Of a stretch of DNA of 64,000 nucleotides, positions 1-64,000 are shown piece by piece. The translations under genes were made by a program, and so were the position numbers. The first letter of the stretch is position 1, and the number at the start of each line of letters is the position of its first letter. The notes under the pieces were generated by a model. That model saw nothing but the letters and a program-made list of their open reading frames with translations, did no database searches and was not told the DNA's origin. Source of the stretch: Thermoplasmata archaeon (GTDB lineage: Archaea; Thermoplasmatota; Thermoplasmata; Lutacidiplasmatales; UBA184); contig JAKASQ010000001.1 in the NCBI GenBank assembly GCA_021828195.1, positions 357,202 through 421,201 on the forward strand. Reading direction: 5' to 3'.

Positions 1-68
1 GATTTCACCTCGGGGGTTCAAAGGGAGGCCGGGGGAGTCCCGGCCTTCGGAAAGTCCCCCTCCCCGCG
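1..68 (+). tRNA. 3' part of a tRNA (probably tRNA-Ser) with an intron-like insertion in the T-loop
   Basis: Only the 3' half is in the window. A T-stem GGGGG (12-16) pairs with CCCCC (56-60). The loop begins TTCAAA (17-22) and ends with T at 55. Bases 23-54, about 32 nt, interrupt it and form a strong hairpin (GGCCGGG/CCCGGCC). The 3' acceptor strand TCCCCGC (61-67) is followed by discriminator G. Removing the insert restores the loop TTCAAAT, exactly the T-loop of the tRNA-Arg at 41110-41184. The discriminator G and extra bases before the T-stem fit tRNA-Ser, but the anticodon lies outside the window. A second tRNA with the same architecture occurs at 12833. Confidence 0.65.
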
Positions 69-79
69 CTCCGTGATCC

Positions 80-397
80 CTAACCGGGCGGCGCGGAGCT
101 GAAACGATACACGTCACCGTCTTGGCGAATGCCGACCGTGTCGCCGATCACCGGCAACGGACCCTCCACGATCCCGAGCAGACGGACGGCTTCGGTGAGC
201 TCGACCAGCGCGATCCGGTGCGGGGCGCTCCAACCTTCGGCGGGGCTCGTGAGCTCCGTGACCGCGACCACGGTTCCGAGGGACGGGATCTCGACCGTGA
301 GCGCCTCCCGCATGCCGCAGCGAGGGCAGGGGCCGTTGCCCGGAACGTACAGCCCCTGACAGGAGACACAACGCTGGAGTTGGAGGGGGAGCGCCAT
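80..397 (-). CDS. DUF35 / OB-fold protein with rubredoxin-like zinc ribbon, thiolase partner
   Basis: A 105-residue protein with an N-terminal zinc ribbon (CVSCQG at about residue 10, then CPRCG) and a C-terminal OB-fold-like beta domain with the pattern GTVVAVTEL. This is the DUF35 family. Its members form complexes with thiolase-fold enzymes: archaeal thiolase/HMG-CoA synthase, benzoylsuccinyl-CoA thiolase, and steroid side-chain aldolases. It starts with ATG two bases after the thiolase stop, so the two genes are one transcription unit. The usual archaeal third partner, HMG-CoA synthase, is not adjacent: the next feature downstream is a tRNA. It presumably shuttles or positions the CoA substrate for the thiolase-fold partner. 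Confidence 0.85.
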   Translation of the reverse strand: MALPLQLQRCVSCQGLYVPGNGPCPRCGMREALTVEIPSLGTVVAVTELTSPAEGWSAPHRIALVELTEAVRLLGIVEGPLPVIGDTVGIRQDGDVYRFSSAPPG

Positions 398-399
398 GG

Positions 400-1533
400 T
401 CAGGACCCCTCCCGGCCGAGGATCGTCACGAAGTTGTGGGACGCCATTCCACCGATCGACTGGGCGAGCCCGATCCGGGGGAGGCGCGGAAGCGCTCGCG
501 GTCCGGCCTCGCCCCGGAGCTGGCACGCCACCTCCGCGATCTCGGCGAGCCCGGAGGCGCCGATGGGGTGGCCGCGGCCGAGCACGCCCCCGGATGGATT
601 GACAGGAAGTCGGCCCTCCGGCGCCACCCAGCCCTGCTCGAACCAGCTCCCGGCCTCGCCCGGGCCGCAGACCCCGAGGTCCTCGAGGTCGATGAGCGCG
701 AACGGCGCGAACGCATCGTGGAGTTCGACCACCTCGAGCTCCTTGCGGGTGATACGGGCCATCTCGTAGGCGCGCCTCGCCGCGACCCGCGTCGCCGCGA
801 AGGTCGTGAGATCGACCCGGTCGATCAGCCGCATCGCGTCCAGTCCCTGTCCGAAACCGAGGACCGCGGCCGGTCCGGCACCTTTCTCCACGACGAGCGC
901 CACGGCCCCGTCGGAGATGGCGGGGCAGTGCAACAGACGCAGGGGTAGGGCTACGGGCCGGCTCGCGGAGACCTCGTCCGCGCGGACGGGGGTCCGGAAC
1001 TGGGCGTTGGGATTCAGCGCGGCCCGGGCCCGCATGTGGACGCTGACGAGGTCGAACACCGATGGGGACACGCCGTACCGAGCACAGTAGCGCTGCGCGA
1101 TGAGCGCCGCGAGCCCGGGCATGGTCGCGCCGGCGGCCACCTCGCTCGGGTGAAGCGAGTTCGCCAGCGCGCGGATCACTTCCGGCGTCGGGGGCTGGGT
1201 CATCTTCTCTGCGGCCACGACGAGCGCCCGCTCGTGCCGGCCGGACTCGATCGCGAGCACGGCGGCCTGAAAGGCCGCCGCGCCGGACGCGGACGCCGCG
1301 TCGACGCGGAAGCCCGCGGTCGACTCCATGCCGATCCGGCTCGCGAGCCGCGGGACCGTGCTCTCGAGACCGTTGACCGCGCCGGTCAGCATGCTGCCGA
1401 CGACGAGCAGGTCCACCGGCTTGCGTCCGAGCCCCTCGAGCGCGAGGGTCGCGGCCTCCGCCGCGAGGTCGAGCCATCCCTCGGTGCGCCGGCCGAAGCG
1501 GCCGAGCCCGAGCGCGCTGACGTGGACGGTCAC
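400..1533 (-). CDS. thiolase-fold protein (SCP2/archaeal type), catalytic Cys position occupied by Ser
   Basis: A 377-residue thiolase-superfamily protein with GTG start. The C-terminal half has the thiolase signature NPSGG followed by GRGHPIGASG, including the conserved His. The N-terminal nucleophile region reads RVDAASASGAAAF, whereas archaeal thiolases have a Cys in the motif ACASG. Here the codon is TCC (Ser). The protein may therefore not work by the usual Cys acyl-enzyme thiolysis. Thiolase-fold proteins paired with DUF35 include retro-aldolases that do not use the Cys. It forms an operon with the DUF35 gene just downstream and overlaps the preceding nuclease gene by 4 bases. The fold assignment is firm; substrate and reaction are unknown. 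Confidence 0.8.
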   Translation of the reverse strand: MTVHVSALGLGRFGRRTEGWLDLAAEAATLALEGLGRKPVDLLVVGSMLTGAVNGLESTVPRLASRIGMESTAGFRVDAASASGAAAFQAAVLAIESGRHERALVVAAEKMTQPPTPEVIRALANSLHPSEVAAGATMPGLAALIAQRYCARYGVSPSVFDLVSVHMRARAALNPNAQFRTPVRADEVSASRPVALPLRLLHCPAISDGAVALVVEKGAGPAAVLGFGQGLDAMRLIDRVDLTTFAATRVAARRAYEMARITRKELEVVELHDAFAPFALIDLEDLGVCGPGEAGSWFEQGWVAPEGRLPVNPSGGVLGRGHPIGASGLAEIAEVACQLRGEAGPRALPRLPRIGLAQSIGGMASHNFVTILGREGS

Positions 1534-2084
1534 GCCGTCGCCTCCGCGGTCGGCGTCTCCGTGAGGAACCTTACCGTCGCGAGGAAGCGGGAGAGCGGCA
1601 GGCCCTGCTCCCAGTGGATGATCGCATTGCCCTCGCGGGTGGTGTCGAGCGTGGGGAGCCGGCGACAGACCAGGTTCAGGATCCCTCGGATCGGTGCCTT
1701 CGTTCCGATGTACATCCGCCAGGGGTCGGGATCGCGGTAGCCTACCCTGCGGTACGCGTACAGCACCGTGAGCCCCACCCGCGCGACCGCCTTGCGGTGG
1801 CCCTCAAGCTGTACAAGGCCCCGGCCCCCCGCGGCCGTGAAGTAGATCGTATCCTCCGCGGAGGACTTGACCTCGAGGGGGAACGCGAACTCCCGGCGCA
1901 GGGCGATCAGGTCCAGCCCGAGGGAGCCGGCGGCGCGGATCACGAGGAACGGCTCGTCGATGATCCGTTCGAACTCGGTGCGATCGCTCGGCTCGAGCCC
2001 CTTCGCGTAGGCGCGTACGGCCCGGGGGTCCCCCTGCAGGAGGTCTTTGAGCTCGCGCTCGTAGGCCGATGCGTACCGACGCAC
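1530..2084 (-). CDS. Hjc-like endonuclease (archaeal Holliday junction resolvase family)
   Basis: Taking the GTG at 2084, which lies about 28 bases downstream of a TATA-like element at 2107-2116, gives a 184-residue protein. It shows the nuclease pattern of archaeal Hjc: Glu9 in YERELKDLL, Asp58 in GLDLIAL, then Glu71 and Lys73 in PLEVKSS. The Asp-Glu-Lys spacing (13 and 2) equals that of Pyrococcus Hjc, but about 25 extra residues separate the first Glu from the Asp. The C-terminal ~85 residues extend beyond the compact Hjc core. The frame stays open upstream to 2363, so a longer start is possible. It probably cuts branched or otherwise structured DNA. It overlaps the thiolase gene by 4 bases and is divergent from an AAA+ ATPase. 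Confidence 0.65.
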   Translation of the reverse strand: MRRYASAYERELKDLLQGDPRAVRAYAKGLEPSDRTEFERIIDEPFLVIRAAGSLGLDLIALRREFAFPLEVKSSAEDTIYFTAAGGRGLVQLEGHRKAVARVGLTVLYAYRRVGYRDPDPWRMYIGTKAPIRGILNLVCRRLPTLDTTREGNAIIHWEQGLPLSRFLATVRFLTETPTAEATA

Positions 2085-2106
2085 GGACTCCTCAGCTCGA
2101 ACGGTA

Positions 2107-2116
2107 GCTAATAAGG
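2107..2116. promoter_or_regulatory. shared TATA-like box between the Hjc-like gene and the AAA+ gene
   Basis: The AT-rich stretch gctaataagg stands out in GC-rich surroundings. It lies about 28 bases from the GTG at 2084 on the minus strand and about 28 bases from an in-frame GTG at 2140 on the plus strand. Both spacings fit leaderless archaeal transcripts from one bidirectional promoter. Confidence 0.5.
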
Positions 2117-3591
2117 TGGTCTTGCACTCGTACTGCCTCGTGCCCTCCACTCCGCGCGTCGAGATCGCTGAGGCCGACCTACCGATCGCGCGGGTGCTCG
2201 CCGCGGTCGTGCAGGATGCGGACCGTCGACGCCGGATCCGGGGGATCGCGACCCAGGGCGCGACGTTCCGCCTCTCCGAACTGCGCACCCGCCTATTGCG
2301 CGAGCGCGTCTTCCAGGACCCGAGCCGCCTGATCCTGCGGCTCCGGCGGCGGGGCCTCCTCATCGATCTGCCGGAGGGAAAGACGGACCGCAGCTACCAC
2401 GTGGCCTATCCCGAGGAGCTCCGGGCGCGGCTGCTGGAGGAGCTCGCCCGGTCCGAGACGTTCGAGCCCACGGCGCTCCAGCCCGTCCCGGACGAGCATG
2501 CCGAGATCCGATCGATGGATTCGGAGTTCCTGCAGCGTCTGCGCGAGATCCTCGCTCACCGCCTCGAGGAGACGATCGAGTTCGGTGCGACGTTCGACAT
2601 CGGCCGGTTGGCCGATTACCTTCGGGGACTCTTCGGCGAGGCCCTGTACTTCGATTCGCTGATCGCGATCCTCCAGCAGTACGCCCTCGCGGACGTCCCG
2701 CTCCTCGCCCCGACCGGCCGGTCCACGGGATCGACCGGTTTCCATCTCGCCCTCTTCGGGCCGCCGGGAACGGGAAAGACGTTCTCGATCGACGATATGA
2801 TCCGCGGGAACCCGAAGAGCGGAGTGCCGCCCCACGGGCTCGCGGGCCGCAACCGGTACTGCGGCGGGATCACGCCCGTGCAGTTCCTTCGGGTCGGCGC
2901 GGCCTACAGCGGACGAACGTTCAACTTCATCGTGCCCGAGTTCAATGACTGGTTCAAGTACCGGGGCATGGTCGAGCCCTTGAAGCTCGTGATGGAGCAG
3001 CGGGAGGTGAAGTGGGAGACCACGTTTGGAACGGTCGGGCCGTACACCTTCCACTCCTTCTTCAGCGTCAACTACAACGTGCGGACGGCCGGGGCGCAGG
3101 ACTACTGGACGACGATCTCGGATCCCAACTTCGCCGCGCTCGAGGATCGGATGCTGTTGCGCTTCCATCCCATGACGCGGGAGCGATTCCGCGCGGTCGA
3201 GGCGAGCGCGGAGCGGCTCGAGCTCGGTGAGCTCGACTTCTCCCTCGGGGAGCGGATCCACGATCACCTCACGCTCGTCCATGCGATCGAGACGGGCCAT
3301 CCGCTGCTCGCGGGCAAGTTCCCCTCGCGATCGGTGCGTCTCGACCGCGGGCTGTACGGGAGCCTGCGCAGCGTCTCCGAGGAGGCCCTGCGCGCCACCG
3401 AGCATCCGAAGTTCTCCCCGCGCCTCAAGTCGCGCGCGGTGAAGCTCGCGGCGGCGGCCTCCCTCCTGACGTACTTCCACACCCCGAGTGCCGATTCCAT
3501 CGGGATCGGCCCGACCGAAGCCGACTTCGCCCGCCGATTCTACGAGGACCAGATCCACTCGCGCCAGGGTCGGCAGGGATCGATCGAGTGA
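2116..3591 (+). CDS. AAA+ ATPase with N-terminal winged-helix-like region
   Basis: About 491 residues from the GTG at 2116; the in-frame GTG at 2140 fits the promoter better and would give 483. The first ~130 residues are charged and helical and resemble a winged helix (FRLSELRTRLL). A Walker A motif GPPGTGKT lies near residue 214. A Walker B-like strand NFIVPEFNDW and a sensor-like FFSVNYN follow. The remainder is a helical lid. The order resembles MoxR/MCM-like AAA+ modules, but I do not recognise the exact family. It is divergent from an Hjc-like nuclease, which suggests a role in DNA transactions. That link rests on context alone. Confidence 0.7.
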   Translation: MVLHSYCLVPSTPRVEIAEADLPIARVLAAVVQDADRRRRIRGIATQGATFRLSELRTRLLRERVFQDPSRLILRLRRRGLLIDLPEGKTDRSYHVAYPEELRARLLEELARSETFEPTALQPVPDEHAEIRSMDSEFLQRLREILAHRLEETIEFGATFDIGRLADYLRGLFGEALYFDSLIAILQQYALADVPLLAPTGRSTGSTGFHLALFGPPGTGKTFSIDDMIRGNPKSGVPPHGLAGRNRYCGGITPVQFLRVGAAYSGRTFNFIVPEFNDWFKYRGMVEPLKLVMEQREVKWETTFGTVGPYTFHSFFSVNYNVRTAGAQDYWTTISDPNFAALEDRMLLRFHPMTRERFRAVEASAERLELGELDFSLGERIHDHLTLVHAIETGHPLLAGKFPSRSVRLDRGLYGSLRSVSEEALRATEHPKFSPRLKSRAVKLAAAASLLTYFHTPSADSIGIGPTEADFARRFYEDQIHSRQGRQGSIE

Positions 3592-3637
3592 CCCGGACCC
3601 TCCGAGGAGCCGGAGGACCCGGCGCGCGCGGGGCGCG

Positions 3638-4624
3638 TTACCCGGGCGCGTTCATCACGCGGCCGGAGTGGGCGTCGACCAGGAAGACCACCGTGCCGCC
3701 CTTGTGCTCGATCGTGACCTGCCAGATCGGAGCGTGGAGGAGTTCACCTTCCGAGACCTGGACGTCGGACTGGAAGTGGCTCACCATACGGTGGCGCTTG
3801 TGGGCCTGCTCGGATTGGAGCTGGGTCACGTAGGCTTTCGCCGCGTTCTTCGCGGCCTCTTCCGTGAGGTCCCCGTTCAGGATCGGCGCCCCGTCCGGGA
3901 CGCTCTTCCGGTCGAAGAACGTGCGCTCCGTCAGCGCGAAGGCGTAGTCCTTGGGTTGGTAGTTCGAGAGCGCACGGACGGCGAGGACGGGGTACTCATA
4001 CTCCCCGGTGATGGTGTCCTGCCGCGTCGGGTTCACGGTGGGCCCCGCCATGATCGGGATGAACATGCCCCCCCCTCCCATCTGCCGGTTGACCGCGCCG
4101 CCGATCGCCGCGCTCAGCGCCATCGTCGCCACGGTCGATCCGACGCCGACGGCGACGTCGGTGTACTGGTAGTTGGTACTCGCCGAGACCGGCAGGATCC
4201 AGTACGGGATCATCGATAGCTTGTGATCGACGACCTTCGACTCCTCGAACTTCTTCCGGTTGAAGAACCCGGTGTCCATGAAGGCGCGGACGATCCCGAG
4301 CATCGCGTCGGGATCGATCACCTTCGGCACGAGCATCGAGTGCTTGGAGATCTCGTTCCATCCGCTCCCCCCCAGCGAGACGGAACTCCCGCAGTAGTCG
4401 CAAGTGATCACCGTCTCCCCGAAGACCGGCTGGAGCGGGGCGCCGCACGAGGGGCACTTGAACGCCTGCACGCCGCCGGCGGCCGACGGGGCGACGCTCG
4501 GGACGGCGTGGGGGGTCGAGGTAGAGGCTCCCGGGGCGCTCCCGCCGCCCGGGGTCGGGGTTCCGCACTTGAAACAGAACTTCGCGTCGTCGGGGAGCTG
4601 CTGGCCGCACTTCACGCAGAACAT
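3638..4624 (-). CDS. double zinc-ribbon protein, YdjG-like
   Basis: A 328-residue protein with two zinc ribbons. The first has Cys3, Cys6, Cys17 and Cys20; the second lies at about residues 55-80 (FKCPSCG, then CDYCGSS, a TFIIB/PriA-like knuckle). A linker rich in Gly, Ala, Ser and Pro lies between them. The rest is a globular domain with a hydrophobic Gly-rich segment near residue 165 and a C-terminal beta-rich part ending in AHSGRVMNAPG. It is the last gene of a minus-strand run with an SPFH protein, a coiled-coil zinc-ribbon protein and a membrane protein. In Bacillus, zinc-ribbon YdjG and SPFH protein YdjI share an envelope-stress operon. The resemblance is architectural and I have not aligned the sequences. 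Confidence 0.6.
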   Translation of the reverse strand: MFCVKCGQQLPDDAKFCFKCGTPTPGGGSAPGASTSTPHAVPSVAPSAAGGVQAFKCPSCGAPLQPVFGETVITCDYCGSSVSLGGSGWNEISKHSMLVPKVIDPDAMLGIVRAFMDTGFFNRKKFEESKVVDHKLSMIPYWILPVSASTNYQYTDVAVGVGSTVATMALSAAIGGAVNRQMGGGGMFIPIMAGPTVNPTRQDTITGEYEYPVLAVRALSNYQPKDYAFALTERTFFDRKSVPDGAPILNGDLTEEAAKNAAKAYVTQLQSEQAHKRHRMVSHFQSDVQVSEGELLHAPIWQVTIEHKGGTVVFLVDAHSGRVMNAPG

Positions 4625-4664
4625 TCGTTACCCTCTGTTCGAACCTCGGTCCGCGGACCGTCGC

Positions 4665-5825
4665 CTACGAGCCGAGCGCCGCCCCACAGTTGGGGCAGAA
4701 CTTCCCGCTACCGGTCACCACTGCCGAGCACTTGGGGCAGGTACGGGGGGCCGGTGGGGCGAGCGACGCGCCGCAGGCCGGACAGAACTTCTGGCCGGGG
4801 GCGGTCGCCGCGCCGCACTTCGGGCACGGGGGGCCACCGGCGGGTGCCGGAGCGGCACCGATCGCCGCCCCGCATGCCGGGCAGAATCGGGTGCCCGGCG
4901 GCACCAGCGCCCCGCACTTCGGGCAGGGGGAGGAGGGGCCGCCCCCGTACATCCCGCTCATCGTGCCGGACATGCCGTAGCCGATCCCCATACCGGCGCC
5001 GAGACCGACGCCGGCGCCGGCGAGCGAACCCGCCGTTCCCGAGGTGTTGGAGGCGGCCTCCGTCATCGCTTGGCCGGCCTGGTACTGCATGTAGTTGACG
5101 CCGAGAACACCCATTTGGGATCGCGTGTTGACGGCCTTCTGCACGTCATCGGGCAGGTTGATCGAGAGCCCCTGGAGCTGGTTCATCTCGACTCCGAGCG
5201 GGCCGAAGTGATCCGGCGCGGCTCCGAGCACCGCCTGTTCGATCGTCGTCAGCTGAACGGCGAGGTCGGTGACGCGCACCCCCTGCTCCTTGAGCTTCCC
5301 GAGCGTGTTGTAGACGAGGATGACCATCTGGTCCCGTAGCCGGGACTCGACGTCGTCGCTCGACGCAGCCCCGAACGTTCCCACGAACTGGTTGATGAAG
5401 ACGTCCGCCCCGCTCACGCGCCAGCGGAAGCTGCCGAACACACGCAGGCTGACGAGGCCGAAGTCGGGATCGCGGAAGATGTACGGTTCCGAGCTACCGA
5501 ACTTGCCGTCGAAGATGCGCTTCTGCAGGTAGTAGACCTCGGCCTCCTGCTGGACGCCCGAGAGCGCCTTGACGAGCCCACCGACGACCGGTGCGTTCAG
5601 GCTCGTGAGGGCGTATCGGTCGGGGCGGTCGATGTAGGAGAGGACCTTTCCGTCGCGGTAGAACACCGCCATCTCGTCCTCCCGGACGACGATGTTGTCG
5701 TTGAGGCGAATGTTGCGTGGAACGCGCCACATCACGTTGGGACCTTTGTTCGCGTCGTCCCAGTTGATCGTCGTCGACCCGAACAGGCTCCCGCCCTTCG
5801 GCGGGATCGGTTGATTGGTCACCAT
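4665..5825 (-). CDS. SPFH-domain protein with three C-terminal zinc ribbons (YdjI / virion-core-like)
   Basis: A 386-residue protein. Residues ~25-260 form an SPFH (band-7) domain of the type called virion core protein-like: VREDEMAVFYRDGKV, then SLRVFGSFRWRVS and a helical part ending near MGVLGVNYMQYQAGQA. A Gly/Ala-rich hinge follows. The last ~110 residues contain three CPKCG-type zinc ribbons in tandem, each with paired CxxC motifs. SPFH proteins build ring or scaffold assemblies at membranes. No clear transmembrane segment is visible, so membrane attachment probably comes through partners, perhaps the four-helix protein upstream. The start is the ATG at 5825, preceded by a purine-rich tract. 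Confidence 0.75.
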   Translation of the reverse strand: MVTNQPIPPKGGSLFGSTTINWDDANKGPNVMWRVPRNIRLNDNIVVREDEMAVFYRDGKVLSYIDRPDRYALTSLNAPVVGGLVKALSGVQQEAEVYYLQKRIFDGKFGSSEPYIFRDPDFGLVSLRVFGSFRWRVSGADVFINQFVGTFGAASSDDVESRLRDQMVILVYNTLGKLKEQGVRVTDLAVQLTTIEQAVLGAAPDHFGPLGVEMNQLQGLSINLPDDVQKAVNTRSQMGVLGVNYMQYQAGQAMTEAASNTSGTAGSLAGAGVGLGAGMGIGYGMSGTMSGMYGGGPSSPCPKCGALVPPGTRFCPACGAAIGAAPAPAGGPPCPKCGAATAPGQKFCPACGASLAPPAPRTCPKCSAVVTGSGKFCPNCGAALGS

Positions 5826-5840
5826 CGTATCGTTCCCTCC

Positions 5841-6515
5841 TTACTGCACCAGGACGCCTTGGACCGCCTTCAGCCGGACCTGGAACGCCTGCTGAAGTTG
5901 GCTGACCTGACTTCGCGCGCTGGCGACCAGGCGCTGCAGGTCCGCCGCATTCGCTCCGGCCGCGAGGGCAGGGAGAGGGGCGAGCGTCTGGTCCAGTTGG
6001 TCCGCCGCCAGGACGAAGCCGTAGTCGTACTCGTAGAGCCGGTCGAGATCGGCATTGCCGACCCGGGTCGCCGGCGAGATGCCCGAATACCCTTGTTCCG
6101 CGCTCCGGATCTTGGGCTCCAGGGTGAGTAGGTCGGAAATGAGCGGGGCGAGGTCCATCAGGATCGAGAACTGCCCGGACTGCGTCAGGGCCGCACGCGC
6201 GTTCTCCGCGCTCGTGCGCGCGTTCTTGATCTTGTCTGCCACCTGGCGGCGTAGGAGGCTGTCCGCCGCGCGAATGTCCTCGCCCTGGCGGTACGCTCGG
6301 AACCCGGGGACGAGCAGCTGCAATCGTTTGAGGGTCCCCCGGTCCTGATCGACCTTCTCCCTCAGATCCACCGGAGCCGAACCGGCGGCCGCCGCCGCGG
6401 GCGGGGCCGGAATGGGGCCCCCGCACGACGGGCAGAACCGGTCGGACGCGCCCACCGGTGCGTGGCAGGAGGGGCAGACCCGCGAGGCGGGTCCGGTCGG
6501 ACCGGGGGGAGGCAT
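5841..6515 (-). CDS. zinc-ribbon protein with long helical (coiled-coil-like) domain
   Basis: Taking the ATG at 6515 gives 224 residues; a GTG at 6518 is immediately upstream. The N-terminus carries one zinc ribbon (CPSCHAPVG then FCPSCGGP), then an Ala/Pro linker. The rest is predicted mostly helical, with charged heptad-like stretches (DLREKVDQDRGTLKRLQLL and SQVSQLQQAFQVRLKAVQ). It lies between the SPFH gene and the membrane-protein gene and is probably co-transcribed with both. The function is unknown. Its shape (zinc knuckle plus helical rod) suggests a scaffold or adaptor that binds the other zinc-ribbon proteins of the cluster. Confidence 0.6.
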   Translation of the reverse strand: MPPPGPTGPASRVCPSCHAPVGASDRFCPSCGGPIPAPPAAAAAGSAPVDLREKVDQDRGTLKRLQLLVPGFRAYRQGEDIRAADSLLRRQVADKIKNARTSAENARAALTQSGQFSILMDLAPLISDLLTLEPKIRSAEQGYSGISPATRVGNADLDRLYEYDYGFVLAADQLDQTLAPLPALAAGANAADLQRLVASARSQVSQLQQAFQVRLKAVQGVLVQ

Positions 6516-6519
6516 CACG

Positions 6520-7053
6520 TTAGGGACCTCGCGAGCTCGGGGGGGAGGGAGGAGGAGCGGTCGCCGGAGCGTCCGGCGCGTGAGCGGTTCCGTAATCGAA
6601 CGCGGAGACCGGTGTCCGGGCGCGCCACTCGGCCCGGGCCGCCTCGCGGGGAGGCTCCGTCGCGAGCCTACGGCTCCGCCAGGCAATCCCTGCGATCGAC
6701 CCGGCGAGCGCGACGAGCGTCAGGACGAGGCCGGTGATCTGCCCGGCTAGCCCAGGGTTGTACGCCGGGGCCGGAAGCGCGAACGTGACGAGAAGGAGCG
6801 CGAACCCGAAGGCGTAGAACGCCCAGGCGAGGGTGCGTTGCGGGGCCGGGTTCGCCGCAGAGAGGGATTGAGCGAGGTAGGATATCGCGGCGAACACCAA
6901 CGAGAGGATTCCGATCGTGACCAGGCCGAGGTAGTGGCCGTTCTGGGGAAGCAGGAGGTAGATCCCCACCATGAGCACGACCGCCGCGACGAACAGGATC
7001 GCGGCGACGATCGGCGCGGCGACGCGTGACACCGGCGTAGAAACGGAGGCCAT
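6520..7053 (-). CDS. four-helix integral membrane protein
   Basis: A 177-residue protein with four hydrophobic segments at about residues 12-34 (VAAPIVAAILFVAAVVLMVG), 43-62, 75-93 and 103-122, then a basic, Pro/Ser-rich cytoplasmic tail. It is the first gene of the minus-strand zinc-ribbon/SPFH run, and a TATA-like box lies about 34 bases upstream of its ATG. The family is not recognised. By position it is a candidate membrane anchor for the SPFH protein and the two other zinc-ribbon proteins. Confidence 0.6.
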   Translation of the reverse strand: MASVSTPVSRVAAPIVAAILFVAAVVLMVGIYLLLPQNGHYLGLVTIGILSLVFAAISYLAQSLSAANPAPQRTLAWAFYAFGFALLLVTFALPAPAYNPGLAGQITGLVLTLVALAGSIAGIAWRSRRLATEPPREAARAEWRARTPVSAFDYGTAHAPDAPATAPPPSPPSSRGP

Positions 7054-7083
7054 TCGTGAACTCCGAGTGTAATGGGGGAGGGC

Positions 7084-7091
7084 GATATATC
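7084..7091 (-). promoter_or_regulatory. TATA-like box of the SPFH/zinc-ribbon operon
   Basis: The sequence gatatatc lies about 34 bases upstream of the ATG at 7053 and is the only strongly AT-rich block between this operon and the TPR gene. It is a perfect 8-base palindrome, so its orientation is set only by the position of the start codon. Confidence 0.5.
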
Positions 7092-7180
7092 AGGATGACC
7101 CCCCCGATCCGAACGTCCGCGGAAGTGGAGATCGGCTGGGAGCAGGAGCACTCTCCGGTGATAACGGTTCAGAGAACGGT

Positions 7181-9748
7181 TCAGAGCCTCGGTTCCTCGT
7201 CGGTGCGAATGCGCCGAGGTGGGCGAGCTACCGCCGCTTCCGGGGCCGGCGCGATCGACGGAGGGGCCACGACGGGCCGAGCTGGGACCGCTGCCTCCCG
7301 GGGAGCTCGAGGTTCCCTCGGGGCGCGCACGGGGGCTTCGTCCTCACCGTCGTCCCGTTCGGGATCGGCACGGACCCCCTTGGGAGGGGCCCGTTCTCGC
7401 CGTGTCGGAGCGGCTCGGGGGGCCACCGGCTCACCTTCCTCCGCCGGCAGCGGGGGCCGTGGGCCCGCGTGGACCGGAGTGGCGTGGGCATGGGATCGGT
7501 CGGTCCCGCCGATCGGTGCGTTCGATTGGTCCACGGGGTAGCGGCACTTCGGACACTGCCGGAAGTTGCCGAGACAGTGCTCGCAGATCGGAGCGCCGCA
7601 GACGTGCGCGATGGCGGCGATCCCGCCGCACCCGATGCACCGGATCGGCGCTGCTCCACGCCGATGAGATATCGGAGTGAGCCCGACGGAAGTCGCGCTG
7701 CGGGCGGCCCCGTATCCTCCTCCCCCCGAGGGATGCGCGGCGACGAGCCCGGCGGCGTCTTCGTGGGGGAAGAAGTGTGGTTCGGCGAACAGAACGGGGG
7801 GCGCCGGGTTCGCCAACGCCGACGACGCCGGAGCGGCCTCGCCTCCCAGCGTGAGCGTGGGCAGAGGCGCGTGGGCTGTGCCCCCGGCACGCTCCACGGT
7901 CTGGATGAGACGCGCCTTGAAGATCCCGATTCGAAGGTCGCGGACGAGTTCAAAGGCGGTTCGATCATCGCCGCCGGCGCCCATCGCCTGGCGCGCCAGC
8001 TCCTCGACATCGGGAGTAAGCTCGAGATTCTCCGGACGAATATCGAGGTGGAGCACAGCCTCGAGGTAGGCGAAGAGCCTCTGGACCTCTTCGAGGGACG
8101 TCTCCGCCGGGCTGAGCATGGCGATGTCCGCCAAGTTCAGCGAGCCGGGTTCGATCCCGTCCGGCCATCGCTCGACGGCCGAAGTGATCAGGCGGACCGA
8201 TGCCTCCTCGAGCTCGGCGAGCTCCGCCGCAGGTAGGCGATAGACATCGATCTTCGGCGTCCGGCCCATCGCCACGAGTACCGAATCGAGCATCTCGAAT
8301 GGCACTCGAAGGGAGACGAAGAGATCGTTCTTGGTGATGGGACGGTGCAGATCGGCTTCGAGGCGCAGGGCCGCGAGGCCCTGTCGATCGATGGCGAAGT
8401 CGCGTCGCTTCTGGCCCGCGGCCTTCTTCCCTTCCTTGGCCGCGTCGGACTCGGGGTCGATCAACAGCGCGCGGTCGAAGCTGGCGAGCGCCGGCTCCGG
8501 CTGTCGAGCGGCGAGCAGTGCGAGGCCCCGGCGGGTCCATGCGTTCCCATCGTGGGGGGCGATCTGGACGGCCCGATCGTACAAGGAGAGTGCCTCGGCG
8601 GAGTCCCCCCGGCGCTCGGCGACGAACCCCGCGCGCAGCAGGATCGATGCGTTTCCCGGGGCGAGCTCGACCGCGTGCGCGAAGGCGGCGGCGGCTCCGC
8701 CCCAGTCTTCCCGGGAGATGTCGAGCTCTCCGAGACGGATCCACAGCGAGCTGGATTTCGGGAGGAGCTCGAGCCCGTGCTGGACCTCGCGAGCGGCTTC
8801 GTCCCGGTTTCCGAGCCCGCTCTCCGCCTCGGCGAGCAGAAGCACGAGTCGCTCGTCCCGGGGGATGCGACCGAGCGAGCTGCGCAACAGCTCGCGCGCT
8901 TCGGAGTGCTTGCCCTCCTCCATGAGGGAGTGCGCGGTTCCTGCAACGGCCACGGCTGAGCTTGGTTCCTTGCGAAGGATCTCCTCGTAGATGGCGCGCG
9001 CTTCCGCCGGGCGTTCGGCCCGCGATAGGATCTCCGCGCGGAGGAGGAGCATCGCATCATCCGCAGGTTCCGGCGCGGTCCCCGGAGCGCTCCCGGCGTC
9101 CAGTCGCTCGAGCGCGAGGTCCGGGCGACCGGATTCCATCAGGAGTCGGACCCGACGGAGCGTCACGTCACGGGTGCGCTCTGGATCGATCTCAATCACC
9201 TGACTATAGGCCGCTTCCGCCTCCCCCACCATCGAGAGCCGGGCCGCGAGATCGCCGAGTCGCAGGTAGAGCGTGGGATCGCGGGCGTCGGGACCGTCGA
9301 TGCGCAGCACCGCATGGAGCGTATCGTACGCCGCTCGAGTCTCTCCGGTGATCTCCTGGACCTCGGACCGCTCGATCTGGACCGCACGATCGGACGGGTC
9401 GAGTCGGGCAATGGCCGTCAGGGAGTACAGAAGCTCCTGCGGGTTGCGCAGGGTCCGATAGGCGGCGGCGCGGGTGCGCCACACATCGACATCCTCTGGC
9501 CGCTGCGCGAGGAGCGAGTCGCAGACTCGCACGCAAGCCGCCGGGTCGCCCGCTAACTCGAAGGTGCGTGCGATGCCCAATAGCCCTCCGCGGTCGTCCG
9601 GAGCGATCCGGAGCCCCTCCTGGTACTCCGCGATCGCCTCCGGGAACGCCCCACGCTCGGCGAGCGAGCGCGCGTGTTGGAACGCGGCGTGGGCGGGTGC
9701 TGTTCCGCCCGGGCCGGGCGGCTCAGCGGCAACAACTCTCCCGGGCAT
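7181..9748 (-). CDS. large TPR-repeat protein with C-terminal zinc ribbon
   Basis: An 855-residue protein. Residues ~20-450 are tandem tetratricopeptide repeats with typical A/G-Y-A-P spacing (for example AIAEYQEGLRIAPDD, then ALSLYDRAVQIAPHDGNAW). A ~170-residue helical region follows (with DLFVSLRVPFEMLDSVLVA). Near residue 715 is a RING/zinc-ribbon-like Cys cluster (RCIGCGG, CGAPICEHCLG, QCPKCRYP). The tail is Pro/Arg/Glu-rich and low-complexity. It has no signal peptide and is probably a cytoplasmic scaffold. It is transcribed on the same strand as the neighbouring SPFH/zinc-ribbon operon but from its own TATA box, and shares the zinc-ribbon theme. Confidence 0.75.
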   Translation of the reverse strand: MPGRVVAAEPPGPGGTAPAHAAFQHARSLAERGAFPEAIAEYQEGLRIAPDDRGGLLGIARTFELAGDPAACVRVCDSLLAQRPEDVDVWRTRAAAYRTLRNPQELLYSLTAIARLDPSDRAVQIERSEVQEITGETRAAYDTLHAVLRIDGPDARDPTLYLRLGDLAARLSMVGEAEAAYSQVIEIDPERTRDVTLRRVRLLMESGRPDLALERLDAGSAPGTAPEPADDAMLLLRAEILSRAERPAEARAIYEEILRKEPSSAVAVAGTAHSLMEEGKHSEARELLRSSLGRIPRDERLVLLLAEAESGLGNRDEAAREVQHGLELLPKSSSLWIRLGELDISREDWGGAAAAFAHAVELAPGNASILLRAGFVAERRGDSAEALSLYDRAVQIAPHDGNAWTRRGLALLAARQPEPALASFDRALLIDPESDAAKEGKKAAGQKRRDFAIDRQGLAALRLEADLHRPITKNDLFVSLRVPFEMLDSVLVAMGRTPKIDVYRLPAAELAELEEASVRLITSAVERWPDGIEPGSLNLADIAMLSPAETSLEEVQRLFAYLEAVLHLDIRPENLELTPDVEELARQAMGAGGDDRTAFELVRDLRIGIFKARLIQTVERAGGTAHAPLPTLTLGGEAAPASSALANPAPPVLFAEPHFFPHEDAAGLVAAHPSGGGGYGAARSATSVGLTPISHRRGAAPIRCIGCGGIAAIAHVCGAPICEHCLGNFRQCPKCRYPVDQSNAPIGGTDRSHAHATPVHAGPRPPLPAEEGEPVAPRAAPTRRERAPPKGVRADPERDDGEDEAPVRAPREPRAPREAAVPARPVVAPPSIAPAPEAAVARPPRRIRTDEEPRL

Positions 9749-9773
9749 TCATGGCAAAAACGGCGGTGTATGC

Positions 9774-9782
9774 GATAAATAG
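9774..9782 (-). promoter_or_regulatory. TATA-like box of the TPR gene
   Basis: On the minus strand this reads ctatttatc, about 30 bases upstream of the ATG at 9748. Together with that ATG it supports a leaderless or near-leaderless transcript. Confidence 0.55.
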
Positions 9783-9908
9783 CTTCTCTACCACAGGAAG
9801 CGGAACTCCGGGCACGGGCTCGAGGACGGCGTCGGTCGTCGGCCGACGCTCGACCGGCCCGCCGCCGCCTTGCCGAGGAGTTTATTCCTGGGGCGCCCTC
9901 GGGCAATC

Positions 9909-11180
9909 GTGCGGCCACCCACCTCGCTCCCGCGGAAGTCGATCTTCGACCCGGTCCACGGTCAGATCGAGCTCGAGGGAGCCGCTCTCGCGCTCGTCGG
10001 AACGCGGGAGTTCCAGCGCCTCTGGGGGATCCACCAGACGGGGTTCGCGCACCTCGTCTTCCCTGGGGCGAATCACACGCGACTCGAACACTCACTCGGT
10101 ACCTACTGGGTCGCGCGGGAGATGGCTCGCCACCTCGATCTAGACGCCCCCTCGACCGAGCTCGCGATGGTCGGCGGGTTGCTCCACGATCTGGGCCACC
10201 CGCCCTTTTCTCACACTCTCGAGCCCTCCATGCGGGAGGTCCTGGGACATGGGCACGAGGCGGTCTCGCGCGCCCGGATCGTCGGCGCGGAGATTCCCGG
10301 TGTAGAGGAGGACCCCGAGGCGATCGCGGTTCCGACCACCCTCGAGAAGCACGGACTCCGACCCCGGGACATCGCCGACCTCGTCGATCCGCCGCGCCAC
10401 CGGGAGCTCCACGAACTCCTCCGCTCGATGCTGCACAGCGCGGTGGACGCGGATCGCATCGATTACCTTCAGCGCGATGCGCATTACACCGGGGTCGCAC
10501 ACGGCGCGATCGATGCGGTACGGCTGCTCGACACCATCCGAGCCCACCGCGATCGAATCGCTTTTGCCGAGAAAGGTCGGATGGCGGTCGAGGGATTCCT
10601 CGTCGGTCGGGCCTTGATGTACGCGGCGGTGTACTACCACAAAACGGTGCGCGCTGCCGAACTCATGGCCCAGGCGGCCGTCGAGCGCTCCGAAGGATAT
10701 CCGGAGTCCGCGCGGGCTCTGTTCTCGTGGACCGATGGCGAGCTCCTCACTCGCCTCCCCGACCGTGGAGGTCTCACGGCACGGCTGGTGAAGGGCGTGC
10801 TCGAGCGGCGCTTGTACAAGCGCGCGTACCGCCTGACGGAACTCGATGCGGAAAGCGCCCGCCGGTGGACTCGGGTCCTGCGCTCACCGGCCGAGCGGCG
10901 ACAACGCGAGGACGCGCTCGCCGAACGTCTCCGAGCGCCGCCAGGGAGCGTCCTCTTCGATCTCGCGGGCCTCGAACCCCGGGGCCGCCCCCTCGACGAT
11001 TGGGCGGCGATCGCCGTCCTCGGGCGTCGCGGCGCGACGTACCCGTTCCGGGCCGCCTCTCCTTGGAGAGCCCTGGTCGAGCGACCCGCGGCCGACTCGC
11101 CCGTCGTGGTGTACACCGCCCCGCGGTATCGGGCGGCCGCGTCTCGGGTGCTGACGCATTCGCCCTCGCTCTTTCCCTAG
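9909..11180 (+). CDS. HD-domain phosphohydrolase (SAMHD1/dGTPase-like)
   Basis: A 423-residue protein of the HD superfamily branch related to dGTPases and SAMHD1. The metal site is visible: His in HTRLEHSLG, the pair HD in LLHDLGHPPFSH, and Asp in DADRIDYLQRDAHYTG. The opening FDPVHGQIEL is typical of the group. The GTG at 9909 was chosen because a TTTATT box at 9881-9888 lies 25 bases upstream; the frame is open to 9870. The second half is basic and family-specific. It probably hydrolyses nucleotide triphosphates, but the substrate cannot be read from sequence. It is a single-gene unit, convergent with the EVE gene. Confidence 0.85.
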   Translation: MRPPTSLPRKSIFDPVHGQIELEGAALALVGTREFQRLWGIHQTGFAHLVFPGANHTRLEHSLGTYWVAREMARHLDLDAPSTELAMVGGLLHDLGHPPFSHTLEPSMREVLGHGHEAVSRARIVGAEIPGVEEDPEAIAVPTTLEKHGLRPRDIADLVDPPRHRELHELLRSMLHSAVDADRIDYLQRDAHYTGVAHGAIDAVRLLDTIRAHRDRIAFAEKGRMAVEGFLVGRALMYAAVYYHKTVRAAELMAQAAVERSEGYPESARALFSWTDGELLTRLPDRGGLTARLVKGVLERRLYKRAYRLTELDAESARRWTRVLRSPAERRQREDALAERLRAPPGSVLFDLAGLEPRGRPLDDWAAIAVLGRRGATYPFRAASPWRALVERPAADSPVVVYTAPRYRAAASRVLTHSPSLFP

Positions 11181-11196
11181 CGAATGCTCGGAGCCT

Positions 11197-11595
11197 TCAC
11201 TCGAGAGCGAGCACGCGATTCCACTGGGCGTCCGTCAACGGGAGGACCGAGAGCCGACCGATCCGCACGAGAGGGGAGTCGGAGAACACCGTCTCCCGCT
11301 TCAGCCGTTCGAGCGGTACGGGGTGGTGGAGGGCGCGTACGGGGCGGACCTCGATCGACCAGGAGCCCCGATCATCGTGAGGGTCGGGGCGAGGCTCGGA
11401 GGAGACCCGGAGGATCCCCACCGCGGCGCGTTCCGCGCCCGTATGGTACATGATCGCTTCGTCGCCGGGCCGCATCGCGCGCAGATGCCGGAGCGCGAGC
11501 GCATTGTGAACGCCGTTCCACTCGGTCGTGCGATCCCGGACGAGATCGGAGAATCGATAGCTCTCCGGATCCTCTTCGAGCAGCCAGCGCGCCAT
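11197..11595 (-). CDS. EVE-domain protein
   Basis: A 132-residue single EVE (PUA-like) domain. It begins WLLEEDPESYRFSDL and contains the family segments TEWNGVHNALALRHLRAM and GDEAIMYHTG, followed by WSIEVRPV. EVE domains bind modified bases in DNA or RNA through an aromatic pocket, and the usual length is 130-150 residues. It lies tail-to-tail with the HD phosphohydrolase and head-to-head with a glycosyltransferase. The ATG at 11595 starts the conserved N-terminus. Confidence 0.85.
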   Translation of the reverse strand: MARWLLEEDPESYRFSDLVRDRTTEWNGVHNALALRHLRAMRPGDEAIMYHTGAERAAVGILRVSSEPRPDPHDDRGSWSIEVRPVRALHHPVPLERLKRETVFSDSPLVRIGRLSVLPLTDAQWNRVLALE

Positions 11596-11671
11596 GGCCT
11601 CCCGAGTTCGCCGGAGGCATTACGGTCTCGGTCCGCCACGCCCTTTATACCGGGCGGCCCCTCGGTGCGAT

Positions 11672-12718
11672 GTGCGCGTCGTCTTGGTGGGCACCGGGGT
11701 TTATCCCATCCCACCGCCCGGCTACGGTGCGATCGAGCGACTCATCGCCCAATACGCGCAAGCGCTGCGGGCCGGCGGCCACACGGTCACGGTGGTTCAG
11801 GAGGTCCGGCGCCAACAGCCCGTCGACGAGTACTGGTTCGCGGGCCGGTTGAAGGGACTCCTCCGTTCCCAGACCGCCGACATCGTTCACGCTCAGACCC
11901 CCGTGGTCGGGAACCGGCTCGCCTCGCTCGGCATCCCGTACGTCTACACGACCCACTCTCGCAACTGGTTCTCGGTTCGAGGGCTCACGCAGCGATGGGG
12001 ATTCCGGCTGGAACGCCGCGCGATCTCGCGCTCGGCCGCCACTATCTGCCCGACGGATCGCCTCAACAGTGAGGTCAGCCGACGCTTGGGAACCCATCGC
12101 CCCGCGGAACTTCCGACGATCCCCATCGGAATCGACGTGGGTTCGTGGCGACCGGCCGAGCCACCCCCCGCGACGGTCTCCGCGCTCGCGGTAGGGGCCG
12201 TGATCCCGATCAAGCGATGGGAGCAAGCCGCGGCCGCCCTCGCGGGAACGGGGATCCGACTGCGCCTTGCCGGCCCGGTGCCGGATCGCGCGTACGCCGA
12301 GCGCGTTCGATCGGCCGGTCCCGTGGAGATCCTCGGCGAGGTCCCCGACGCTCAACTCCAGGAGGAGTACCACGCGGCGTCGTTCCTGATCCACCCGAGC
12401 GCGAGCGAGATCCTTCCCGTCGCGGTGCTCCAGGCCTTCGCCTGCGGGCTCCCCGTGATCGGGTCGGAGGCCGTCCGGCCGGCGCTCGAAGATGGAGTCG
12501 CCGGATTCATCGCGGTGCCGGATTCGCGCGGCAGCCTCACCTCGAGCCTTCGGGCGCTCGCCGTACAGCTCCGCGACGACCGGCCGTTGCGCGTACGCCT
12601 GGGCGCTGGAGCTCGGCGCTGCGCGGAGGAGCGGTACAGCTGGCCCAAGATTGTGGCCGCTCACCTCGACCTGTACGAGGCCGTTCGCAATCGCTTCGGC
12701 CCGGCACTACCCGGCTAG
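11672..12718 (+). CDS. glycosyltransferase family 4-like protein
   Basis: A 348-residue GT-B glycosyltransferase. The N-terminal domain starts MRVVLVGTGVYPIPPPGYGA (Gly-rich loop). The C-terminal domain has LAVGAVIPIKRWEQA and the acceptor-site signature SASEILPVAVLQAFACGLP. In the usual E-x7-E motif the first Glu is present, but the second position is Gln. The GTG at 11672 lies 25 bases downstream of a TTTATA box (11644-11649), which fixes the start. It should transfer a sugar from an activated nucleotide donor; acceptor and donor are unknown. No glycan-synthesis genes are adjacent. It is followed by tRNA-Ser. Confidence 0.8.
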   Translation: MRVVLVGTGVYPIPPPGYGAIERLIAQYAQALRAGGHTVTVVQEVRRQQPVDEYWFAGRLKGLLRSQTADIVHAQTPVVGNRLASLGIPYVYTTHSRNWFSVRGLTQRWGFRLERRAISRSAATICPTDRLNSEVSRRLGTHRPAELPTIPIGIDVGSWRPAEPPPATVSALAVGAVIPIKRWEQAAAALAGTGIRLRLAGPVPDRAYAERVRSAGPVEILGEVPDAQLQEEYHAASFLIHPSASEILPVAVLQAFACGLPVIGSEAVRPALEDGVAGFIAVPDSRGSLTSSLRALAVQLRDDRPLRVRLGAGARRCAEERYSWPKIVAAHLDLYEAVRNRFGPALPG

Positions 12719-12832
12719 CGCCGTGCGATCCGGGGACGGTCGGACCCGCCGGTCGCCTCGATGGAGCTGAGGCGGGATTCCAAGGATTCCGAAGATACTC
12801 TCTTATGGGGCACGCCCTATCGCGTCTCCGGT

Positions 12833-12952
12833 GCTGAGGTAGCCTAGCTCGGCCAAGGCGCCAGATTCGAGATCTGGTGGTGCGTATGCATCGCGGGAGT
12901 TCAAAGGGGACCCGGCCACGTGGCCGGCTCTCGGAGACTCTCCCCCTCAGCG
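12833..12952 (+). tRNA. tRNA-Ser(CGA) with an intron in the T-loop (position 59/60)
   Basis: Acceptor GCTGAGG (12833-12839) pairs with CCTCAGC (12945-12951), and the discriminator is G as in tRNA-Ser. The D-arm is normal. The anticodon stem CCAGA/TCTGG encloses TTCGAGA, so the anticodon is CGA. A long variable arm (GTGC/GCAT) confirms class II. The T-stem GGGAG (12895-12899) pairs with CTCCC (12940-12944). The loop starts TTCAAA and ends T, with about 33 nt (12906-12938) between them that fold into CCGGCC/GGCCGG. Without it the loop becomes TTCAAAT. A TATA-like cttatgg lies about 30 bases upstream. The insert must be removed to give a functional T-arm, presumably by the splicing endonuclease. 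Confidence 0.85.
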
Positions 12953-13185
12953 CCTCCCATCGTCCGCGGCGGATCGAGGTCACGCTCGAGATCACCCGGG
13001 CGGGTTCGGTAGACCGGCGTCGGGTCCTCATCGCTCCGGGCTCTTCGATTCGGGAGGCCCTCGCAGCCGTGGGAGCTCCGCCGGAAGGTAGCGCGGTCCT
13101 CCGCGAGGGAGTCCCTCAGCCGCTCGATGCGATGATCGACCGCTCGGTGCGCCTGACGGTCATCCCCACGTTCTCGGGGGGATAG
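12886..13185 (+). CDS. ubiquitin-like beta-grasp protein ending in Gly-Gly (SAMP/MoaD/ThiS-like)
   Basis: The frame encodes a short beta-grasp domain: IEVTLEITRAG, VLIAPGSSIREALAAVG, AVLREGVPQPLDAMI, then RLTVIPTFSGG and stop. The terminal GG and ~70-residue length fit sulfur-carrier or SAMP-type modifiers, which are adenylated by an E1-like enzyme and carry sulfur or tag proteins. The start is odd: between the end of tRNA-Ser (12952) and the conserved core the frame contains no ATG, GTG or TTG. The nearest start codons (GTG 12877, GTG 12880, ATG 12886) lie inside the tRNA gene. The true start may be a non-standard codon near 12975. No E1-like gene is in the window. Confidence 0.65.
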   Translation: MHRGSSKGTRPRGRLSETLPLSASHRPRRIEVTLEITRAGSVDRRRVLIAPGSSIREALAAVGAPPEGSAVLREGVPQPLDAMIDRSVRLTVIPTFSGG

Positions 13186-13273
13186 TTCCTCCGCCCATGC
13201 CTCCCGCGCGGGGATTGCAGCGCACGCAGGATTCGTTCCCGAACCGACCGAAAAGTACGACTACCTCGAGAGG

Positions 13274-13945
13274 ATGGAGCCGGCGATGACGACCCTCCAC
13301 GAGCTGGACACTGCGATCCGGACCCGGCACCTGCTCAAGCACCCGTTCTACACGGCATGGTCGCGCGGCGAACTTTCGCTCGACACGCTTCGGCAGTACG
13401 CCGGCCAGTACTACCACTTCGAATCCAACTTCCCGCGCTACGTCGGAGGCGCCTACGCCCGCCTCCAGCGCGCGGAGGATCGTCGCGTCCTGCTCGAGAA
13501 CCTCCAAGACGAGGAAGGGTCGTCGCCGACGCACCCGGAACTCTGGATCGATTTCGCCCGTGGGATCGGAGCCCGCTGGCCCGCCCGCCGGCCCCCCGCT
13601 CCTACGCGGGCCACGCGGAACCTCTGCTCGACCTACGAAGCGCTCACGATCGGAGGCGGCGAAGCCGCCCCGGCACTCGGAGCCCTGTACGCGTATGAGG
13701 CGCAGTTCGCCGAGGTCGCGGCGGAGAAATCGCGCGGCTTGCGGGCGTTCTACGGCCTCCGCGCGAAATCGGCCCACGAGTTCTTCCGAGTCCACACGGT
13801 CGCCGACGTGGAGCACTCGGCGGCCGAGCGAGCCATCCTCGCGCGGGAGTTGCGGGCGTCGCCCTCCGCGGGTCCCGCGACCGGCCGCGCGGTCGACCGG
13901 ACTCTCGGCGCCTGGTGGAGCTTCCTCGATTCGTTCGCCGGCTGA
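13274..13945 (+). CDS. CADD-like / PqqC-fold protein, candidate pABA synthase
   Basis: A 223-residue heme-oxygenase-fold protein (TenA/PqqC group). It resembles the CADD family, whose chlamydial and Nitrosomonas members make the para-aminobenzoate part of folate from an internal Tyr. Matching features: HPFYTAW near residue 24, QYYHFESNFPRY, the diiron-ligand pair in LQDEEGSSPTHPELW, a Glu in YAYEAQFAEV, and the triad HTVADVEH with His/Asp/His spacing 4 and 3, as in CADD. In the characterised proteins the active Tyr and a nearby Lys are consumed in the reaction. Translation starts at the ATG at 13274 or 13286. It stands alone downstream of the ubiquitin-like gene. Folate or modified-pterin synthesis is the likely use. 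Confidence 0.7.
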   Translation: MEPAMTTLHELDTAIRTRHLLKHPFYTAWSRGELSLDTLRQYAGQYYHFESNFPRYVGGAYARLQRAEDRRVLLENLQDEEGSSPTHPELWIDFARGIGARWPARRPPAPTRATRNLCSTYEALTIGGGEAAPALGALYAYEAQFAEVAAEKSRGLRAFYGLRAKSAHEFFRVHTVADVEHSAAERAILARELRASPSAGPATGRAVDRTLGAWWSFLDSFAG

Positions 13946-14011
13946 GCGGACCGAGAACCTCGGAAACAAGTACTCCCTCGAAGCCGAACCGCAACGCTCA
14001 TATAGGTATCG

Positions 14012-14031
14012 CAAGTGGTTTATACCACTTG
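14012..14031 (+). promoter_or_regulatory. perfect inverted repeat over the gar1-tfb promoter
   Basis: caagtggt (14012-14019), spacer ttat, and accacttg (14024-14031) form a perfect 8-bp inverted repeat whose centre makes a TTTATA-like box. A second TATA-like element (catatagg, about 13999-14006) lies just upstream. The position suits an operator that would compete with TBP/TFB binding at the promoter of the gene for TFB itself. The protein that binds it is unknown. Confidence 0.5.
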
Positions 14032-14316
14032 TCGCGCGTCGACGGGCGATCGGCATCGCGAGAGGTCGGTACGGTCTTGGCCGTGACCCCCGCCGGGACG
14101 CTGACGGTGCGCTCCTCTGGGGCGGAGGTCGCTCCGGAAGGAACCATCGTGACGGATCATAAGGGCGGATTCCGCGGGCGCGTGCTGCGGGTCTTTGGGC
14201 CGGTATCTCGGCCGTACTTGGTCGTGCGCCCCCGGCGGGCGGTCTCGCCCGCCGAGGGCGCGGCCCTCATCGGAGCGAGCCTCCTGCGCGACTCGAGAGA
14301 GGAGGGCGCGAGATGA
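14029..14316 (+). CDS. gar1: H/ACA ribonucleoprotein protein Gar1
   Basis: The conserved core reads [16 protein letters not shown], then [18 protein letters not shown] and [13 protein letters not shown]. This is the six-strand barrel of archaeal Gar1 (~75-100 residues), which binds the Cbf5 pseudouridine synthase in H/ACA guide RNPs. The start is uncertain. A TTG at 14029, 25-30 bases after the upstream TATA element, gives 95 residues, but it lies within the palindrome. The internal TTG or GTG at about 14077-14083 would be too short at the N-terminus. The gene overlaps tfb by 4 bases (ATGA). The gar1-tfb pair is a common archaeal arrangement. Confidence 0.8.
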
Positions 14317-15314
14317 CGGCTCCCCGTGAGAGCGCCAAGGAACCGAAGACGGCGAACCTCACGGTCTCCGCCGGGCCGAAGGCTGCCTCGAAGGCCGGGG
14401 ATCTCGTCGTACCCACCCGCTGCACGAACTGCGGATCGACCCACCTGACCCGCGACTACGAACGCGGCGAACTGGTCTGCGACGAGTGCGGTCTGGTCCT
14501 CGAAGAGGCGATGATCGACCAGGGCCCCGAGTGGCGTGCCTTCGACGCGGAGCAGGGCGCGAAGCGGGCCCGCACGGGCGCCCCGAGCACCCTGACCATC
14601 CACGACAAGGGGCTCTCGACCGAGATCGGTTGGCGCAACCGCGACACGTTCGGCAAGTCCATCCCAACGCGTAACCGGGCGCAGCTCTACCGGCTTCGGA
14701 AGTGGCAGCGGCGGATCCGCGTCTCGAACGCGACCGAGCGCAATCTTTCGTTCGCGCTGGCCGAGCTCGAGCGCATCGCTTCGAGCATGGGGCTCCCGCG
14801 CAACGTCCGGGAGACCGCGGCGATGATCTATCGAAAGGCGGTCAATCGCAACCTGATCCGCGGCCGCTCGATCGAGGGGGTGGTCGCGGCGTCGCTCTAC
14901 GCGAGCTGCCGCCAGTGCAACGTGCCGCGCACGCTGGACGAGATCGCGTCCAAGTCGCGCATTGGACGCAAGGAGATCGGCCGGACCTACCGCTTCATGA
15001 CGCGCGAGCTCCAGCTCAAACTGCTCCCGACGAAGCCCGCGGACTACATCCAACGGTTCTGCTCGGAGCTCAAGCTCAAGGGAGAGATCCAGACCCGCGC
15101 GAACGAGATCCTAAAGCTGGCGACGGAGCGGGAGCTGACGAGCGGGCGCGGCCCGACGGGCGTCGCCGCCGCCTCGATCTACATCGCGAGCGTTCAAGCC
15201 GGGGAGCGCCGGACCCAGCGCGAGGTCGCGGAGGTCGCCGGCGTGACCGAAGTGACGATCCGCAACCGCTACAAAGAGCTCACCGAGAAGCTCAACCTGC
15301 GCGTGATGCTCTAG
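14313..15314 (+). CDS. tfb: transcription initiation factor TFB
   Basis: A 333-residue protein. An N-terminal zinc ribbon ([15 protein letters not shown], then [12 protein letters not shown], about residues 32-60) is followed by the B-finger/linker ([11 protein letters not shown]). Two cyclin repeats follow, the first from ~residue 135 ([18 protein letters not shown]) and the second from ~230, ending [13 protein letters not shown], the BRE-contacting helix-turn-helix. TFB recruits RNA polymerase to TBP-bound promoters. It is translationally coupled to gar1 by an ATGA overlap. A possible operator palindrome in the shared promoter hints at autoregulation. Confidence 0.97.
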
Positions 15315-15328
15315 AGTCGACCCGCCGT

Positions 15329-15964
15329 CTACCGCGAGGCGGCGATCCCCGGCTCGGTGTTCTCCAGGCTTCGCCACAGATAGTACGTCGCGTGGGATCT
15401 CCACGGCGCCCAGGGCCGGCCGATCCGTTCCACCGTGCGCTCCGCCGGGAGCCCGCGGTACCCATAGGAGCGCTGGACCGCCCTGCGCACTCCCCGGTCG
15501 CCGGTGGGAAGAACATCGGGTCGGCCGAGCGAGAACAGCAGGAACATCTGCGCAGTCCAGCGGCCGATCCCGTGGACGGCGCTCACGTGCTCGGTGATCT
15601 CCTCGTCCGTCATGCGGGGGAACCGGTGGAAGTCGATGCGCCGGTCCACGACGTGCGACGCCAGGTCCCGTAGATACTGGATCTTCTGCGGCGAGATCCC
15701 CGCGCTGCGCAGTGTCCCGTCGGACGATGCTAGGAACCAATGCGGGGGAGGCATCGCGCGCGTGCCCGCCGTTCGTTGGATCTTCCGCAGGATCGACGCG
15801 CCGGCCGCGCCGCTGATCTGCTGGTAGATGATCGCGCGGGCGAGCGCGGGGAACCCGGAGGGGCGAACGGGCGGTTCGTGGAGACCGACCCGCCGGATGA
15901 TCCCGGCCATGATCGGATCCGACCTCGCCAGGTGCCGGGCGATCGAGCGGGACGAGGCGGCCAC
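15329..15964 (-). CDS. DNA-3-methyladenine glycosylase II (AlkA-like, HhH-GPD)
   Basis: A 211-residue base-excision glycosylase without an iron-sulfur cluster. The helix-hairpin-helix is VHGIGRWTAQMF, followed by LFSLGRPDVLPTGDRGVRRA, where Asp is the catalytic residue. ALARAIIYQQISGAAGASI is the typical N-terminal helix pair. It removes alkylated purines. The start is the GTG at 15964. The C-terminus WRSHATYYLWRSL is also AlkA-like (the motif RSxAxxxLW). It is tail-to-tail with tfb. Confidence 0.88.
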   Translation of the reverse strand: MAASSRSIARHLARSDPIMAGIIRRVGLHEPPVRPSGFPALARAIIYQQISGAAGASILRKIQRTAGTRAMPPPHWFLASSDGTLRSAGISPQKIQYLRDLASHVVDRRIDFHRFPRMTDEEITEHVSAVHGIGRWTAQMFLLFSLGRPDVLPTGDRGVRRAVQRSYGYRGLPAERTVERIGRPWAPWRSHATYYLWRSLENTEPGIAASR

Positions 15965-16035
15965 GCTCGGAGGCGAGCCTCGGGCGCAGTAACCGTTGGC
16001 GCTCCGCTCCCACCACCGTATTCTAGGGCGGCGAG

Positions 16036-16704
16036 GTGAACGGGTCCGTGCCGCCGCCGCTCTCCATCGGGGTTCTCGCGTCGGGCGAGGGAACGACCCT
16101 CGAGGGGATCGCCCGGGGGATCGCCGAGCACGGGATCCCGGCGCGCATCGCGCTCGTCGTGTCCGACCGAGAGGGGGCCCCGGTGGTGGACCGCGCCCGT
16201 CGCGCGGGATTGCCCGTGGCGGTGCTGCCGGTTCGCGGGACCGAGCGTGAGGCGTGGGCGCGCGAGCTCACGCGGCTCCTGCGGGCCCACGGCGTCCAAC
16301 TCGTGGTCCTCGCGGGATTCCTCGCGATCTTACCCGAGGGTTGGGTGGAAGAGTGGCGTGGCCGGGCCATCAACCTTCACCCATCGCTCCTACCGCGGTA
16401 CGGCGGGCGCGGCATGCATGGCTTGCGGGTCCACGCGGCCGTGCTCGCGGCCGGTGATCGCGAGACCGGTGCTGCGGTGCACATCGTCACCAACGAGGTC
16501 GACGGAGGGCCGGTCCTCGGCCAGGACCGCATCGAGGTGAGACCGGCCGATACGCCGGAGTCGCTGCGCGACCGGTTGCATCCGATCGAGGTCCGCCTGA
16601 TGACCGAGACGATCCGGCGGTTCGCGCTCGGAGAGCTCGCGCTGCCCTATCCGGTCGCCGCGTCGGCCGACGCCGCCAACGCCTCCGAGAGCCGAACGGG
16701 GTGA
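16036..16704 (+). CDS. purN: phosphoribosylglycinamide formyltransferase (GART)
   Basis: A 222-residue formyltransferase that transfers a formyl group from 10-formyl-tetrahydrofolate to GAR in purine synthesis. It starts SIGVLASGEGTTLEGI (substrate phosphate loop). The catalytic Asn/His are in INLHPSLLPRYGG and the catalytic Asp is in TNEVDGGPVLGQ. Length is normal. The GTG start at 16036 sits in a short gap from the divergent glycosylase gene. Its 3' end overlaps the ParB-like gene by 58 bases, tail-to-tail. The use of folate fits the CADD-like pABA candidate in the same window. Confidence 0.9.
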   Translation: MNGSVPPPLSIGVLASGEGTTLEGIARGIAEHGIPARIALVVSDREGAPVVDRARRAGLPVAVLPVRGTEREAWARELTRLLRAHGVQLVVLAGFLAILPEGWVEEWRGRAINLHPSLLPRYGGRGMHGLRVHAAVLAAGDRETGAAVHIVTNEVDGGPVLGQDRIEVRPADTPESLRDRLHPIEVRLMTETIRRFALGELALPYPVAASADAANASESRTG

Positions 16705-17075
16705 GCCGGCAGCCTCACATGGAGGATGTGCCGGGTCGTCTTCGGTGGGAACGGCTCGCCGGCCCGCGCCCGCCGCACGACCTCGGCGCGGGAGATCGGA
16801 GGCCCCGGACGCCACCGCTCGAGAGAGATCACCGAGTCGTCCTCGTACTCGACCGCCCAGACCGGGATGCGGGTGGCTCCGAGCCGTAGGAGGGCGGCGT
16901 AGCGGTGGTGGCCGTCGAGCAGCACCCCCGTCGCGCGATCGATGTAGATCGGGGTCTCGCACACGCCCGAGCGCTGCATCTGCCTCGCGAGCTTCTCGAC
17001 GCGCACGGGGTCGGTCCGTTCATGGATGAGGATCCGGTCGGCGGGCCACCACTCGAACGTTGGGCCAGAGCTCAT
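16647..17075 (-). CDS. small ParB/Srx-domain protein (SerK-like core)
   Basis: A 142-residue protein built around the ParB nuclease-like fold: PVRVEKLARQMQRSGVCETP, then LLDGHHRYAALLRLGATRIP. The DGHHR motif is shared with ParB CTP-binding domains and archaeal free-serine kinase SerK. The helix-turn-helix half of chromosomal ParB is missing. The ATG at 17075 overlaps the stop of the hydroxylase beta gene (ATGA), so it is the last gene of the molybdenum operon. It may act as a nucleotide-dependent small-molecule kinase or a regulator; the function is unknown. Confidence 0.65.
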   Translation of the reverse strand: MSSGPTFEWWPADRILIHERTDPVRVEKLARQMQRSGVCETPIYIDRATGVLLDGHHRYAALLRLGATRIPVWAVEYEDDSVISLERWRPGPPISRAEVVRRARAGEPFPPKTTRHILHVRLPAHPVRLSEALAASADAATG

Positions 17076-18058
17076 GCCACCCTCGCGGAGTCGCGCACTT
17101 TCGTGAGCGCACGGCGCACGAACACCCCGACCATGCGTTTGCGGTACTCCGGGGCGAGGAAGGTGTTGTGGACGGGCCGCGACTGCCGCACGACCCCCTC
17201 CGCGATCGCCCGGATCCGTTCGTCGCTCAGGCGCGAACCGACGACGGGGTCCGTCAGTTCGTCGAAGCGGCGGGGGCGGGTCTCGACGCCGCCGAGGCCG
17301 AGCCTCAACCCCAGCACTCGGTCTCCGTCGAAGCGCCCGGCGGCCGCGACGCCGAGCTCGGGGAAGTCGAACGAGGGGCGCACGCGCAACTTCAGGTACG
17401 TCGCGACGCGCTCGCGCGCGTCCTTCGGCAGATAGACCGCGACCAGGAGCTCTCCCGGCGCCATGTGGTGTCGATGGATCCCGTCGCCTTGCGCGTCGTA
17501 CAGGCGCTCCAGGGGAACCCGGCGCCGTCCATCGGCCCCCGCGATCTCCACCTCGGCATCCAACACCTCGAGCGTGGGGGCGAGATCGCCACTGAACGTG
17601 GCGTAGCACTTCTCCTTCTGGGGCACGACGTGGCACCGATCCCCATCGGCCTTGAGGCAATAGCCGAGGCTCGCACGCCAGAACTCACTCTGGTTGAAGA
17701 AGAAGCATCGCGTCTCGAGGAGGAGATTGCCGCCGACGGTACCCGAGGCTCGGACGAGCGGAGTGGCGATCTCGCGGATCGCCTCCCCGATGCCGGGGTA
17801 CGAGCTCGCGAACGCGCGGTCCCGCTCGAGGTCGGCGAGTCGAGCCATCGCGCCGATCCGATCGAGCGAGATTCCGTCGAGCCCGGCGACGTTCCCGAGC
17901 GCGATGAGGCGGGGCCGCACGTTCAGATGCATCTTGTAGTTCGGCAGGAGATCCGTCCCGCCGGCGAGGTAATCGGAGCCGTCGACGTGCTCCGCGCGGA
18001 GGCGCACGGCCTCCTCGATCGTCGTCGGCTGGGAGAGCTCGAACGGGTCGAGATGCAT
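17072..18058 (-). CDS. hcrB: molybdenum hydroxylase FAD subunit with [4Fe-4S] insert (4-hydroxybenzoyl-CoA reductase beta-like)
   Basis: A 328-residue CoxM/XDH-type FAD protein: LAGGTDLLPNYKM and ASGTVGGNLLLETRC are the FAD-binding loops. Between them and SGDLAP is an insert with Cys118, Cys134, Cys142 and Cys151. The spacing 16-8-9 equals that of the extra [4Fe-4S] cluster ligands in Thauera 4-hydroxybenzoyl-CoA reductase beta. Ordinary CO dehydrogenases and xanthine dehydrogenases lack it. The extra cluster is associated with low-potential, reductive chemistry on aromatic CoA esters. It lies in an operon with matching large and small subunits; start ATG 18058. Confidence 0.88.
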   Translation of the reverse strand: MHLDPFELSQPTTIEEAVRLRAEHVDGSDYLAGGTDLLPNYKMHLNVRPRLIALGNVAGLDGISLDRIGAMARLADLERDRAFASSYPGIGEAIREIATPLVRASGTVGGNLLLETRCFFFNQSEFWRASLGYCLKADGDRCHVVPQKEKCYATFSGDLAPTLEVLDAEVEIAGADGRRRVPLERLYDAQGDGIHRHHMAPGELLVAVYLPKDARERVATYLKLRVRPSFDFPELGVAAAGRFDGDRVLGLRLGLGGVETRPRRFDELTDPVVGSRLSDERIRAIAEGVVRQSRPVHNTFLAPEYRKRMVGVFVRRALTKVRDSARVA

Positions 18059-18060
18059 GG

Positions 18061-20385
18061 TCAGGCGCCCTTCCAAGCGCGACCCTCCTTGCGGCGATCC
18101 TCGATCCCGCGGACGATCCGGTCCGGGGTGATCGGCAGTTCGTAGCATCGGACTCCGACCGCGTCGTAGATGGCGTTCCCCATCGCGGGCAGCGCCGCGA
18201 TCAGCGGACCTTCGCCCGCCTCCTTCGCCCCGAACGGCCCTTCGGGGTCGTCGTCGCCCACCAGGAGCACTTCGATCTCGGGCATCTGGGCGGGGGCGGG
18301 TATCTTGTACTCGAGCAGCGACGGATTCAACAGGCGCGCACCGCGGTAGTTCATCGACTCGCCCATGACCTGACCGAGGGCCATGTGGATCGAGCCCTCG
18401 ACCTGGCCTTCGACCGCGAGCCGGTTGAGCGGGCGACCACAGTCGAACGCGGCCCACATCTTCTCGGCTCGGTACAGGCCGGTCTCGGGATCGACCGCGA
18501 CCTCGGCGACGTACGCGCCGAAGGAGTAGGCGGGGGCGGTGCCGGCCCGTGCGCCCTTGAACGAGCCTCCCATGGGGGGAGAGGAGTACGCCCCGGTCGC
18601 GGTGAGGGCTCCGGCGCGCTCCATCGCCGCGTGGAGCGCCTCCATGAACGTCACTCCCACGTCGGGTCGGTGGCGGACCTGGATCCGCTCGTACGCGACC
18701 TCGAGCTGCTCGACGGGATGACCGGTCCGGTGGCTCGCCGCCCGCAGGAGCTGGGCCCTCAGATCCTCGGCCGCCCGTCGGGCGGCGTTCCCCATCATGA
18801 ACGTCACACGGCTCGAGTAGCTGCCGATGTCGATCGGGCTGACGTCCGAGTCGACGCGCGGGACGCGGACGCGCTCGAGATCAACCCCGAGGACCTCGGC
18901 CACGATCGCCGCGAGCAGCGTGTTGGATCCCTGGCCGATATCGGCCTGCATCGAGTGCACCGCGATCCCGCCGTCCATGTCGACCTTGAGATGGACGGTC
19001 GATTGCGGCATCACGGGCTTGAAGTGGATCGGGCTGTTCGACCCCGAGATGTAGAATCCGCACCCCAGCCCCACACCGCGACCGTAGGGCAACTTGCGGA
19101 ACTTCGAATCCCACCCGCTGCGCTCGCGTGCGGCGGCGAGGCACTTCAGAAAGGAGGTCGAGGTGATCCGGAAGTCGTTGATCGTCGTCGAGTTCGGTGG
19201 GAGCGCGTTGCGCGTGCGCAGGTCGAACGGATCGAGCTTCGTCGCTTCTGCGATCTCGTCCAGCCCGACCTCGATCGAGTAGCGCAGGTTGGTGCCGCCG
19301 TGGGCCCGCATCGCCCCGGACGGAGGCTTGTTCGTGTAGACGCGGCGGCCGTGGTACCGGAAGTTCGGAATCCGGTACGGGCCCATTGCGAGAATCCCGT
19401 TGTAGTATGTCGTGACCGTTCCGAACGAGCTCCACGCTCCCCCGTCGATCAGCGCGTCGATGTCGTAGGCAAGGATCCGGCCCTCGGCATCCGTGGCGAT
19501 CCGAACCTCGTTGTCGGTCGGATGCCGGCCGTGGTTGGTGTAGAACACGTCCTCGCGGTCGAGCAGCATCTTCACGGGTCGGCCGGTCTCGATCGAAAGG
19601 GCGGCGCACACGATCTCGTGCGGAAGGGGGTCCGACTTGCCACCGAAGCCGCCTCCGACCTCCGGTTTGATCACCCGAATCCGGTGCATCGGGATCCCGA
19701 GCACCTCGCTCAGCGCGCGATGTAGGTAGTGCGGGACCTGGGTCGCGCTGTACACGGTGAGGCGGCCATCGGCCGTCGCCTCGGCGATCGTGACGAGCGG
19801 CTCGGTGAACGCATGGGTAACTCCGGCAAAGCGTCCATGGACCCGGACCCGGTGGGTTGCTTGGGCGAACGCCGCGTCGACATCGCCGAAGTGCTGGACG
19901 ACCTCCTTCTGGATGTTCGTCCCGAGAAGTCCGCGCGCGTGGATCGGCTCGGCGACCTTCTCGACACCCATCCGGGGATCGGTGTACTCGGGCAGGGGTT
20001 CCACGTCCACTCGGATGAGTTCGAGCGCTCGCTCGGCCGTGCGCTCATCCACCGCGGCCACGGCTGCGACGATGTCTCCGACGTACCGTGTCTTTCCGAT
20101 TGCGATCGCGGTCTCGTCGTGCGTGATGGGGAGGACGCCGAACGGGGTCGGGTACTTCTCACCGGTGAGGACCGCGGCGACGCCCGGCAGGGCGCGGGCC
20201 GCGCTCGTGTCCACCGACAGGATCCGCGCGTGCGCCCACGGGCTGCGCAGGAGCCGACCGACCAGCATGCCGGGCCGACGAATGTCGTCGGTGTACTCCG
20301 CCTGGCCCGTCACTTTCAGCGGACCGTCGATGTACGGGATCCGACCCCCGAGGAGGCGCGTCCCGCGCGTTCCACCCGTCGCCAT
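18061..20385 (-). CDS. hcrA: molybdenum hydroxylase large (Mo-MCD) subunit, 4-hydroxybenzoyl-CoA reductase alpha-like
   Basis: A 774-residue xanthine oxidase-family molybdopterin subunit, the usual length for HcrA. The order is normal: N-terminal a/b-hammerhead (GQAEYTDDIRRPGML), then PEVGGGFGGKSD for the pterin region, SGAMRAHGGTN, QADIGQGSNTLLAA, and the active-site Glu in PFGAKEAGEGP. It should bind Mo-molybdopterin cytosine dinucleotide. Paired with a beta subunit bearing the HBCR iron-sulfur insert, it probably removes or adds a hydroxyl on an aromatic CoA thioester. The start at 20385 overlaps the stop of the small-subunit gene (ATGA). Confidence 0.88.
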   Translation of the reverse strand: MATGGTRGTRLLGGRIPYIDGPLKVTGQAEYTDDIRRPGMLVGRLLRSPWAHARILSVDTSAARALPGVAAVLTGEKYPTPFGVLPITHDETAIAIGKTRYVGDIVAAVAAVDERTAERALELIRVDVEPLPEYTDPRMGVEKVAEPIHARGLLGTNIQKEVVQHFGDVDAAFAQATHRVRVHGRFAGVTHAFTEPLVTIAEATADGRLTVYSATQVPHYLHRALSEVLGIPMHRIRVIKPEVGGGFGGKSDPLPHEIVCAALSIETGRPVKMLLDREDVFYTNHGRHPTDNEVRIATDAEGRILAYDIDALIDGGAWSSFGTVTTYYNGILAMGPYRIPNFRYHGRRVYTNKPPSGAMRAHGGTNLRYSIEVGLDEIAEATKLDPFDLRTRNALPPNSTTINDFRITSTSFLKCLAAARERSGWDSKFRKLPYGRGVGLGCGFYISGSNSPIHFKPVMPQSTVHLKVDMDGGIAVHSMQADIGQGSNTLLAAIVAEVLGVDLERVRVPRVDSDVSPIDIGSYSSRVTFMMGNAARRAAEDLRAQLLRAASHRTGHPVEQLEVAYERIQVRHRPDVGVTFMEALHAAMERAGALTATGAYSSPPMGGSFKGARAGTAPAYSFGAYVAEVAVDPETGLYRAEKMWAAFDCGRPLNRLAVEGQVEGSIHMALGQVMGESMNYRGARLLNPSLLEYKIPAPAQMPEIEVLLVGDDDPEGPFGAKEAGEGPLIAALPAMGNAIYDAVGVRCYELPITPDRIVRGIEDRRKEGRAWKGA

Positions 20386-20900
20386 CAGCGTCCCTCTCGG
20401 GCCGCGGCTTCGATCGCTTCGATGATCTTCGTGTAGCCGGTGCATCGGCACAGGTTCCCCGAGATCGCGTCGATGATCTCCGATCGCGTGGGGTGCGGCC
20501 GTTCCTCGAGCAGGGCGGTCGCGGTGACCAGGAATCCCGGCGTGCAGAACCCGCATTGGGTGGCGCCATGCTCGACGAATGCGCGCTGAAGCGTCGAGAG
20601 GCCGTGGACCGGAGTCACGCCTTCGATGGTCGTGATCGACCGGCGATCGACGAGGCGAGCGAGCGTGAGGCAGCTCAGCGTCGGTCGCCCGTCGACGAGG
20701 ACGGTGCAGCAACCGCAGGTTCCGAGATCGCAGCCCCGCTTGGTGCCGGTGAGATCGAGGTCCTCTCGGAGGAGATCGAGGAGGATGCGCTCAGGTGGGC
20801 ATGGCCTATCGATCGGAAGGCCGTTGACGGTGATCTTCAGCGAGCTCGAGGACGTGGCCTCCGCGCCGTTCGCCGCAGCGCCTTTCGCGCGTGATGGCAT
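20385..20900 (-). CDS. hcrC: molybdenum hydroxylase [2Fe-2S] subunit, HcrC-like
   Basis: A 171-residue two-cluster ferredoxin subunit. The N-terminal plant-type cluster is CDLGTCGCCTVLVDG with a fourth Cys in LSCLTLA. The C-terminal helical cluster has TQCGFCTPG and LCRCTGY. It carries electrons between an external carrier, the FAD/[4Fe-4S] subunit and the Mo site. An Ala/Ser-rich N-terminal extension of ~20 residues precedes LKITVNG. Overlap with hcrA and a 2-base gap to the XdhC gene place all of them on one transcript. Confidence 0.92.
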   Translation of the reverse strand: MPSRAKGAAANGAEATSSSSLKITVNGLPIDRPCPPERILLDLLREDLDLTGTKRGCDLGTCGCCTVLVDGRPTLSCLTLARLVDRRSITTIEGVTPVHGLSTLQRAFVEHGATQCGFCTPGFLVTATALLEERPHPTRSEIIDAISGNLCRCTGYTKIIEAIEAAAREGR

Positions 20901-20901
20901 C

Positions 20902-21750
20902 CTACGGGCCCCCGGTGCCGGGGGAGGGGTCCGACGACCGGCTCGAGACCGCCGCGGGCCGACGGAGCGAGCTGCGCGTCGGATGTCGCCCCCGTACGAG
21001 CTCGGCTGCGACGCTCAGTGCGATCTCGCTGGGACTCTCCGCGCCGATGTCGATGCCCACGGGGGAGCGGATCCGGCCGATCGCGGTCCGCGAAACGCCG
21101 CGTTCCCGCAGCGTGTGGAACATGTGCTCACGCTTGGAGGCGCTCGCCATCAGCCCGATCTGTCCGGGGAACCGCTCGATCGAATCGGCCAGCAGTTCCA
21201 GGTCCTTCATCGCGTCGTAGCCCAGGAGGTAGAGGTGGGTGAACGACGCAGGGTCGAATATATCCCAGACCCCACGAGGGGCGACGGCCTCGCGCCGGAC
21301 CGCTGTCGGAAATCGATCGAGGCCGACCCAATCGGGGCGGTCGTCCGCGACGCTGTAATCGTACTCGAGGCTCGGAAGAAGCGCCGCGATCGCAAGGGAG
21401 ACATGCCCACCGCCCCACAGCAAGAGGTTGGGCCGGGCGGAGACGTACTCGACCGCGACATCCACGGTCCCCCCGCACAGGCTTCTCAGGCCCCCCGGTT
21501 TCCAGGCCTGAAGATCGAAATGGAGGAGATCTCCTTGTCCCAGCTCGAGCGCCTTCCGGCAGGCGTCCTTGACGCGCTCCTCGAGTTCGGCGCCCCCGAC
21601 GGTGCCGAGCGAAGTGCCGTCCGTCCGCACGAGCATGCAGGCCCCGAGCTTGCCCGGGACCGACCCAGCCGTGCGGACGATCGCTGCGCGGGCGAAGGGT
21701 TGGTGCGCCTCCATGAGGCGCAACTCCTCCCGGATCAACCTTCGATCCAT
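20902..21750 (-). CDS. XdhC/CoxI family molybdenum cofactor maturation protein
   Basis: A 282-residue XdhC-family protein. The N-terminal CoxI domain has FARAAIVRTAGSVPGKLGA and GTVGGAELEERV, followed by LCGGTVDVAVE. A Rossmann domain follows: LLLWGGGHVSLAIAAL, HLYLLGYDAMKDLELLAD and RIRSPVGIDIGAESPSEIA. XdhC proteins bind and sulfurate the Mo cofactor and insert it into the large subunit. The Rossmann domain and the operon position make that role likely here. The C-terminal ~20 residues are Ser/Pro-rich and probably disordered. The start ATG 21750 overlaps the MocA-like gene by 16 bases. Confidence 0.88.
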   Translation of the reverse strand: MDRRLIREELRLMEAHQPFARAAIVRTAGSVPGKLGACMLVRTDGTSLGTVGGAELEERVKDACRKALELGQGDLLHFDLQAWKPGGLRSLCGGTVDVAVEYVSARPNLLLWGGGHVSLAIAALLPSLEYDYSVADDRPDWVGLDRFPTAVRREAVAPRGVWDIFDPASFTHLYLLGYDAMKDLELLADSIERFPGQIGLMASASKREHMFHTLRERGVSRTAIGRIRSPVGIDIGAESPSEIALSVAAELVRGRHPTRSSLRRPAAVSSRSSDPSPGTGGP

Positions 21751-22370
21751 CGACGCTCCGAACGCTCCCGCCACTCCTGATGCGCGGAGACATATCGCTC
21801 CAGCGTGTCCACGTTGGCGAAGACCCCCGGGTCGTCCACGGGAACTCGAACCACCTGCGGTCCAAGCGTCGGGAGGAGACTCCGTAGCGGGGCGTCGCCG
21901 GCCAACGACTCGATGATCGGAAACACCGAGCGTCGGATCAGGACGGGGTGGCCGCCGTGTCCCTTCCACGTAGGTACGAACCACGACCCCAACGCGTCGC
22001 GGGTCCCGGCTCGCAACAGCTCGAGCACGGTCGCCGGCTCGACGAAGGGGTGGTCGACCGGCCACAGGAGCATGTCGTGGCCCTCCGGGATCGCCGCGAG
22101 GCCGGCCTGGATCGAGGCCGTCCGGCCCTCCCTCCACCGCTCCGCCTCGACCACCGAAACGGGGAGCCCCTGAACGGCCTGGACCACCGCGTCGGAGTGG
22201 GCGCCCGCCACCGCGATCACCGGGAACAATTCCTCGTCCAACGAGATCTCCGCCATCCGCCGGATCGCCGGGCGTGAGCCCACGGGGAGGAGGGCCTTCG
22301 GTCGGCCGTAGAAGCGACTGGAGGCTCCGCCGCTGAGCAGCAGTGCGGCAACCTCCTCCCCGTCGTTCAT
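21735..22370 (-). CDS. MocA/MobA-like molybdopterin nucleotidyltransferase
   Basis: A 211-residue nucleotidyltransferase beginning at ATG 22370. The loop AALLLSGGASSRFYGRPKALLP matches the NTP-binding motif of MobA/MocA. LLWPVDHPFV carries the Mg-binding Asp (PxDxP-like), and HGGHPVLIRRSVF is typical of MocA. It probably adds CMP to Mo-molybdopterin to make the dinucleotide cofactor used by the hydroxylase. The frame is open to an ATG at 22448, but the shorter start fits the family better. It is the first gene of the operon that runs to 16647. Confidence 0.82.
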   Translation of the reverse strand: MNDGEEVAALLLSGGASSRFYGRPKALLPVGSRPAIRRMAEISLDEELFPVIAVAGAHSDAVVQAVQGLPVSVVEAERWREGRTASIQAGLAAIPEGHDMLLWPVDHPFVEPATVLELLRAGTRDALGSWFVPTWKGHGGHPVLIRRSVFPIIESLAGDAPLRSLLPTLGPQVVRVPVDDPGVFANVDTLERYVSAHQEWRERSERRWIEG

Positions 22371-22454
22371 CCGGACCCATGGAGCGGGAGGCGCCGCGGA
22401 CCGGCCTGGGGCCGGCCCGGAGCGTACCGCGCTGTCGAGAGAATCCACATACGG

Positions 22455-22462
22455 CTAAATAC
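22455..22462 (+). promoter_or_regulatory. TATA-like box of the S19e ribosomal operon
   Basis: ctaaatac lies 27-32 bases upstream of the S19e ATG at 22487. Read on the other strand (gtatttag) it could also serve the divergent molybdenum operon with an untranslated leader of about 60 bases. Confidence 0.5.
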
Positions 22463-22486
22463 CCTCACCGGGTGGCTCGCCGCCTC

Positions 22487-22942
22487 ATGACACACCCAAG
22501 GGATGTTCCGCCTTCCGCTTTGCTACCCCGTTTGGCGACCGAGCTCAAGAACCGAGCGGCGGTCACACCCCCGACGTGGGCGGCGTTCGTGAAGACCGGG
22601 GTCCACAAGGAACGCGCTCCCACCCAGGACGACTGGTGGTACATGCGCAGCGCCTCCGTCCTGCGCAAGATCTACGTCCACGGGAACGTCGGCGTCTCGC
22701 GGCTGAGCGCGGACTACGGCGGCAAGCGCGACCGCGGCAGCGCCCCGTACCATGCCCGGAAGGGCTCGCGAGCCGTGCTGCGGGAGATCGTCCAGCAGCT
22801 CGAGCATGCGGGCCTGGTCCAGGCGTACAAGAACAAGGGCCGGCGCGTCAGCGGGGAGGGTCAGAAGCTCCTCGACACGCTCTCGCGCGACACGTTGAAG
22901 GCTCTCGCCGAAGGCCGCCCCGAACTGGCCAAGTACCTCTAG
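22487..22942 (+). CDS. rps19e: 30S ribosomal protein S19e
   Basis: A 151-residue S19e: AAFVKTGVHKERAPTQDDWW is the family hallmark, followed by MRSASVLRKIYVHGNVGVSRLS and YGGKRDRGSAPYHARKGSRA. It is a winged-helix protein of the archaeal/eukaryal small subunit. It heads an operon with PDCD5, L39e, L31e and aIF6, a classic euryarchaeal order. The ATG at 22487 matches the TATA box about 27 bases upstream. Confidence 0.97.
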   Translation: MTHPRDVPPSALLPRLATELKNRAAVTPPTWAAFVKTGVHKERAPTQDDWWYMRSASVLRKIYVHGNVGVSRLSADYGGKRDRGSAPYHARKGSRAVLREIVQQLEHAGLVQAYKNKGRRVSGEGQKLLDTLSRDTLKALAEGRPELAKYL

Positions 22943-22973
22943 CGCCGTGATGGGACGGGAGTCGCGGGATCCG

Positions 22974-23327
22974 ATGACGGCCAATGACGACGTGGAACTC
23001 GCCGAACTTCGACGGCGTCGCCTCCAGGAGATCCAGCAGATGCAGCAGGGGGCGACGCAGAGCGCCTATTCCGCCCAGCAGGCCGAGATGGAGCGGCGCG
23101 ACGCGGAGCGGGCGGAGATCCTCCGCCGCGTCCTGACCCCCGAAGCCCGAGAGCGACTCGGACGGATCCGTCTGGCGAAGCCGGACATCGCGGCGTCGGT
23201 GGAACAGCAGGTCCTCGCCCTCGCCGCGAGCGGGCGGCTCCAGCGGCCGATCGACGATGCGATGCTCCGCGCTCTCCTCGAGCGCATCTCCCCGGAACGA
23301 CGCGAGATCAAAATCACCCGCCGGTAG
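22974..23327 (+). CDS. DNA-binding protein of the PDCD5 family
   Basis: About 117 residues. [20 protein letters not shown] starts a basic N-terminal helix, and the three-helix core contains [20 protein letters not shown] and [20 protein letters not shown]. This is the archaeal PDCD5 (MTH1615-like) family. It usually sits between S19e and L39e genes, exactly as here. Members bind DNA weakly, and the archaeal role is unclear. GTG 22947 and ATG 22950 are alternative upstream starts. Confidence 0.9.
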
Positions 23328-23346
23328 GGACGAAGAGGACACTCCA

Positions 23347-23505
23347 ATGGCGAATCGCAGGAAGAGCTCCGCGCGCAAGACCCGACTGAACCGCGCCGTC
23401 AAGCAGAATCGCCGGGTTCCCGCCTGGGTCATGCAGCGCACGAGCCGGCGGGTGGTGCGCCACCCGAAGCGGCGCACGTGGAAGCGCGGACATCTGCACA
23501 AGTAG
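23347..23505 (+). CDS. rpl39e: 50S ribosomal protein L39e
   Basis: A 52-residue, very basic protein: [20 protein letters not shown], then [16 protein letters not shown] and a C-terminal KRGHLHK. It matches L39e, a small helix lining the peptide exit tunnel. It sits between PDCD5 and L31e as in other archaea. Confidence 0.95.
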
Positions 23506-23522
23506 TGGAGGATTAGACGATC

Positions 23523-23822
23523 ATGGCACGCAATCCGAACGCCCCCGCGCCGACCGAGGAACTCGAACGTGAGTACGTGATCCCGCTGCGGGCCAGCGTG
23601 CACCAGCCGTCGCGTCGCCGCCGCTCGGGCCACGCCCTCGAGACCGTCCGCCGCTTCATCAGCCGCCACATGAAGGGCAAGCCCGAGGACGTCTGGATCG
23701 ACCCGCGCATCAACCTGTACATCTGGGAGCGCGGCATCCAACACATCCCTCGACAGGTTCACGTGAAAGCCATTCGCTTCGAGGACGGCCTTATCGAGGT
23801 CGACCTCCTGGACGAGGCGTAA
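23523..23822 (+). CDS. rpl31e: 50S ribosomal protein L31e
   Basis: A 99-residue L31e: REYVIPLRASVHQPSRRRRS, then HALETVRRFISRHMKGKPED and VWIDPRINLYIWERGI. The protein sits at the rim of the exit tunnel. There is an 18-base gap from L39e and a short gap to aIF6. A ggaggatt purine tract occurs shortly before the ATG. Confidence 0.96.
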   Translation: MARNPNAPAPTEELEREYVIPLRASVHQPSRRRRSGHALETVRRFISRHMKGKPEDVWIDPRINLYIWERGIQHIPRQVHVKAIRFEDGLIEVDLLDEA

Positions 23823-23848
23823 GACCTCCTCCGGGGGAACCACAGGGC

Positions 23849-24514
23849 GTGCCGGTCGGTCGTGCATTGTTCGGCGGAAGCCCGTATCTTGGCGTCCATC
23901 TGCGCGTTACCGACTCCGCGGCGATCGTACCGCCGAGCACCCCGGCCGCGCTCGAGCACGAGGTCGAGCGGCTGCTCGGCGTGAAGGCCCACCGCACGAC
24001 CGTCTGCGACAGCGAACTGGTCGGTCCTCTTCTCGCAATCAACTCGAACGGGGCGGTCGTCGGCGACACGATCGATGTCTTGGAGCGTGCGGTGCTCGAG
24101 CGGATCGTGCCGGTGGTCGTGATCCGCGCGCGCCAGAACGCGCTCGGCAACAATCTGCTCGCGAACGATCACGGAGCGCTCGCGCACCCGGAACTGTCGG
24201 ACGTGGCGATCGGCAAGATCGCCGGGGCCCTCGGAGTACCCGTCCGTCGGGGAACTCTGGGGGGCCTCGGCACCGTCGGCATGGCGGGCCTCGCGACGAA
24301 TCGCGGAGTGGTCGTGCACCCGAAGGCGACGGAGCACGAGGTCGCGTTCGCGGGCGAGGTTCTGGGCGTGCCGGTCCACCGATCCACGGCGAACTTTGGG
24401 GTTCCCGTGGTCGGTGCCTGCGCGATCGCGAACTCGCGAGGATTCATCACCGGCCGGCCCTCGACCCCGGTGGAGATCTCCCACCTGCAAGAGGGGCTCT
24501 CGATCTTCGACTAG
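23849..24514 (+). CDS. eif6: translation initiation factor aIF6
   Basis: A 221-residue pentein-fold protein with five quasi-repeats. Recognisable parts are CDSELVGPLLAINSNGAVV, then ARQNALGNNLLANDHGALAH and VGACAIANSRGFITGRPSTP, ending QEGLSIFD. IF6 binds the large subunit and blocks premature joining. GTG start. In most euryarchaea L18a and prefoldin alpha follow; here the next gene is an unrelated aldolase on the opposite strand. Confidence 0.96.
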   Translation: MPVGRALFGGSPYLGVHLRVTDSAAIVPPSTPAALEHEVERLLGVKAHRTTVCDSELVGPLLAINSNGAVVGDTIDVLERAVLERIVPVVVIRARQNALGNNLLANDHGALAHPELSDVAIGKIAGALGVPVRRGTLGGLGTVGMAGLATNRGVVVHPKATEHEVAFAGEVLGVPVHRSTANFGVPVVGACAIANSRGFITGRPSTPVEISHLQEGLSIFD

Positions 24515-24533
24515 GCCCGCGCGCGGAGCCGTG

Positions 24534-25331
24534 CTACGCGTTCAGGTAGTCCTGCGCACCCTGGATCAGGAAGCGCACGTCCGACGCGAGGGAGATGAAC
24601 CGAAAACCGAGCTTGACGGCCGCCTGCTTCTCTTCCACGTCGATGACAAGCGTGCCCGCGATCTTGCCATGTCGTTCGCAGGCGTCGACCACGCGACGCA
24701 TGGCGTCGCGCACCTTCGCGTTCTTGCGATCGTCCAGCAGGCCCAGACTCAGGGTGAGGTCCTGGGGCCCTACGAATAGCATGTCCACGCCGGAGACCCC
24801 CGCGATCGCCTCGAGATTGTCGAGGGACTCCTTGGTCTCGATCTGAACGCCCACCGTGGTCTCCGCGTTCGCGACCCGCAGGTACGAAGCCAGGCGGCGC
24901 CCGTAGCGAGAGGACGCCCCGGCGGCCGCACCCCGGATCCCGTCCGGTGGATACTTCGCATAGGCCACGGCGGCCCTCGCCTGGGCCTCGGTGTTCACGA
25001 GTGGAACGAGGATCCCTCGCGCGCCGGAGTCGAGCGCCTGCTTGACGAGATACGGATCGAGGTTGCCCACCCGGACGAAGGGGGTGGCCCCGCTCCCAGC
25101 CAGGCCGGCCATCATCGCGGCCATCGTTTCGGGATTCACCTGGGAGTGCTCGGTGTCGACCATGAACCACTCGAAGCCCATATCCTTCAGCGCGTCGAGA
25201 CAGACGAAGGAGGACGACGAGATCCAGGTGCCGAAGGACACGGCGGGGGAGGAAAGGAGCCGACTCTTCAGAGAATCCTGCACAGGAACGTCGGATGCGC
25301 TCAGGCCGGGGTTCAGGGATAACTGTTGCAC
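24534..25331 (-). CDS. HpcH/HpaI family aldolase
   Basis: A 265-residue TIM-barrel class II aldolase. Diagnostic parts are FGTWISSSSFVCLDALKDMG, then FEWFMVDTEHSQVN (acid-base and metal region), ARGILVPLVNTEAQARAAV, GVQIETKESLDNL and LFVGPQDLTLSLG. Members cleave 4-hydroxy-2-oxo acids to pyruvate or oxaloacetate plus an aldehyde, in aromatic or deoxysugar catabolism. The substrate is not predictable. The GTG at 25331 gives full length. Its upstream side is occupied by the TnpB element. It is tail-to-tail with aIF6. Confidence 0.88.
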   Translation of the reverse strand: MQQLSLNPGLSASDVPVQDSLKSRLLSSPAVSFGTWISSSSFVCLDALKDMGFEWFMVDTEHSQVNPETMAAMMAGLAGSGATPFVRVGNLDPYLVKQALDSGARGILVPLVNTEAQARAAVAYAKYPPDGIRGAAAGASSRYGRRLASYLRVANAETTVGVQIETKESLDNLEAIAGVSGVDMLFVGPQDLTLSLGLLDDRKNAKVRDAMRRVVDACERHGKIAGTLVIDVEEKQAAVKLGFRFISLASDVRFLIQGAQDYLNA

Positions 25332-25488
25332 CGCTTGTGGGGGTGGGGAGAACCGAGGTTCGCCCGGCCGCTGGGAGCGGCGCCCGCCGAGCGCTCTACA
25401 AATGAAGGCCGAGAGGGCCTCGCTACTTGTGGGGAGGATGAATCGGCCTCCCTATATTGGCGTGGGGCGTGATAGAGTCGCCACACGC

Positions 25489-26718
25489 ATGTTCGTTCCC
25501 CACAAGTTCCGTCTGTATCCATTCCGCTCGCAGGAGAGGGAACTCCTCCGTCAGTTCGAGGAGCTGCGGTTCCTGTGGAACTACGCCCTCGAACGGCGGC
25601 AGGAGGCGTGGCGCAAGGAGAAGCGGTCCCTCTCGTACGTGGGTCAGTGCCGGGACTTGACTCGGTGGCGCGGCTTCGACAAGGACGGAATCGGGCGAGT
25701 GAACGCCCAAGTGGCGCAGGAGACTCTGGCCCGACTCCACGACGCCTTCCGGCACTTCTACCGACGGGCGAAGGCGGGCGGCCGTCCCGGGTTCCCGCGC
25801 TTCAAGCGCGAGGTCTGTTCCCTTAGTTATCCCCAGGCGTACGAATCGGTGGGGTTCGTCGACGGGAGGAATAGTACCCGTCGCCTCCACCTGTCGATAG
25901 TGGGCGACATCCCCATCGAGGTCCACCGCACGCCGCCCGAAGGCCGGGTCAAGACCTGTACCGTGGAGCGGGAGGGCGACCGCTGGTTCGCCGTCCTCAC
26001 CTACGAGGGGCCGGACCCCGCGCCGCCTCCGGCGACACCACCCGTCTCCCCAGTCGGCGTAGACCTCGGGCTGTCCCACCTCGCCGCCCTCTCGACCGGA
26101 GAGGTGTTCGAGCCCCCGAAGTTCCTGCGATGGGCCGAGAAACGCATCCAACGCGCCCAACGGATCGTGTCCCGCCGGAAGAAGGGGTCGCACAACCGGG
26201 AGAAGGCGAAGGTACGGCTCGGCCGGTGCCACGCGAAGGTTCGGGACCAGCGTCGGGACTTCGCCCACAAGCTCACGACCGCGTGGGCGGAGGCCCACGA
26301 CCTGATTGCCTTCGAGGACATGGACTTGCGGGACCACATGCGGGGCGCGTTCCCGAAGGCGACCGCCGACGCGGGGTGGGGGATGCTCCGCCAGTTCTGC
26401 GAGTACAAGGAGGCCCACCGCTCGGGACGCTACGTCGAAGTCGCTACGAAGGGAACGACCCAGACCTGCTCAGGCTGTGGCCGCCTCCACAACCCACCCC
26501 TCACGCTCAAGGACCGCACGTACGATTGTCCGTGCGGACTTCGCCTCGACCGAGACCTGAACGCGGCGAGGAACGTCCTCGCCCGCGCGCTCGCCCGAGT
26601 ACCCGGGGGCACCGGGGAATTCACGCCTGTGGAGACGGGACCTCCACCGCACCGCAAGGGGCGGCGAGTCCGGTCGTGGAAGCAGGAACCGCCGTCGGCC
26701 TCGCGTGTGGCAACATGA
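25489..26718 (+). CDS. tnpB: TnpB RNA-guided nuclease
   Basis: A 409-residue full-length TnpB. The N-terminal wedge starts MFVPHKFRLYPFRSQERELL. The RuvC acidic residues are in VGVDLGLSHLAALS, LIAFEDMDLRDHM and DRDLNAARNVLA. The zinc finger is TCSGCGRL...YDCPCG. All catalytic residues are intact, so it may be active. A TATA-like tatatt lies about 35 bases before the ATG at 25489. The C-terminal ~60 residues are Pro/Arg-rich. The omega-RNA of such elements usually covers the tnpB 3' end and the adjacent right hairpin. No TnpA is in the window, so movement would need a transposase in trans. Confidence 0.93.
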   Translation: MFVPHKFRLYPFRSQERELLRQFEELRFLWNYALERRQEAWRKEKRSLSYVGQCRDLTRWRGFDKDGIGRVNAQVAQETLARLHDAFRHFYRRAKAGGRPGFPRFKREVCSLSYPQAYESVGFVDGRNSTRRLHLSIVGDIPIEVHRTPPEGRVKTCTVEREGDRWFAVLTYEGPDPAPPPATPPVSPVGVDLGLSHLAALSTGEVFEPPKFLRWAEKRIQRAQRIVSRRKKGSHNREKAKVRLGRCHAKVRDQRRDFAHKLTTAWAEAHDLIAFEDMDLRDHMRGAFPKATADAGWGMLRQFCEYKEAHRSGRYVEVATKGTTQTCSGCGRLHNPPLTLKDRTYDCPCGLRLDRDLNAARNVLARALARVPGGTGEFTPVETGPPPHRKGRRVRSWKQEPPSASRVAT

Positions 26719-26732
26719 GGTCGGATTGGAAG

Positions 26733-26752
26733 CCCCCCAACAAGTTGGGGGG
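26733..26752 (+). repeat. perfect hairpin at the right end of the TnpB element
   Basis: CCCCCCAA, loop CAAG, then TTGGGGGG. It lies 15 bases after the tnpB stop and 7 bases before the S17e stop. It may be the right-end transposition hairpin, the 3' boundary of the guide RNA, and a bidirectional terminator for tnpB and S17e. Confidence 0.6.
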
Positions 26753-26758
26753 AGGATG

Positions 26759-26986
26759 TCACGTTCCGCGTTTGCGCTTGATGTACCGGACGGTGTAGCC
26801 GGCGATTCGGTTGGCCAGCTTCTTGTACGTGGCATGGTACTCGCTGCCTTCGACCGCCACGCCGAGATCCGTCAGCTCGAGGACTTTGCGCTTGTTGTTC
26901 GCGAAATCTCCGTTGAAATCGTTCGGGTAATGGCGGATGAGGTCGATCGCGACCCTCTTGATGTAGGTCTGACGGATGTTGCCCAT
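26759..26986 (-). CDS. rps17e: 30S ribosomal protein S17e
   Basis: A 75-residue archaeal S17e: MGNIRQTYIKRVAIDLIRHY, then FANNKRKVLELTDL and KLANRIAGYTVRYIKRKRG. The length is typical of archaeal S17e. It has its own TATA box (ggttataacc) 25-34 bases upstream and is monocistronic. Its 3' end abuts the TnpB element, and the gene itself is intact. Confidence 0.95.
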   Translation of the reverse strand: MGNIRQTYIKRVAIDLIRHYPNDFNGDFANNKRKVLELTDLGVAVEGSEYHATYKKLANRIAGYTVRYIKRKRGT

Positions 26987-27010
26987 GCGGGCGGCTCCGA
27001 CCCAGGTGCG

Positions 27011-27020
27011 GGTTATAACC
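27011..27020 (-). promoter_or_regulatory. TATA-like box of S17e
   Basis: The palindromic ggttataacc is centred 29 bases upstream of the S17e ATG (26986). It is the clearest promoter element in the 186-base divergent gap between S17e and the zinc-ribbon membrane protein. Confidence 0.6.
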
Positions 27021-27172
27021 GTTCGCCCACCGCCGGCCGGGACGCTTTCCTCCGTCAGGCGCGCCCGGGAGCGCGCTCGGGGCCCTGTGCGAATCCGTCG
27101 TAGGCGATCGCACGGTCGGGTCCCGCCCCAAGCGCCCACAACGCTAAGCCCCCCGGCGAACCTGGAGGAGCG

Positions 27173-27364
27173 ATGGCGCTCGGAATCGACCATCGGCACT
27201 GCAAGGTCTGCGGGAAGACCTGCGCTCCCGGTTCGGAGACCTGCAGCGCCACCTGCCAAGAGAAGCGCGACGCCACGCTCCGCACCCGCCGTTTCTACAC
27301 GAACGTGATGTACATCGTCATCGCGTTCCTCGTGATCGTGCTGGCCATCAGCTTCATCCGGTAG
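27173..27364 (+). CDS. small zinc-ribbon protein with C-terminal membrane anchor
   Basis: A 63-residue tail-anchored protein: a zinc-binding head with HCKVCGKTCAPGSETCSATC (CxxC and CxxxC pairs), then a basic stretch and one C-terminal transmembrane helix (VMYIVIAFLVIVLAISFIR). It resembles the archaeal DUF2116-type zinc-ribbon membrane proteins of unknown role. It is followed 10 bases later by coaD and is probably co-transcribed. Confidence 0.75.
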   Translation: MALGIDHRHCKVCGKTCAPGSETCSATCQEKRDATLRTRRFYTNVMYIVIAFLVIVLAISFIR

Positions 27365-27373
27365 AGGGCCCCG

Positions 27374-28204
27374 GTGGCGCGTTTTCCGGTCGTGGTGCTG
27401 GGAGGCACCTTCGATCGTCTCCACGTCGGGCACGAGGCGCTCCTCAACACCGCCTTCCACGTGGGGCAGAGGGTGGGTATCGGCCTCACCACGACCGCCT
27501 TCCTGCGGGGCCGGTCGAAGCCGCGGGCCGAGCTGATCGGATCGTACCTGGCGCGGCGCCGCGCCCTCACCGCGTGGTTGCGGCGGCATCACTCCGATCG
27601 AGCGTGGTGGATCGCTCCTCTGGACGATGGCTTCGGCCGGTCTGTCGAACCGGGCGTGTCCGCGCTCGTGGTCTCGTCGGACACCCTGGAAGGCGCTCGC
27701 GCTGTGAATCGAGAGCGCCGAAGGCGGGGCTTGCCGCCGGTGGTGGTGGTAGCCGTGCCGCTCGTCCTCGCCGACGATCTCCAGCCGGTGAGTTCGCGGC
27801 GGGTCCGGGCTCGGATCATCAGTCGTCGGGGTCGCCGACTCTCGCACATTCCGATTCGGGTCCGGGCCCCGCGTGAGGCTCGTCCCGCGATCCGGGCCGC
27901 CCTCGAAGACGTCTATCCCTCCCCCCAGATCCGTTGGTCCGCCCCGGGAGAGCGCCCGTCGCGCTCTCAGCGGGAGCGCCGAAGCCCGTCCGAGATCGAC
28001 CTCGAGGTCCGACCGCGTTCGCCTCCGAATGGCACGTGGAGCATTGCCATCGCCGCGAGCCGGATCCGACTGCCGGCGATCCGGGTCCGAGTCCGCTCGG
28101 CCCGAGAGCTCGAGACGGCGGTCCAGGAGAGGCTCCGTCCGCGTCCCGCCGAGCCGCGTGCATCGCGGCGACGAATTCGTCGGTCCCGACCGAACAAACA
28201 TTAA
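27374..28204 (+). CDS. coaD: phosphopantetheine adenylyltransferase (archaeal CoaD) with C-terminal extension
   Basis: Residues 1-~150 are the archaeal PPAT: VVVLGGTFDRLHVGHEALL (HxGH nucleotidyltransferase motif), then SKPRAELIGSYLARRRAL and LQPVSSRRVRARII. It makes dephospho-CoA from phosphopantetheine and ATP. About 125 more residues follow (RVRAPREARPAIRAALEDVY and so on) and end in a very basic tail. Some archaeal PPATs are fused to a DUF84/NTPase domain; this extension could be a degenerate relic of such a domain, but I see none of its catalytic motifs. GTG start. Confidence 0.85.
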   Translation: MARFPVVVLGGTFDRLHVGHEALLNTAFHVGQRVGIGLTTTAFLRGRSKPRAELIGSYLARRRALTAWLRRHHSDRAWWIAPLDDGFGRSVEPGVSALVVSSDTLEGARAVNRERRRRGLPPVVVVAVPLVLADDLQPVSSRRVRARIISRRGRRLSHIPIRVRAPREARPAIRAALEDVYPSPQIRWSAPGERPSRSQRERRSPSEIDLEVRPRSPPNGTWSIAIAASRIRLPAIRVRVRSARELETAVQERLRPRPAEPRASRRRIRRSRPNKH

Positions 28205-28230
28205 GCCGAGCGGCGCCCATTCGGCCCGCG

Positions 28231-28452
28231 ATGGAAACGTACCTCCGGGTGACGTTCGACAGCGAGGGTGGCAAGCCCTCGGAAGTGGCGGGCCAACTGC
28301 GTGCGATCGGATTCGAGCCGACCCAGGGCAACTACGACTTCGTCTACGATTGGCAGGGCAGCGCTCGCCTGGAGCAGCTCTTGGATCTGACGGACGAGCT
28401 CACGCGCAGACTCCGCGGGTACCGGGTCCGGTTCGAGATCGAGACGGTCTGA
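28231..28452 (+). CDS. small hypothetical protein (73 residues)
   Basis: The compact alpha/beta protein METYLRVTFDSEGGKPSEVA continues LRAIGFEPTQGNYDFVYDW and LLDLTDELTRRLRGYRVRFE. Its length, its pattern of alternating strands and helices, and a clean ATG shortly after an AT-rich aaacattaag support a real gene. It looks like a ferredoxin-like (ACT-like) fold. No family is recognised. Confidence 0.65.
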   Translation: METYLRVTFDSEGGKPSEVAGQLRAIGFEPTQGNYDFVYDWQGSARLEQLLDLTDELTRRLRGYRVRFEIETV

Positions 28453-28512
28453 TCGGTGCGGGCCGGGAGTCCGGCTAAGCGTTTATAGAAAGCTCCGCTT
28501 CGACCGGGCGCC

Positions 28513-28830
28513 GTGCAGAGATATCCGGTCCGGGCGAGCCATCGCTCCCAACTGACTCCCGAGATCCTTCAGAGCAAGCTGGCCGCGGAGTTCGGTCCGG
28601 CCCAGATCGTGGGTGGCGCCGCGGCGGCGCGCTATGGGGCTCTCGAGCGGATCGCGGCCCACGCTGTGGGAAGGGAGCTCGAGGTGGAAGTCACGATGAA
28701 CCCGAAGGTACCCGAGGACGTCGCCCGCGAAACGATCAATCGATACAACCGCTTCCTGGAAGCAGCGACCGGGTATTCGGCGAAAGAGCGCGCCCAGCGA
28801 TTGCGAAAGTCGGCCGCTGGGTCGGACTAG
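28513..28830 (+). CDS. conserved-looking hypothetical protein (105 residues)
   Basis: MQRYPVRASHRSQLTPEILQ is followed by FGPAQIVGGAAAARYGALER, LEVEVTMNPKVPEDVARETI and RYNRFLEAATGYSAKERAQR. It is an alpha/beta protein with no membrane segment. The GTG start lies 25-31 bases after a strong TTTATAG box (28482-28488), so the gene has its own promoter. It may be a Thermoplasmata-specific family of unknown function. The site-2 protease gene follows 15 bases later. Confidence 0.7.
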   Translation: MQRYPVRASHRSQLTPEILQSKLAAEFGPAQIVGGAAAARYGALERIAAHAVGRELEVEVTMNPKVPEDVARETINRYNRFLEAATGYSAKERAQRLRKSAAGSD

Positions 28831-28845
28831 CGAGGTCGAGCATCG

Positions 28846-30432
28846 ATGGGTGGCCCCGGGGTCGGGCCCCTCCCGTCCTCCGGGTCCCCCAGCGAGCTCG
28901 ATCGGCTGCGTGCGGCCGTCGCGCTCCACTTTCCCATCTACGAGACCCAGATAGCGCCCGCTTCCCTCGTCCTCTCCGTCCACGTCGACCCCGCGACGCT
29001 CGAGGAGAAGTTTGACCGGCTCTGCAAGGATCTCTGGCCGCTGTTCTACGTTCCCCTCCTCCACTACCAGACCGGAGAGTACACGATCGAGGTGATCCGG
29101 CGTCCTATCCCTCGCTACAAGGGGATCTGGATCAACATCCTCCTCTTGGCGGCGACGATCGGGTCGGTCGATTTCGCCGGAGCGCTCATCTGGCTCTCGT
29201 ACGAAGGTCAGTCCACGATCACCTCCAACGCGTTTCTGTGGGGAGGGCTCACCTTCGCGCTCCCGCTGATGCTGATTCTCGGCCTCCACGAGCTCGCGCA
29301 CTACTGGATGTCCCGACGCTACCAGCTCGAAGCGTCGCTCCCGTTCTTCATCCCGGTCCCGCCCCCGCTCCTCCTCGGCACCTTCGGTGCGTTCATCAGC
29401 ATCCGCCAGCCGTTCACGGACCGCAAGGCGCTCTTCGACATCGGGGCCGCGGGACCGATCGCCGGGTTCATCGTCGCCATCCCCGTGACGATCCTCGGGC
29501 TGTACCTCTCCGCGCACTCCGCGGCCCCGTCGCTCGCCGCGTGCGGGCCGACGGTCCTGGGAACGAGCTACAGTAACCTCGTCCTCAACAGCCCACCCTT
29601 GTGGTATGTGCTCTCGCTGTTCTTCCCGATCTCGGGCAACGTCCATCCGCTCGAGTTCGCCGGGTGGGTGGGGATCCTCGTCACCTCGCTGAACCTGTTG
29701 CCCGCCGGACAGCTCGATGGCGGTCACGTCTGGCGCGCGCTCTTGGGGGACCGGGCCCGGTTCATGAGCATCGCCGCGGTCTTCTTCCTGTTCGCGATCG
29801 GGTTGTTCTTCTACTTCGGGTGGCTGATCATTGGGTTCCTCGTCCTCTTGATGGGGGTTCGCCATCCTCCACCCCTCAACGACATCACGCCGATCGGGCT
29901 CGGTCGGACCTTGGTCGGGGTCGGCGTCGCGGCGATCCTCGTCTCGGGCTTCGTCCTCGTCCCGATCTCCGCCCCTACCGGGGCGATCGGCTTCTCGAAC
30001 GCTACGATCCAGTACCCGGCGCACCCTCCTCCCGGGGCGCTCGTCGCGGCGAACCTCTCGGTGGTCATCCAGAACTCGGACCTGATCGCGCATGGATTCT
30101 TCTTTTCGACGACCGTCCAGAACGTCTCGGTGCCGACCCAGAACGGTAGTTGGCAGTACTTATCCGGTGCGGCGTTCACCGCGTATGCCGGGAATTCCAC
30201 GTGGACGTTCTACTTCTCGAACGGCACCCGCGTCGTGCTCCACGGGGCGTCGGTGATGACCTCCTCCACCGCATACGTCACGATCGCCTCTTCCGATTCG
30301 GTGGCGCTGACCGTGAGGTACACGAACCCCTCGGCCGCCCACTCGATCCTGATCCAACTCGTTGCGATGGAGGTGTGTCCTCCCGTGGGCGCCGGTTCGG
30401 CGAGCACGAATTTCCCGCTCAGTCCCCCCTAG
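28846..30432 (+). CDS. site-2 protease family (M50) membrane metalloprotease with exported C-terminal domain
   Basis: A 528-residue protein. About 90 cytoplasmic residues precede the membrane part. Zinc site HELAHYW (HExxH) lies in the second or third helix, and the third ligand is in NLLPAGQLDGGH (NxxPxxxLDGGH). Helix-rich segments continue to about residue 375. The last ~160 residues after ILVSGFVLVPISAP form a Ser/Thr/Asn-rich beta domain with several NxS/T sequons (FSNAT, NGSW, GNSTW), probably outside the membrane. S2P enzymes cleave transmembrane helices of regulators or processed proteins. The appended outer domain is unusual for archaeal S2P and may recognise substrates. Confidence 0.85.
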   Translation: MGGPGVGPLPSSGSPSELDRLRAAVALHFPIYETQIAPASLVLSVHVDPATLEEKFDRLCKDLWPLFYVPLLHYQTGEYTIEVIRRPIPRYKGIWINILLLAATIGSVDFAGALIWLSYEGQSTITSNAFLWGGLTFALPLMLILGLHELAHYWMSRRYQLEASLPFFIPVPPPLLLGTFGAFISIRQPFTDRKALFDIGAAGPIAGFIVAIPVTILGLYLSAHSAAPSLAACGPTVLGTSYSNLVLNSPPLWYVLSLFFPISGNVHPLEFAGWVGILVTSLNLLPAGQLDGGHVWRALLGDRARFMSIAAVFFLFAIGLFFYFGWLIIGFLVLLMGVRHPPPLNDITPIGLGRTLVGVGVAAILVSGFVLVPISAPTGAIGFSNATIQYPAHPPPGALVAANLSVVIQNSDLIAHGFFFSTTVQNVSVPTQNGSWQYLSGAAFTAYAGNSTWTFYFSNGTRVVLHGASVMTSSTAYVTIASSDSVALTVRYTNPSAAHSILIQLVAMEVCPPVGAGSASTNFPLSPP

Positions 30433-31438
30433 GGACTCGCTCGTAGACGCGGAACTCGCGGGTCAGGCTGCGGTGGACGCGCACCGGAATCGAGAGCCTC
30501 CGGCGCCAAGGCGCAGGAAGCGGATCCGGTCCCCCCGGGACGACGACGACCACCCGGCCCCCCTCGCGGACCCGGCTCGCCCACACCGGCAGCACGCGTG
30601 CCATCAGGGCGATCCCGCCCTCCGCTCCCGTCGCCGACGCCCGCCCGTACGGCGGGTCAGTCAGGAGCGCGTCGAACCCTTCCGTGCCGGCCTCGGTGCC
30701 GAGCGTCCCGGCGTCGCCAACCGTCAACTCCTCGGCGTGGATCCCGAGATGGGCGAGGTTCTGGAGCGCACCCCGGATCATCGTCGGGTCGATGTCGACG
30801 CCGTAGAGCCGGGCTCCCAACAGTCCCGCCTCGGCCAAGAGCGCACCCGTCCCGACGAACGGATCGATCACGCGGTCGTTCGAGCGCACGCGCGCTAGGT
30901 TGGCCGCGGCCCGCGCGAGCCGCGGGTCGAGCCCGACGGGGCGTTGGAAGGGGAGTCGCGAGATGCGTCGGCTCTCGAACCGGGAGCGATCCACGCTCGC
31001 GAGCTCCTCGAGGTAGAGGTCGGGTCCCTCCGGACCCTCGGCAATCCAGATGCGCAGATCCGGATTCGTGAGCGATATCGTGCCCCCACCACGGCGGAAC
31101 GCTTGCGCGCCGCGGGCGATCGCAGGGTCCGAGCCTCCCGAGCTCGCATGACCGAGGCGGCGCAGCGCCGCGGTACGGCCCCCGGAGCCTTGCGCCTCGA
31201 TCGCGGCGAGCGCGTTGGACGGGCCGGTTCCCATCGGTCGAAGCACCCGCCGGGACAGTGCGAGCCGCCGTGCGAGGTCCGCGGGGTCCACCGAGCTCGG
31301 GAGCTCGATGGCCAAGAGCCCCGGCGCGGGTGGAGGCACCGATGCCCGCTCGTACCCACCGAGCGCCTCGGCGGCGCCGGCCGCCTCCGCGCGCGCCAGT
31401 GGCTCGCTCAGCCCCGATAGCTCGATCCACAGGCGCAC
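30419..31438 (-). CDS. THUMP-type tRNA guanine-N2 methyltransferase (Trm-G10/Trm11 family)
   Basis: A 339-residue protein. The N-terminal ~150 residues are THUMP-like. The C-terminal Rossmann methyltransferase has SAM motif DPFVGTGALLAEAG, VDIDPTMIRGALQNL and catalytic LLTDPPYGR. These are hallmarks of the archaeal enzyme that methylates G10 of tRNA. GTG start at 31438, two bases after the stop of the Mut7-C gene. Its 3' end overlaps the S2P gene by 14 bases. Confidence 0.88.
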   Translation of the reverse strand: MRLWIELSGLSEPLARAEAAGAAEALGGYERASVPPPAPGLLAIELPSSVDPADLARRLALSRRVLRPMGTGPSNALAAIEAQGSGGRTAALRRLGHASSGGSDPAIARGAQAFRRGGGTISLTNPDLRIWIAEGPEGPDLYLEELASVDRSRFESRRISRLPFQRPVGLDPRLARAAANLARVRSNDRVIDPFVGTGALLAEAGLLGARLYGVDIDPTMIRGALQNLAHLGIHAEELTVGDAGTLGTEAGTEGFDALLTDPPYGRASATGAEGGIALMARVLPVWASRVREGGRVVVVVPGGPDPLPAPWRRRLSIPVRVHRSLTREFRVYERVPRGD

Positions 31439-31440
31439 GG

Positions 31441-31914
31441 CTAGGCCCCCGGTGGGTGGGTCGCGCGTGCGATGAGCCTGCGGACCTTCTCCGAGTGGGA
31501 CCCTTCCCAGTAGACGTGGCGGCAGTCCGAGCACCGGTACAGAGCGAGGCCCTGTTCGACCAGCTCCCCCGGAACGCCTACGGGCCAGGGGTCTTCGGGA
31601 GCCCGGGTCCAGTGGGCGAGGGTGCCGTTGCAGAGCGTGCATCTCTCGGGACGGACCTCCCATCGGATCGTCGGGAACGCCTTGCGGAGCTCGGCCAACT
31701 GGCCTTCGATGTCGGTCGCGCAGACTCCTACGGCACCGGACGTTTGACGGGCCAGCGTGCGGTCCCGGGTCAGGAGGATCCTGCCTTCGAGCTGCGTCCG
31801 GGCTTGGACCTCGTGGTCGGTCCATCCCTGCGCGTACGCGGTGTCAAAGCCCATGAAGCGCAGATAGCGCGCGAGGCGGCCGAGCATCTCGTCAGCCATC
31901 CAACGCGGCTCCAT
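31441..31914 (-). CDS. Mut7-C RNase-domain protein with zinc ribbon
   Basis: A 157-residue protein. The PIN-like Mut7-C fold has WMADEMLGRLARYLRFMGFD, then EGRILLTRDRTLARQ (acidic residues for metal). A C-terminal zinc ribbon with CTLCNGTL and YRCSDCRHVYWEGSH follows. It is probably a nuclease acting on RNA. It is co-transcribed with the Trm-G10 methyltransferase, which fits a tRNA-related role. The start could be ATG 31914 or the internal ATG five codons later. Confidence 0.88.
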   Translation of the reverse strand: MEPRWMADEMLGRLARYLRFMGFDTAYAQGWTDHEVQARTQLEGRILLTRDRTLARQTSGAVGVCATDIEGQLAELRKAFPTIRWEVRPERCTLCNGTLAHWTRAPEDPWPVGVPGELVEQGLALYRCSDCRHVYWEGSHSEKVRRLIARATHPPGA

Positions 31915-31996
31915 GGCCCCCGAAACAGCGGTGCAGGGAAATCGGTTCCGCGCGGGGGGTCATATACACCGGACGCGTCGCCGGACCCGAAGCTCG

Positions 31997-33370
31997 ATGC
32001 GTTTGTTCGGGACAAACGGAATCCGCGAGGTCGTGGGGCCGACCCTCACGCCGGAGTTCACGACCCGCCTCGCGAACGCCATCGCCGGGACCATCCCGGT
32101 CGGGAAGCCCGTGGTGGTCGGCTGGGACGGCCGTACCTCCAGCCGCGCCCTCTCCTCCATCGTATCGTCCACGCTCGCGCTCGCGGGGCACCACGTCGTC
32201 GAGGTGGGGCTCTTGCCGACGCCGGCCATCCAGTACATGGTCGTGCGGCTCGCGGCCCAGCTCGGGGTCGTCATCACGGCGTCCCACAACCCTCCCGAGT
32301 TCAATGGGTTCAAGTGCATCCACTCCGACGGCCTCGAGATCCCCCGGTCGGCCGAGGAGGAGATTGAGCGGCGGTTCGCCGACGCTCCGAGCACCGCGGT
32401 CCCCTACCGGTCGGTCGGGGAGATCGGCTTTCACGGAAGCGGCGCGCGCGAGTACGTCCATGGGGTTCTGGCCCGGGTGGACGCCGCGCGCATCTCCGCG
32501 CGCGCGTACACGGTCGTCCTCGACGTCGGAAACGGCACGGCCGCGGTGACCGGCCCGGACCTCTTGCGGAGACTGGGCTGCCGGGTCGTGACGCTGAACG
32601 GTCATGTGGATGGGACGTTCCCGGGGCGGCCCTCGGAGCCGACCGAGGCCAACGTCGCCGATCTGCGGCGGGCGGTTCCGAGCGTCGGCGCGGATCTCGG
32701 GATCGCCCACGATGGGGACGCCGACCGCGCCGTCTTCGTCGAGCGCTCGGGCCGCTACGTCCCGGGCGAAGAGATTCTCGCCCTCCTGGCGCGAGACGCG
32801 GTTCGGCGCCACGGCGGCGGGATCGTTGTCACCCCCGTGACCGCGCCGGACTCCGTCGAGGAGGCCGTCCAGCCGTTGGGAGGGGAGGTCGTCTACACGC
32901 GCGTCGGCAGCCCGAACGTGACGCGCGAGATGCTGGCCCGCCACGCCGTGATCGGCGGCGAGGAGAACGGGGGCCTGATCTTCCCAGAGTTCCAGCTCGC
33001 CCGCGACGGCGCGATGACGGTGGCGGTCGTGCTCGATCTGATGGCCCGAGAAGGTCAACCCCTCGACGTCCTGCTCGCCGGGCTTCCGCACCACGCCCTG
33101 CTCAAGGAGAAGGTCCCGTGCCCGCTCGATCGCCGGGAGGAGACGGTGCGGGCTTTCGCCGAGCGCTTCGGTCCCCGCGCGGAACGCGTCGTGACCATCG
33201 ATGGAGTGAAGATCTACCGCCCCGGAGGTTGGGTGCTCCTGCGGCCGAGCGGGACGGAGCCGCTTCTACGCCTCTTCACCGACGCGAGGGATCCCAAACG
33301 AGCGCGCGAGCTCGCGGACGAAGCGCTCGCCGCGGTGCGCGCTTCGATCGGCCGGCAACGCGGGGCCTAG
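31997..33370 (+). CDS. phosphohexomutase (phosphoglucosamine/phosphomannomutase family)
   Basis: A 457-residue alpha-D-phosphohexomutase. MRLFGTNGIREVVG is the N-terminal hallmark. The phosphoserine loop is GVVITASHNPPEFNGFK (TASHNP). The metal loop is LGIAHDGDADRAVF (DGDAD). The sugar loop is GGEENGGLIF, and the phosphate loop is LRPSGTEPLLRLF. The family cannot be split by eye into GlmM, ManB and Pgm functions, but the FGTNGIR start is typical of archaeal GlmM-type enzymes. A TATA-like catatacacc (31961-31970) lies ~30 bases upstream. It provides precursors for glycan or amino-sugar synthesis. Confidence 0.9.
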   Translation: MRLFGTNGIREVVGPTLTPEFTTRLANAIAGTIPVGKPVVVGWDGRTSSRALSSIVSSTLALAGHHVVEVGLLPTPAIQYMVVRLAAQLGVVITASHNPPEFNGFKCIHSDGLEIPRSAEEEIERRFADAPSTAVPYRSVGEIGFHGSGAREYVHGVLARVDAARISARAYTVVLDVGNGTAAVTGPDLLRRLGCRVVTLNGHVDGTFPGRPSEPTEANVADLRRAVPSVGADLGIAHDGDADRAVFVERSGRYVPGEEILALLARDAVRRHGGGIVVTPVTAPDSVEEAVQPLGGEVVYTRVGSPNVTREMLARHAVIGGEENGGLIFPEFQLARDGAMTVAVVLDLMAREGQPLDVLLAGLPHHALLKEKVPCPLDRREETVRAFAERFGPRAERVVTIDGVKIYRPGGWVLLRPSGTEPLLRLFTDARDPKRARELADEALAAVRASIGRQRGA

Positions 33371-33789
33371 TGGATCAGTGGCCCGATCACGAAGACGCCT
33401 AGGACGAGCAGCAGGAATACGGTGAAGGTAATCCGTGCGACCAGGATCTCTCCGTTCCGGTGGAAGAAGTAGAATCCGGCGAGGACCCGGGCGATCGGCA
33501 CGACGAGGAGCGTGAGGATCCCCAAGGTGAGGTAGGCCTCCGGCGCCCCGGTCCACAGGCCCGATGCGAGGCCCTCCAAGGAGAGATAGTTTGCGATCGG
33601 GTTGATCGCGATCACGCTGGAGGAGTCGGCCGAGGGGTTCTCGATGCCGAAGGCGATGAGTGCCCCGAACAGGATCGACAGTGCGATCGCGAGCCCGACT
33701 TGCAGGAGTCGCGTCATGGTAGCGGCCGCCGCGGGAGGCAGCGGGTGCAGGTACACCGGGCCCCGGACGGTCGAGACCGTTTCGTTCAT
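33367..33789 (-). CDS. DUF1634 membrane protein
   Basis: A 140-residue protein with three hydrophobic helices at about residues 27-48, 82-104 and 119-138. PEAYLTLGILTLLVVPIARV and VLAGFYFFHRNGEILVARIT are typical of DUF1634. This family is usually paired with a TauE/SafE permease, as here (ATGA overlap with the next gene upstream). It probably forms an accessory subunit of the transporter. Confidence 0.85.
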   Translation of the reverse strand: MNETVSTVRGPVYLHPLPPAAAATMTRLLQVGLAIALSILFGALIAFGIENPSADSSSVIAINPIANYLSLEGLASGLWTGAPEAYLTLGILTLLVVPIARVLAGFYFFHRNGEILVARITFTVFLLLVLGVFVIGPLIH

Positions 33790-34652
33790 GGAGCCCCCAG
33801 CGCCCGGACGATTAGCTCGACCGCGAGCCCGCAGACCACGAAGAAGAACAGGAAGCGGAGCCAGAGCGTGCGGGCTCCGGGAAGGATGTGGCTGCCGAGG
33901 ATCGCACCGACCGTCGAACCGATGCCGATCGGGGCCGCGAGGACCGGGTTCACGTAGCCGGCCGCGAGGAGGATCCCCGCGCCCGCACATGCCGTCACCC
34001 CGATCATGAAATTGCTGGTCGCCGTGGCGACCTTGAACGGCATTCGGAGCGCGCCGTCGAGCGCAAAGACCTTCAGGACGCCGCTTCCGATGCCGAACAT
34101 TCCGGATACGATCCCCGCGCAGAACATGACGCCGAAGGCCCCGCTCGTGTTGGCGGCCTGATAGACGACCGTGGTGCCGGTCCGAGCGTCCCGGAACGCT
34201 CCGGTCAGTCCGAGCTTCTGGGAGGTCCGGTCGGGCACCACGCTCTCGGGCACCTCCTCGTGACGGCGCAAGAGGGCCGAGAGCGATCCGAGGATCAGAA
34301 CGATCGCGAGGGCGATCAACAGGGCCGCCGTGAGATTGTAGCGCGTCAGCAGGATGGTGAGGCTCGCTCCGAGGAGCGCTCCGGGGACCGTGGCGATCTC
34401 GAGCACCATCCCGATCCGGAGATCGGTGAGGCCCTCGTGGATGTACGCGGCTCCCGTGGTGACGGAGTTCGCGAGGATCGTGATGAGCCCGGCGCCGACG
34501 GCCTCGATGAACGGCACCTGGAAGAAGATCACGAGCACCGGGATCACGATGATCCCGCCCCCGATCCCGGTGAGCGAGCCGATGAACCCGGCGGCAATCG
34601 CGATCAGGAAGAGCAGCACGAGGAACAGAACAAGTTCCACGTGGATCGTCAC
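33786..34652 (-). CDS. TauE/SafE family permease
   Basis: A 288-residue polytopic protein with eight or so helices. The first half repeat has AGFIGSLTGIGGGIIVIPVL and the second half repeat has MFCAGIVSGMFGIGSGVLKV, the Gly-rich duplicated signature of TauE/SafE exporters. Proposed substrates are sulfite, sulfoacetate or other organosulfur anions. The GTG at 34652 begins just before the first helix. It is co-transcribed with the DUF1634 partner. Confidence 0.88.
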   Translation of the reverse strand: MTIHVELVLFLVLLFLIAIAAGFIGSLTGIGGGIIVIPVLVIFFQVPFIEAVGAGLITILANSVTTGAAYIHEGLTDLRIGMVLEIATVPGALLGASLTILLTRYNLTAALLIALAIVLILGSLSALLRRHEEVPESVVPDRTSQKLGLTGAFRDARTGTTVVYQAANTSGAFGVMFCAGIVSGMFGIGSGVLKVFALDGALRMPFKVATATSNFMIGVTACAGAGILLAAGYVNPVLAAPIGIGSTVGAILGSHILPGARTLWLRFLFFFVVCGLAVELIVRALGAP

Positions 34653-34743
34653 GAGCCGGACGGGAAAAAGACGTTGGACGGTCCGAAGCCGGCCGGACCC
34701 GGAACGAAACGGCCATGAAGGGCTCCCGGCTTCGGGGCTACCG

Positions 34744-37164
34744 ATGGAGCCACGCGGGGACCGACTCGCCTTCGGCCACCCAGGGACGGCCCTCTTCGGC
34801 GCTCCGAGCCGCAAGGATGGATTCGGGACGGCCTACTCGGCGGACTCCCAGCTCTGGTACACGATGTGGCGGGGCGTCGTCACCGAGGTGTACTACCCCA
34901 CGATCGACCGCCCGAAGCTCCGGGGCATCGAGTATGTGGTCACGGACGGGGAGACCTTCCTGCACGACGAGGCCGTGCACATGGAGAGCACCATCGAACG
35001 ACCCCACGAACATGCACTGGGCTACCGCGTCCAGTCCCGCGACCCGGAGGGCCGCTACACGATCGACAAGGAGGTGCTCTCGGCCCCGCACCTACCGTGC
35101 CTGCTCATGCGCACGCGCATGCAGACCCGGACCGCGACGCTCCGCGAGCGTCTGAAACTCTACGTGCTCATCGCCCCTCGACTCGATCCCAACGACGCCG
35201 GGGACGATGGGGACGTCTTCGATCTGGTCGGAATGCCGATCCTCGCGGCATCGCGTCCCGGAGTGGCGCTCGCGGTCGGCGGGACCGTGCCGTTCTCCCG
35301 CGCGTCCGTGGGCTACGTCGGCCGGAGCGATGCTCGGACCGATCTCATGGACCACTTCGGCATGTCCTGGGAGTTCGATCACGCTCCGGCCGGACACATC
35401 CTGCTCGCGGGTGAGATCCCCGTGCCCGACGACGGGGAGTTCACCCTCGCCTTCGCCTTCGGCGGCTCGCCGGAAGCGGCCTCGACCACCTTGCTCCAGG
35501 CGCTGGGCACCCCGTTCAGCTGGCAGCGGGACCGCTTCATCGAGCAATGGGACCGGACGGCCCGTCACGAGCGACCCCTCGGATCCCACTCCGGCGACGA
35601 CGGACGACTCTACCGGGCGAGCCACTCCGTCCTCCTCGCGCACGAGGATAAGGAATTCCCCGGCGCGTTCATCGCCTCGCCTTCAACGCCGTGGGGCATC
35701 GTCCATGGCGGCGAGCGCGGAGGCTATCATCTGGTCTGGACCCGCGATCTGGTTCACACCGCCACCGGGCTGCTCGCCGCCGGCAATCGCGAGGCGCCCT
35801 TGCGGGCGCTGATCTACCTCGCCTCCCGCCAGCAGGGCGATGGGGGATTTCCGCAGAACTTCTGGGTCGACGGGGGCGCCTACTGGAAGGGGGTCCAGCT
35901 CGACGAGGTCGCCCAACCGATCCTGCTCGCGGCACGGCTCGATCGCGCGCGCGCCCTCCAGCAGTTCGACCCGTATCCCCTCGTCCTGCGCGCGGCGAGA
36001 TACCTCATCGAGCGCGGTCCGGCGACCCCCGAGGACCGCTGGGAGGAGGTGAGCGGCTACTCTCCGTCCACCCTCGCGGCCCAGATCGCGGCGCTGACGT
36101 GCGCGGCCGGGTTCGCTCGCGCCCGGGGCCATGCGGGAACCTCGCGGTTCATCCAGGAGTATGCGGACTTCCTGGAATGCCACGTCGATCCGTGGACGAT
36201 CACCGAACATGGTACCCTCGACCCGGAGATCCCACGCCACTACGTTCGCATTCGGCCGATCGATCCGAACGATCCCGCTCCGAACGAGTCGGCGGACTTC
36301 GGTACGATCCGGCTGCCGAACCTGCCGCCCGGCACGACCTCAACGTTCCCGACCGTGGAGATCGTCTCCGGTGACTTCCTCGAACTCGTCCGAGAGGGGA
36401 TTCGGGCCGCGGACGATCCGGCGGTGGTCGACTCCCTCCGTCTCATCGATCGCGTGCTCCGGGTCGATACTCCGAGGGGCCCGGTCTGGAAACGGTACAC
36501 GCACGACGGGTACGGGGAAGGCGTGGACGGGTCGCCGTTCCTAGGTTCGGGGGTCGGCCGGGCGTGGCCGCTCCTCACGGGGGAGCGGGGCCTCTACGAG
36601 CTTGCCGCCGGCCACGACCCAGCCCCGTACCTGCGTGCCCTCGAGCATTTCGCCACGGGAACGGGTCTACTGCCGGAACAGGTCTGGGATGCGCCGGCGT
36701 TGCCCGACCGCGAGCTCGCACCCGGCCACCCCACCGGCTCTGCGACACCGCTGGCCTGGGCCCACGCCGAGTACGTGACGCTGCTGCGCTCGGTTGCGGA
36801 CGGGGCGATCTTCGATCGGATCCCGATGGTGGCCGACCGGTATCTCCATCGCCGACGGCCGACGAAGTCGGTCGAGATCTGGAAGTTCAATCGTCGGCCT
36901 CCGACGATCGGGTGCGGCCGGCTCTTCCGCATCCAGGTCTCGGCGCCGTTCCGGCTGCATTGGTCGGACGACGACTGGAGGACCGCACACGACACCGACT
37001 CGACCGAGACCTCGCTCGGAATCAGCTACGTCGACCTGCCTCCGCTCGAACGCCCGGGGAACTCCTACCGCTTCACATTCTACTGGCCGCAGGGCGATCG
37101 ATGGGAGGGTCGGGACTTCCGCATCGATTCGGCGCCGGCCTCGCCCGCGCCGACAACTCCGTAG
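34744..37164 (+). CDS. GH15 glucoamylase / glucodextranase-like enzyme
   Basis: An 806-residue glycoside hydrolase family 15 protein. An N-terminal super-sandwich domain (to ~residue 265) starts FGAPSRKDGFGTAYS, then LWYTMWRGVVTEVYYPTIDR. An (alpha/alpha)6 barrel follows: YHLVWTRDLVHTATGLLAAG, GGFPQNFWVDGGAYWKGVQL and WEEVSGYSPSTLA with the proposed general acid region. A second Glu lies in LLPEQVWDAPALPDRE. The C-terminal ~100 residues form a beta domain. The domain layout matches archaeal and bacterial prokaryotic glucoamylases. No signal peptide is seen, so it probably acts on internal alpha-glucans. It releases glucose, which the ROK kinase at 52127 could phosphorylate. Confidence 0.9.
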   Translation: MEPRGDRLAFGHPGTALFGAPSRKDGFGTAYSADSQLWYTMWRGVVTEVYYPTIDRPKLRGIEYVVTDGETFLHDEAVHMESTIERPHEHALGYRVQSRDPEGRYTIDKEVLSAPHLPCLLMRTRMQTRTATLRERLKLYVLIAPRLDPNDAGDDGDVFDLVGMPILAASRPGVALAVGGTVPFSRASVGYVGRSDARTDLMDHFGMSWEFDHAPAGHILLAGEIPVPDDGEFTLAFAFGGSPEAASTTLLQALGTPFSWQRDRFIEQWDRTARHERPLGSHSGDDGRLYRASHSVLLAHEDKEFPGAFIASPSTPWGIVHGGERGGYHLVWTRDLVHTATGLLAAGNREAPLRALIYLASRQQGDGGFPQNFWVDGGAYWKGVQLDEVAQPILLAARLDRARALQQFDPYPLVLRAARYLIERGPATPEDRWEEVSGYSPSTLAAQIAALTCAAGFARARGHAGTSRFIQEYADFLECHVDPWTITEHGTLDPEIPRHYVRIRPIDPNDPAPNESADFGTIRLPNLPPGTTSTFPTVEIVSGDFLELVREGIRAADDPAVVDSLRLIDRVLRVDTPRGPVWKRYTHDGYGEGVDGSPFLGSGVGRAWPLLTGERGLYELAAGHDPAPYLRALEHFATGTGLLPEQVWDAPALPDRELAPGHPTGSATPLAWAHAEYVTLLRSVADGAIFDRIPMVADRYLHRRRPTKSVEIWKFNRRPPTIGCGRLFRIQVSAPFRLHWSDDDWRTAHDTDSTETSLGISYVDLPPLERPGNSYRFTFYWPQGDRWEGRDFRIDSAPASPAPTTP

Positions 37165-37186
37165 GCGAACCACGCTCTTCGGCGCG

Positions 37187-38248
37187 CTACGAGGTCGGCC
37201 GCCCGGGGGGATGCGGCACGATGGCGGGGTTGGGCCCCCTCCACGTGCGGGTCACCCGCGCGAACGTGTTCGATACGATCCGGTCCCGGATCATGCCGAT
37301 GTTGGACCAGGAGAAGATCGACGGTTCGAGGTAACAGGCGAGGGCGCACTTGTTGCACGTCTCGTACTTCGACCAGTCGTAGGAATTCCACAGGGCCGTG
37401 ACATCCGTCTCCCAGACCGGGGTCTGTCCGGCGTACTCGTGCAGCGTGTAGCAGGGCAGCACGATCCGTCCCTGTGGATCGATGTTCATGGTCATCCACG
37501 GCTTGCAGTGCCAGCTCTTCTGGCGGTACCACGAGTTGATGATCGCGTCGAAGTACTCGGGAGACTCGAGGATCGGCGCGCCGTTGACGCGCCGCAGGCG
37601 CAGTTCCCGGAGCACCTCGAGGAGATCGGGGCCCATCGGGCTCATCGCGTCCGCCGTGGAGTAATCGTAGGCGATCTGGAAGGTGATCGAGACCCCCATC
37701 GACTCGGCGAGATCGACGAGCGGAACGGCGTGGTAGATGTTGTCCTTCGTGATCGTGCTCGAGATCGCGACCGGGATCCGTTCGCGCGCCGCTTTGATGC
37801 CTTCGATCGCCCGCTCGTACGATCGCGGGATTCCCCGCAGGAAGTCGTGCATGGGGCCGATGCCGTCGAGGCTGACGAAGAGGAGCTCGAGCGACCGCGC
37901 GATCTCGGGTAGCCGTTGCTGGAGCAGCCAGCCGTTGGTCACGAGCGAGGTGTGGAAGCGGTCGTGCGACTCGCGCAAGATCTCGGGCAGGTCGCGGCGC
38001 AGCATCGGCTCGCCCCCCTCGAACCCCAGGAAGGAAACGCCCGTGCGCACGAGGGCGTCCATCATGCGGATCTCCTGGGAGAGCGATAGGAGCTCCTCGT
38101 CCTCCCGTCGCCAGAACGGACACATCTTGCACTCGAGGTTGCAGCGGTAGAGCAGCTTGTGCCCCGCGATGACCGGCAGCTTCTGGCCGCGCGCCTCTCG
38201 AGTCGCTCGCTTCAGACTGCGCAGCACCACCGGCTCGAGGTACGCCAT
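37187..38248 (-). CDS. radical SAM protein with C-terminal auxiliary Cys cluster
   Basis: A 353-residue radical SAM enzyme. The SAM-binding [4Fe-4S] motif is YRCNLECKMCPFW (CxxxCxxC), then GFEGGEPMLRRDLPEIL and LVTNGWLL and SLDGIGPMHDFLRGIPRSY. The C-terminal part has WHCKPWMTMNIDPQGRIVLP, CYTLHEYAG and YETCNKCALACYLEPS, a SPASM-like set of cysteines for extra clusters. The DUF3463/PTO1314-like architecture occurs in Thermoplasmata. The substrate is unknown; SPASM proteins often modify peptides or lipids. The ATG at 38248 was chosen because a TATA-like stretch (ctttatg, ~38278) lies 30 bases upstream. Confidence 0.83.
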   Translation of the reverse strand: MAYLEPVVLRSLKRATREARGQKLPVIAGHKLLYRCNLECKMCPFWRREDEELLSLSQEIRMMDALVRTGVSFLGFEGGEPMLRRDLPEILRESHDRFHTSLVTNGWLLQQRLPEIARSLELLFVSLDGIGPMHDFLRGIPRSYERAIEGIKAARERIPVAISSTITKDNIYHAVPLVDLAESMGVSITFQIAYDYSTADAMSPMGPDLLEVLRELRLRRVNGAPILESPEYFDAIINSWYRQKSWHCKPWMTMNIDPQGRIVLPCYTLHEYAGQTPVWETDVTALWNSYDWSKYETCNKCALACYLEPSIFSWSNIGMIRDRIVSNTFARVTRTWRGPNPAIVPHPPGRPTS

Positions 38249-38421
38249 GGACTTGGAAGGGGCCAACGTAGGGGTGGCTTTATGCTGGAGGGAAGGGGAA
38301 CCTAGCAGCTCCGCGGGGGTAGTGTGAAGAAATCGCGGACGACACCCCCCGGCCGGTGGGTCCGGTCGGGAGCCGGGCTCTACCCGTAAGAGGGAAGCCC
38401 CTGTCCGTCTGGCCCTTTTCC

Positions 38422-39096
38422 ATGTCCGGGGACGAGGAAGGCCCGAAGCTCACGGACCACATCGTGGGTCCCTGGCGTGAGCCCCCCGGAGTGGATCTGA
38501 GCCGTATCCTCGCGCTCAGCGACGGTGTCTTCGCGTTCGCGATGACCCTCTTGGTCGTTAACTTGACCGACCTCGGTAAGATCCTCTCATGTGGGACCAG
38601 TTGCTCGGACAGCGAGCTGGCGGCGGCCCTCGCCGGCGATTGGCAGTTGTTCATCGGATACGCGACGGTATTCCTGATCATCGCGATCTACTGGACCACC
38701 CACCACCGCATCTTCCGCTACATCGAACGTTATGACACCGCTCTCATCTGGTTGAACATCTTCTTCCTCCTCACCATCGCCTTCACGCCGTTCGTCCTCG
38801 AGCTCTACAACACGTACCCGGACCTGACCGTCGCGGTCGCCTTCTCCTCCGCCGTCATGGCGACGACGGGATTGCTCAGCGGCGCCATGTGGTTCCATGC
38901 GACCGGCAACGCCCGCCTCGTCGACCCGAAGCTCGGACGGAACGTCGTGGAGTTCTACCGCACGCGCGCGTTCGCCATTCCGGCCGTCTTCCTCATCGCC
39001 ATCCCGGTGGCGTTCGTGGTACCGTCTTATGCCTCCTTTTGCTGGCTCGCCGCGCTTCCAGCCAGCATCTTGGTGCGTCGCTACGGGGGTTCGTAA
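38422..39096 (+). CDS. TMEM175 / DUF1211 family membrane protein
   Basis: A 224-residue protein with the family motif RILALSDGVFAFAMTLLVVN in the first helix (RxxxFSDGVFA-like; here L replaces F). Then IYWTTHHRIFRYIERYD and WLNIFFLLTIAFTPFVLELY follow, six helices in all. Prokaryotic TMEM175 proteins form tetrameric potassium-permeable channels. The start ATG 38422 gives a short cytoplasmic N-terminus; a GTG at 38356 is the alternative. Confidence 0.85.
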   Translation: MSGDEEGPKLTDHIVGPWREPPGVDLSRILALSDGVFAFAMTLLVVNLTDLGKILSCGTSCSDSELAAALAGDWQLFIGYATVFLIIAIYWTTHHRIFRYIERYDTALIWLNIFFLLTIAFTPFVLELYNTYPDLTVAVAFSSAVMATTGLLSGAMWFHATGNARLVDPKLGRNVVEFYRTRAFAIPAVFLIAIPVAFVVPSYASFCWLAALPASILVRRYGGS

Positions 39097-39229
39097 TCCG
39101 GCAGTCGGGGGCAGAAGTGGCCGAAGATCCCGGCGGGACCCTGCTGGGCGGGAGCGACCCTATAGTTCCTGGACGAGAGTTGCCAGCCGTCGTTCCCTGA
39201 ACGCGCGGCGGGCGTGGGCGCCGGGAGAA

Positions 39230-40204
39230 TCACGCCCGCTTGGGGCTCATCAACTTTCGGTCGCTGGGGATTTCGACCGGAGTCTTCCAGCCGATCCCTC
39301 CGTGGCTGCGGCTTCGATTGGACACCTGTCGCCAGCGGTAGAGCTCCCGGCGGAAGTGCCCGAGAGAGCGGAAGCGCGCTCGGCCAACGAGTTCCTGGGT
39401 CAGGATTCCGTGGAACCTCTCGAGCTTCCCTCGGCCCCGTGGGTTGTACGACCTCCCGCAGATCACCGGAAGGTGGTGCTCCTAGCAGAACCGTCGGAAC
39501 TTTCCCGAGACGAAGCAACTGCCGTTGTCGACAGAGACTGCTTTGGGCGCTCGCCCGCTCTTGAACGCCCACCAGAGGTTGTTGGTCGCCTCGCGTATTC
39601 GCTCCCTCCGATAGGCTCCGGCTATCACCAGGAAGCGGGAGAGGTCGTCCAAGATCCTGTGGACGTAGATCTTCCCCGGCACCCCCGCCATGCGGAACTC
39701 ACAGACGTCCACCTGCCAGAGCGAGTCCACATGGCACCGCTGGGACCGTTTGAACGGCTTGGGCTTCTTGACGATGCGGACCAGGAAGCCGGGTCGCTTC
39801 AGGAGACGGTGGACCGGGCTCGAACTCACTCGAACACCTCTCCGCGTGAGGACGGCAGGGATGCGGAGGGCACCCCCCGGCCGGATGACTTCGGCTCAGT
39901 TGGCGGATACGGTTGGCGAGGTTGCCGTGGATGCGCCGGGGCTACGGCGAGGACGGCGCGACTCGTCCCGCAACCCTTCGACGCCCTCCTCTCGGTAGTT
40001 TCGGCACCAGCGTCTCAGAGTCCGATCAGTGATCCCGAGGATCTTACAGAGATCCTCCGAGCGGGCTCCTCGTTGCAGGGTCTGACTGACGGCATGCAGG
40101 CGAAGGCTTGCATCTTCCTTGACCAACTCCACCCCTCCCCGGGGGCGGACATACGTGTTGACAAGCCACGCTGACGGATGTCTTGCCACACTACAAATAG
40201 GCAT
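39230..40204 (-). pseudogene. IS481-type transposase inactivated by two in-frame stop codons
   Basis: One reading frame runs through the whole gene but is cut by TGA at 39896-39898 and TAG at 39482-39484. Parts in order: a helix-turn-helix (EDLCKILGITDRTLRRWCRN), a second linker region (VSSSPVHRLLKRPG), the integrase core (WQVDVCEFRMAGVPGKIYVH, then ILDDLSRFLVIAGAY and VSVDNGSCFVSG) and the terminal block YNPRGRGKLERFHGILTQEL with the catalytic Glu. The Asp, Asp and Glu positions remain, so decay appears recent. No frameshift is needed to join the parts. Terminal inverted repeats were not found. Confidence 0.8.
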
Positions 40205-40411
40205 GACGGCTCCGGCTTGTATCACTCCACGCGAAGGGAATGCTACCGGGTATGGGCAGAGGTCAGGGGGGGCGTAACCGATGCTCGATGTGGGGTTGAG
40301 CGGGGCGACCTGTCCGGCTCGCATGGTGCCCGTGCCTGACGGGGGTCGCGGCCCTACTCCCTGTCGCCTAGCCTCAGGCGGTACCGAAATTCCTCGGCCG
40401 GACAGCCCGGG

Positions 40412-41035
40412 ATGAGCAAAATGGACACCGTTGTCCGTGCAAGTCTCAGGCAGACCGTGGGCATCTTCCTATCCATCGCCCCCCTCTTCGCGTTTTGGTT
40501 CATCGCGATGGGAGGCTCGATGACGCTGCTCGTGGTGGGCCTGCTCGTCGGAACGGCTGTCATGATCATTCTGGCGATATTTCGGCTCGCGCACGGAACG
40601 CTCTTGTGGGCCATGGCGATCTTCTTCGGGTTTGCGCTGGTTGCGGTGTCCGGGTTTCAGAACCTGTGGATCATCGAGCATCTCGGGGTGTTCCCCTCCT
40701 CCATCTTCTTTGTCGCGATCATGATCTCGATGATCCTGGATCGGCCATTCGTCCAGGAGCATGCCCGGGCAGGGCTGACCCCTGAACAACAGGCATCGGC
40801 CTCGTTCGCGCGCAGCTGTTTCGTGCTGAGCAGCTTCTGGGCGGCCGTTCTCTTGATCATGGCGCTGGTCAGCGTGGTCCAGTTGTCCTACCCCGGTCCG
40901 GGTCAGTTGGCCTACGTCTTCCTCCAGCTCGGAATCGTGGGAGCCGCCCTGGGGGCCCAAGCGAACTACGTTGTGCACATCAAGCGTAGACGGGTCGCCG
41001 AAGAGCGTGCCGCGGCGGACCTGACTCGCGCGTGA
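40412..41035 (+). CDS. multi-spanning membrane protein of unknown function
   Basis: A 207-residue protein with about six hydrophobic segments: IFLSIAPLFAFWFIAMGG, LLVVGLLVGTAVMIILAIF, LLWAMAIFFGFALVAVSGF, IFFVAIMISMIL, FWAAVLLIMALVSVVQL and the last near residue 175. A short charged C-terminal tail (KRRRVAEERAAADL) stays in the cytoplasm. The segment between helices 4 and 5 is amphipathic and charged. No known family is recognised. The 210 bases upstream, next to the dead transposase, hold nothing recognisable. Confidence 0.65.
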   Translation: MSKMDTVVRASLRQTVGIFLSIAPLFAFWFIAMGGSMTLLVVGLLVGTAVMIILAIFRLAHGTLLWAMAIFFGFALVAVSGFQNLWIIEHLGVFPSSIFFVAIMISMILDRPFVQEHARAGLTPEQQASASFARSCFVLSSFWAAVLLIMALVSVVQLSYPGPGQLAYVFLQLGIVGAALGAQANYVVHIKRRRVAEERAAADLTRA

Positions 41036-41109
41036 ACCGGAGAGTCGACCGTCCGAGGCTTGGTCGGGGTTGATTATCCACGGCCCATACCGTACGATAG
41101 CCGGGGATG

Positions 41110-41184
41110 CGGGCGCGGGGGGATTTGAACCCCCGACCCCCGGGTTAGGAACCCGGTGCCCTATCCAGGCTAGGCTACGCGCCC
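41110..41184 (-). tRNA. tRNA-Arg(CCT)
   Basis: A 75-nt cloverleaf on the minus strand: acceptor GGGCGCG/CGCGCCC, D-arm GCCTAGCCTGGATAGGGC, anticodon stem CCGGG/CCCGG with loop TTCCTAA (anticodon CCT), a five-base variable loop, T-arm GGGGG-TTCAAAT-CCCCC and discriminator G. No intron is present and CCA is not encoded. Its uninterrupted T-loop is the internal reference that exposes the T-loop insertions of the two other tRNAs. Confidence 0.95.
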
Positions 41185-41245
41185 TCGCCTCCCCACCCAG
41201 GGGGGGTCTTATCACCGTTCCGACCCGAATCCGATTCCTTCCGCA

Positions 41246-42304
41246 TCAGGACGAGCTCGGGACGAGGAGGTCATACCGATGGTCCACGGCCATCGAGAAG
41301 CTCGCCGACGCGTCGTGGACGATCTCGATCGCCTCCAGCGCCTCCCGCAAGGTGCTCAGAACCGAGCGGCGGCCGGGAGCCGCGGTGCCGGGTCCCGCTT
41401 CGGGGGACGAGCCACCCAGCGCACCGAACAGCCAGCGGTTCTCTCCCACTACATACAGGAAGGGGAACACTCGGCAGTTGGCCGTCAGTGCCTCGAACAG
41501 TCGTTCGGGCCGCGCTCCGGGGCGCGGGGTGCCCGAGATGAAGTGGACGCGATCCGCCGCTCGGCCCATGTAGGGCGGAAGGCGCGAGGGCTCGAGGAAG
41601 ACCCGGTGGGTAACCCACCCGTTCAAGAAGAGGCGGCGCTCAGAATGGGGAAGTCCGAAGGCGCCCAGCATGTGCCCGTCCTCACCCCGCCCCGCGGCGT
41701 CGATGGGACGGGCCAGGAGGTGCCCGAACGCCCAGCGAGTGTGGGGCGTCAGGGACGCATGGGAGCCCGTGCCCTCGGTCCCCTCCGGCCGCGCGCCACC
41801 GAGACCGTGGGGATAGGAACTCGTGCCGTCGAGGCCGGCGAGGTGGTCCCAGAGCCCCTCGAAATCGAAATAGACGGGAACGCTCGGCGTGGTGAGCGGC
41901 ACCGTGACGTGCAGGCTCGATGCGAGGAGTCGCTCGCGCTCCCAGCGCGCCACCTCCTGGGCGCCGGCATCGGGGGCCTTATGGAGGAACACGGCCAGGG
42001 AGATCTGGGGGCTCGCCCAGAGGACGACCTCGGTGAGCGGCCCGGTCGGCCGGGTGTTCAGGAAGTCCGCGTACCGATCGAGGAACGGCCGGGCAACGAG
42101 GAACGTCGCATAGGGGAATCCGAGCCGAGAGGGGTCCGGGACGTACCGATCGTGCAGCCAGCCCTCGGAGTACGCGCGCCGGCGCACCGTGTAATACGTC
42201 GAGCGGGGGATGCCGGTCTGACGGAGCCGTTCCCGTTCCCGGTCCGGTCGCGCGGCGAGCAACGTGGCGATCACACGGGCCTCGGCGTCCGTCAGCGGGC
42301 GCAC
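41246..42304 (-). CDS. winged-helix transcriptional regulator-like protein
   Basis: A 352-residue protein whose first ~75 residues form a helix-turn-helix: PLTDAEARVIATLLAARPDR, then LRQTGIPRSTYYTVRRRAYS and WLHDRYVPDPSRLG. The remaining ~275 residues form an alpha/beta domain with repeated PYATFLVARPFLDRYAD-like strands, perhaps a sensor. It resembles Thermoplasmata-type regulators with an N-terminal HTH, but I cannot name the family. The GTG at 42304 starts right before the HTH. It is divergent from the secreted protein gene at 42424, a possible target. Confidence 0.6.
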   Translation of the reverse strand: MRPLTDAEARVIATLLAARPDRERERLRQTGIPRSTYYTVRRRAYSEGWLHDRYVPDPSRLGFPYATFLVARPFLDRYADFLNTRPTGPLTEVVLWASPQISLAVFLHKAPDAGAQEVARWERERLLASSLHVTVPLTTPSVPVYFDFEGLWDHLAGLDGTSSYPHGLGGARPEGTEGTGSHASLTPHTRWAFGHLLARPIDAAGRGEDGHMLGAFGLPHSERRLFLNGWVTHRVFLEPSRLPPYMGRAADRVHFISGTPRPGARPERLFEALTANCRVFPFLYVVGENRWLFGALGGSSPEAGPGTAAPGRRSVLSTLREALEAIEIVHDASASFSMAVDHRYDLLVPSSS

Positions 42305-42423
42305 GTCGGCACCTCCGGGGAGAGCTCCGGCCGTCTCGGGCCCCCGACGCGAACGTCTAGCATGGCGTCCAGTCGTGAGGGGCCCGAACCACACTTGTGC
42401 TTATCTCGCAGGGCGGGGATTCC

Positions 42424-43887
42424 ATGTCGACCATGAGAGCCACCACTCGACGGCGGGGCCGGTGGGCCGCGCGCGCCGGAGCGATTTCGGTCACTGCGTT
42501 GCTAGCCACCCTGGCGATATGGACCTTTCCCGTAGGGAGCGTCGCCGCCGCCCCTCCCGCCCTTGGCGCGGCACCGGGGGCCCCATCGGCCCCGTGGGCG
42601 TACGGCAACCTCACCACCGAGAACGTCACCTGGCCGGCGATGCGCGGGATGTACGAGGGCTACGCGACGTACGGATTTTCCGTGATCTTGACCCAGACGA
42701 ACATTTCGGCGACGGCGTACAGCCTATCGGAGAATCAGACGGTCGGAGCGCTGATCAATCTCACCTATTGTCGGCCGAACTGCGAGCAGCCGATCGAGAC
42801 CGAGCGGTATTTCTATCGGGCCTGGGAGACGTGGAACGACGTCACGAACTTCACCACGGCCGTCTCCGTGACCTTGCACGATGGGTCCTCCGTCGGCGCG
42901 GTGGGCATCGCCGGCTCCAGCGCCTCGAGCGCGGCCAACATCACCGAGAACCTAACGACCGATCGCAACGGATCCGTTCGTCTCGTCGACCAGCTGTTCG
43001 CGTCCGCCTCCACTCGATTCTCGCTCGACTTCGTGCCGGCGCTTGGCCTGTTTCCCCTCAACCTGACCGTGGGCTCAAGTTGGATCGCATCCGCGGTGTT
43101 CACCGCGGTTGGGTCATGGGAGTCGGGCTACCTGTCGGCCAACGCGCACGGGCGGACCGGCTCGAGCCAGAGCAGCGGCAACCTCTCGGGCAGCGGTGTC
43201 GCGACCCTCGGCGGGATCGAGCGAGGTTCGCTCCTCCTTGCGGATCGGGGCCTCACGCAGGTCGCGCTACACCTCGCCGTGCTCCCGACGCTGGGAAGCG
43301 CCGGGTTCCGGGCGGGATTCGAGCTGATGGATGGATTCGCAATCCTGCCGAACGTGGCCAACCTCCTCCAATCGTCCTCCACCATGGGCTGGGCTTCGCG
43401 GGCCATGGGCAACACCACCGCCACGACCTCGCTCGCCGACCTCGGCCCCCGCTCCGGCAGCGGGCCGGTGAGCTTCATCGCCTCCGCCTGGAGCTACTCG
43501 ACCGCCATCACCGCCCCGGACCCGAGTAGCTCGGGGAACTCCAGCACCGTCCAGGGGGCCCCGCTCACGCCCACCCAGGCGAGCTCGACCTCGAACTGCC
43601 TCGAGGGAACCGTCGCCTGCGGCACCACCGGTAGCAACCCTACAACACCGACGTTGGGAGGGAACGGACTGTTGCCGGTCGCGTTCCTCGGCATCGGGAC
43701 CATGGCCATCGCCGTCGTCGTCGGGGGACTCCTCATCGCACAGCGGCGTCGCATCCCCCCTCCGATCTACCCGAACGCCGCGCTCTACCCGCCGGGGGGA
43801 TCGAGCGCACGCACGGACGCTCCCGCCGAACCGACCGGGCCCGCGCCTCCGCCCACCGAGGACGACCCGCTCCAGAACCTCTGGTAA
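42424..43887 (+). CDS. secreted, membrane-anchored surface protein with many N-glycosylation sequons
   Basis: A 487-residue protein. An N-terminal signal (ARAGAISVTALLATLAIWTF) is followed by an Ala/Pro-rich cleavage region. A ~370-residue exported domain rich in Ser, Thr, Gly and Asn has many NxS/T sites (NLTTENVT, NISAT, NQT, NATTS-like). A Ser/Pro linker, one C-terminal transmembrane helix (VAFLGIGTMAIAVVVGGLLI) and a short basic then Pro-rich cytoplasmic tail complete it. It looks like a cell-surface glycoprotein; its binding role is unknown. A TATA-like cttatct lies about 20 bases before the ATG. Confidence 0.7.
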   Translation: MSTMRATTRRRGRWAARAGAISVTALLATLAIWTFPVGSVAAAPPALGAAPGAPSAPWAYGNLTTENVTWPAMRGMYEGYATYGFSVILTQTNISATAYSLSENQTVGALINLTYCRPNCEQPIETERYFYRAWETWNDVTNFTTAVSVTLHDGSSVGAVGIAGSSASSAANITENLTTDRNGSVRLVDQLFASASTRFSLDFVPALGLFPLNLTVGSSWIASAVFTAVGSWESGYLSANAHGRTGSSQSSGNLSGSGVATLGGIERGSLLLADRGLTQVALHLAVLPTLGSAGFRAGFELMDGFAILPNVANLLQSSSTMGWASRAMGNTTATTSLADLGPRSGSGPVSFIASAWSYSTAITAPDPSSSGNSSTVQGAPLTPTQASSTSNCLEGTVACGTTGSNPTTPTLGGNGLLPVAFLGIGTMAIAVVVGGLLIAQRRRIPPPIYPNAALYPPGGSSARTDAPAEPTGPAPPPTEDDPLQNLW

Positions 43888-43895
43888 CGTCGCTC

Positions 43896-45182
43896 TTACT
43901 CCGGGCGTCGCCCCGCGCTCGGGGACCGGGGCAAGGGGTAGCGCAGGATGGCGGCGACGCCTCCGAACGCCTTCGTCAGCATCTGGCCCTCCTCGCTCTC
44001 GGTCGAGATGAGGCGGACCTCTCCGCCCATCGCCTGGACCTGCTGGAAGAGACCCTCGACATAGTCCTCGGAGGTCGTCTCGGTGAGCAGGCGTTGACCG
44101 CACGTGGGGCAAGGGCCCGCCAACAGCGCGTCGACCTCCGCGTCCGGAAGCATCCGCGTGAATGCGGTCGAGCACGCCGAGCACCGGAACGCTACCTTGC
44201 GCTTGCGCAGGCCTTCCGAAACGAGCAAGATGTCGACGGCGCGCGCCTCGAGGGCGCGGGTGACCTCGGCGTCGCCGTACGCGGCGAGACCCGCATCGGT
44301 CTTGCGGATCTCGGCGAGGAGACGCCGCACGATCGCCTTCTCCTCGGTGACCTCCATCCCGTGCAGGGTTTGGGTCGCCTTCTCGACAAGCTCCTTCAGG
44401 CCGAAGTCGTCCGTGTAGCCGGTGTCGAACAGCGGCTGGACGACCTTCTGCTGGAGCTCGTAGTGGAGGTAGTTCTCCTTGTAGAAGTACTCCTTCGTCG
44501 CGCCCGGCCCGCCGAGCAGGATCCCCTTGAGCATGTCCTTCTTCGGGAGGAAGATGTCGTTCGACATCTCCCCGATCTTCACGAAGAACTCGTGGGCAGC
44601 GTGCTCGATCATCCGCTCGAACCGGTGCGCCGACTGCCCCCCCCGGCCGTGCTTGCTCGGAACAAGGGATTGACGGTTCCGCACGATCTCGATTCGCTTC
44701 CCCCGCAGGAAGCCGATCGTCACCTCGGCCCGGTCCATCACGATCAGACCCCAAAGGTCCGGCTCGTGGGCCATCGACAGGAGCGGTTCGAGGAAGAAGG
44801 TCGAATCGCAACGGTACATGTACGTGTTGAGGGGCTCCGGCGGCTCCACGATGAACGTCACCGGCTCGTAGCGGTCCGCGCCGACGGCCTTGCTGCCCAC
44901 GAAGAAGGCGACGCCGTGGGGAGGTGGCTCCTTGAACTGGCGGACGCGGCCCATGAGCGACTCGATTGCCCACATCACGTTCTTGCGCGTGACCCGGCTC
45001 TTGATGTTCGAGCTCTGGGCGTACTCATTCCGCAGGTATCCCATCACCTCGGAGATCTGCTTGCCCGGCGGAACGTACAGGGTGACGAGCTCCGTCGCGC
45101 GCCCTTTCGCCGACGCGATCTCGTCGAGCTTGCGCTGGAAGGAGTAGCGCGCGAGCTGGGTCTCGGTGGAGTCGGCCGTCAT
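43896..45182 (-). CDS. prf1: peptide chain release factor aRF1
   Basis: A 428-residue eRF1/aRF1. The stop-codon recognition motif NIKS is at residues 59-62, and YMYRCDSTFF supplies the YxCxxxF motif. The peptidyl-tRNA hydrolysis loop is GRGGQSAHRF. The C-terminal domain has ILLGGPGATKEYFYKENYLH and a zinc-ribbon insert (FRCSACSTAF, then CPTCGQRLL). Intact omnipotent motifs argue that all three stop codons terminate translation in this organism. It converges with the surface-protein gene. Confidence 0.96.
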   Translation of the reverse strand: MTADSTETQLARYSFQRKLDEIASAKGRATELVTLYVPPGKQISEVMGYLRNEYAQSSNIKSRVTRKNVMWAIESLMGRVRQFKEPPPHGVAFFVGSKAVGADRYEPVTFIVEPPEPLNTYMYRCDSTFFLEPLLSMAHEPDLWGLIVMDRAEVTIGFLRGKRIEIVRNRQSLVPSKHGRGGQSAHRFERMIEHAAHEFFVKIGEMSNDIFLPKKDMLKGILLGGPGATKEYFYKENYLHYELQQKVVQPLFDTGYTDDFGLKELVEKATQTLHGMEVTEEKAIVRRLLAEIRKTDAGLAAYGDAEVTRALEARAVDILLVSEGLRKRKVAFRCSACSTAFTRMLPDAEVDALLAGPCPTCGQRLLTETTSEDYVEGLFQQVQAMGGEVRLISTESEEGQMLTKAFGGVAAILRYPLPRSPSAGRRPE

Positions 45183-45277
45183 GCGGCCGAGCCCCCGGGG
45201 GACCCTTCCGACCTACCGGCCGGACCGGGGATCACGTACGCCGCGCGCGCGCGGCGCCCGTGCCTCGGGCGGGAGAG

Positions 45278-45595
45278 TCAGAGCAGCCGCCGGATGTGCT
45301 CGTCGATGACGTCCTCGGGGTATGCCCCGACGATGCGGTCGACGAGCTTGCCCTGCTTGTAGAACAGGATCGTCGGGATGCTCATGATCCCGAGGGCCCC
45401 GGCCTTCTCGCCGTTGTCGTCGGAGTTCATCTTCCCGAACGCGACCTTGCCGTTGTACCTCTCGCTGAGGTGGTCGACGATTGGGGAGACCATCCGGCAC
45501 GGACCGCACCAGGGGGCCCAGACATCGATGACCGCCGCGGCATTCTTTCCCGTGAACGTGTCGTACTGGCTCCCGTTGATCTCTTGGACCCCCAT
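45278..45595 (-). CDS. trxA: thioredoxin
   Basis: A 105-residue thioredoxin fold with active site VWAPWCGPCRMVSPI. The cis-Pro lies in IMSIPTILFYKQGKLVDRIVG, and KMNSDDNG lies in the central strand. The length is classical. It reduces protein disulfides in the cytoplasm. The promoter candidate tattaaat (45631-45638) lies ~40 bases upstream. It is divergent from a methyltransferase gene. Confidence 0.95.
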   Translation of the reverse strand: MGVQEINGSQYDTFTGKNAAAVIDVWAPWCGPCRMVSPIVDHLSERYNGKVAFGKMNSDDNGEKAGALGIMSIPTILFYKQGKLVDRIVGAYPEDVIDEHIRRLL

Positions 45596-45680
45596 CGTGC
45601 TCGACCTCTACCCTTTGGAGAAACGCGGGATATTAAATGATACCGGAACGCGGAGCCCACCTCCCACCCTTTGGGACCAG

Positions 45681-45690
45681 ATATTTTTAG
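45681..45690 (+). promoter_or_regulatory. TATA-like box of the methyltransferase at 45712
   Basis: atatttttag is centred 26 bases upstream of the ATG at 45712 and predicts a leaderless transcript. It is one of the most AT-rich stretches of the window. Confidence 0.55.
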
Positions 45691-45711
45691 TCGAGGGCCC
45701 TTCGGTGGGAC

Positions 45712-46479
45712 ATGAGGGAGTCGGCGGCGCTGCGTGCCGCGGCGCGTGCTCCTCGGCCGAGCGCTCTGCTGTCACCGGCGGCCCACAAGGCGATCCGGCA
45801 TCGGATGCTCTTCTACCGCCCCGCGTCCCTCGGCCGCGTCGCCGCGCTCGCGGGGGTCACCGTCCCCGAGCTCCACCGCTACCGCCAGGAGCTCGCGCGG
45901 GGGGCGCTCGCGGATCTCCTTCTCGCGCGGGGAGCGAACTTCGCCTTCGTTCGCGAGCTGCCCCAGGGCCCCCTTCTGTACCTCCTCGTCCGGGCCCTGC
46001 GGCCGATGCGGCTCGTGGAGACCGGGGTGCGCCCGGGCTACTCGACGGCGTGGATCCTCGCGGCGCTCGATGCGAACGGGGCCGGACAACTAACCTCCCT
46101 CGGCCCCGGGGCGACCACCGGTCGATCGGCCGGCGTCGAGAACGTCACGGTGGGCCAGTTCGTACCCCCGGCGCTGCGATCCCGCTGGATCCTTGAGCTC
46201 GGCAACAACGAGGAGCACCTGCGCACGATCCTCGCCGGCGCGCGGGACCTCGACCTCTTCTTCTACGACAACGGCCCGGAGGTCGTGCGGGCCCGATTCG
46301 AGTTGAAGAGCGCTTGGGCCTCCCTCGGCCGCCGGGGGGTCCTCCTCGCCCACCACGCCAATGCGAACACCGCGTGGAGCGACTTCTGCCAGGCGCAGGG
46401 GGTCCCCCCGCAGATCCTCGATAACGGCCCTCCGCCGCTGGGCGCGCTCTCGATGCGCTCGGCGCCGAGGGCCGCCTAG
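45712..46479 (+). CDS. class I SAM-dependent O-methyltransferase-like protein
   Basis: A 255-residue protein. Residues ~95-250 form a Rossmann methyltransferase resembling the catechol/caffeoyl-CoA type: MRLVETGVRPGYSTAWILAA (Gly-rich SAM loop), then LFFYDNGPEVVRARFEL with the motif-II Asp, and GRRGVLLAHHANANTAWSD. About 90 N-terminal residues are helical and could bind substrate. The substrate is unknown. Translation starts at ATG 45712, 26 bases after a strong TATA box. Its end overlaps moaB by 4 bases, tail-to-tail. Confidence 0.75.
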   Translation: MRESAALRAAARAPRPSALLSPAAHKAIRHRMLFYRPASLGRVAALAGVTVPELHRYRQELARGALADLLLARGANFAFVRELPQGPLLYLLVRALRPMRLVETGVRPGYSTAWILAALDANGAGQLTSLGPGATTGRSAGVENVTVGQFVPPALRSRWILELGNNEEHLRTILAGARDLDLFFYDNGPEVVRARFELKSAWASLGRRGVLLAHHANANTAWSDFCQAQGVPPQILDNGPPPLGALSMRSAPRAA

Positions 46480-47003
46480 CGCTCGAGCTCCTCGATCAGG
46501 TGCTGGACCGACGGCAGGATCAGCTTCTCGATCGCCGTGCGCACCGCACGCTCCGAGCCCGGGAGCGCGAACACCGGCTTCTGCTGGATGAGGTAGAGTC
46601 CGGCCCGGCTCAGCACCGCCAGCGGGCCTACCTCCTGGAAGCTCAGCGAGCGGTACAGCTCTCCGAACCCGTCCAGGCGCTTCGCGCCCATCCCCTCGAT
46701 GGCCGCGACCGTCAGGTCCCGCGAGCTCACACCCGTGCCGCCGACCGTGATCACACATTCCACCTGGGGATCGGCGATCCACGGATCGAGCGCGTCGCGC
46801 ACGTCCGCGATCGAGTTCGCGACGAGATGATAGTGCACCAGCTTGTGGCCGCCCGTTTGGACGAGGTCGCGCGCGAGGTGACCGGATGGATCGTCCTCCT
46901 CCGTGTGGGTATCCGTCACCGACAGTAGGCCGAACCCGATGGCCCGCTCGCCTCCGAGGTGATGTCGCGGCGTGCGGGTGCTTCCCTTCTCTTCTGTCGT
47001 CAT
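46476..47003 (-). CDS. moaB: molybdenum cofactor biosynthesis protein MoaB/MogA
   Basis: A 175-residue MoaB-fold protein: IGFGLLSVTDTHTEEDDPSG, then ECVITVGGTGVSSRDLTVAA (the TGGTG molybdopterin-binding loop) and VFALPGSERAVRTAIEKLIL. It adenylylates molybdopterin before metal insertion. It is translationally coupled to moaC (ATGA overlap). It serves the molybdenum hydroxylase encoded at 17072-20900. Confidence 0.93.
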   Translation of the reverse strand: MTTEEKGSTRTPRHHLGGERAIGFGLLSVTDTHTEEDDPSGHLARDLVQTGGHKLVHYHLVANSIADVRDALDPWIADPQVECVITVGGTGVSSRDLTVAAIEGMGAKRLDGFGELYRSLSFQEVGPLAVLSRAGLYLIQQKPVFALPGSERAVRTAIEKLILPSVQHLIEELER

Positions 47004-47413
47004 CGACCTCGCAGAGCTCCCTTTTCTTTGATGCGCACCCGGACCGGACCGAGCGCTGTCTCGGGGTAGAGGCCGCGGCCATCCTTCTCCAAGTACTTGA
47101 CCATGTCCCAGACCGTCAGGAGCGCGATGCTCGCCCCCACGAGGGCCTCCATCTCGACCCCGGTGCGGCCGAGCGTCTCGGCCTCCGCGAGGACCCCGAC
47201 GCGATCGCGCCCCACGGTGATCTCCACTCGGCTCGCCGTGAGCGGAACGAGGTGGCAGTGGGGGATGAGTTCGGCCGTTCGCTTCATCGCGAGCAGCCCG
47301 GCGAGCTCGCCGGCCGCCACCGGATCTCCCTTGGCAACGTGCTGCGCGCGGATCCGCGCGAGGGTCGTCCGGCGAACTCGCAGCTCGCCCTCCGCGACGG
47401 CGCGGCGGGGCAC
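47000..47413 (-). CDS. moaC: cyclic pyranopterin monophosphate synthase MoaC
   Basis: The conserved MoaC core is present: AAGELAGLLAMKRTAELIPH, then CHLVPLTASRVEITV, GVEMEALVGASIALLTVWDM and VKYLEKDG with the catalytic Lys. The GTG at 47413 gives 137 residues starting PRRAVAEGEL, about ten short of the family start. The upstream in-frame codons read VSGKPAV, like the usual MoaC N-terminus, but contain no ATG, GTG or TTG. A ggaggtga tract overlapping the rfcS stop lies 7 bases before an in-frame CTG at 47449, a possible non-standard start. Confidence 0.88.
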   Translation of the reverse strand: MPRRAVAEGELRVRRTTLARIRAQHVAKGDPVAAGELAGLLAMKRTAELIPHCHLVPLTASRVEITVGRDRVGVLAEAETLGRTGVEMEALVGASIALLTVWDMVKYLEKDGRGLYPETALGPVRVRIKEKGALRGR

Positions 47414-47456
47414 CGCGGGCTTCCCGCTGACGCGGCGCTGACGCGCCAGGGACCGC

Positions 47457-48443
47457 TCACCTCCCCGCGAGGGCGCCCGCGCAGATCCGTGCGAGGACGG
47501 CCTCGAGCTGGATTCGGTCGGAGGCTCCTTGGGCGATGCGGAAATCGACCTCTCCGAGCTGGTCGATCAGGTCCAGCTGAGCTCGTACGGGGATCGAGAG
47601 CGACTTGCGGTCGTCCGCGAGGTAGCTGTGGAGCGCGCGCAGGATGTCCTCGCCTGAGACGCCTCGGTCCGTGAACAGGGCGTAGAGCTGGGAGCGCGCG
47701 GACAGGAAGTCGCCCTTCACCGCCGCACCGAGCATCCCTTCCACCTCGCTGCGCAGCGGCACCGCCGTGTACGCCTGCAGCGTCTGTCGGGTCACGTGGT
47801 CGGCGTGGGTGGCCGCGAGTTGCAGCAGATTGGTCGCGCGGCGCATGTCCCCGGCGGCGGCTGCGAGGATCGCATCGTACGCGTCATCGTCGACGCGCTT
47901 TCCCTCCGCTTTTGTGATCCGCTCGAGCTGGGAGCGGATCGCCTCGGGGGAGTAGGCACGGAAGCGGAACACCGCGCAGCGGGACTGGATCGGCTCGATG
48001 AGCCGAGAGGAGTAGTTGCACGAGAGGACGAACCGGCACGAGAGCGAGTAGCGCTCCATCAGGCGCCGCAAGGACGCCTGGGCCTCGGCCGTGAGGTTAT
48101 CGGCCTCGTCGAGGAACAGGAGCTTGAAGCCGACCCCACCGATCGGGGCGGTCCGTGCATACTCCTTGATCTTCGTGCGGACGGTGTCGATCCCCCGTTC
48201 GTCCGACGCGTTGAGCTCAAGAAAGCTATCCCGCCAGTTTTCGCCGTAGAGGTCCCGCGCGAGGGCGAGCGCGGCGGTGGTCTTTCCGGTCCCGGGCGGC
48301 CCGGCGAACAAGAGGTGGGGCATCGAGCGCTTCTCGGCGTACGTGCGCAGCAGCGGGATGATTGTTTCCTGGCCCGTCATCTCGGAAAGTGAGTGGGGGC
48401 GATACTTCTCGACCCACACCGCCTCGTACGGACGCGACGCCAT
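47457..48443 (-). CDS. rfcS: replication factor C small subunit
   Basis: A 328-residue AAA+ clamp loader. [17 protein letters not shown] is the RFC box, [17 protein letters not shown] is Walker [18 protein letters not shown] is Walker B, and [10 protein letters not shown] contains the SRC arginine finger. A collar domain follows. It opens the PCNA ring for loading onto DNA. The large subunit is not in this window. ATG 48443. The moaC gene follows at once and may be co-transcribed. Confidence 0.97.
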
Positions 48444-48477
48444 GGAGAGCCTGGACCTGTGGGAGAAGAGCAGGCTA

Positions 48478-48918
48478 TTAGTCCTTCGTGGACGCCGGGC
48501 GCATCGATGCGAGGAGCCGTTCGTCGGCGAGGTGCCGGCGGACGGCGTCGGCCACAAGCCGGCCGTACTGGCCGAGGGCCTGCCGGTTGCCTCCATGGCC
48601 GTTCTCCTCGGCGATCCGCAGGAACCAGTCGAGCTGGTCGAAGGAGACCTCGAACCAGTGGTGGTCCGCCCGGACCAGTTCGGCGAGCCGACGCGCGAGG
48701 GGGTCGATCCGGGGAGAATCGTGCGCAAGGCGAGAGTCCGCACGACCGGAATGGAGGCGAACTTCCTGGTGGAATCGGTCCATGGCCCCGCGCACCCCGG
48801 TCAGCGGGTACGGTTCAAGGAGCACGAGCCCGTAGCTGAGCGCTTCGAACCAGTCGACAAGCTCCTCGAGGGTCGCGGGCGGACGAGCGAGATCGAGCGC
48901 GGAGGGTTCGAGGTCCAC
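48478..48918 (-). CDS. hypothetical helical protein (146 residues)
   Basis: The frame gives a mostly helical protein: [20 protein letters not shown], then [40 protein letters not shown] and [19 protein letters not shown]. It has many His, Asp and Glu residues but no recognisable motif. It is transcribed with rfcS, 34 bases upstream of it, and converges with nothing. The function is unknown. It could be a partner protein in the replication operon, but only position suggests this. Confidence 0.55.
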
Positions 48919-49038
48919 GCTCCCGCGGGAGGGGGAGCCGAGAGATGAGGTTGCGTCCTCGTCCCTCGGGAGCCGGACCGGGCCGGGCTACCGCGGGATT
49001 ATAACTCGTGGCGGCCTTCGAAGGCCGCAAGGCCGCTG

Positions 49039-49830
49039 ATGGTGCGCGAACGATTGGCCCATGTGCAGTTTCGTGGGACGATCCGCGAACGATCCGTCGA
49101 ACCGTTCACGCGGATGCTCAAGGCGATCCGGGAGCGGGGACGTTTCCACGGGGTCCTCCTCGACATCTCGAGCGGCGGGGGCGAGGCGGTCGCCTCGATG
49201 GACCTGTATCTGGCGATCAAGCGACTCGACCAGGTGAAACCGGTCGTGGCGTCGATTGGATCGATGGGCGCCTCGGGAGCGTACATGGCGGCTCTCGGCG
49301 CGCGCCGGATCTTTGCCTACCCCGAGTCGAATGTCGGTTCGATCGGAGTCGTCTTCCCTCACATCGCGGTCCAAGAGTTGCTGCGGCGCGTCGGGGTCTC
49401 GGTCGAGCTGCTGCACGCGGGCCGCCACAAGGACGCCTACCAGGGACTGCGGCCGCTCTCGGAGGAGGAACGAGCGAAGCTGACCGCGGTCGTTCACCAA
49501 GATTACGACGCGTTCGTGAAGATGGTGGCGCTGGAGCGCAAGCAGCCCGTCGCGAAGATCCAGGAACTCGCGACCGGCGAGTTCTGGACCGGAGCCCGCG
49601 CACGGGAGCTCGGCCTCGTGGACGATCTCGGGGACCGGGAGATGGCCCTGGAAGCTCTCTCGCAGATGACGGGAATCCCCGCGCGCAAGACGATCGATGT
49701 CGCCCCACCGCGACCGTTCTTGGAGCGCCTCTTTTCCGGTGGCTTCTTGATGATGGGGGATCGGCTCAGCGCGAGCGTCCGCACCTCGCTCGAGGACCTC
49801 GTTTTCGAGTCCGGAACCTACCGTCGGTAG
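49039..49830 (+). CDS. sppA: signal peptide peptidase SppA (S49 family)
   Basis: A 263-residue ClpP/crotonase-fold serine protease. LLDISSGGGEAVASMDLYLA is the oxyanion region, SIGSMGASGAYMAALGARRI carries the catalytic Ser, and GRHKDAYQGLRPLSEEERAK carries the Lys general base. No N-terminal transmembrane helix is visible in the frame from ATG 49039, unlike most SppA proteins. A TATA-like gattataac (48998-49006) is ~37 bases upstream. It probably degrades cleaved signal peptides or membrane fragments. Confidence 0.88.
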   Translation: MVRERLAHVQFRGTIRERSVEPFTRMLKAIRERGRFHGVLLDISSGGGEAVASMDLYLAIKRLDQVKPVVASIGSMGASGAYMAALGARRIFAYPESNVGSIGVVFPHIAVQELLRRVGVSVELLHAGRHKDAYQGLRPLSEEERAKLTAVVHQDYDAFVKMVALERKQPVAKIQELATGEFWTGARARELGLVDDLGDREMALEALSQMTGIPARKTIDVAPPRPFLERLFSGGFLMMGDRLSASVRTSLEDLVFESGTYRR

Positions 49831-49934
49831 AGTCGGCGGCGACCCCCCGCGCCCCGCAGACCCGGCCCGCGATCTTCGAGAGGGCCGGCTCGGGGTAGCG
49901 ATTATATATCCCACCTCGCGTCGGCGGGTCGGAC

Positions 49935-50096
49935 ATGCCCGATAGCAAGAACCGCGGCTTCTCCAGCGCCGCCGGTCTCATCCAATACTACGACATGGAG
50001 GAGACGAAGGCGATCAAGATCCCTCCGTTCATCATCATCGGGCTTGGGATCGCGATCTCCATCTTGGTCGAGATCCTCAGCTGGCGGCTCGGCTAG
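49935..50096 (+). CDS. secG: protein translocase subunit Sec61-beta
   Basis: A 53-residue tail-anchored protein. MPDSKNRGFSSAAGLIQYYD is followed by EETKAIKIPPFIIIGLGIAI and a single C-terminal helix ending EILSWRLG. The pattern SSAAGLIQYYDxE...I.P matches archaeal Sec-beta. It associates with SecY/SecE at the membrane. A strong TATA box (tatatat, 49903-49909) lies ~28 bases upstream of the ATG. It is independent of its neighbours. Confidence 0.93.
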   Translation: MPDSKNRGFSSAAGLIQYYDMEETKAIKIPPFIIIGLGIAISILVEILSWRLG

Positions 50097-50156
50097 CCGT
50101 CGGTCGAACGTTACGCCCATGCACCAACGCCTCCCGCCCGCCGCCGGAGCCATTCC

Positions 50157-50906
50157 ATGAACCCTCCTCGCTCCCGGTCCGCGCTGCGGCTCGCTTGGCC
50201 GGAGGTCGTGCTCTTCGACCTCGACGATACGCTATTCGATCACACTTGGTCTTGCCGTTCGGGCATCGCCTACCTCCGCCGAAAGGACCGGCGCCTCGCC
50301 CAGCACTCCCTGGACGAGCTCTTCCGAGAGTACTCGCGCCTGCTCGAAGCGATCCACCCGCAGGTCGTCGCGGGCGCGCTTACCCCCGACGCGGCTCGTC
50401 TCCACCGGTTCCGCCACCTCGCCACCTGGGGTGGGTTCGAGATCGATGGAAAGGAAGCCGCTCGATTCTCCGAGGAGTACCGGAGGCGCTACCTCCGCGC
50501 CCGTCGCCCCGTGCCCGGAGCCCGCGCCGTGCTCGATCGCCTGCGGGGGCGTACGACGATCGGGGTCGTGACGAACAATCGGGCAGCGGAGCAAGACGAC
50601 AAGATCCGGGCCATCGGCCTCGAGCGCCGACTGGACTTCCTCGTGATCTCGGAGGCCGAAGGTGTTTCCAAGCCCGATCCCCGCATCTTCCGGATCGCTC
50701 TGAGGAAGGCGAGGGCCCGCCCGGAGGAGGCCGTGATGATCGGGGACTCCTGGGGGAGCGACGTGCGCGGGGCCCTGGGCGCCGGCATCCGACCGATCTG
50801 GTTCAACCGGTTCCATCGGCCCATGCCGGAGCCCCTGGGGGTGCCCGAGATCGACTCGTACACGCCCGTGGGCGGTCTGACCCGCTTGCTGCCCCGATCG
50901 CCCTAG
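50157..50906 (+). CDS. HAD-superfamily hydrolase
   Basis: A 249-residue HAD phosphatase. The nucleophile motif is VVLFDLDDTLFDHTW (DxDxT), motif II is GVVTNNRAAEQDDKI, and the Lys region is SEAEGVSKPDPRIF. The acidic motif IV is VMIGDSWGSDVRGA. The cap domain is helical (residues ~30-120). It resembles pyrimidine-nucleotidase or phosphoglycolate phosphatase-like members. The substrate is unknown. It overlaps the Taw1 gene by 4 bases, tail-to-tail. Confidence 0.85.
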   Translation: MNPPRSRSALRLAWPEVVLFDLDDTLFDHTWSCRSGIAYLRRKDRRLAQHSLDELFREYSRLLEAIHPQVVAGALTPDAARLHRFRHLATWGGFEIDGKEAARFSEEYRRRYLRARRPVPGARAVLDRLRGRTTIGVVTNNRAAEQDDKIRAIGLERRLDFLVISEAEGVSKPDPRIFRIALRKARARPEEAVMIGDSWGSDVRGALGAGIRPIWFNRFHRPMPEPLGVPEIDSYTPVGGLTRLLPRSP

Positions 50907-51871
50907 GCGACCATGGGGAGCTCGCCGCTCGGGCCCAGCCCGGGCAGGTACCGCCCCTCGGCGCTCTCTCCGAGAAGATAGACCTTGGAGTCCGGAGATT
51001 CGTCGAGGAGCTGATAGCCGGTCCGGTGCGCGAGCTGACGGGCGAAGTGGCCGATCTCCTCGTGCGTCGGAACGTGGCTCTTGCCGAGCCGCTGACGGGA
51101 TTTTCCCATGTAGACATAGCCCTTCGGCTCGATGAAGTCCGGTCGCGCGGTGAGGTCCATCTCGGCGTAGGCGTCGACCCACCCGAGATTCCATCCCTTG
51201 ACCAGGGTGTGGCGGACGACCCGGCGCGTGTTGAGATCGCGAATGATCTCGAGCGACTCCTGCAGCCGTTCCCATGCGTCCTCCTGGGCGGGCAAGGTCA
51301 ATCGGCGGAACACTTCGGCGTTCGGCGCGGTGACCGAGACGTACAGCTGCGTCGGAAGCGGGTCGAGATGGCGCAAGGCGTCGGGGTTCGTGCCGTTCGT
51401 GACGAGGAAGGTGGTGATGCCTCGGGAGTGGCAAAGCTCGAGGAAGCGGTTCATCTTCGGGTAGAGCGTGGGCTCGCCGGTCAGCGAGATCGCGACGTGG
51501 CGGGGAGCCTGGGACTCCTTCCAGCGGTCGAGATCGATCGAGTCGTCCCCCTTGAACCCGGAGAGGATCCGCCGTTGGGCCTCGATCGACCGATCGATGA
51601 GGGTCTCAGGGTCATCGTACTCGGGCATCGTCTCGTCGTTCTCCCAGCCTTGGTTGCGCCAGCAGAAGCGGCAGTGCAGATTGCACGAGTCGATCGCCGG
51701 GGACATCTGCAGGCACCGGTGGCTCTGGATCCCATAAAATCGGCCCTTGTAGCAATCGCGCTTGTTCACGAGGGACTCGCGGGTCCAGTAGCAGAGCTTC
51801 ACCGCGCTGTGGCGGCCCACCAGCTGGTAGCCTTGACCCTGGAGCTCGCTCGAAAGGTCCTGGTCCCCCAT
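50903..51871 (-). CDS. taw1: tRNA 4-demethylwyosine synthase Taw1
   Basis: A 322-residue radical SAM enzyme. The SAM motif is DSCNLHCRFCWRNQG, preceded by GRFYGIQSHRCLQMSPA. Typical TYW1 segments follow: VAISLTGEPTLYPKMNRFLE, FLVTNGTNPDALRHL, LYVSVTAPNAEVFRRLTLPA and DFIEPKGYVYMGKSR. It condenses pyruvate with N1-methylguanosine 37 of tRNA-Phe to form the wyosine ring. The archaeal form lacks the flavodoxin domain, as here. The ATG at 51871 lies about 30 bases after a cttatgg box. Confidence 0.96.
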   Translation of the reverse strand: MGDQDLSSELQGQGYQLVGRHSAVKLCYWTRESLVNKRDCYKGRFYGIQSHRCLQMSPAIDSCNLHCRFCWRNQGWENDETMPEYDDPETLIDRSIEAQRRILSGFKGDDSIDLDRWKESQAPRHVAISLTGEPTLYPKMNRFLELCHSRGITTFLVTNGTNPDALRHLDPLPTQLYVSVTAPNAEVFRRLTLPAQEDAWERLQESLEIIRDLNTRRVVRHTLVKGWNLGWVDAYAEMDLTARPDFIEPKGYVYMGKSRQRLGKSHVPTHEEIGHFARQLAHRTGYQLLDESPDSKVYLLGESAEGRYLPGLGPSGELPMVA

Positions 51872-52126
51872 CGGTGCCGCTCGACTGGGCTCCGACCCAT
51901 AAGGCTTTCCGAAATCCTCGAGGATCGACGCGCGCGGATTAGGATCCGACGCTGCCGGGACCCCCGGCGCGAGGGCGCACGGCACGCACGGATCCCCTCA
52001 CGGCGGATGCCCACGGGAGCTCCGGCCCCCCCGTTCTCATTGCCCGGACCGCGAGGTCGCCCTGCGGCGCCTCCGGACGCGACCCGGACCACGCGGCTTA
52101 ACCGAGCCGCGTCCTTGGGGCCCGCG

Positions 52127-52894
52127 ATGTCGCCCCCTCCTCCACGCACGGGCCTGCAGATCCTCGTTCTCGACGTCGGTGGAAGCCATGTCCGGGCCGC
52201 GTTCTCCCATCGAGCTCTGCGGATTCGCATCGTCTCCGGCCCGAAGATGACACCCGGTCGGATGGTCCGTCAGCTCCGGGCGCGGCTGCGGGGGCACGAG
52301 TACGACGTCGTGGCGATCGGCTACCCGGGTGTCGTGACGAAGGGCCGGATCATGCAGGATCCCCACAATCTCGGGCCCGGCTGGATCGGCTTCGATTTCA
52401 CCCGGGCCTTCCGGCATCCGGTACACATCGTCAATGATGCGGCGATGCAGGCGCTCGGGAGCTACCGGAAAGGCCGGTTGCTCTTCCTCGGGCTCGGCAC
52501 CGGTCTCGGATCGGCCATGGTGATCGAGGGCAAGCTCCAACCCATGGAGCTCGCGCACCTCCCGTACAAGAAGGAGCGGACGTTCGAAGAGTACGTAGGA
52601 GAGGCCGCGCTCGAGCGGTACGGCCGGAAGAAGTGGTCCAAGGAGGTGCGCAAGGTGGTCGGCGTGCTCGCCGCCGCTCTCGAGCCGGACGAAGTCGTCC
52701 TCGGAGGGGGGAACGCGCGCCTCATCCGCAAGTTCCCTCCGCGCACCCGCGCCGGGAGCAACGAGCACGCCATCATCGGCGGATTCCGCCTATGGCAGGA
52801 CCCCACAGAGTGGGTCGACCTGACCGAACGCCGGACCGGTTCGAAGCGTGCGCGATCCCGGTCCGCAACGACCCGGCGCCGACCCCGACGCTAG
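52127..52894 (+). CDS. ROK-family sugar kinase (polyphosphate glucokinase-like)
   Basis: A 255-residue ASKHA kinase. The phosphate-1 motif is ILVLDVGGSHVRAAFSH, then VVAIGYPGVVTKG, HIVNDAAMQALGSY with the catalytic Asp (ND), and the phosphate-2 loop LFLGLGTGLGSAMVIEGK. LGGGNARLI is the adenosine motif. The length and the motif around HIVNDA resemble polyphosphate glucokinases. It lacks the ROK zinc-binding Cys motif. It should make glucose 6-phosphate, the substrate of Zwf encoded next door on the opposite strand. The last ~25 residues are a basic tail. A TATA-like cttaac lies 27-30 bases upstream. Confidence 0.83.
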   Translation: MSPPPPRTGLQILVLDVGGSHVRAAFSHRALRIRIVSGPKMTPGRMVRQLRARLRGHEYDVVAIGYPGVVTKGRIMQDPHNLGPGWIGFDFTRAFRHPVHIVNDAAMQALGSYRKGRLLFLGLGTGLGSAMVIEGKLQPMELAHLPYKKERTFEEYVGEAALERYGRKKWSKEVRKVVGVLAAALEPDEVVLGGGNARLIRKFPPRTRAGSNEHAIIGGFRLWQDPTEWVDLTERRTGSKRARSRSATTRRRPRR

Positions 52895-52904
52895 CCGGGC
52901 GGCA

Positions 52905-53690
52905 CTACTCCCTCGGCGGTGGGCGCATCCCACTCGACGTGCGCGGCACGCGCGCGGCCGCCGCGCGATCGAGAAACCAGCGGACCGGTCCCGCCGAGCG
53001 CACCATGCTGGCCGGCAGCTTCGAGTTGCCGCGGGGCCCGGCTCGAAGGACCCTCGCTACGGTAGCGGCCTTCTCCGAGCCTTCGACCAAGAACACGACT
53101 TCTCGGGAGGACGCGAGTGCCGGCAAGGTGAGGCTCAGCCGCGGGACCCAGGGAGGGTGGCCCGCGCGCGGTACGGAGACGACCATGCGCGTTCGCTCCC
53201 GGAGGGCCGGCGCTCCGGGAAAGAGCGAGGCGGTGTGACCGTCCGGCCCGAGCCCGAGGAGCACGGTATCGAAGCGCGGGGGCGCCCCCGTGGGCGGCGC
53301 GCGTCCGATGAGGCGCGCGTAGTCTTCGGCCGCCTTGGACGCGGGCCGAAGCTCTCCTCGAAGGCGATGGACCTGTCGACGGGGAATCGGTACATGAGCG
53401 AGCAACGCCTCCCGCGCCATGGCGTAATTGCTCTCGGGGTCCCGAGGGCCCACGCACCGCTCGTCCCCAAAGAGGATCTCCGTTTCTTCCCACGGGAAGC
53501 GCGAGCGCCACCGACGAGCGAGGAGCTGGTAGAGGGCCTCGGGCGTGCGGCCGCCCGCGAGCACCCAGGAGAACCGACCGCGCGCTCGCACGGCCGCTCG
53601 CGCCTGCGCGGCGAGGTGGCGTGCCGCCGCTTCGGCTTCGCGGGTCGGATCGGGAAAGACCCGGATCTCCCGCTCTAACCGGGGTCCCAC
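52905..53690 (-). CDS. pgl: 6-phosphogluconolactonase (DevB/Pgl type)
   Basis: A ~261-residue protein from GTG 53690. Motifs: FSWVLAGGRTPEALYQLLA, then ETEILFGDERCVGPRDPESN, DTVLLGLGPDGHTASLFPGA (active-site DGH) and VVFLVEGSEKAATVARVL. This is the bacterial Pgl family, hydrolysing 6-phosphogluconolactone to 6-phosphogluconate. The start overlaps the end of zwf by 16 bases; an upstream GTG at 53702 is possible. It is the last gene of the pentose phosphate operon. Confidence 0.93.
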   Translation of the reverse strand: MGPRLEREIRVFPDPTREAEAAARHLAAQARAAVRARGRFSWVLAGGRTPEALYQLLARRWRSRFPWEETEILFGDERCVGPRDPESNYAMAREALLAHVPIPRRQVHRLRGELRPASKAAEDYARLIGRAPPTGAPPRFDTVLLGLGPDGHTASLFPGAPALRERTRMVVSVPRAGHPPWVPRLSLTLPALASSREVVFLVEGSEKAATVARVLRAGPRGNSKLPASMVRSAGPVRWFLDRAAAARVPRTSSGMRPPPRE

Positions 53691-55132
53691 CGGTGCCCCC
53701 ACTCCTCGACGAGCCTCTGCGCCTCGACCGGGCCGTCGGAGCCCGCCGGATAGAACACGACCGCCGGAGGGTGCTCCAGGATCGGCGCGTAGAGACGCCA
53801 AGACTCCTCGATCTCGTCGTCCCGGACGAAGAGGCTCGCATCCCCGCCCATCACGTCCACGAGGAGGGTCTCGTAACCGTCGGGAAGCTCGCCGAAGACG
53901 TCGGCGTAGTGAAACTTCATTCGGTGCGTCTGCACCCGCATCTCGCGGCCGGGGATCTTGATCTCGAAGGCGAGCTCGAACCCTTCCTGAGGCTGCAAGA
54001 GGATGGTGATTCGATCCGGGTTGACCTCGTACTCCTGTTCCGTCTGAAAGAACGATACCGGCGGGGCCTTGAACGTTACCACGATCCGGCTCGATTTGGC
54101 CCGGAGGCGCTTTCCGGTGCGCAGGAAGAACGGCACGTTCTGCCAGCGCCAGTTGGCGACCTTCAGCCGAAGCGCGATGTACGTTTCCGTGTCCGAGTCC
54201 GGTGGAACGCCCGGCTCCTGCCGGTACCCGGGCCACGGTTGGCCGTTGAGGTTTCCCGGCCCGTACTGCCCGCGCACGACGTCGCCCGGCGCGATCCGTA
54301 CGGCGCTGTGCAGGACCTTGACCTTCTCGCTGCGGATCGCGTCCTCATCCTTCGTGGCGGGCGGCTCCATCGCGACGAGCGTGAGCAGCTGGGTGACGTG
54401 GTTCTGCACCATGTCCCGCAGCGCGCCGGAACTCTCGTAGTAGCCGGCTCGACCTTCCACGCCGAGGCTCTCGGCGACGGTGATCTCTACGTGGTCGATG
54501 CGGTCGCGGTTCCACAGCGATTCAAAGAACACGTTGGCGAAGCGGAAGACCAACAGGTTCTGGACGGTCTCCTTGCCGAGGTAGTGATCGATCCGATAGA
54601 GCTGCTTCTCCTCGAAGTAGCGGTGCGCGAGCGCGTTGAGTGTCACGGCCGATGCGAGGTCGCGGCCGAACGGCTTCTCGATGACGACCCGGGCCCATCC
54701 GGGGCCTTTGCTCAAGCCCGCCTCACCGAGTCCTTGAAGGGTCGGACCGAACGCTTCGAGGGGGAGTGCGAGATAGAAGATCCGGTTCCCCGGGAGCCCG
54801 TGCTCCTTCTCGACCTGTTCGATGCGACCCCGAAGTGTTTGGTATCCGGTACCCGATTGGTTGTCGAGGGGTTGGTAGTAGAGGGTGCGCTCGCAGAACG
54901 CCCGCACGTCTGCGTCGGCACCGGCCTTCTCCTCCAGCAGGGAGGCGGCGGCCTGCCGGCGGAACGCCGCGTCGTCCAGCGGATGGCGGGCGACCCCGAG
55001 GATGACGGTCTGTCCCGGGAGCTTGCCCTGGGCGGCGAGGTGGTACAGCACGGGGAGCATCTTGCGTTGCATGAGGTCGCCCGTGGCCCCGAAAACCACC
55101 AAGATGTGCGGCTCGCCGTCGGGGGGATCCAT
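53675..55132 (-). CDS. zwf: glucose-6-phosphate dehydrogenase
   Basis: A 485-residue bacterial-type G6PDH. The coenzyme loop is VVFGATGDLMQRKMLPVLY, VVIEKPFGRDLASA follows, and the catalytic signature is LYRIDHYLGKETVQNLLVFR with the active His. The C-terminal segments FFLRTGKRLRAKSSRIVV and FEIKIPGREMRVQTHRM are normal. It oxidises glucose 6-phosphate to the lactone, forming NADPH or NADH. Most archaea lack this family. The ATG at 55132 is two bases from the gnd stop. Confidence 0.96.
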   Translation of the reverse strand: MDPPDGEPHILVVFGATGDLMQRKMLPVLYHLAAQGKLPGQTVILGVARHPLDDAAFRRQAAASLLEEKAGADADVRAFCERTLYYQPLDNQSGTGYQTLRGRIEQVEKEHGLPGNRIFYLALPLEAFGPTLQGLGEAGLSKGPGWARVVIEKPFGRDLASAVTLNALAHRYFEEKQLYRIDHYLGKETVQNLLVFRFANVFFESLWNRDRIDHVEITVAESLGVEGRAGYYESSGALRDMVQNHVTQLLTLVAMEPPATKDEDAIRSEKVKVLHSAVRIAPGDVVRGQYGPGNLNGQPWPGYRQEPGVPPDSDTETYIALRLKVANWRWQNVPFFLRTGKRLRAKSSRIVVTFKAPPVSFFQTEQEYEVNPDRITILLQPQEGFELAFEIKIPGREMRVQTHRMKFHYADVFGELPDGYETLLVDVMGGDASLFVRDDEIEESWRLYAPILEHPPAVVFYPAGSDGPVEAQRLVEEWGHRWDPG

Positions 55133-55134
55133 GG

Positions 55135-56043
55135 TCAGGGGTCCTTCTTCACTTCGTGGCCGCCGAACTTGTTGCGCATCATCGCCAGGAGGCGTTCCGC
55201 GAACGGATCGGACTCGCGCGAGCGCAACCGCTGCTGGAGGGCGAGGGTGATGACCGGCGCGGGAATGTTGAGGTCCATCGCCTCGGTCACGGTCCAGCGG
55301 CCCTCGCCCGAATCGACGACCCAGGGCTGGATGCCCTGGAGCGTCGGGTTCTCCGCGAGCGCCGACTCGGTGAGTTCGAGCAGCCAGGAACGGATCACGC
55401 TCCCGTAGCGCCAGACCTCGGAGATCTGGTGCAGGTCGAGCGCGAAGTCCGCTTTCGCCTGGAGGACCGCGAATCCTTCCGCGTAGGCCTGCATCATGCC
55501 GTACTCGATCCCGTTGTGGACCATCTTCACGAAGTGCCCGGAGCCGATCTTTCCCATGCGACCCCATCCCTTCGTCGGGCCCGGGGCGAGCGTCTCGAGG
55601 ATCGGCCGTATCTGTTCGACATCGGTGGGGTCGCCGCCGACCATCATCGAGTAGCCTTCCGTGAGCCCCCAGATCCCGCCGCTCGTGCCGACGTCCACGA
55701 ATCGGAACCCCCAGCTCTTCACCAGCTCGGCGCGACGCAGCGTGTCCCGGTAGTACGAGTTCCCTCCATCGACGATGAGGTCGCCCGGCGCGAGCAGCGG
55801 ATGGAGCTGTTCCAACTCCTGATCGACGGGAGCTCCGGACGGGATCATCAGCCACACGATCCTCGGGGTGGGAAGCTGTCGGACGAGGTCGGCGAGCGAA
55901 CTCGACCCGGTCACCCCTTGCGCCACCGCGCCATCGACGACCGATTTCGTGCGGGCGTACCCGACCACGGTGTGGCCTCCGCGCACCAGTCGCACGGCCA
56001 TGTTGGCGCCCATCTTTCCGAGTCCGATCATTCCGAGCTTCAT
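55135..56043 (-). CDS. gnd: 6-phosphogluconate dehydrogenase (decarboxylating), short form
   Basis: A 302-residue enzyme: MKLGMIGLGKMGANMAVRLV (Rossmann loop), LIVDGGNSYYRDTLRRAEL, then VDVGTSGGIWGLTEGYSMMV and the catalytic HFVKMVHNGIEYGMMQAYAE. It lacks the long C-terminal extension of E. coli Gnd and belongs to the ~300-residue GndA-type subgroup, which often prefers NAD. It produces ribulose 5-phosphate and CO2. It lies between zwf and a HAD phosphatase gene on the same transcript. Confidence 0.95.
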   Translation of the reverse strand: MKLGMIGLGKMGANMAVRLVRGGHTVVGYARTKSVVDGAVAQGVTGSSSLADLVRQLPTPRIVWLMIPSGAPVDQELEQLHPLLAPGDLIVDGGNSYYRDTLRRAELVKSWGFRFVDVGTSGGIWGLTEGYSMMVGGDPTDVEQIRPILETLAPGPTKGWGRMGKIGSGHFVKMVHNGIEYGMMQAYAEGFAVLQAKADFALDLHQISEVWRYGSVIRSWLLELTESALAENPTLQGIQPWVVDSGEGRWTVTEAMDLNIPAPVITLALQQRLRSRESDPFAERLLAMMRNKFGGHEVKKDP

Positions 56044-56057
56044 CGATCTCTTCCTCC

Positions 56058-56672
56058 TCACCCCGCGACGATGCCGGCGGAGGCGAGCTCCTCACGGATC
56101 CGGTCGGGGTCTCGCACCCAGAGGGTGCGCAGGCCGAGCCGGGCGGCCGACTCGACGTTCTCACGTCGATCGTCCAGAAAGAGCGCCTCGTCGAGGTCGC
56201 GCTGAGTGATCTCCAGAGCATAGCGGTAGGCTTCGGGATCCGGCTTGCGCCGGCAGGTGTAGCACGAGCTGAGGAAGAGGTGGAAGATCTCGCGCAGGTG
56301 GAAGGTCCGAATGCGATATTCGTTCAGGTCCCGCGACTCGTTGTTCAGCGCCGCCATCACGAACCTTCCCGCGGTGCGGAGCTCGCGGGCAAAGGCGAGC
56401 GCCACCGGGTGCGGGGTCGATCGAGCGTGCATGAACCGACGGAACTCCTCGCGATCGAACGTCCGCGGTAGGTAGAACACGGTCGCCGAGAGATAGGCCT
56501 CGAGGTCCGTCCGGCCCGTCTCGAAGTCCGTCTCCACCTGGCCGTGCCGTCGTTCGAACTCGGCGGGGTCAAGACCGAACCTCTCCGCCGCCGCTTGGCG
56601 CGCCGCCTGGTCCCAGCCGTTCGAGAGCAGCACGCCCCCGATGTCCCACAGGAGGAGGGAGACCTCAGCCAT
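56058..56672 (-). CDS. HAD-superfamily phosphatase within the pentose phosphate operon
   Basis: A 204-residue HAD-IA protein with the variant nucleophile motif LLLWDIGGVLLSNGWD (DxGGV, second Asp absent as in many FDxGGVL-type members). Motif II is MAALNNESRDLNEY, the Lys is in CYTCRRKPDPEAYRYA, and motif IV is ALFLDDRRENVESA. A helical cap lies in between. Four-base-scale overlap with tal-pgi upstream and a 14-base gap to gnd show that it belongs to the operon. It may dephosphorylate a sugar phosphate or repair side products such as 4-phosphoerythronate. The substrate is unknown. Confidence 0.83.
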   Translation of the reverse strand: MAEVSLLLWDIGGVLLSNGWDQAARQAAAERFGLDPAEFERRHGQVETDFETGRTDLEAYLSATVFYLPRTFDREEFRRFMHARSTPHPVALAFARELRTAGRFVMAALNNESRDLNEYRIRTFHLREIFHLFLSSCYTCRRKPDPEAYRYALEITQRDLDEALFLDDRRENVESAARLGLRTLWVRDPDRIREELASAGIVAG

Positions 56673-59421
56673 CGAGCGCCTCTCGCATGCGCCCGAGGCC
56701 CCTCGCCACGTCGGTTCCGAGATCGACGCGCAGGACCCGGCGTCCCTTGGCGCGCAGCGCCTGATAGTCTCCCAGCGACTGCGCACGGATCAGTTGCCCG
56801 AACGTGTAGCCCGCTCCGGGAACCTCGAGATCCTGGCGCGGAGTATCGACCAGCTGGAGGAAGAGACCGGTATTCGGACCTCCCTTGTGCAGCTGGCCGG
56901 TGGAATGCAGGAAGCGCGGCCCGTACCCGAGCGTGGTCGCGACGTGCATCCGTTCGAGCGTTCGCCGGCGGATCGCCCCGAGCGCGTTCCAGGTCTCCGC
57001 GCTCGGAGCCAGGTACGCCTGGATGCTCGCGTAGTCTCCCGGCCGGCAGGTGGCGAGCCAGGCCCTCACGGCGTTCGAGAGGGCGGTGGGGTCGCCTCCC
57101 GCCACCGTCTCCACCTCCGGTGTCGGCGCCCCGGGCGTGGCGGGAGCCATCGCGCGTCGCGCGAGATCCTTCGCGAGCTCCACATCCGGTTGATCGAACG
57201 GGTCGATCCCGAGGATCATTCCCGAGCTCGCCACCGCGAGCTCCCACCGGAAGAACTCCTGCCCCAGGTCGATGAGTTCGCGAACGCGCACCCGTACGAC
57301 CGGGTGCCCGGCGACCTCCAATCGGGCGGTGTGCGATGCGAGCGCGGCGTCCACTCCATCTCCTTCTTCGATCTCAACGATCACGCGATCGGACCCGTAC
57401 GCCTCGGGCGCGATCATCGGTTCATCTACGATCGGAACGATCCCCTTGCCGGTCTTTCCCGTGCTCTCGGCGACGAGCTGTTCGATCCAGTCCGGAAGCG
57501 GGGCGAAGCTCGGCGAAGCATAGAAGGTGAGCTTGTCGCGGCCGTGCGTCGCGAGCTCTCCGAGCATCGCCCCCAATCTCAGAGCGGGATTCTCGGGAAC
57601 GTGGACGGAGGGAGCACACGCCGCGCCCATCGTCCCGGCGCGATCGAGAAGCGTCGGGACGTCCACGCCGCAGAGCGCGGCGGGTACGAGACCGAACATC
57701 GTGAGCGCGGAGTACCTTCCGCCCACGGTGGGGAGCGCGCGGAACGTAGCCCGGAACCTCAGATCCTGCGCGAGTTTCTCGAGCGGAGTGCCGGGATCGG
57801 TGACCGCGATGAATCGCCGCTCGGGCGCCTCGCCGGCCGCCCGCAGCACTTCCCAGAAGTACCGATAGAAGGAGAGCGGCTCGATCGTCGTCCCCGACTT
57901 GCTCGAGACGACGAACAGGGTGTGTCGGGGATCAATGCCGCTCTGCACCGCGCGGATCGCGTCGGGATGCGTGCTGTCCAGCACGAGAAGCTCCGGATAG
58001 CCCTCGCGGGGCCCGAAGATCCTTCGGAGCACACTCGGCGCGAGGGAAGAGCCGCCCATCCCGAGGACGACGACGTGGCGAGTTCCGTCCGCTCGGACCT
58101 CCTCCGCGAACTTGAGGAGCGCGGGCAGCGCGTCCCGCATCGTCTCGGGCAGTCGAAGCCAGCCGAGTCGGTCGGCCACATCCGGAAGGGGGGCGGCCGG
58201 CCAGAGCGTGGGATCGCCTCGCCACAGTCGATCGCCGACGTGCGCGTCCTGCCAGGACTGGATCCGAAGCTCCACGCTCTTCGCCGCGGTCCCGAGGTTC
58301 CACGCCTGCGGATCGACCGCGCCGGCGAGGACCGCTCTCTTGCGGGTGTCGAGAGAGGCGAGGAGCTGCGCATACGAAGCCGCGAACGCCGCGACGCCCT
58401 CGACCTGAAGGGCTTCGGTGATCCGAACGAGGTCGATCCCGACCTCCTTCGCCCGCTTCAACAGGTCTCGGGCCTCGGGCACTCCCTCGGTGACCGTGTT
58501 GCCCCGCACGACCCCGTGGTCCTCGAACGCGGCCAGCGTGGCCGGCGGGATCGTGTCCACCGTCTCGGGCCCGATGAGCTCCTCGACGTACAGCGTATCG
58601 CGCAGGCTCCGGTCCTTCGTGCTGGTGCTGGCCCACAGGAGTCGTTGAGGTCGGGCGCCCTGCTTCGCCCGCGCGGAGAACGCCGCGCCTTCGAACAGTT
58701 CTTGGAACCGGGCGTAGATCACGCGGCTGTTGGCGATCGCGATCTTCCCTTTGAGGGCGTTCGCCCGCGGGTCCGTCGACGCGTCGAGGACCTTGTCCAC
58801 GGCCGTGTCGATGCGGCTGACGAAGATCGACGCGACCGATGCGAGCCGGGACGGCGCCGAGGAGCGGGCGAGCGCCGCGAGGTACGCCTGGGCGACCGCC
58901 TCGTAGTGCGAGAGGGAGAACATCAGCGTGATGTTGACGTTGATGTTCTCGGAGAGCAACTGCTGGATCGCCGGGATCCCCTCGGGCGTCGCGGGGACCT
59001 TGATGAGGAGATTCGGCCGGTGGACCGACGCCCAGAGGCGGCGCGCTTCCGCGATCGTACCCGAGGTGTTGTGCGCCAGTCCGGGCGCGACCTCGAGGCT
59101 GACGAACCCATCGGCTCCCTTCGTCCGATCGTAGACCGGGCGCAGGATGTCGGCCGCCAGGGTGACGTCCTCGATCGCGAGGCGCTCGTACAGCTCGGCG
59201 GCGGAGAGGTGCGGTTCGCGGGCCAGGAGCTCCCTCAGCGCGGCGTCGTAGTCGGTACTGCCGGCGATCGCCTTTTCGAAGATCGTCGGATTGATCGTGA
59301 CGCCCGTGATGCCGTCCGTGTTCACCATCCGCGCGAGGTCGCCCTGGGTGAGCAGACTCCGTCGGATGTAGTCCAGCCAGGGCGACTGGCCCTGGGCGAG
59401 CAGGGCGGCCAGGGGCTTCAC
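56665..59421 (-). CDS. tal-pgi: bifunctional transaldolase / glucose-6-phosphate isomerase
   Basis: A 918-residue fusion. Residues 1-~370 are transaldolase: [40 protein letters not shown] with the Schiff-base Lys, and [20 protein letters not shown]. Residues ~385-918 are a phosphoglucose isomerase: [40 protein letters not shown] and [15 protein letters not shown]. The fusion occurs in several bacterial phyla. It rearranges C3-C7 sugar phosphates and returns fructose 6-phosphate to glucose 6-phosphate for recycling. GTG start overlapping the tkt stop (GTGA). Confidence 0.95.
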
Positions 59422-61433
59422 GGTCGAGCTCCCTTCGAGGACGCGGCGAGCAGGCCCCTGGCGACCTCGACCACATGCTCGACCGTGAGGCCCAGCTCCT
59501 TCTGCACGATGGCGCCGGGCGCGGACGCGCCGAACCGATCCACCCCGATCGACGCTCCCCGCTCCCCGACGTACCGCGTCCAGCCGAGGGTCACTGCGGC
59601 TTCGATCGAGATCTTGGGAACTCCGGGAGGCAAGACCGACTCGCGGTACGAGCGGGGCTGTTCGTCGTAGAGGCGCCACGAAGGCAGGGAGACCACGCGA
59701 ACCGGCACCCCGGTGCCGGCGATCCGCTGTTGAGCGGCCAGCGCGAGTGAAACCTCCGACCCGGTCGCGATGAGCACCAGCCTCGGAGGAGCGGCCCCTG
59801 CCTCCGAGAGAACGTACCCGCCGCGGGGCACGCCCTCCGCGATGGGATACTTACCGGCATCGAGGATCGGGAGTTTCTGGCGGCTGAACACGAGGGCCGT
59901 AGGACCTGGCCGCTCGATGGCCACCCGCCACGCAGCGATCGTCTCGTTGGCATCGGCGGGGCGAATGACGTTGAGGCCGGGGATCGCACGCAGGCTCAGC
60001 AGCTGCTCGACCGGCTGGTGAGTGGGGCCATCCTCCCCCATTCCAATGCTGTCGTGGGTGAACACGAGGATCACGTGGGTCTGTTGGAGCGCCGCGAGCC
60101 GGATGGCGCCCCGCGCGTAGTCGGAGAAGATGAGGAACGTCCCGCCGTAGGGTAGGAGCCCTCCGTGGAGCGCCATGCCGTTGAGCGCCCCGACCATCGC
60201 GTGCTCTCGAACCCCGAAGTGGAAGTTGCGTCCCTTCGCCTCAACGGAGGAGTAGTCCGGAGCTCCCGGCAGGAGCGTCTTCGTCGAGGGGGAAAGATCA
60301 GCCGCTCCGCCGACGAGCGCCGGGAAGGTCGCTGCGAGGGCGTCCAGCGCGCTCTGGGAGGCGTCCCGCGTCGCCATGGGTCCGTCGGCGGGAGCGAAGG
60401 TCGGGAGGGTCGAGCTCCATCGGGGAGGAAGCGTTCCGGCGATCTGCCCATCGAACGCGGCGGCCTTCGCGGGATACGCGATCCGAAACCTCTCCCGGAG
60501 GGTCTCCCACTCCTTCTGCCACGTCGCTCCGCGGGCGACGGCCTCGCCGAAGTGAGTGCGGGCCACGTCCGGAACTAGGAAGGTGGGGTCGAGCGGCCAG
60601 TCCAGCTTCTCCTTCGTTGCCCGGAGGTTGACCGGCCCCAGGGCCTCACCGTGCGCCTCACGTGTGTCCTGAACCGGGCTGCCGTAGCCGATGTGGGTGC
60701 GCACGCAGATGAGGGAGGGGTGCGCCGTTTCCGCCTGCGCGGCGCGGATCGCGGCCTCGATCGCGGGGAGATCGTTCCCGTTGGGGATCCTCTGGACGTG
60801 CCAGCCGTACGCGACGAACCGTGCGGCGACGTCCTCCGTGAACGCCCACTCCGTCGGCCCCTCGAGCGAGATGTGATTGTCGTCGTAGAGATAGATCAGC
60901 TTGCCGAGACCGAGCGTTCCGGCCAGCGAAGCGGCCTCGGAGGCGATTCCCTCCATCAGGTCTCCATCGGAGACGATCGCGTAGGTGTAGTGGTCCACGA
61001 GCGGGAAGCCTTCCTCGTTGAAGGTCGCGGAGAGATGCCGCTCCGCGATCGCCATCCCCACGCCCATCGCGAATCCCTGCCCCAAGGGGCCGGTCGTGGC
61101 CTCTACGCCCGGAGTGAGCCCGTACTCGGGGTGCCCGGGGGTTCGGCTGCCCCACTGCCGGAACCGCTGGAGCTCCTCGATGGGCAGATCGTACCCCGTC
61201 ACGTGGAGGAGCGAGTACAGCAGGGCGGAACCGTGTCCGGCCGATAGCACGAAGCGATCCCGGTTGAACCAGTGCGGGTCTCGAGGGTTGTGACGGAGAA
61301 ACCGATCCCAGAGCACGTAGGCCATCGGCGCCGCCCCGAGCGGCAGGCCGGGATGGCCGGATTTCGCCTTCTCGATCGAGTCGACGGAGAGGAACCGGAG
61401 GGTGTTGATGCACGTCGAATCCATATCGGCCAT
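59418..61433 (-). CDS. tkt: transketolase, full-length
   Basis: A 671-residue single-chain transketolase. The N-terminal half has [20 protein letters not shown], then [20 protein letters not shown] and the thiamine diphosphate motif [20 protein letters not shown]. The pyrimidine half has [20 protein letters not shown] with the catalytic Glu, [20 protein letters not shown] and the C-terminal domain [13 protein letters not shown]. Most archaea encode two half-length subunits, so a fused bacterial-type chain suggests transfer. It is the first gene of the operon. The TATA-like box and palindrome ~110-140 bases upstream predict a leader RNA. Confidence 0.96.
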
Positions 61434-61736
61434 GTGGTTCGCCTCGGATCGACGGGAGCGCGGGGGAGTCGTCTCGATGGGATCGGGGAGCGTGCGCCCC
61501 CGCTCCTCGGTCGATCGACGACTCGCCCTCGCAACCGTGTCCAGCGGGCCGCAAAGCTTGCGGGTCTAAAAGCGAACGGTGCGTCGGGACGCTCCAGCCG
61601 CCGGGTTCCGTCCCCGGAGGGATCGCGGAATCGATCGAAACGGGCGGCGGCGCTACCGTGTCGGTCCCTTCGCTCTCCGTATCGCCCCGGGACCTTCTAG
61701 GCAACTGTCATGAGCCCTCCCGGTATTCTCTGAAGG
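61434..61736. other. 303-base gap between tkt and the Cys-rich peptide gene
   Basis: This gap holds the putative tkt promoter and palindrome (61549-61572) and, near its right side, the start region of the plus-strand Cys-rich peptide. An AT-poor G/C-rich stretch occupies most of it. I see no tRNA, no further convincing coding frame and no repeat. Confidence 0.5.
61549..61572 (-). promoter_or_regulatory. TATA-like box with adjacent inverted repeat at the pentose phosphate operon promoter
   Basis: On the minus strand cttttaga (61572-61565) is the only TATA-like box upstream of tkt. It is followed at once by the inverted repeat ccgcaa-agc-ttgcgg (61549-61563, 6-bp arms). A repressor bound there would sit between the TATA box and the predicted transcription start near 61542, a typical archaeal operator position. 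The cognate regulator is not evident in the window. Confidence 0.45.
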
Positions 61737-61838
61737 ATGTCCGCCGAGATTGCTTGTGCGTGCTGCTCGTGCTCGGATTGCTGCCGGTGCTGTGCCTGTT
61801 GCTCCGTGGGGCAGGCCTGCTGTCCAACCTGCCCTTGA
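61737..61838 (+). CDS. 33-residue peptide with 13 cysteines (metallothionein-like)
   Basis: ATG at 61737 opens a 33-codon frame ending in TGA at 61836-61838. The product has 13 Cys: residues 7, 9, 10, 12, 15, 16, 18, 19, 21, 22, 28, 29 and 32, in the pattern CxCCxCxxCCxCCxCC...CCxxC. Such density of CC and CxC pairs is what metallothioneins use to bind Cu(I) or Zn in thiolate clusters. It ends 22 bases before a methyltransferase start and lies ~1.2 kb from a Cu(I) ATPase gene. Caution: another frame over the same DNA encodes a Leu-rich hydrophobic stretch with higher third-position GC, so translation is unproven. Confidence 0.45.
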   Translation: MSAEIACACCSCSDCCRCCACCSVGQACCPTCP

Positions 61839-61860
61839 AGGTCGGGGTGCGACCGGCCCG

Positions 61861-62514
61861 ATGGTTGCCCGACGCCGGCATTGGGACTCCATCTACCGGA
61901 CCAAACGCGAGGACGAGTTCAGCTGGCATCAGGATGAACCGGTCGAGTCCGTTCGTCTGCTACGAGGGGTAACGAACCGCCGCAATCGAATCGTCGATAT
62001 CGGAGGCGGGACCTCGCCCTTGGCGGGCCGGCTGTCGGAGCATGGTTTCCACCAGATCACGGTCGTCGACATCGCCGACGCGGCGGTCCAACTGGGTCCC
62101 AAGCGGTTGGGGACCGGCCAACTGAACGTGCGTTGGATCCGCGCCGACGTCACGCGGGTGGACCGGCTGGCTCGGTTTGACGTCTGGCACGACCGGGAGT
62201 TCTTCCACTTCCTCACCAACGCCACGGGTCGAAGCGCCTACGTGCGGCCGGCCCGCCGGAGCGTGCCCGTGGGGGGGGCACGTCATCCTCGCCACCTTTG
62301 CTCTGGATGGGCCGGAGACCTGCAGCGGCCTCGACGTCGTTCGGTACGATGGGAGGAAGCTCGAGTCGGAGTTCGCGAGAGGCTTCCGCCTCCTTCGCGA
62401 GCGTCGGGAGATCCATCGGACCCCGTGGGGGGCCCGCCAGCCGTTCACGTACGTCGTGTTCCGACGGATTCGAACGGCCGAAGCCGGCGCCCGGGCCCGG
62501 AGTCGATCGCCTAG
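61861..62514 (+). pseudogene. class I SAM-dependent methyltransferase, frameshifted at a G8 run
   Basis: From ATG 61861 the frame encodes HWDSIYRTKREDEFSWHQDE, then RIVDIGGGTSPLAGRLSEHG (SAM loop), ITVVDIADAAVQLGPKR and FDVWHDREFFHFLTN. At the run of eight G (62271-62278) this frame turns into nonsense. The expected continuation HVILATFALDGPETCSGLDV and RTPWGARQPFTYVVFRRI is in the next frame. Deleting one G joins them. With that correction the frame runs on to 62746, antisense to the next gene, while the uncorrected frame stops at 62514. It is either a sequencing error or a real mutation. The substrate is unknown; this family often accompanies metal or toxic-compound resistance. Confidence 0.7.
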
Positions 62515-62927
62515 AGCGCGCCCCAGGTCGCATTCACCCAGATCGTCATCACACCGGACCCCGCCGCTGCGAACCCCGCGCCGCACTGGTACGTCCCACC
62601 CCACGACCAGAACGAGTAGGAGTCGGTCCCGTCCATCATCGAGTGGTCGAACATCATCCCGCCGGGCCCTTCCATCCAATAGTGCATCGATCGCATCCCC
62701 GCTCCTGGGGAGAAGTGAACCGTCACCCATCCCACCTCGGGGATAGATAGGGCGGTCGTTGCGCCCGCCTGCGACGAGACGGTAATCTGTTTCGATGTCG
62801 AGTTGTACGGCACGATCATCAGCGCGAGAAACGCGCCGGCGATGATCACCACCGTCACGACCACGACGATAGCTCGCCGCTGTCGGCTGGAAGCCGGTCC
62901 CCTCCCGGACTCAGAGGATCGCACCAT
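62511..62927 (-). CDS. membrane-anchored exported protein with Met/His-rich motif
   Basis: A 138-residue protein. One N-terminal transmembrane helix (RAIVVVVTVVIIAGAFLALM) is followed by an exported beta-rich domain (ITVSSQAGATTALSIPEVGW). Around residues 78-100 is a Met/His-rich stretch with seven Met, including MRSMHYWMEG and MMFDHSMM, similar to Cu(I)-binding methionine motifs of periplasmic copper chaperones. The C-terminus has a single Cys (YQCGAGF). It is encoded just downstream of the Cu(I) ATPase gene on the same strand, which supports a role in copper handling. The family is not otherwise recognised. Confidence 0.65.
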   Translation of the reverse strand: MVRSSESGRGPASSRQRRAIVVVVTVVIIAGAFLALMIVPYNSTSKQITVSSQAGATTALSIPEVGWVTVHFSPGAGMRSMHYWMEGPGGMMFDHSMMDGTDSYSFWSWGGTYQCGAGFAAAGSGVMTIWVNATWGAL

Positions 62928-63008
62928 GCCGTCCTGGACGGCGGGAGGAGATTAGAAGCGCCCGTCAATCGCGCTTGACCCGGAAGCCCGACCGGCCCAT
63001 CCCACGGA

Positions 63009-64000
63009 TCAATGGGCCAAAGAGACGAATCGAAGGGAAAGTGAGTTCAGTACGACCGAGGTGGACGAGAGACCCATGGCGAGAGCCCCCGTGATGGGCA
63101 GTATGTTGTAGATGCCGAGTCCGAAGACGGGGACCAGGGCACCGGCGGCGACCGGGAGCAGGACGGCGTTGTACCCAAGCGCCCACGTCAGGTTGCCCTT
63201 GACCTTCCCCACGGTCCGGCGTCCGGTGCGTAGCGCGAGGGCCACTCCTCGGAAGTCCGAGCGCACGAGGATCACCCCACCGGCTTCCTTTGCGACGTCG
63301 GTGCCGGCGCCGATCGCGATGCCGAGGTCCGCGGCAGCGAGCGCCGGTGCGTCATTGATGCCGTCGCCGACGTACGCGACGTGCTTCCCCTGGGCTTGGT
63401 AGTCCTTGATGATCGCCAACTTCTCCTGGGGACTCACGTTGGCGTGCACCTCGGCGATCCCCACCTGCTCCGCCACGCGACGCGCGGCGGCCTCGTGATC
63501 GCCCGTCACCATGATCGCGGCGATACCGTCCTGAGAGAGGGCCGCGATCGCCTCTCGGACGCCGGGAGCGACCTCGTCGGAGAAGCCGAGGATTCCCAGG
63601 GGGCGTCCCTCTTCGAGGACGACGGACCACGTCTTCCCTTCCGACTCGAGTCTGCGGGATTCCGCGACCAACGGGCCGAGTTCCAAGCGATCCGTCCGGG
63701 CAGCGGCTCCCCGAAGGATCGACACCGTCCTTCCGTCTGTTTCGCCGCGGATCCCTCGTCCGGGTTCGGCGGTGAGCGAGCGAACCGCGGAGATGGTCGA
63801 GCCGCGCCGAGCCGCGGCGTCGCGGACCGCCTTGGCCAGCGGGTGCTCGGAGCCCTGCTCCAGGCCCGCCGCGACGCTGAGGAGGTGGGTCGGATCGACT
63901 CCCGGCATGGCCAGGACGTCGGTCATGGACGGTTCGCCGCGGGTCAGGGTCCCCGTCTTGTCCGTAAGGACTACGTCCGCTTGGCTCGCGCGCTCCAGGG
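63009..64000 (-). CDS. copA: copper-exporting P1B-1 ATPase, C-terminal part (cut by window end)
   Basis: About 330 C-terminal residues. The phosphorylation motif DKTGTLTRGEP is at the window edge (~63945). The nucleotide domain has EQGSEHPLAKAV (HP motif) and GRGIRGE. The hinge is MVTGDHEAAARRVAEQ and VAYVGDGINDAPALAAADLG. The last two helices carry GYNAVLLP (YN of TM7) and LAMGLSSTSVVLNSLSLR (MxxSS of TM8), the Cu(I) site signatures of CopA. It exports Cu(I) with ATP. The N-terminal metal-binding domains and CPC motif lie outside the window. Confidence 0.93.
   Translation of the reverse strand, partial: LERASQADVVLTDKTGTLTRGEPSMTDVLAMPGVDPTHLLSVAAGLEQGSEHPLAKAVRDAAARRGSTISAVRSLTAEPGRGIRGETDGRTVSILRGAAARTDRLELGPLVAESRRLESEGKTWSVVLEEGRPLGILGFSDEVAPGVREAIAALSQDGIAAIMVTGDHEAAARRVAEQVGIAEVHANVSPQEKLAIIKDYQAQGKHVAYVGDGINDAPALAAADLGIAIGAGTDVAKEAGGVILVRSDFRGVALALRTGRRTVGKVKGNLTWALGYNAVLLPVAAGALVPVFGLGIYNILPITGALAMGLSSTSVVLNSLSLRFVSLAH

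Follow-up and report, generated by a model that had tools for sequence, protein, structure and literature searches.

A pentose phosphate operon of probable bacterial descent in Lutacidiplasmatales and its likely displacement of a native split transketolase

Genes and features of the locus

The window analysed here is a stretch of 64,000 nucleotides that corresponds to positions 357202-421201 of contig C6 (799,357 bases) in genome G000 (G-numbers stand for genomes and L-numbers for loci), an assembly with 93.63% completeness and 0.03% contamination. The host is a Thermoplasmata lineage member of the Lutacidiplasmatales within the Thermoplasmatota, and the original prediction was correct in calling it an archaeon. 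Between 61433 and 52905 the minus strand carries six co-directional genes (tkt, tal-pgi, a HAD hydrolase gene, gnd, zwf and pgl), separated in this order by junctions of -4, -8, +14, +2 and -16 bases. The one-directional run from tkt to pgl that had been predicted was therefore found, with all junctions between -16 and +14 bases. The features are as follows.

50903..51871, minus strand: taw1, archaeal wyosine radical SAM enzyme (PF08608), left archaeal flank of the probable insertion
52127..52894, plus strand: ROK-family putative sugar kinase, convergent (tail to tail) with pgl; best match NF045942 (polyphosphate glucokinase), 74.5 bits against a cut-off of 250; PDB 3lm2, E 4e-73
52905..53690, minus strand: pgl, DevB-type 6-phosphogluconolactonase, start at GTG 53690 or 53702; TIGR01198, 218 bits (cut-off 124)
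53675..55132, minus strand: zwf, classical glucose-6-phosphate dehydrogenase, 485 aa; TIGR00871, 567 bits (cut-off 401); PDB 9emm, E 2e-138
55135..56043, minus strand: gnd, short 302-aa 6-phosphogluconate dehydrogenase of the GndA type; TIGR00872, 371 bits (cut-off 297); NF007161, 445 bits (cut-off 271); PDB 6vpb and 4e21
56058..56672, minus strand: HAD-family hydrolase, 204 aa; PF00702 on the longer open reading frame; TIGR01509; bacterial synteny
56665..59421, minus strand: tal-pgi, fused transaldolase/glucose-6-phosphate isomerase, 918 aa, GTG start, 4-base overlap with tkt; NF007080, 1171 bits (cut-off 712)
59418..61433, minus strand: tkt, first gene of the operon, full-length bacterial-type transketolase, 671 aa; TIGR00232, 848 bits (cut-off 682); Pfam N, pyr and C domains
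61434..61600, minus strand: leader and candidate promoter region with a weak TATA-like element, CTTTTAGA, about 139 bases before tkt
61750..62514, plus strand: methyltransferase-like gene (PF13649) between the operon and had3, divergent from tkt
63009..63926, minus strand: HAD hydrolase gene had3, right flank; near taw1 in 7 relatives without an insertion there

Based on the curated NCBIfam models, five of the six operon proteins (Tkt, Tal-Pgi, Gnd, Zwf and Pgl) scored above the equivalog or equivalog-domain cut-offs, and the HAD protein matched the general subfamily model TIGR01509 only. The tkt, the DevB-type pgl and the tal-pgi fusion had been described as bacterial forms, and this description is supported. 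The glucose-6-phosphate dehydrogenase (G6PDH) is composed of the classical G6PD_N and G6PD_C domains and does not belong to the Azf type (archaeal Zwischenferment). For Gnd the two NCBIfam names are opposite as to the cofactor, NAD+ in TIGR00872 and NADP in NF007161. Putative active-site motifs, compared by eye with PDB alignments, are kept in zwf (YRIDHYLGKE), gnd (GHFVKMVHNGIEYG) and tal (IKVPAT), and we presume that the residues concerned are catalytic; the putative active-site residues of tkt and pgi also appear to be kept, as judged by eye on the translation alone. The zwf, pgl and gnd genes are thus assigned to classical families in an operon-like arrangement, and are predicted to be co-transcribed.

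The ROK gene ends ten bases from the end of pgl. It had been presented as a glucokinase gene adjoining pgl, and its position is as described, but it lies on the opposite strand, and in the window it was excluded as a member of the operon. The assignment as a glucokinase is unproven, as all NCBIfam matches fall below their cut-offs and the nearest PDB entry, 3lm2, is named 'putative kinase'. According to synteny, the ROK gene is found on the operon strand in some relatives. The archaeal promoter that had been proposed fared less well: the leader holds only a weak CTTTTA element, common to a few close relatives, with a similar element at a like distance in L001, L018 and L019 among 12 relatives inspected.

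The order in the window is taw1, then the ROK gene, the operon and the methyltransferase-like gene, and then had3. A taw1 match was obtained in all 28 genomes searched (partial in G360). In 7 of the 19 other taw1 regions fetched (G001 apart) had3 was located near taw1, at a distance of about 84 and 116 bases in G256 and G325 and of 1.4-3.4 kb in G366, G310, G358, G387 and G128; it was not seen in the remaining regions, some of which are incomplete. As had3 lies near taw1 in these seven relatives, the block was probably inserted between the two genes in the G000/G001 lineage.

Distribution and bacterial relatives of the operon

A scan of genome contigs for Zwf gave 27 loci, namely 24 from Thermoplasmata/Lutacidiplasma (22 isolates, among them Candidatus Lutacidiplasma silvani AcS3-62, L010) and three from bacteria. 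All seven domains occur in the same order in 13 of the 24 archaeal loci, counting L001, in which pgl is cut by the contig end, and L005, in which pgi lies in two frames. Three loci (L013, L014 and L015) have neither Tal nor HAD, L015 also being without Pgi, and eight are cut by contig ends. Given this recurrent order among the archaeal loci, the arrangement of the operon genes is not due to chance. The matches to pgi in L005 and to tal in L016 come in two pieces in different frames, which indicates a frameshift or a sequencing error in those assemblies.

A survey of related Thermoplasmatota had been suggested together with the original prediction, and it showed that the operon recurs in the family of the window: Zwf (PF00479) was present in 15 of 389 genomes, 13 of them in this family (f1) and two in a remote family (f38). 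Within a set of 36 genomes, gnd accompanied zwf in all 14 zwf-bearing f1 genomes (E 1e-117 or better). Among the 11 f1 genomes without zwf, seven gave no gnd match, and in the other four the matches were weak (E 4e-5 to 1e-12, 29-41% identity) and resemble paralogues. The operon occupies different genomic places in different carriers, one of which, G387, belongs to the genus of the window. In early-branching carriers Pgi is present but Tal and HAD are not, and at L226, L227, L229, L231 and L237 a fusion-type Pgi has no Tal domain, Tal having been either lost or later gained. Additionally, tkt and pgi of G024 lie about 7 kb apart, with other DNA between them (L229, 10006-17220), and G325 has a second full-length tkt (L267, 59% identical to that of the window) on another contig. 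The view that most archaea have no zwf agrees with Table 1 of a 2015 survey, which lists G6PDH in 0% and 6-phosphogluconate dehydrogenase in 27% of 83 archaeal genera (PMC4518329). For another soil Thermoplasmata, the Angelarchaeales-1 genome, the oxidative enzymes of the pentose phosphate pathway are given as absent in the relevant passage of PMC9038741.

The descent of the operon was studied with a quick-method Gnd tree of 116 rows, from which matches with less than 80% coverage or less than 33% identity and near-duplicates within a group were left out. The 29 Lutacidiplasmatales rows formed one group (SH-aLRT 94, below the star), nested in a starred (98) set of 43 rows together with 14 bacterial rows: six of the Acidobacteriota phylum, four of the Gemmatimonadota phylum, two of the Desulfobacterota phylum, Paracoccus and Variovorax, with phylum labels anchored on L017, L021 and L023. 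The f38 Gnd was located far from the Lutacidiplasmatales group. In a concatenation of Tkt, Pgi, Gnd, Zwf and Pgl (14 archaeal and 12 bacterial rows), from which tal was left out because half of the carriers are without it, archaea and bacteria were split at 100/99. The archaeal clade had a support of 95/92 for Zwf, 100/99 for Tal and 88/68 for Tkt; in the Zwf, Tal and concatenation trees, which have no outer root, one archaeal group is set off from the bacteria. The Pgi tree did not resolve the archaeal clade and placed G024 apart. In view of the 88/68 support for Tkt and of the Pgi tree, some genes of the block may have arrived separately. The position of the Gnd group inside a bacterial set points to descent of the operon genes from bacterial genes.

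Several bacterial operons of the Gemmatimonadota and Acidobacteriota phyla consist of the same enzyme families as the operon of the window, including the tal-pgi fusion. L246 and L250 have the same building blocks in the order tal-pgi-gnd-zwf-pgl; L259 has tkt and pgl followed by tal-pgi-HAD-gnd-zwf, with HAD between pgi and gnd as in the window; and L262 has tkt-tal-pgi-gnd-zwf with a ROK gene (53% identity) beside pgl. HAD also adjoins gnd in 8 of 29 further loci of the Gemmatimonadota phylum. However, identities amount to 40-64% per protein, tkt lies elsewhere (G551) or the order is changed, and the host of the window is archaeal. It had been predicted that the block was acquired as a whole from bacteria. 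The bacterial descent and the matching bacterial operons agree with this, but the acquisition was not one simple event, because the trees of the operon and of native genes conflict and the native split transketolase was lost in carriers (see below). Neither can a single donor phylum be named from these trees, as the Acidobacteriota and Gemmatimonadota rows are intermixed in the Gnd tree.

Enzymes of a bacterial kind, in named genomes that are metagenome assemblies, could also result from contamination of the assembly or the bin by a bacterial contig. A break in composition between 49 and 64 kb had been proposed as the sign of this, and none was found: GC is 0.66-0.70 in the operon windows and 0.65-0.72 across the window, and GC3 is 0.81-0.87 in the operon as compared to 0.85-0.91 in four genes of the window outside it. 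The operon is located on a 799-kb contig, collinearity between G001 and the window extends over about 41-62 kb, which spans the taw1 side of the operon, and the block recurs, whole or in part, in the 24 archaeal loci from separately assembled genomes. Moreover, the native tktN described below is missing in operon carriers only. Contamination is thus so improbable that we reject it for practical purposes. Another explanation would be several independent transfers from different bacteria to different Lutacidiplasmatales. The Gnd of some carriers of the same genus is 62-66% identical to that of the window, and the best bacterial copies are equally close with 63%; the Pgi tree leaves room for such transfers, and the remote family f38 has a clearly independent, differently ordered cluster. 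This is nevertheless a very improbable account of the family itself, as all its 29 Gnd rows fall in one group and the concatenation separates its members from bacteria with near-maximal support.

The f38 cluster just mentioned (L238, 716-11945, and L239; genomes G248 and G294) resembles the operon of the window in that zwf, pgl, gnd, pgi, rpe and tkt are clustered. It differs in its order (pgi, gnd, pgl, zwf, one gene without a name, rpe, tkt), in a 591-aa tkt of another subfamily and in a Gnd that is 44% identical and falls outside the clade.

Movement between archaeal lineages and the native transketolase locus

In a tree of nine native genes from 28 genomes, carriers and non-carriers of the operon interleave, with 6 changes, at least 4 of which are forced by starred branches. 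Columns filled in less than 40% of the rows were dropped from this alignment; one gene, present in 11 of the 28 genomes, counts little, and G360 is without Taw1. The operon tree joined G000, G001, G325 and G387 with G290 and G382 at 100/100, whereas the native genes place G290 and G382 with G401, G078, G139, G320 and the non-carrier G223. In AU tests the operon data rejected the g17/g20/g21 species clade (p 4e-6), the pair G017 and G387 (p 3e-65) and the pair G128 and G325 (p 2e-4; support for that species branch is only 93/95), and the native data rejected the operon clade (p 3e-78). These groups were chosen with the trees already known, so the p-values are optimistic. In view of the conflict between the operon and species trees, transfer of the operon between Lutacidiplasmatales lineages is also probable.

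The native locus of the operon-free G366 holds tktN-tktC-talC, as confirmed with Pfam. With TktN of G366 as the query, matches of 65-100% were obtained in each of the 11 f1 genomes that have no operon, G366 itself among them, and of 51-54% in all three genomes of the sister family. The split tktN was found in none of the 14 operon carriers, the sole matches being to the full-length bacterial Tkt (33-39%), and the operon and the split transketolase did not occur together in any of the 25 family genomes searched. The native locus is collinear across the family, and a remnant or a clean deletion was present there in each of the 14 carriers inspected. At this locus no tktN was found in 13 carriers, and a 75-residue remnant at 35% is left in G253. 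The tktC gene is nearly full length in G017, G253 and G387 (51-55%) and partial in G325, G024 and G128 (43-49%). In the other eight carriers tktC was not found with tblastn, and searching the gap of each of them with a profile gave nothing either (best E 0.08); in five of them an unrelated open frame occupies the gap, which is about 1 kb long. Twelve of the 14 carriers have an intact archaeal TalC. That of G000, the window genome, has 63 residues missing, including KVPMT, presumably the active-site lysine motif, and that of G001 is reduced to about 60 C-terminal residues. Among the 11 non-carriers TalC is whole in ten and cut by the contig end in G358. An apparent stop in tktN of the non-carrier G256 was dismissed as a defect, as it is the natural end of the gene.

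Phylogenetically independent pairs of a carrier and a non-carrier number four on starred branches, all of them opposite in state (sign test p 0.125), and six on the best tree. We read these data as a probable displacement of the native split transketolase by the operon in the family, the few independent pairs limiting its generality. The displacement is the more interesting finding than the operon itself. Bacterial genes entering archaea are well known, and an imported pathway is rarely caught while taking over a core function. Here each of 25 related genomes has one of two systems, the bacterial cassette or the split transketolase native to the family, and partly destroyed intermediates are present at a single collinear locus, by which displacement in central metabolism becomes testable with regard to the order of losses and the coexistence of both systems.

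Six carriers keep an orphan TktC without its TktN partner, in nearly full frames at L273, L274 and L330 and in partial ones at L275, L277 and L284. The motif with the presumed catalytic glutamate is lost in five of the six; in G128 a glutamate aligns at that column, its N-domain being otherwise hardly alignable. The mean identity of the TktC N-domain is 28% between carriers (15 pairs) and 79% between non-carriers (10 pairs from five genomes), as compared to 51% and 75%, respectively, for the C-domain. When TktC of G017 and G387 are compared, codon positions 1, 2 and 3 differ by 0.50, 0.42 and 0.63 in the N-domain, as against 0.27, 0.26 and 0.49 in the C-domain, which hints at a remaining constraint on the C-domain of the orphan TktC. 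Frames can stay open by chance in G+C-rich DNA, and the orphan genes may also simply be decaying. It is a tentative and rather doubtful extension of these data that a horizontally exchanged bacterial cassette would decide between two mutually exclusive kinds of pentose metabolism, each arrival being followed by destruction of the native split transketolase in place, and that the six orphan TktC, five without the catalytic glutamate but with a partly conserved C-terminal domain, would be kept for a new, non-catalytic job.

Predicted pathway and relation to known systems

Rpe was detected in all 30 genomes searched (E 4e-67 in G000) and RpiA in 28 of the 30 (E 1e-51 in G000), being missing in G358 and G401 and fragmentary in G078 and G223. 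The pathway had been called complete, which applies to the genome, as rpe and rpiA are present elsewhere in it, and not to the operon, which includes neither. Together the genes amount to a complete predicted set for the oxidative and non-oxidative pathway. If the operon is expressed and its enzymes are active, glucose-6-phosphate from the ROK kinase or Pgi would be oxidised by Zwf, Pgl and Gnd to ribulose-5-phosphate with two reduced nicotinamide cofactors per glucose-6-phosphate, the chromosomal Rpe and RpiA would give xylulose-5-phosphate and ribose-5-phosphate, and Tkt and Tal-Pgi would return carbon to fructose-6-phosphate and glucose-6-phosphate. The family lineage may have taken the block from a bacterium of the Acidobacteriota or Gemmatimonadota kind, and the block may later have passed between Lutacidiplasmatales lineages. 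In carriers the native TktN and TktC would have become redundant and been lost in place, the native transaldolase of the window genome being broken too. We consider it highly likely that this is a pentose phosphate operon of bacterial descent, complete in the above sense, that was later exchanged among Lutacidiplasmatales and displaced the native split transketolase.

The single origin in the trees would also fit an operon that is ancestral to the family and purely vertical in its inheritance, the operon and the split transketolase being lost reciprocally by lineage; the interleaving of carriers and non-carriers needs losses only if the ancestor had both systems. No family genome of the 25 searched combines the two, the operon lies at different genomic places and its tree conflicts strongly with that of the species, which makes this explanation unlikely as a whole. 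It may be part of the truth, as vertical inheritance of the operon is likely inside the g17/g20/g21 clade. With regard to function, zwf and pgl also serve the Entner-Doudoroff route, and the operon could mainly be a feeder of that route or a source of NADPH and not a pentose cycle. Against this, gnd, tkt and tal-pgi are part of the same operon and the native tktN was not found in carriers, so that transketolase reactions should use the Tkt of the operon. We therefore regard a mainly Entner-Doudoroff or NADPH-directed role as quite improbable, and prefer the pentose phosphate pathway with an exchanged operon.

The same net route is known in an archaeon from the oxidative pentose phosphate pathway of haloarchaea. 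Their G6PDH, the archaeal Zwischenferment or Azf, is of a novel type according to the title of a 2015 paper by Pickl and Schonheit, in contrast to the classical Zwf (TIGR00871) of the window. The tktN-tktC-talC pathway of the operon-free relatives is predicted to perform the same reactions as Tkt and Tal, with Rpe and RpiA common to both systems; it differs in its two-subunit transketolase and short FSA-like transaldolase, and zwf and gnd were not found in these relatives. The gain of pfk from bacteria in Lutacidiplasmatales, which is reported in the passages on glycolysis and pfk by Sheridan 2022 (PMC9287336), is likewise a bacterial acquisition in the central carbon metabolism of this group, but of another gene. 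The terms 'pentose', 'transketolase' and 'glucose-6-phosphate' do not occur in the main text of that paper, the Supplementary Data 8 of which may list the genes. Within the text available from the literature searched (including PMC9287336, PMC10354927, PMC12220078, PMC9700705, PMC9038741 and PMC4518329) the operon is not described in Lutacidiplasmatales. With the operon, a soil archaeal family would gain a predicted sugar pathway yielding NAD(P)H, which goes unmentioned in these main-text passages on the group.

In addition, a GH15 glucodextranase-type gene is located at 34354-37164 of the window. Homologues of it lie beside the operon in G024, G290 and G382, which suggests that glucose release may feed the pathway, and a GH15 gene also adjoins gnd-zwf on a Variovorax plasmid.
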